In this document: positions 1 to 7,086 of the stretch, in pieces
Numbering within the stretch: the first letter of the stretch is position 1
How the letters are laid out: every line of letters starts with the position of its first letter
Source of the DNA: Desulfobacteraceae bacterium
GTDB lineage: Bacteria; Desulfobacterota; Desulfobacteria; Desulfobacterales; BuS5
Assembly (NCBI GenBank): GCA_030592105.1
Contig: JAUVKE010000130.1
Span: 1 to 7,086, forward strand
DNA length: 7,086 nucleotides
Direction: 5' to 3'
Program-made: the position numbers and the translations under genes
The notes under the pieces: generated by a model
What the model was told of the DNA's origin: nothing
The model's input: only the letters and a program-made list of their open reading frames with translations
Databases searched by the model: none

Positions 1-65
1 ATATTTTTTTGCCAGGTTTCTGCAATATTCAAAAGGAAGATAAATTAATATCGATATGCTTTTAC

Positions 66-86
66 TGACAACCGACAACTGATACC
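66..86. repeat. Short heptamer tandem repeat (three units)
   Basis: Three consecutive 7-base units: TGACAAC (66-72), CGACAAC (73-79) and TGATACC (80-86). The second differs from the first by one base and the third by two. Short runs of this TGACAAC/CGACAAC type occur as intergenic repeats in some bacterial genomes (family knowledge, recalled and not checked). With only three imperfect units, chance cannot be ruled out, and no function is implied. Confidence 0.4.
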
Positions 87-171
87 ATATAAACGACTTT
101 CTTGTTTTTTGTAACAGAAAACCAGGAGTAAGGTACTAAAACAGTGTAACTTATCCTTTATGGTTATGGAG

Positions 172-210
172 GATGCTAATTTGTTTTCACGATATTAGCG
201 AATGAGCATC
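172..210. other. Region of alternative pairing (possible small hairpins)
   Basis: GATGCTAAT at 172-180 is followed by ATTAGC at 194-199 and AGCATC at 205-210. The first segment can pair with either later one: GCTAAT with ATTAGC (6 bp, 13-14 nt loop) or GATGCT with AGCATC (6 bp). The two pairings share GCT, so they exclude each other. No T run follows on either strand, so this is not an intrinsic terminator. Such short pairings are expected by chance in AT-rich DNA. Confidence 0.25.
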
Positions 211-259
211 AAAATTCAAAAATATAAAGAAATCAGGCTAAAAGGAGAAGAGGTGGCAT

Positions 260-736
260 TTAACATTTATCTGCTATTTGTGTAACTCCCTGGGTACATC
301 CGGAGCATTTATTCTGTTTTATATGATCAAACATTTCCTTGCAGTCGTAAGAATCGGGATCTTTGGTTAAAATATTATCCAGATCCGGTTTTTCATATTT
401 AATATTCAGATCACGGCCCATCGATTCTCTGTATATCGCAAGGGAGTAGTTTATGGCTCCTGTGTTCAATTTTTCCTGCAACATTAAAATGTTTTGTATA
501 TTACCGGTATCGATTTCATGGTCGCCATGGAGGCTCGTATATATTTTAGTGACTATATCCATGATGGAGGGATCAATCCTGACCTTTGTATTATCATCGG
601 GATTATCAGGGGAAAACTGATCAATGAATTCACCTGTTTTTATGCTGATATAGGCAAGAATTTTGTGACTTAAATTCTGGGGCAGGAAATTTTTTATATC
701 CGTTGTTTCAAGTTCTTTTTTAATGAAAAGGATCAT
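260..736 (-). CDS. Hypothetical protein with C-terminal four-cysteine cluster
   Basis: I do not recognise this 158-residue protein. It has no signal peptide or membrane segment that I can see. It looks soluble, mixed helical and fairly rich in Asp, Asn, Lys and Ile. The clearest feature is the C-terminal tail with Cys132, Cys144, Cys147 and Cys158, the last being the final residue: a C-x11-C-x2-C-x10-C spacing that could hold a metal ion or Fe-S cluster, although it matches no motif I can name. The ATG at 736 is supported by AAGGA/GGAAG at 746-752, at a slightly long spacing of 9-11 nt. The gene is last in the minus-strand series, 117 nt after ppiC, and that gap contains a perfect 19-bp inverted repeat, so it may have its own control. 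Real coding is likely from its length, start site and the absence of a better overlapping frame; function is unknown. Confidence 0.7.
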   Translation of the reverse strand: MILFIKKELETTDIKNFLPQNLSHKILAYISIKTGEFIDQFSPDNPDDNTKVRIDPSIMDIVTKIYTSLHGDHEIDTGNIQNILMLQEKLNTGAINYSLAIYRESMGRDLNIKYEKPDLDNILTKDPDSYDCKEMFDHIKQNKCSGCTQGVTQIADKC

Positions 737-745
737 TCTTCTATA

Positions 746-752
746 CTTCCTT
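746..752 (-). promoter_or_regulatory. Ribosome binding site of the 158-residue protein
   Basis: AAGGAAG on the minus strand lies 9 nt upstream of the ATG at 736. It begins only 3 nt after the end of the 19-bp inverted repeat, so folding of that repeat in the mRNA would sit directly against the ribosome binding site. Confidence 0.5.
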
Positions 753-755
753 ATC

Positions 756-805
756 TATGCGACATTTTATAAAAGAAAGAATTTGTTTTTATAAAATGTC
801 GCATA
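756..805. repeat. Perfect 19-bp inverted repeat, 12-nt spacer
   Basis: Arm TATGCGACATTTTATAAAA at 756-774 is matched exactly by its reverse complement at 787-805, separated by 12 nt. Each arm contains the self-complementary decamer TTTTATAAAA (765-774 and 787-796), so the decamers are also direct repeats 22 bp apart, close to two helical turns. Only 4 of 19 pairs are G-C and no T run follows on either strand, so a classical intrinsic terminator is unlikely. It sits between ppiC and the last gene, 19 nt before that gene's ATG. Possible roles are a regulator-binding site, an mRNA stem near the ribosome binding site, or a tiny inverted-repeat element: inside the outer base pairs the repeat is flanked by TA on both sides, the target used by IS630/mariner-type elements. 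The sequence does not choose between these. Confidence 0.85.
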
Positions 806-853
806 TTAAATTTTAGTAACTTCATATATTCGCTGAATAGTTACCCAGATTTT

Positions 854-1135
854 TTAATCAGTTCTGCTGATGATTTCAATGAGATGATATCCGAAATCAG
901 TTTTTATGGGTCCGTGAACCTTCCCAACCTCTGAGCTAAAGACAACTGTATCAAATTCAGGAACCATCTGCCCCGGAGAGAATTCACCCAGATCTCCCCC
1001 TTGCTGTCCCGATGGGCAGCTGGATTGACTTGCAGCTATTTCACCGAAATCAGATCCTGATTCAATTTGTGATTTAAGTTCATTACATGTTTCCTCGGAA
1101 GATACCAGAATGTGTCTTGCACGTGCTGTTGTCAT
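854..1135 (-). CDS. ppiC: Parvulin-type peptidyl-prolyl cis-trans isomerase (PpiC-like)
   Basis: A stand-alone parvulin domain that speeds cis-trans isomerisation of peptide bonds preceding proline, helping protein folding. No signal peptide is visible, so it should act in the cytoplasm. From the ATG at 1135 it is 93 residues, the same length as E. coli PpiC, and much of the sequence matches that protein as recalled: His8 in ARHILV, SDFGEIA, CPSGQQGGDLGEF (Cys40), GQMVPEFDTVVFS (Met57, Phe61) and FGYHLIEI (His84). The start is preferred over an ATG seven codons upstream (1156) because it has AAGGGG at 1140-1145 and gives the usual N-terminus. It follows moaA after 58 very AT-rich bases (1136-1193), where a promoter could lie but none is clear. 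It probably acts as a general folding helper. Confidence 0.93.
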   Translation of the reverse strand: MTTARARHILVSSEETCNELKSQIESGSDFGEIAASQSSCPSGQQGGDLGEFSPGQMVPEFDTVVFSSEVGKVHGPIKTDFGYHLIEIISRTD

Positions 1136-1139
1136 TATT

Positions 1140-1145
1140 CCCCTT
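1140..1145 (-). promoter_or_regulatory. Ribosome binding site that decides the ppiC start
   Basis: AAGGGG on the minus strand lies 4 nt before the ATG at 1135. The alternative in-frame ATG at 1156 has no purine-rich site upstream, so the 93-residue product is preferred over a 100-residue one. Confidence 0.6.
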
Positions 1146-1193
1146 TTTTGTTGCATAAATTAATATTTAAAATAATGGTAATTTTTATTTTTT

Positions 1194-2171
1194 TTACCCG
1201 CCAATGGATGCCATGTTAGCAGATATTGCACAATGATTATCCTTTAAAATACCATGCCGGGCCGGTTTAGATCTTACAGCTTTTATGAAAATATCAGATA
1301 ATTGTCTGTCAGATGCTTTTGCTCTTAAAGCTTTTTTTATACCAACTTCATAGTCTGACAAAAGGCAGGGCCTAAGATTTCCCTTTGCCGTTAATCTGAT
1401 CCTGTTGCATTTTTCGCAGAAATGGTCACTCACAGGGGAGATAAACCCTATTTCTCCCTTTGCATTTTCAAATTTGTACCGTTTAACAGGGCCGTCATTA
1501 AGATCACCGGCAAGCCTTGTAAGTTTTCCTGCTCCTTTTATCCTTTTTTTCATTTCACCCATGGGTATATGCCAATCCTTTTTAGATGATGTGACTCCCA
1601 TGGGCATATATTCAATAAACCGTATCTGAAAAGGGTGGGAAAATGATAATTTTGCAAAATCTATTAATTCATTATCATTTACTCCTTTAAGGATAACAGC
1701 ATTAATCCTTATGGGGTCAAACCCATACTGCCGGGCTGATTTAATACCTTCCCTAACCCTGTCAAAACAATCTGACCCTGTTATTTTTTTATATTTTTTC
1801 CTGTTAAGGGTATCCAGGCTTATGTTAATTCTTTTAATACCGGCTGATTTAATTTTGTGAATATTTGGTTTCAGCAAAACCCCATTTGTTGTCAGGGAAA
1901 TATCTTTTAACCCCTTGATCTGTACGATTTTTTCCAAAAAATCGTAAACACCTCTTCTAACAAGGGGCTCTCCGCCGGTTATTCTGACTTTTGATATCCC
2001 CAGGCCGACTCCGAGTTTAACAAGGCGAAGAATTTCCTCATAGGACAGGATTTCCTTATAAAAACCCTGGGATAAAAATGGATTAGGGGTACAGTACTGA
2101 CAGTTCAAATTACAACGGTCTGTTATTGATATTCGAAGATAATCAATTTTACGTGCATGGCAATCAAACAT
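1194..2171 (-). CDS. moaA: GTP 3',8-cyclase (MoaA), radical SAM enzyme of molybdopterin synthesis
   Basis: MoaA converts GTP to 3',8-cyclo-7,8-dihydro-GTP, the first step of molybdenum or tungsten cofactor synthesis in the cytoplasm. The 325-residue product has the radical SAM cluster motif C-x3-C-x2-C at Cys20, Cys24 and Cys27, GGEP at 66-69 (SAM binding), FIEYMPMG in the middle, the second cluster motif C-x2-C-x13-C at Cys252, Cys255 and Cys269 with Arg257 and Arg259, and the family's C-terminal Gly-Gly, here the last two residues. Length is normal for the family. The ATG at 2171 overlaps the end of gpgS by 8 nt and has no strong ribosome binding site, which suggests translational coupling. 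No other molybdopterin gene is in the window. The product probably serves formate dehydrogenases or other Mo/W enzymes (inference). Nothing looks broken. Confidence 0.95.
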   Translation of the reverse strand: MFDCHARKIDYLRISITDRCNLNCQYCTPNPFLSQGFYKEILSYEEILRLVKLGVGLGISKVRITGGEPLVRRGVYDFLEKIVQIKGLKDISLTTNGVLLKPNIHKIKSAGIKRINISLDTLNRKKYKKITGSDCFDRVREGIKSARQYGFDPIRINAVILKGVNDNELIDFAKLSFSHPFQIRFIEYMPMGVTSSKKDWHIPMGEMKKRIKGAGKLTRLAGDLNDGPVKRYKFENAKGEIGFISPVSDHFCEKCNRIRLTAKGNLRPCLLSDYEVGIKKALRAKASDRQLSDIFIKAVRSKPARHGILKDNHCAISANMASIGG

Positions 2172-3171
2172 TTTTCGTTATTTTCTTTTTCATACTCTGA
2201 TCAATATTAAATTTTTTACGATATTCCGGTATCTCTATGATGGGGGGCCTTTCAAATTTTTTAATATCAAAAATATCAGGTCTGTATTCGTTATTAACAA
2301 TTTTATACTGTATCATGTCGGTGAGCATCTTTTTTTTGGTTTTTAAAACCCCAAGATGTTCAAGCCTGTCCATAAAAGTATTAATAATTGCAAAGGACAT
2401 TCTTCCCAGGGCTTTTGTATCCTGATTTCTATGAACACGTTTTTCAAGGTCCACCTGAGCCAGTACATCAAGCCCCCATTTTTCATAAATATCCAAAAGC
2501 ATACTGGTTTCAACTCCATAACCGATGGGGAAAGGAATATGCTCAAATATTTCTCTGTAACCGGCATATTCCCCTGACAGGGGTTGGATAATCTGAGCCA
2601 TTTCAGGGAAAAAAAGAGAAAAAAACGGTCTCACCACAAGCTCTGTAACTCTACCTCCGCCAGTTGGCCTTGTTTTTTTTTTGCCTGCTATGGGACGTTC
2701 ATAAAAGGCCTTAACATATTTAATATTATCATAAAGAAGAAGTGGACCCAGAAGAGCGTATGCAAATCTATGGTGAATATTTTTTATATCTGCATCAATA
2801 TATATAATTATATCACCGGATGTGACATATAATGCCTTCCAGAGGTTTTCGCCTTTTCCCCTTTGTTTTTCAAGGTCAGGGAGAATTTCATCTGCAATAT
2901 ATACTGAAGCGCCAAAAGACCTGGCAACCTCCCTTGTTCTATCTGTTGATCCGGAATCGATTACAACTATTTCATCGATCAGAGGATATCTCAGGACAAG
3001 CTCTGACCGGAATATAACTATCTCTTTTGCTATGGTCTCTTCCTCATTGAGAGTGGGTAGGCATAGTGATATGGTAAGATTTTTTCTTTTTTTCTCCTTA
3101 ACAAGGTAATTTAAATCTTTGAAATCTGAAAAATGGAAAGTATTTTTTTTAATCCAGGAATTATTATCCAT
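2164..3171 (-). CDS. gpgS: Glucosyl-3-phosphoglycerate synthase (GT81 family)
   Basis: GpgS moves glucose from a nucleotide sugar (UDP- or ADP-glucose) to D-3-phosphoglycerate. A phosphatase (GpgP) then releases glucosylglycerate, a compatible solute in salt- or nitrogen-stressed bacteria. The 335-residue product shows the GT-A nucleotide-sugar fold and family motifs in order: LCLPTLNEEETI (36-47), VIDSGSTDRT (70-79), the metal-binding D-A-D at 126-128, VKAFYERP (153-160), GGGRVTEL (171-178) for phosphoglycerate binding, QPLSGEYAG (196-204), PFPIGYGVE (213-221) and VHRNQ with His247, the likely metal-ligand His. I use the ATG at 3171 because GGAG at 3178-3181 lies 6 nt before it; a GTG one codon upstream (3174) is possible. 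It overlaps both the M20-like gene and moaA by 8 nt. No GpgP is present. A related mannosyl-3-phosphoglycerate synthase is a less likely alternative. Confidence 0.88.
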   Translation of the reverse strand: MDNNSWIKKNTFHFSDFKDLNYLVKEKKRKNLTISLCLPTLNEEETIAKEIVIFRSELVLRYPLIDEIVVIDSGSTDRTREVARSFGASVYIADEILPDLEKQRGKGENLWKALYVTSGDIIIYIDADIKNIHHRFAYALLGPLLLYDNIKYVKAFYERPIAGKKKTRPTGGGRVTELVVRPFFSLFFPEMAQIIQPLSGEYAGYREIFEHIPFPIGYGVETSMLLDIYEKWGLDVLAQVDLEKRVHRNQDTKALGRMSFAIINTFMDRLEHLGVLKTKKKMLTDMIQYKIVNNEYRPDIFDIKKFERPPIIEIPEYRKKFNIDQSMKKKITKNV

Positions 3172-4318
3172 CACATTCTCCGCTGTCTAGGGCCAAAAGT
3201 ACTCCTATAACCTGGGCGATACCCGTGAAAATAGGCTCAATCTCTATGGAACCATTTTCCAGGTGATAATTATCCCCTTTGCTCACTCCTAATGTTACAG
3301 CCGGAATATCATTGGCAAGAAAAATTGAAAGTTCAGATTCACTGTTTTCACTGACAGGGACTATACCCAGGGTTTTCATTACAGAGACAGTCTGTTTTAC
3401 CAAAGGATGGCTGAATTGCAACCTTGCAGGATTTGTACTACTTATGGTTTTCAACGTCAGGTTGACAACACGCTCATGGCTTATACCATTTACAATATCC
3501 CGTATGTCATCATATATTTCTTTTACCATGTCTTCGGAATCACTTTGTATTTCAAAACCCAGCTTTGCCTTAAGAGCGATTTTTCCATGCTTTACACCTC
3601 CGGAGATTTTTCCGAAAATCACTCTGGCCTGGGGTCTTTGGGGCAGCCTCAGTTTTAAAATCCTGTTAATAACTTCATAGAGAATAAGTATTGCATTGGG
3701 CCTAAAATTATTTTCCCAGCCCTGTTTTGAGGATATATTACAATTAATTTCACATCTCATCATACCGTTGGAATAATAATTCAATCTGCCTAAATCACAC
3801 CCTTCAAGGCAGATTGCGCCTCTGATGGGAGAAGCCCACCCCCTTAAAAGGTGCCTGATTCCCCGCAAATTCCCCTTTCCAATGGATTGAACAACTCCAG
3901 CCAGTACTATGTCCGATTCAAAATGAAGATTCAGCTTCCTGAAAATTTCCGGCAAAGAAACCAGAATCCCCACACCTGCAGAATTATCGAGGATGCCCGG
4001 GCCTGTTATATGTTTTTCTTTAACAGTATAGTTATGATCAACATCCTCATCAAAAATTGTGTCAATATGAGCAACAACAAAAATAGGCGGTTTGTCCCTG
4101 CGTGTTCCCCTGATGATCCCTATGGGATTTTGATAATTATCTGTGGAACATTCATCAATATTTAACTCTGACATCCTTTCCAGAATAATCTTGGTCCGGT
4201 TCTGTTCAAAAAATGTCGGGGCTGGCATCTGCCCGACCAAAACTATATTTGTAATTATCGTCTCTTTAATGGATTTAATTACATTTTCATATTCGGGTAA
4301 TCTTAAAATATAGTCCAT
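3164..4318 (-). CDS. M20 (peptidase T-like) family protein with altered catalytic site
   Basis: The 384-residue protein has the M20 dinuclear-zinc amidohydrolase layout: a metal-binding domain, an inserted dimerisation domain (about 190-295) and a closing metal-binding segment. Visible family signatures are AHIDT (His84, Asp86), GPGILDNSAG (bridging Asp111), NLRGIRHLL (150-158), LEG (Glu172), a GKISGG segment, and a C-terminal GDNYHLENGSIEI with His352. Where relatives read G-E-E-G-x-G before NLRG, this protein reads Q-S-I-G-K-G (144-149), so the general-base Glu and a zinc-ligand Glu are both replaced (Ser145, Ile146). The dimerisation-domain GGHSW-type motif reads SKQGW, with Gln199 for the His that completes the active site. 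I therefore expect no normal peptidase activity; a binding or modified hydrolase role is possible. AAAGG at 4325-4329 supports the ATG. The 8-nt overlap with gpgS suggests a shared job. Confidence 0.85.
   Translation of the reverse strand: MDYILRLPEYENVIKSIKETIITNIVLVGQMPAPTFFEQNRTKIILERMSELNIDECSTDNYQNPIGIIRGTRRDKPPIFVVAHIDTIFDEDVDHNYTVKEKHITGPGILDNSAGVGILVSLPEIFRKLNLHFESDIVLAGVVQSIGKGNLRGIRHLLRGWASPIRGAICLEGCDLGRLNYYSNGMMRCEINCNISSKQGWENNFRPNAILILYEVINRILKLRLPQRPQARVIFGKISGGVKHGKIALKAKLGFEIQSDSEDMVKEIYDDIRDIVNGISHERVVNLTLKTISSTNPARLQFSHPLVKQTVSVMKTLGIVPVSENSESELSIFLANDIPAVTLGVSKGDNYHLENGSIEIEPIFTGIAQVIGVLLALDSGECDG
3178..3181 (-). promoter_or_regulatory. Ribosome binding site that decides the gpgS start
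   Basis: GGAG on the minus strand lies 6 nt before the ATG at 3171 and only 3 nt before the in-frame GTG at 3174, so the ATG is the better start. The site sits inside the last codons of the M20-like gene, which fits translational coupling. Confidence 0.55.
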
Positions 4319-4345
4319 GGGCCGCCTTTATTTCATTTTTTTAGT

Positions 4346-4373
4346 ATCATAGAATTATTAAATAACGGCGTAA
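4346..4373 (-). promoter_or_regulatory. Possible weak promoter ahead of the M20-like gene
   Basis: The 68-nt gap 4319-4386 is the only sizeable break between cobA-hemD and the M20-like/gpgS/moaA group. On the minus strand it contains TATGAT (4346-4351), one base from the consensus -10, with a poor -35 candidate TTACGC (4368-4373) 16 nt upstream. The -10 lies about 27 nt from the ATG. This could allow separate expression of the downstream genes, but AT-rich DNA produces such matches often. Confidence 0.2.
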
Positions 4374-4386
4374 CTATTCAGCTATG

Positions 4387-5910
4387 CTATTTATAATATT
4401 TTAATATTGCATCGCATAATCCGGAAATAGTATATGAATCTGCCATGAGATTGACATTAAACCCTGTTTTTCTTGCAGTCTCTGCAGTTATTGGCCCTAT
4501 GCAGGCTGTCTCCATTTTTTTCATAAACATTTTACATTTTTCAGGAGGGAGCATATTGAAAAAATTCTGAACAGTAGATGAACTTGTAAAGGTTATGAGA
4601 TCTATCTCCCCTAAAGAAAGAAGATCCATAACATGTTCGGAATTTGTACCTTCCGTTTTTGTGGAGTAAACAGCCACATCGTCAACAACCGCCCCCATAC
4701 GGGTCAATTCCACAGGGAGAACAGATCTTCCCTTTTGCGCCCTGGGAAGGAGCACCTTTTTCCCTTTGATATTTTTTTTTACAAATGCTTCAATAACAGA
4801 CTCAGCCCTGAAACTTTGAGGTATTATGTCACTTTTCAACCCAAATTCCAGAAGTTTTTTTTCTGTTGCAGTCCCGATAACAGCTGTTTTGATATGATTT
4901 AATGCACGGACATCTTTTCCTGCTTTATTAAAAAGCCTTTCGAAAAAAAACTCAATTCCATTTACACTTGTAAATATCAGCCATTCATAATCAGGAAGGT
5001 TTTTAATGGCCAGATCCAATGGTTTTAAATCATCCGGGGGATCAACCCTTATTACCGGAAATTCAATACAATCAGCACCAAGATCAGAGAGAAGCTTCAC
5101 CAGATCACTTGCCTGTTTTCTTGCCCTTGTAACAAGAATCGTTTTCCCCATAAGAGGCCGGTTTTCAAACCATGCCATCTTCTCCCTCAACTTTACTACA
5201 TCTCCAACAACTATAACAGCCGGGGGTTTAAGGTTAACTGCTCTTACTTTTTCAACAATATCGGCAAGGGTTCCGGCAACTGCATATTGTTTTGGGGTTG
5301 TTCCCCATCGGATCAGGGCAACTGGCGTATCAGAGCTTTTCCCGTGCTTTAAAAGTTTTGCAACAATTTTTTCGAGATTTTTAACTCCCATTAAAAACAC
5401 AATGGTCCCAATACCTTTTGCCAGGGATTCCCAGTCAATTTTTGATTTATTTTTTTCAGGGTCTTCATGACCTGTTACAAAAGCCAGAGTAGATGTGAAT
5501 TGCCTGTGGGTTAAAGGGATTCCGGCATATGCCGGAACTGCAATCGCAGAAGTTACCCCGGGAATTATTTCAAAGGGGATGTTTGCATCTATCAGGACTT
5601 CTGCTTCTTCCCCCCCCCTGCCGAAGACAAAAGGATCTCCACCTTTTAATCTTGCCACTGTAAAGCCTTCTTGTGCCTTTTCAACAAGAAGGTTATTTAT
5701 CTCTTCCTGGCTTAATGTATGATCACCTCCTCTTTTTCCTACATAGATGATCTCAGCATTTTTACGGGTATGGTTTAAAAGGTTGGGTGATGCAAGATAG
5801 TCATAAATAATTACATCGGCTTTTTCGATTGCCTCTTTTCCCTTAATTGTAATAAGATCCGGATCACCGGGACCTGCTCCTATTAAAGATACTTTAGCAT
5901 TTGTATTCAT
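4387..5910 (-). CDS. cobA-hemD: Bifunctional uroporphyrinogen-III C-methyltransferase / uroporphyrinogen-III synthase (CobA-HemD)
   Basis: A 507-residue fusion. The C-terminal HemD half closes hydroxymethylbilane with inversion of ring D to give uroporphyrinogen III; the N-terminal CobA (SUMT) half then methylates C2 and C7 with SAM to give precorrin-2, which feeds siroheme, cobalamin and the siroheme-dependent heme route. The SUMT half (about 1-245) is intact: GAGPGDPDLIT (11-21), RLKGGDPFVFGRGGEE (87-102), PGVTSAIAVPAYAGIPLTHR, TGHE, and the ALIRWGTTPKQ-GTL segment. The HemD half (about 255-507) shows ILVTRA at its start, IFTSVNGIEFF, LLPRAQKGR and TFTSSSTVQNF. The ATG at 5910 overlaps the HemC stop as ATGA, with only weak GGAT upstream, so translation is probably coupled. 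A run of nine G falls in codons 98-101, and an A9 run in the HemD half. The stop is TAG. Confidence 0.95.
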   Translation of the reverse strand: MNTNAKVSLIGAGPGDPDLITIKGKEAIEKADVIIYDYLASPNLLNHTRKNAEIIYVGKRGGDHTLSQEEINNLLVEKAQEGFTVARLKGGDPFVFGRGGEEAEVLIDANIPFEIIPGVTSAIAVPAYAGIPLTHRQFTSTLAFVTGHEDPEKNKSKIDWESLAKGIGTIVFLMGVKNLEKIVAKLLKHGKSSDTPVALIRWGTTPKQYAVAGTLADIVEKVRAVNLKPPAVIVVGDVVKLREKMAWFENRPLMGKTILVTRARKQASDLVKLLSDLGADCIEFPVIRVDPPDDLKPLDLAIKNLPDYEWLIFTSVNGIEFFFERLFNKAGKDVRALNHIKTAVIGTATEKKLLEFGLKSDIIPQSFRAESVIEAFVKKNIKGKKVLLPRAQKGRSVLPVELTRMGAVVDDVAVYSTKTEGTNSEHVMDLLSLGEIDLITFTSSSTVQNFFNMLPPEKCKMFMKKMETACIGPITAETARKTGFNVNLMADSYTISGLCDAILKYYK

Positions 5911-6830
5911 TTTAAATTATCCAATATCTGTTTTGCACCCATACAAAGGAGTATGTCACCCAGTTTTTCACCTATGGTTTCAGACAGATCCTTTGAACCG
6001 GACATGGTCTCTTTAATTATTTTTTTCCCATCTGGATCAGCGACTATTCCTGTTATGGAAAAAGTGTTTTCCTCTATCTTGCCAAGGGCTGCCAGGGGAA
6101 CCTGACATCCGCCCCCTAAACGGCGCGAAAAAGCACGCTCCCCCATAATCACAGAGCGTGTATTTCTTTCATCAAGTTTTGTCACAAAAGGGAGCACTTT
6201 ATAATCGTTATTTCTTGTCTCAATGCACAACGCCCCCTGGCCCACTGCCGGCAGCATAAAGGTCTCATCAAGATACTCTGTAATCCTCATGCTCATATTC
6301 ATTCTCAAAATATCTGCGGCAGCAAGAATGATTCCATCAAAATCCTTTGTTTCAAGTGTTCGGAGACGGGTATCCATATCTCCTTGTAACTGCACAATTT
6401 TTATATCCGGTTTTTTAAAAAGCAGCTGAGCAATTCTGGCATGGCCGTTTGTTCCTATGCACGCCCCGGGTTTCAACTCAGAAAAAGGGAGTTTATCTTT
6501 AGAAATAAAAGCATCATTAGCAATTTCACGAATTGGGACAGCTCCAATATAGAGCCCTTTAGAAATTTCAGCAGGCATATCTTCCATGCTGTGAACAGCA
6601 AGATCAATATCTTCCTGGAGAAGTGCATCCTCCATCTCTTTTACAAAAAGAGATTTAGTTCCAGCCTTTGAAAGTGGTGCATCAGGGGTTTTGTATTCCC
6701 TGGTTTTAACAACAACAACTTCAACAGATAAACCAGGATTTTTTTTTTCAAGCTGAGTCTTTACCCAGTTCGCCCGGCAAAGGGCAAGGGGATTTTCCCA
6801 TGTTCCAACTTTTATGTTAGAAGCCGTCAA
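5907..6830 (-). CDS. hemC: Hydroxymethylbilane synthase-like protein (HemC) with many altered active-site residues
   Basis: By family, HemC joins four porphobilinogens into hydroxymethylbilane on a dipyrromethane cofactor fixed to a Cys. This 307-residue protein covers all three domains and, counted from the TTG at 6830, matches E. coli numbering without gaps to Cys242 in GGGCQVP. Kept are Arg44, Lys55, Lys59, Phe62, Asp84 (HSMEDMP), Arg132, Arg155 (DTRL), Arg176 and LPAVGQGA (193-200). Changed against E. coli are R11W, S13N, D46Y, G60S, K83E, S128N, S129G, R131A, R149Q and N151D. Most of these positions hold the cofactor or substrate carboxylates, so normal activity is doubtful. No frameshift or stop is present. 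The TTG overlaps the fmdB stop as TTGA; an upstream in-frame TTG (6863) would add 11 residues unlike the family. The stop overlaps cobA-hemD as ATGA. Identity as a HemC-family protein is firm; function is uncertain. Confidence 0.9.
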   Translation of the reverse strand: MTASNIKVGTWENPLALCRANWVKTQLEKKNPGLSVEVVVVKTREYKTPDAPLSKAGTKSLFVKEMEDALLQEDIDLAVHSMEDMPAEISKGLYIGAVPIREIANDAFISKDKLPFSELKPGACIGTNGHARIAQLLFKKPDIKIVQLQGDMDTRLRTLETKDFDGIILAAADILRMNMSMRITEYLDETFMLPAVGQGALCIETRNNDYKVLPFVTKLDERNTRSVIMGERAFSRRLGGGCQVPLAALGKIEENTFSITGIVADPDGKKIIKETMSGSKDLSETIGEKLGDILLCMGAKQILDNLK

Positions 6831-7060
6831 CCTCCGCAGCCCGAACAGCTGGTGGCAGAGCAACTCCCACAGGATGATTCCGACGCAGAAGAACTGACAG
6901 TCTCACCATCTCCCCCCTTGCTCAGAAAACTGCATGCAGAGATAAGTTTATTAACATCTCCTTTACCACATGAAGGGCAAACAAAAGGCTCAGATTTTGA
7001 AATAACAAGATATTCAAAATTAGAGTCACAATTATTACAATGATATTCGTATATAGGCAC
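6827..7060 (-). CDS. FmdB-family zinc ribbon protein
   Basis: A 77-residue protein beginning MPIYEYHC, the hallmark of the FmdB family, small putative regulatory zinc ribbon proteins named after a gene next to formamidase in Methylophilus; the molecular role is unknown. Two Cys pairs, C-x2-C at Cys8/Cys11 and Cys28/Cys31, should bind one zinc. The rest is a Gly/Ser/Cys-rich tail ending in a run of Cys and Gly residues, also typical of the family. The GTG at 7060 is well supported by AAGGAG at 7068-7073, 7 nt upstream. It is the first gene in the window and its TGA overlaps the hemC TTG, so it is translated with the tetrapyrrole genes. A regulatory or metal-related role for that pathway is only a guess. 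Confidence 0.92.
   Translation of the reverse strand: MPIYEYHCNNCDSNFEYLVISKSEPFVCPSCGKGDVNKLISACSFLSKGGDGETVSSSASESSCGSCSATSCSGCGG
6831..6835 (-). promoter_or_regulatory. GGAGG directly against the hemC TTG
   Basis: GGAGG within the last codons of fmdB ends immediately before the TTG at 6830, with no spacer. That is too close for normal initiation at this TTG and may simply reflect Gly codons. If it functions, it would help re-initiation by ribosomes finishing fmdB. No standard start codon lies at the usual distance downstream in the hemC frame (ACG and ATA only). Confidence 0.3.
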
Positions 7061-7067
7061 AGATTTA

Positions 7068-7073
7068 CTCCTT
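7068..7073 (-). promoter_or_regulatory. Ribosome binding site of the FmdB-family gene
   Basis: AAGGAG on the minus strand, 7 nt before the GTG at 7060. This is the strongest ribosome binding site in the window and fits a first or early gene in the transcript. The promoter, if there is one here, would lie beyond the right edge. Confidence 0.75.
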
Positions 7074-7086
7074 ATTTAAATTCGAA

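What the first reader, a model, noticed from the sequence alone, without database searches (positions are those of the whole stretch)
5907..6830. HemC with an extensively rewritten active site, in the normal hemC position
Seen: counted from the TTG at 6830 the protein aligns gap-free with E. coli HemC (recalled sequence) up to Cys242, yet carries R11W, S13N, G45E, D46Y, G60S, K83E, S128N, S129G, R131A, R149Q and N151D. Several of these positions bind cofactor or substrate carboxylates, and R149 corresponds to human R167, where R167Q is a known acute intermittent porphyria variant. Most changes are single transitions, the frame is intact, and core motifs such as LPAVGQGA and GGGCQVP remain, so the changes cluster at functional positions rather than looking like random decay. 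The neighbouring CobA-HemD still needs hydroxymethylbilane. Inference: either another HemC exists in the genome, or this one has a changed mechanism, partner or substrate.
Basis: partly seen in the sequence, partly recalled or inferred. Interest (0 to 1): 0.72.

Follow-up and report, generated by a model that had tools for sequence, protein, structure and literature searches.

The report
HemC that lost its active site
In a small group of probable sulfate-reducing bacteria the gene for an essential pigment-pathway enzyme (HemC) still stands whole in its usual place, but the protein has lost residues that the enzyme needs to work, so it is probably an enzyme-shaped protein with another role while the source of the real activity remains to be found.

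Summary
All eleven substitutions are present, with more (Q19R, W18C, L130H, G58T, G173D). At 71 positions at least 97% conserved in 226 other HemCs the window differs at 19; the 226 average 0.44. Three relatives on other contigs share the condition (14, 18, 18). All four have R11W, S129G and N151D and lack R131 and R149; two also lack the cofactor cysteine C242. Neighbouring CobA-HemD keeps 115 of 116 conserved positions. hemC is open, dN/dS 0.34 (residues 1-150 0.52, 151-307 0.18), against 0.10-0.16 for four neighbours. Best reading: a HemC pseudoenzyme; activity was lost in the clade's ancestor while the fold, above all the C-terminal half, stays under selection. The nearest MAG has full-length HemB and DsrAB, so hydroxymethylbilane should be needed, but only this HemC. 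It is incomplete, so a second HemC is neither found nor excluded.

The parts
5907..6830 (-). HemC-like protein, 307 aa, TTG start; HemC pseudoenzyme (inferred)
6798..6800 (-). codon 11, Trp (E. coli Arg11); shared by all 4 clade members
6582..6584 (-). codon 83, Glu (E. coli Lys83); private to the window within the clade
6579..6581 (-). codon 84, Asp (catalytic Asp84); kept in all 4 clade members
6438..6449 (-). codons 128-131, N-G-H-A in place of S-S-L-R (cofactor-holding Ser129 and Arg131 lost)
6378..6386 (-). codons 149-151, Q-G-D in place of R-G-N
6105..6107 (-). codon 242, Cys (cofactor cysteine); kept here and in P0002, lost in P0003 (His) and P0004 (Ser)
4387..5910 (-). CobA-HemD fusion, 507 aa, conserved; its ATG overlaps the hemC stop (ATGA)
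   Evidence: overlap read
6827..7060 (-). FmdB-like zinc-ribbon protein, 77 aa (name recalled, no family search); its stop overlaps the hemC start (TTGA)
   Evidence: sequence; similar gene upstream in 79 of 125 hemC loci

Best explanation
The gene is the true hemC of this Desulfobacterales lineage by descent and position, but its product no longer makes hydroxymethylbilane. In the common ancestor of at least four lineages residues that hold the dipyrromethane cofactor and the growing chain were lost (R11W, S129G, R131A/G, R149Q/H, N151D, G58 and G60 of the lid loop). With the catalytic constraint gone, formerly invariant sites now change as freely as the rest of the protein; two lineages have also lost the cofactor cysteine. 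The reading frame, the fold and above all the C-terminal half stay under purifying selection, so the protein is made and matters as a folded body (shown: selection in one DNA pair; inferred: role). I think the most likely role is structural or regulatory beside CobA-HemD, with which it is probably co-translated. The hydroxymethylbilane that CobA-HemD still needs would come from an enzyme encoded elsewhere and not yet seen (inferred).
For: Near-invariant sites changed: 19, 14, 18 and 18 of 71 in the four members, against 1 in sister P0005 and a mean of 0.44 in 226 others. One clade, 100/100, with P0005 as sister, 100/100. Loss of C242 in P0003 and P0004, G240C in P0004. In E. coli R131L and R132L affect cofactor binding and leave the protein inactive, and R11H and R149H are detrimental (PMC3945110, passages); in a human saturation map C261 and the positions that I equate with K83, S129 and R131 are generally intolerant (PMC9934555, passages). 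Within the clade 25-42% of amino-acid differences fall on near-invariant sites (chance share 23%), against mean 0.3%, maximum 5.7%, in 2,995 canonical pairs of 10-22% difference; dN/dS is 0.34 at near-invariant and at other codons alike. Purifying selection remains: 68 of 119 changes non-synonymous against 74% expected, p 3e-5; residues 151-307 p 8e-6 (counts rounded). Four gap-free proteins of 307 aa. Neighbours normal: CobA-HemD 1 of 116 sites changed, four neighbours dN/dS 0.10-0.16. Fold predicted intact.
Against: No second HemC has been seen: the one related MAG has a single hemC. Asp84, Arg132, Arg155, Ser81 and Gln198 stay in all four, and Cys242 in two, which leaves residual or altered chemistry possible. 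dN/dS rests on one DNA pair (window and L001). P0002 and P0003 were seen only as database proteins, which are listed because their frames are open, so '4 of 4 open' is partly a selection effect. Residues 1-150 are hardly distinguishable from neutral drift (p 0.06; residues 1-50 dN/dS 1.16). The fast change of HemC against CobA-HemD for window/P0002 (ratio 4.6) is not far above one canonical pair, L057/L050 (3.8). AlphaFold used 49 mostly canonical HemCs and three of its five models were poor (mean pLDDT 66-71 against 89), so the intact predicted fold is weak evidence.
Confidence: 0.6

Rival explanations
1. A dying gene held open. HemC became dispensable (for example through an acquired second copy) and is decaying, but stops and frameshifts are kept out because the FmdB-like gene, hemC and cobA-hemD overlap and are co-translated, so a break would silence cobA-hemD.
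For: Start and stop overlaps on both sides (TTGA, ATGA); residues 1-150 near neutrality (p 0.06); changes strike formerly invariant sites as often as others; no HemC with the contig length of P0125 (34,798 bases, CobA-HemD 93%) is in the listed best 120.
Against: Residues 151-307 are constrained at the protein level (dN/dS 0.18, p 8e-6), which coupling does not explain; no clade fragment among the 120 listed hits of a search with residues 140-307 (best 61% identity). The spacing to cobA-hemD varies in relatives: of 94 loci 52 overlap or abut, 18 are 1-30 and 24 more than 30 bases apart.
Confidence: 0.22
2. A still active hydroxymethylbilane synthase with a rewired cleft: the remaining Asp84, Arg132, Arg155 and, in the window, Cys242 suffice, perhaps with help from CobA-HemD.
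For: It is the only HemC in the related MAG, which has full-length HemB, DsrA and DsrB; residues of the substrate side stay; human R167Q, the R149Q equivalent, has a solved ES3 state (title of 8pnd) and R167W still forms ES intermediates (PMC7907807, passages).
Against: C242 lost in 2 of 4 members; R11, S129, R131, R149 and N151 all replaced in 4 of 4; further losses differ from lineage to lineage, as drift and not a new design would give.
Confidence: 0.13
3. Sequencing or assembly artefact.
For: Window and relatives come from metagenome-type assemblies.
Against: Proteins from contigs of four different lengths share derived residues and form one clade; neighbours in the window and L001 are normal; no mutational bias.
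Confidence: 0.02

Closest known systems
Hydroxymethylbilane synthase / porphobilinogen deaminase (HemC, TIGR00212, PF01379 + PF03900)
   Different: R11, S129, R131, R149, N151 and lid-loop glycines gone; in two relatives the cofactor cysteine too
Canonical sister P0005 (67.8% identical)
   Same: Closest canonical relative, 307 aa; its longest contig has the length of that of a 75% CobA-HemD, so probably the same operon
   Different: Only 1 of 71 near-invariant sites differs
Pseudoenzymes kept as partners or regulators of active relatives (for example the trypanosomatid AdoMetDC prozyme; recalled, no call)
   Same: Fold kept under selection with catalytic residues lost
   Different: No active paralog or partner has been shown here; this is the ortholog in its own operon, not a paralog

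Membership tests
HemC protein family (by descent) | Profile score above the curated cut-off | tested here: met
   TIGR00212 281.8 bits, cut-off 164; PF01379 209.5 and PF03900 59.5 bits
HemC protein family (by descent) | Porphobilinogen deaminase fold | tested here: met
Functional hydroxymethylbilane synthase | Cysteine that carries the dipyrromethane cofactor (E. coli C242) | tested here: inconclusive
   Present in the window and P0002, absent in P0003 (His) and P0004 (Ser)
Functional hydroxymethylbilane synthase | Catalytic aspartate (E. coli D84) | tested here: met
   Kept in 4 of 4 clade members
Functional hydroxymethylbilane synthase | Cofactor-holding Ser129, Arg131 and Arg132 | tested here: not met
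   S129G and R131A/G in 4 of 4; R132 kept
Functional hydroxymethylbilane synthase | Chain-elongation arginines R11, R149, R155, R176 | tested here: not met
   R11W and R149Q/H in 4 of 4; R155 kept in 4; R176 kept in 2 of 4, window included
Functional hydroxymethylbilane synthase | Converts porphobilinogen to hydroxymethylbilane | not testable with these tools
   No assay
Pseudogene | Broken reading frame | tested here: not met
   Open 307-aa frame in the DNA of window and L001; simulated neutral change leaves it open in 7.5% (119 changes) or 0.5% (277 changes) of 4,000 runs. P0002 and P0003 seen as proteins only
Pseudogene | Neutral rate of amino-acid change | tested here: not met
   dN/dS 0.34, p 3e-5 against neutrality; residues 1-150 alone p 0.06
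Pseudoenzyme | Catalytic residues lost while fold and frame are conserved | tested here: inconclusive
   Sequence side met; absence of activity not assayed and Asp84 and, in the window, Cys242 remain

The most novel reading that the evidence does not exclude
Probability: 0.1. Interest if true: 0.85.

Novelty: new variant of a known kind. Interest (0 to 1): 0.52.

Why it matters
HemC makes the linear tetrapyrrole from which heme, siroheme and cobalamin descend, and the clade's nearest MAG keeps HemB and the siroheme enzyme DsrAB. A HemC that has lost cofactor-site residues while staying under selection in its own operon is a kind of natural pseudoenzyme that I did not find described (searches; the last two saw only the listed 10 of 41 and 12 of 2,053 papers). 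It makes a clear question testable: who makes hydroxymethylbilane in these bacteria, and what is the old protein kept for? It also gives a natural set of multi-site variants at positions where human variants are linked to acute intermittent porphyria.

Tried and rejected
Hypermutation or damage: rejected, hemC has about the same transition:transversion ratio as three neighbours. Decay of the whole locus: rejected, four neighbours show dN/dS 0.10-0.16. Conserved-site control for the neighbours: CobA-HemD deviates at 1 of 116 sites (73 other sequences, mean 0.97). The other controls are weak for want of sequences: M20 4 of 129 (7 others), GpgS 8 of 172 (5 others), MoaA 7 of 100 (9 others), FmdB-like 2 of 16, one of them the GTG start (57 others); most of these changes are conservative. 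P0005 as the functional paralog: rejected as the simple reading, because its longest contig (5329) has the length of that of a 75% CobA-HemD, so it seems to be the syntenic ortholog of a sister lineage; inferred from length only. Broken copies in close relatives: a search with residues 140-307 listed nothing above 61% identity in its best 120 of 504; fragments under 92 aa could not appear. Second HemC in MAG G001: none. Completeness of G001: 8 tRNA genes in the 120 contigs (692,735 bases, one contig cut at 20 kb) that I held; three tRNA-synthetase domain searches hit 5, 2 and 4 contigs, C13 in two of them, which I read, from recalled expectations, as roughly three quarters complete. HemA and HemL were not found in it (the HemL hits are ArgD and BioA), and no AhbD over cut-off (best 235 bits of 500). 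HemA is over cut-off in 37 of 40 genomes, G001 counted; the three without it have 1.6, 2.2 and 2.0 million bases, so incompleteness explains it best. Rfam and tRNA scans of the window found nothing. Viral contigs gave four distant HemCs. Literature: no paper in the held library has both 'porphobilinogen deaminase' and 'pseudoenzyme'; searches showed nothing on point in what they listed. Rows dropped: the pair control left out the clade, E. coli and the four distant HemCs L081-L084; the clade and one locus copy of P0004.

Full report

The substitutions. In an alignment of 231 distinct sequences I set aside the clade (four proteins and a locus copy of one) and took 226 others: 71 positions are at least 97% conserved; the window deviates at 19, P0002 at 14, P0003 at 18, P0004 at 18, canonical P0005 at 1, E. 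coli at 2, and the 226 average 0.44. The highest of the 226 are four distant HemCs from IMG/VR contigs (16, 10, 5, 5). Other thresholds give the same picture, though at 90% the distant ones reach 38; at 34 exceptionless positions the clade deviates at 7 to 11. At 22 key positions, over 362 rows including fragments, the clade has 8 to 11 deviations and no other row more than 4.

The clade. The protein search (best 120 listed of 7,520) shows three relatives of 88, 85 and 80% identity, then P0005 (67%), then 61% and less. The four form one clade with full support and P0005 is its sister (41 rows). Shared by all four: R11W, S129G, N151D, loss of R131 (A, A, A, G), of R149 (Q, Q, H, Q) and of G58 and G60. 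Changes at once-invariant sites go on in each lineage: K83E and G45E in the window; A16P and T127A in P0002; K55E, G57E and C242H in P0003; G240C and C242S in P0004. Asp84, Arg132, Arg155, His80, Ser81 and Gln198 are kept in all.

What those residues do. In E. coli, R131L and R132L affect cofactor binding and leave the protein inactive, and R11H, R149H, R155H and R176H are detrimental; in simulations K83, S128, S129, R131, R149 and N151 contact the growing chain (PMC3945110, passages read). In a human saturation map the cofactor cysteine and the positions K98, S147 and R149 are generally intolerant, R26 and Q34 somewhat less so, and N169 tolerant (PMC9934555, passages); I equate them with E. 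coli C242, K83, S129, R131, R11, Q19 and N151, partly by offset. Human R167W, at the R149 position, is slow but still forms intermediates (PMC7907807, passages). One change would not prove loss; R11, S129, R131 and R149 lost together make it likely.

Selection. L001 (MAG contig DAOWMW010000082.1, Desulfobacteraceae, isolate CSMAG_3012; the name points to a cold-seep catalogue, PMC10491686, seen only in the listing) encodes P0004 and has the same gene order. Window against L001: hemC dN/dS 0.34, four neighbours 0.10 to 0.16 with like dS (that script failed only after printing these); the difference is significant (p 2.5e-5). Against neutrality hemC as a whole is constrained (p 3e-5), residues 151-307 strongly (p 8e-6), residues 1-150 hardly (p 0.06). 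dN/dS is 0.34 both at near-invariant and at other codons, so the catalytic constraint is gone while a general one remains. Among the six clade pairs 25 to 42% of differences fall on near-invariant sites, against a mean of 0.3% and a maximum of 5.7% in 2,995 canonical pairs of 10-22% difference. Whether the changes prefer contact sites among the invariant ones is open: not significant for contacts alone, significant with the lid loop.

The rest of the pathway. CobA-HemD differs at 1 (window) and 2 (L001) of 116 conserved sites, 73 other sequences averaging 0.97; both halves are constrained (0.12, 0.17). P0124, whose longest contig has the length of P0002's, is 97.4% identical to the window's CobA-HemD, while the HemCs are 88.3% identical. 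The distance ratio is 4.6, against a median of 0.97 over 2,415 pairs of 70 loci, maximum 3.8. That P0124 and P0002 share a contig is inferred from length. The L001 genome, G001, has full-length HemB, DsrA and DsrB over their cut-offs and one hemC. It is incomplete, so a missing second hemC is a real possibility.

Surroundings. cobA-hemD follows hemC within 300 bases on the same strand in 94 of 125 loci and the FmdB-like gene precedes it within 400 bases in 79 (some genomes are in twice and some contigs end nearby), so the place is the normal one. In window and L001 hemC overlaps both neighbours (TTGA, ATGA), which makes co-translation likely and gives the decay rival its strength.

Judgement. 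Loss of canonical activity I hold likely (about 0.8 over the first two explanations together); that the protein is kept for a role of its own I hold at 0.6. The role beside CobA-HemD is inference. The case is a new variant of a known kind: a family member that has become a pseudoenzyme in its own operon.

Noticed in passing
window 260-736 (-): ORF of 158 aa with a Cys-containing end and no Pfam or NCBIfam match at E 0.001.
   Followed up: no
P0125 (CobA-HemD, 93%, contig of 34,798 bases): No HemC with that contig length is in the best 120 listed, although its closest relatives have one; broken hemC, contig end, or an unlisted distant HemC?
   Followed up: partly
L001 25-63 and 201-239: A 39-nt direct repeat upstream of the FmdB-like gene (97% identical); none found in the window's 6860-7086.
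   Followed up: no
MAG G001: HemA and HemL not found while HemB, CobA-HemD and DsrAB are there; probably incompleteness.
   Followed up: partly
L081-L084: Four IMG/VR contigs carry a distant HemC (31-36% identity); L084 deviates at 16 of 71 conserved sites but keeps R11, D84, R131, R149 and C242.
   Followed up: partly
L057 and L050: Canonical Desulfobulbaceae pair in which HemC differs 3.8 times as much as CobA-HemD; reason not examined.
   Followed up: no
window 1194-4318 (-): M20-type peptidase, glucosyl-3-phosphoglycerate synthase and moaA stand in the same order in L001.
   Followed up: no
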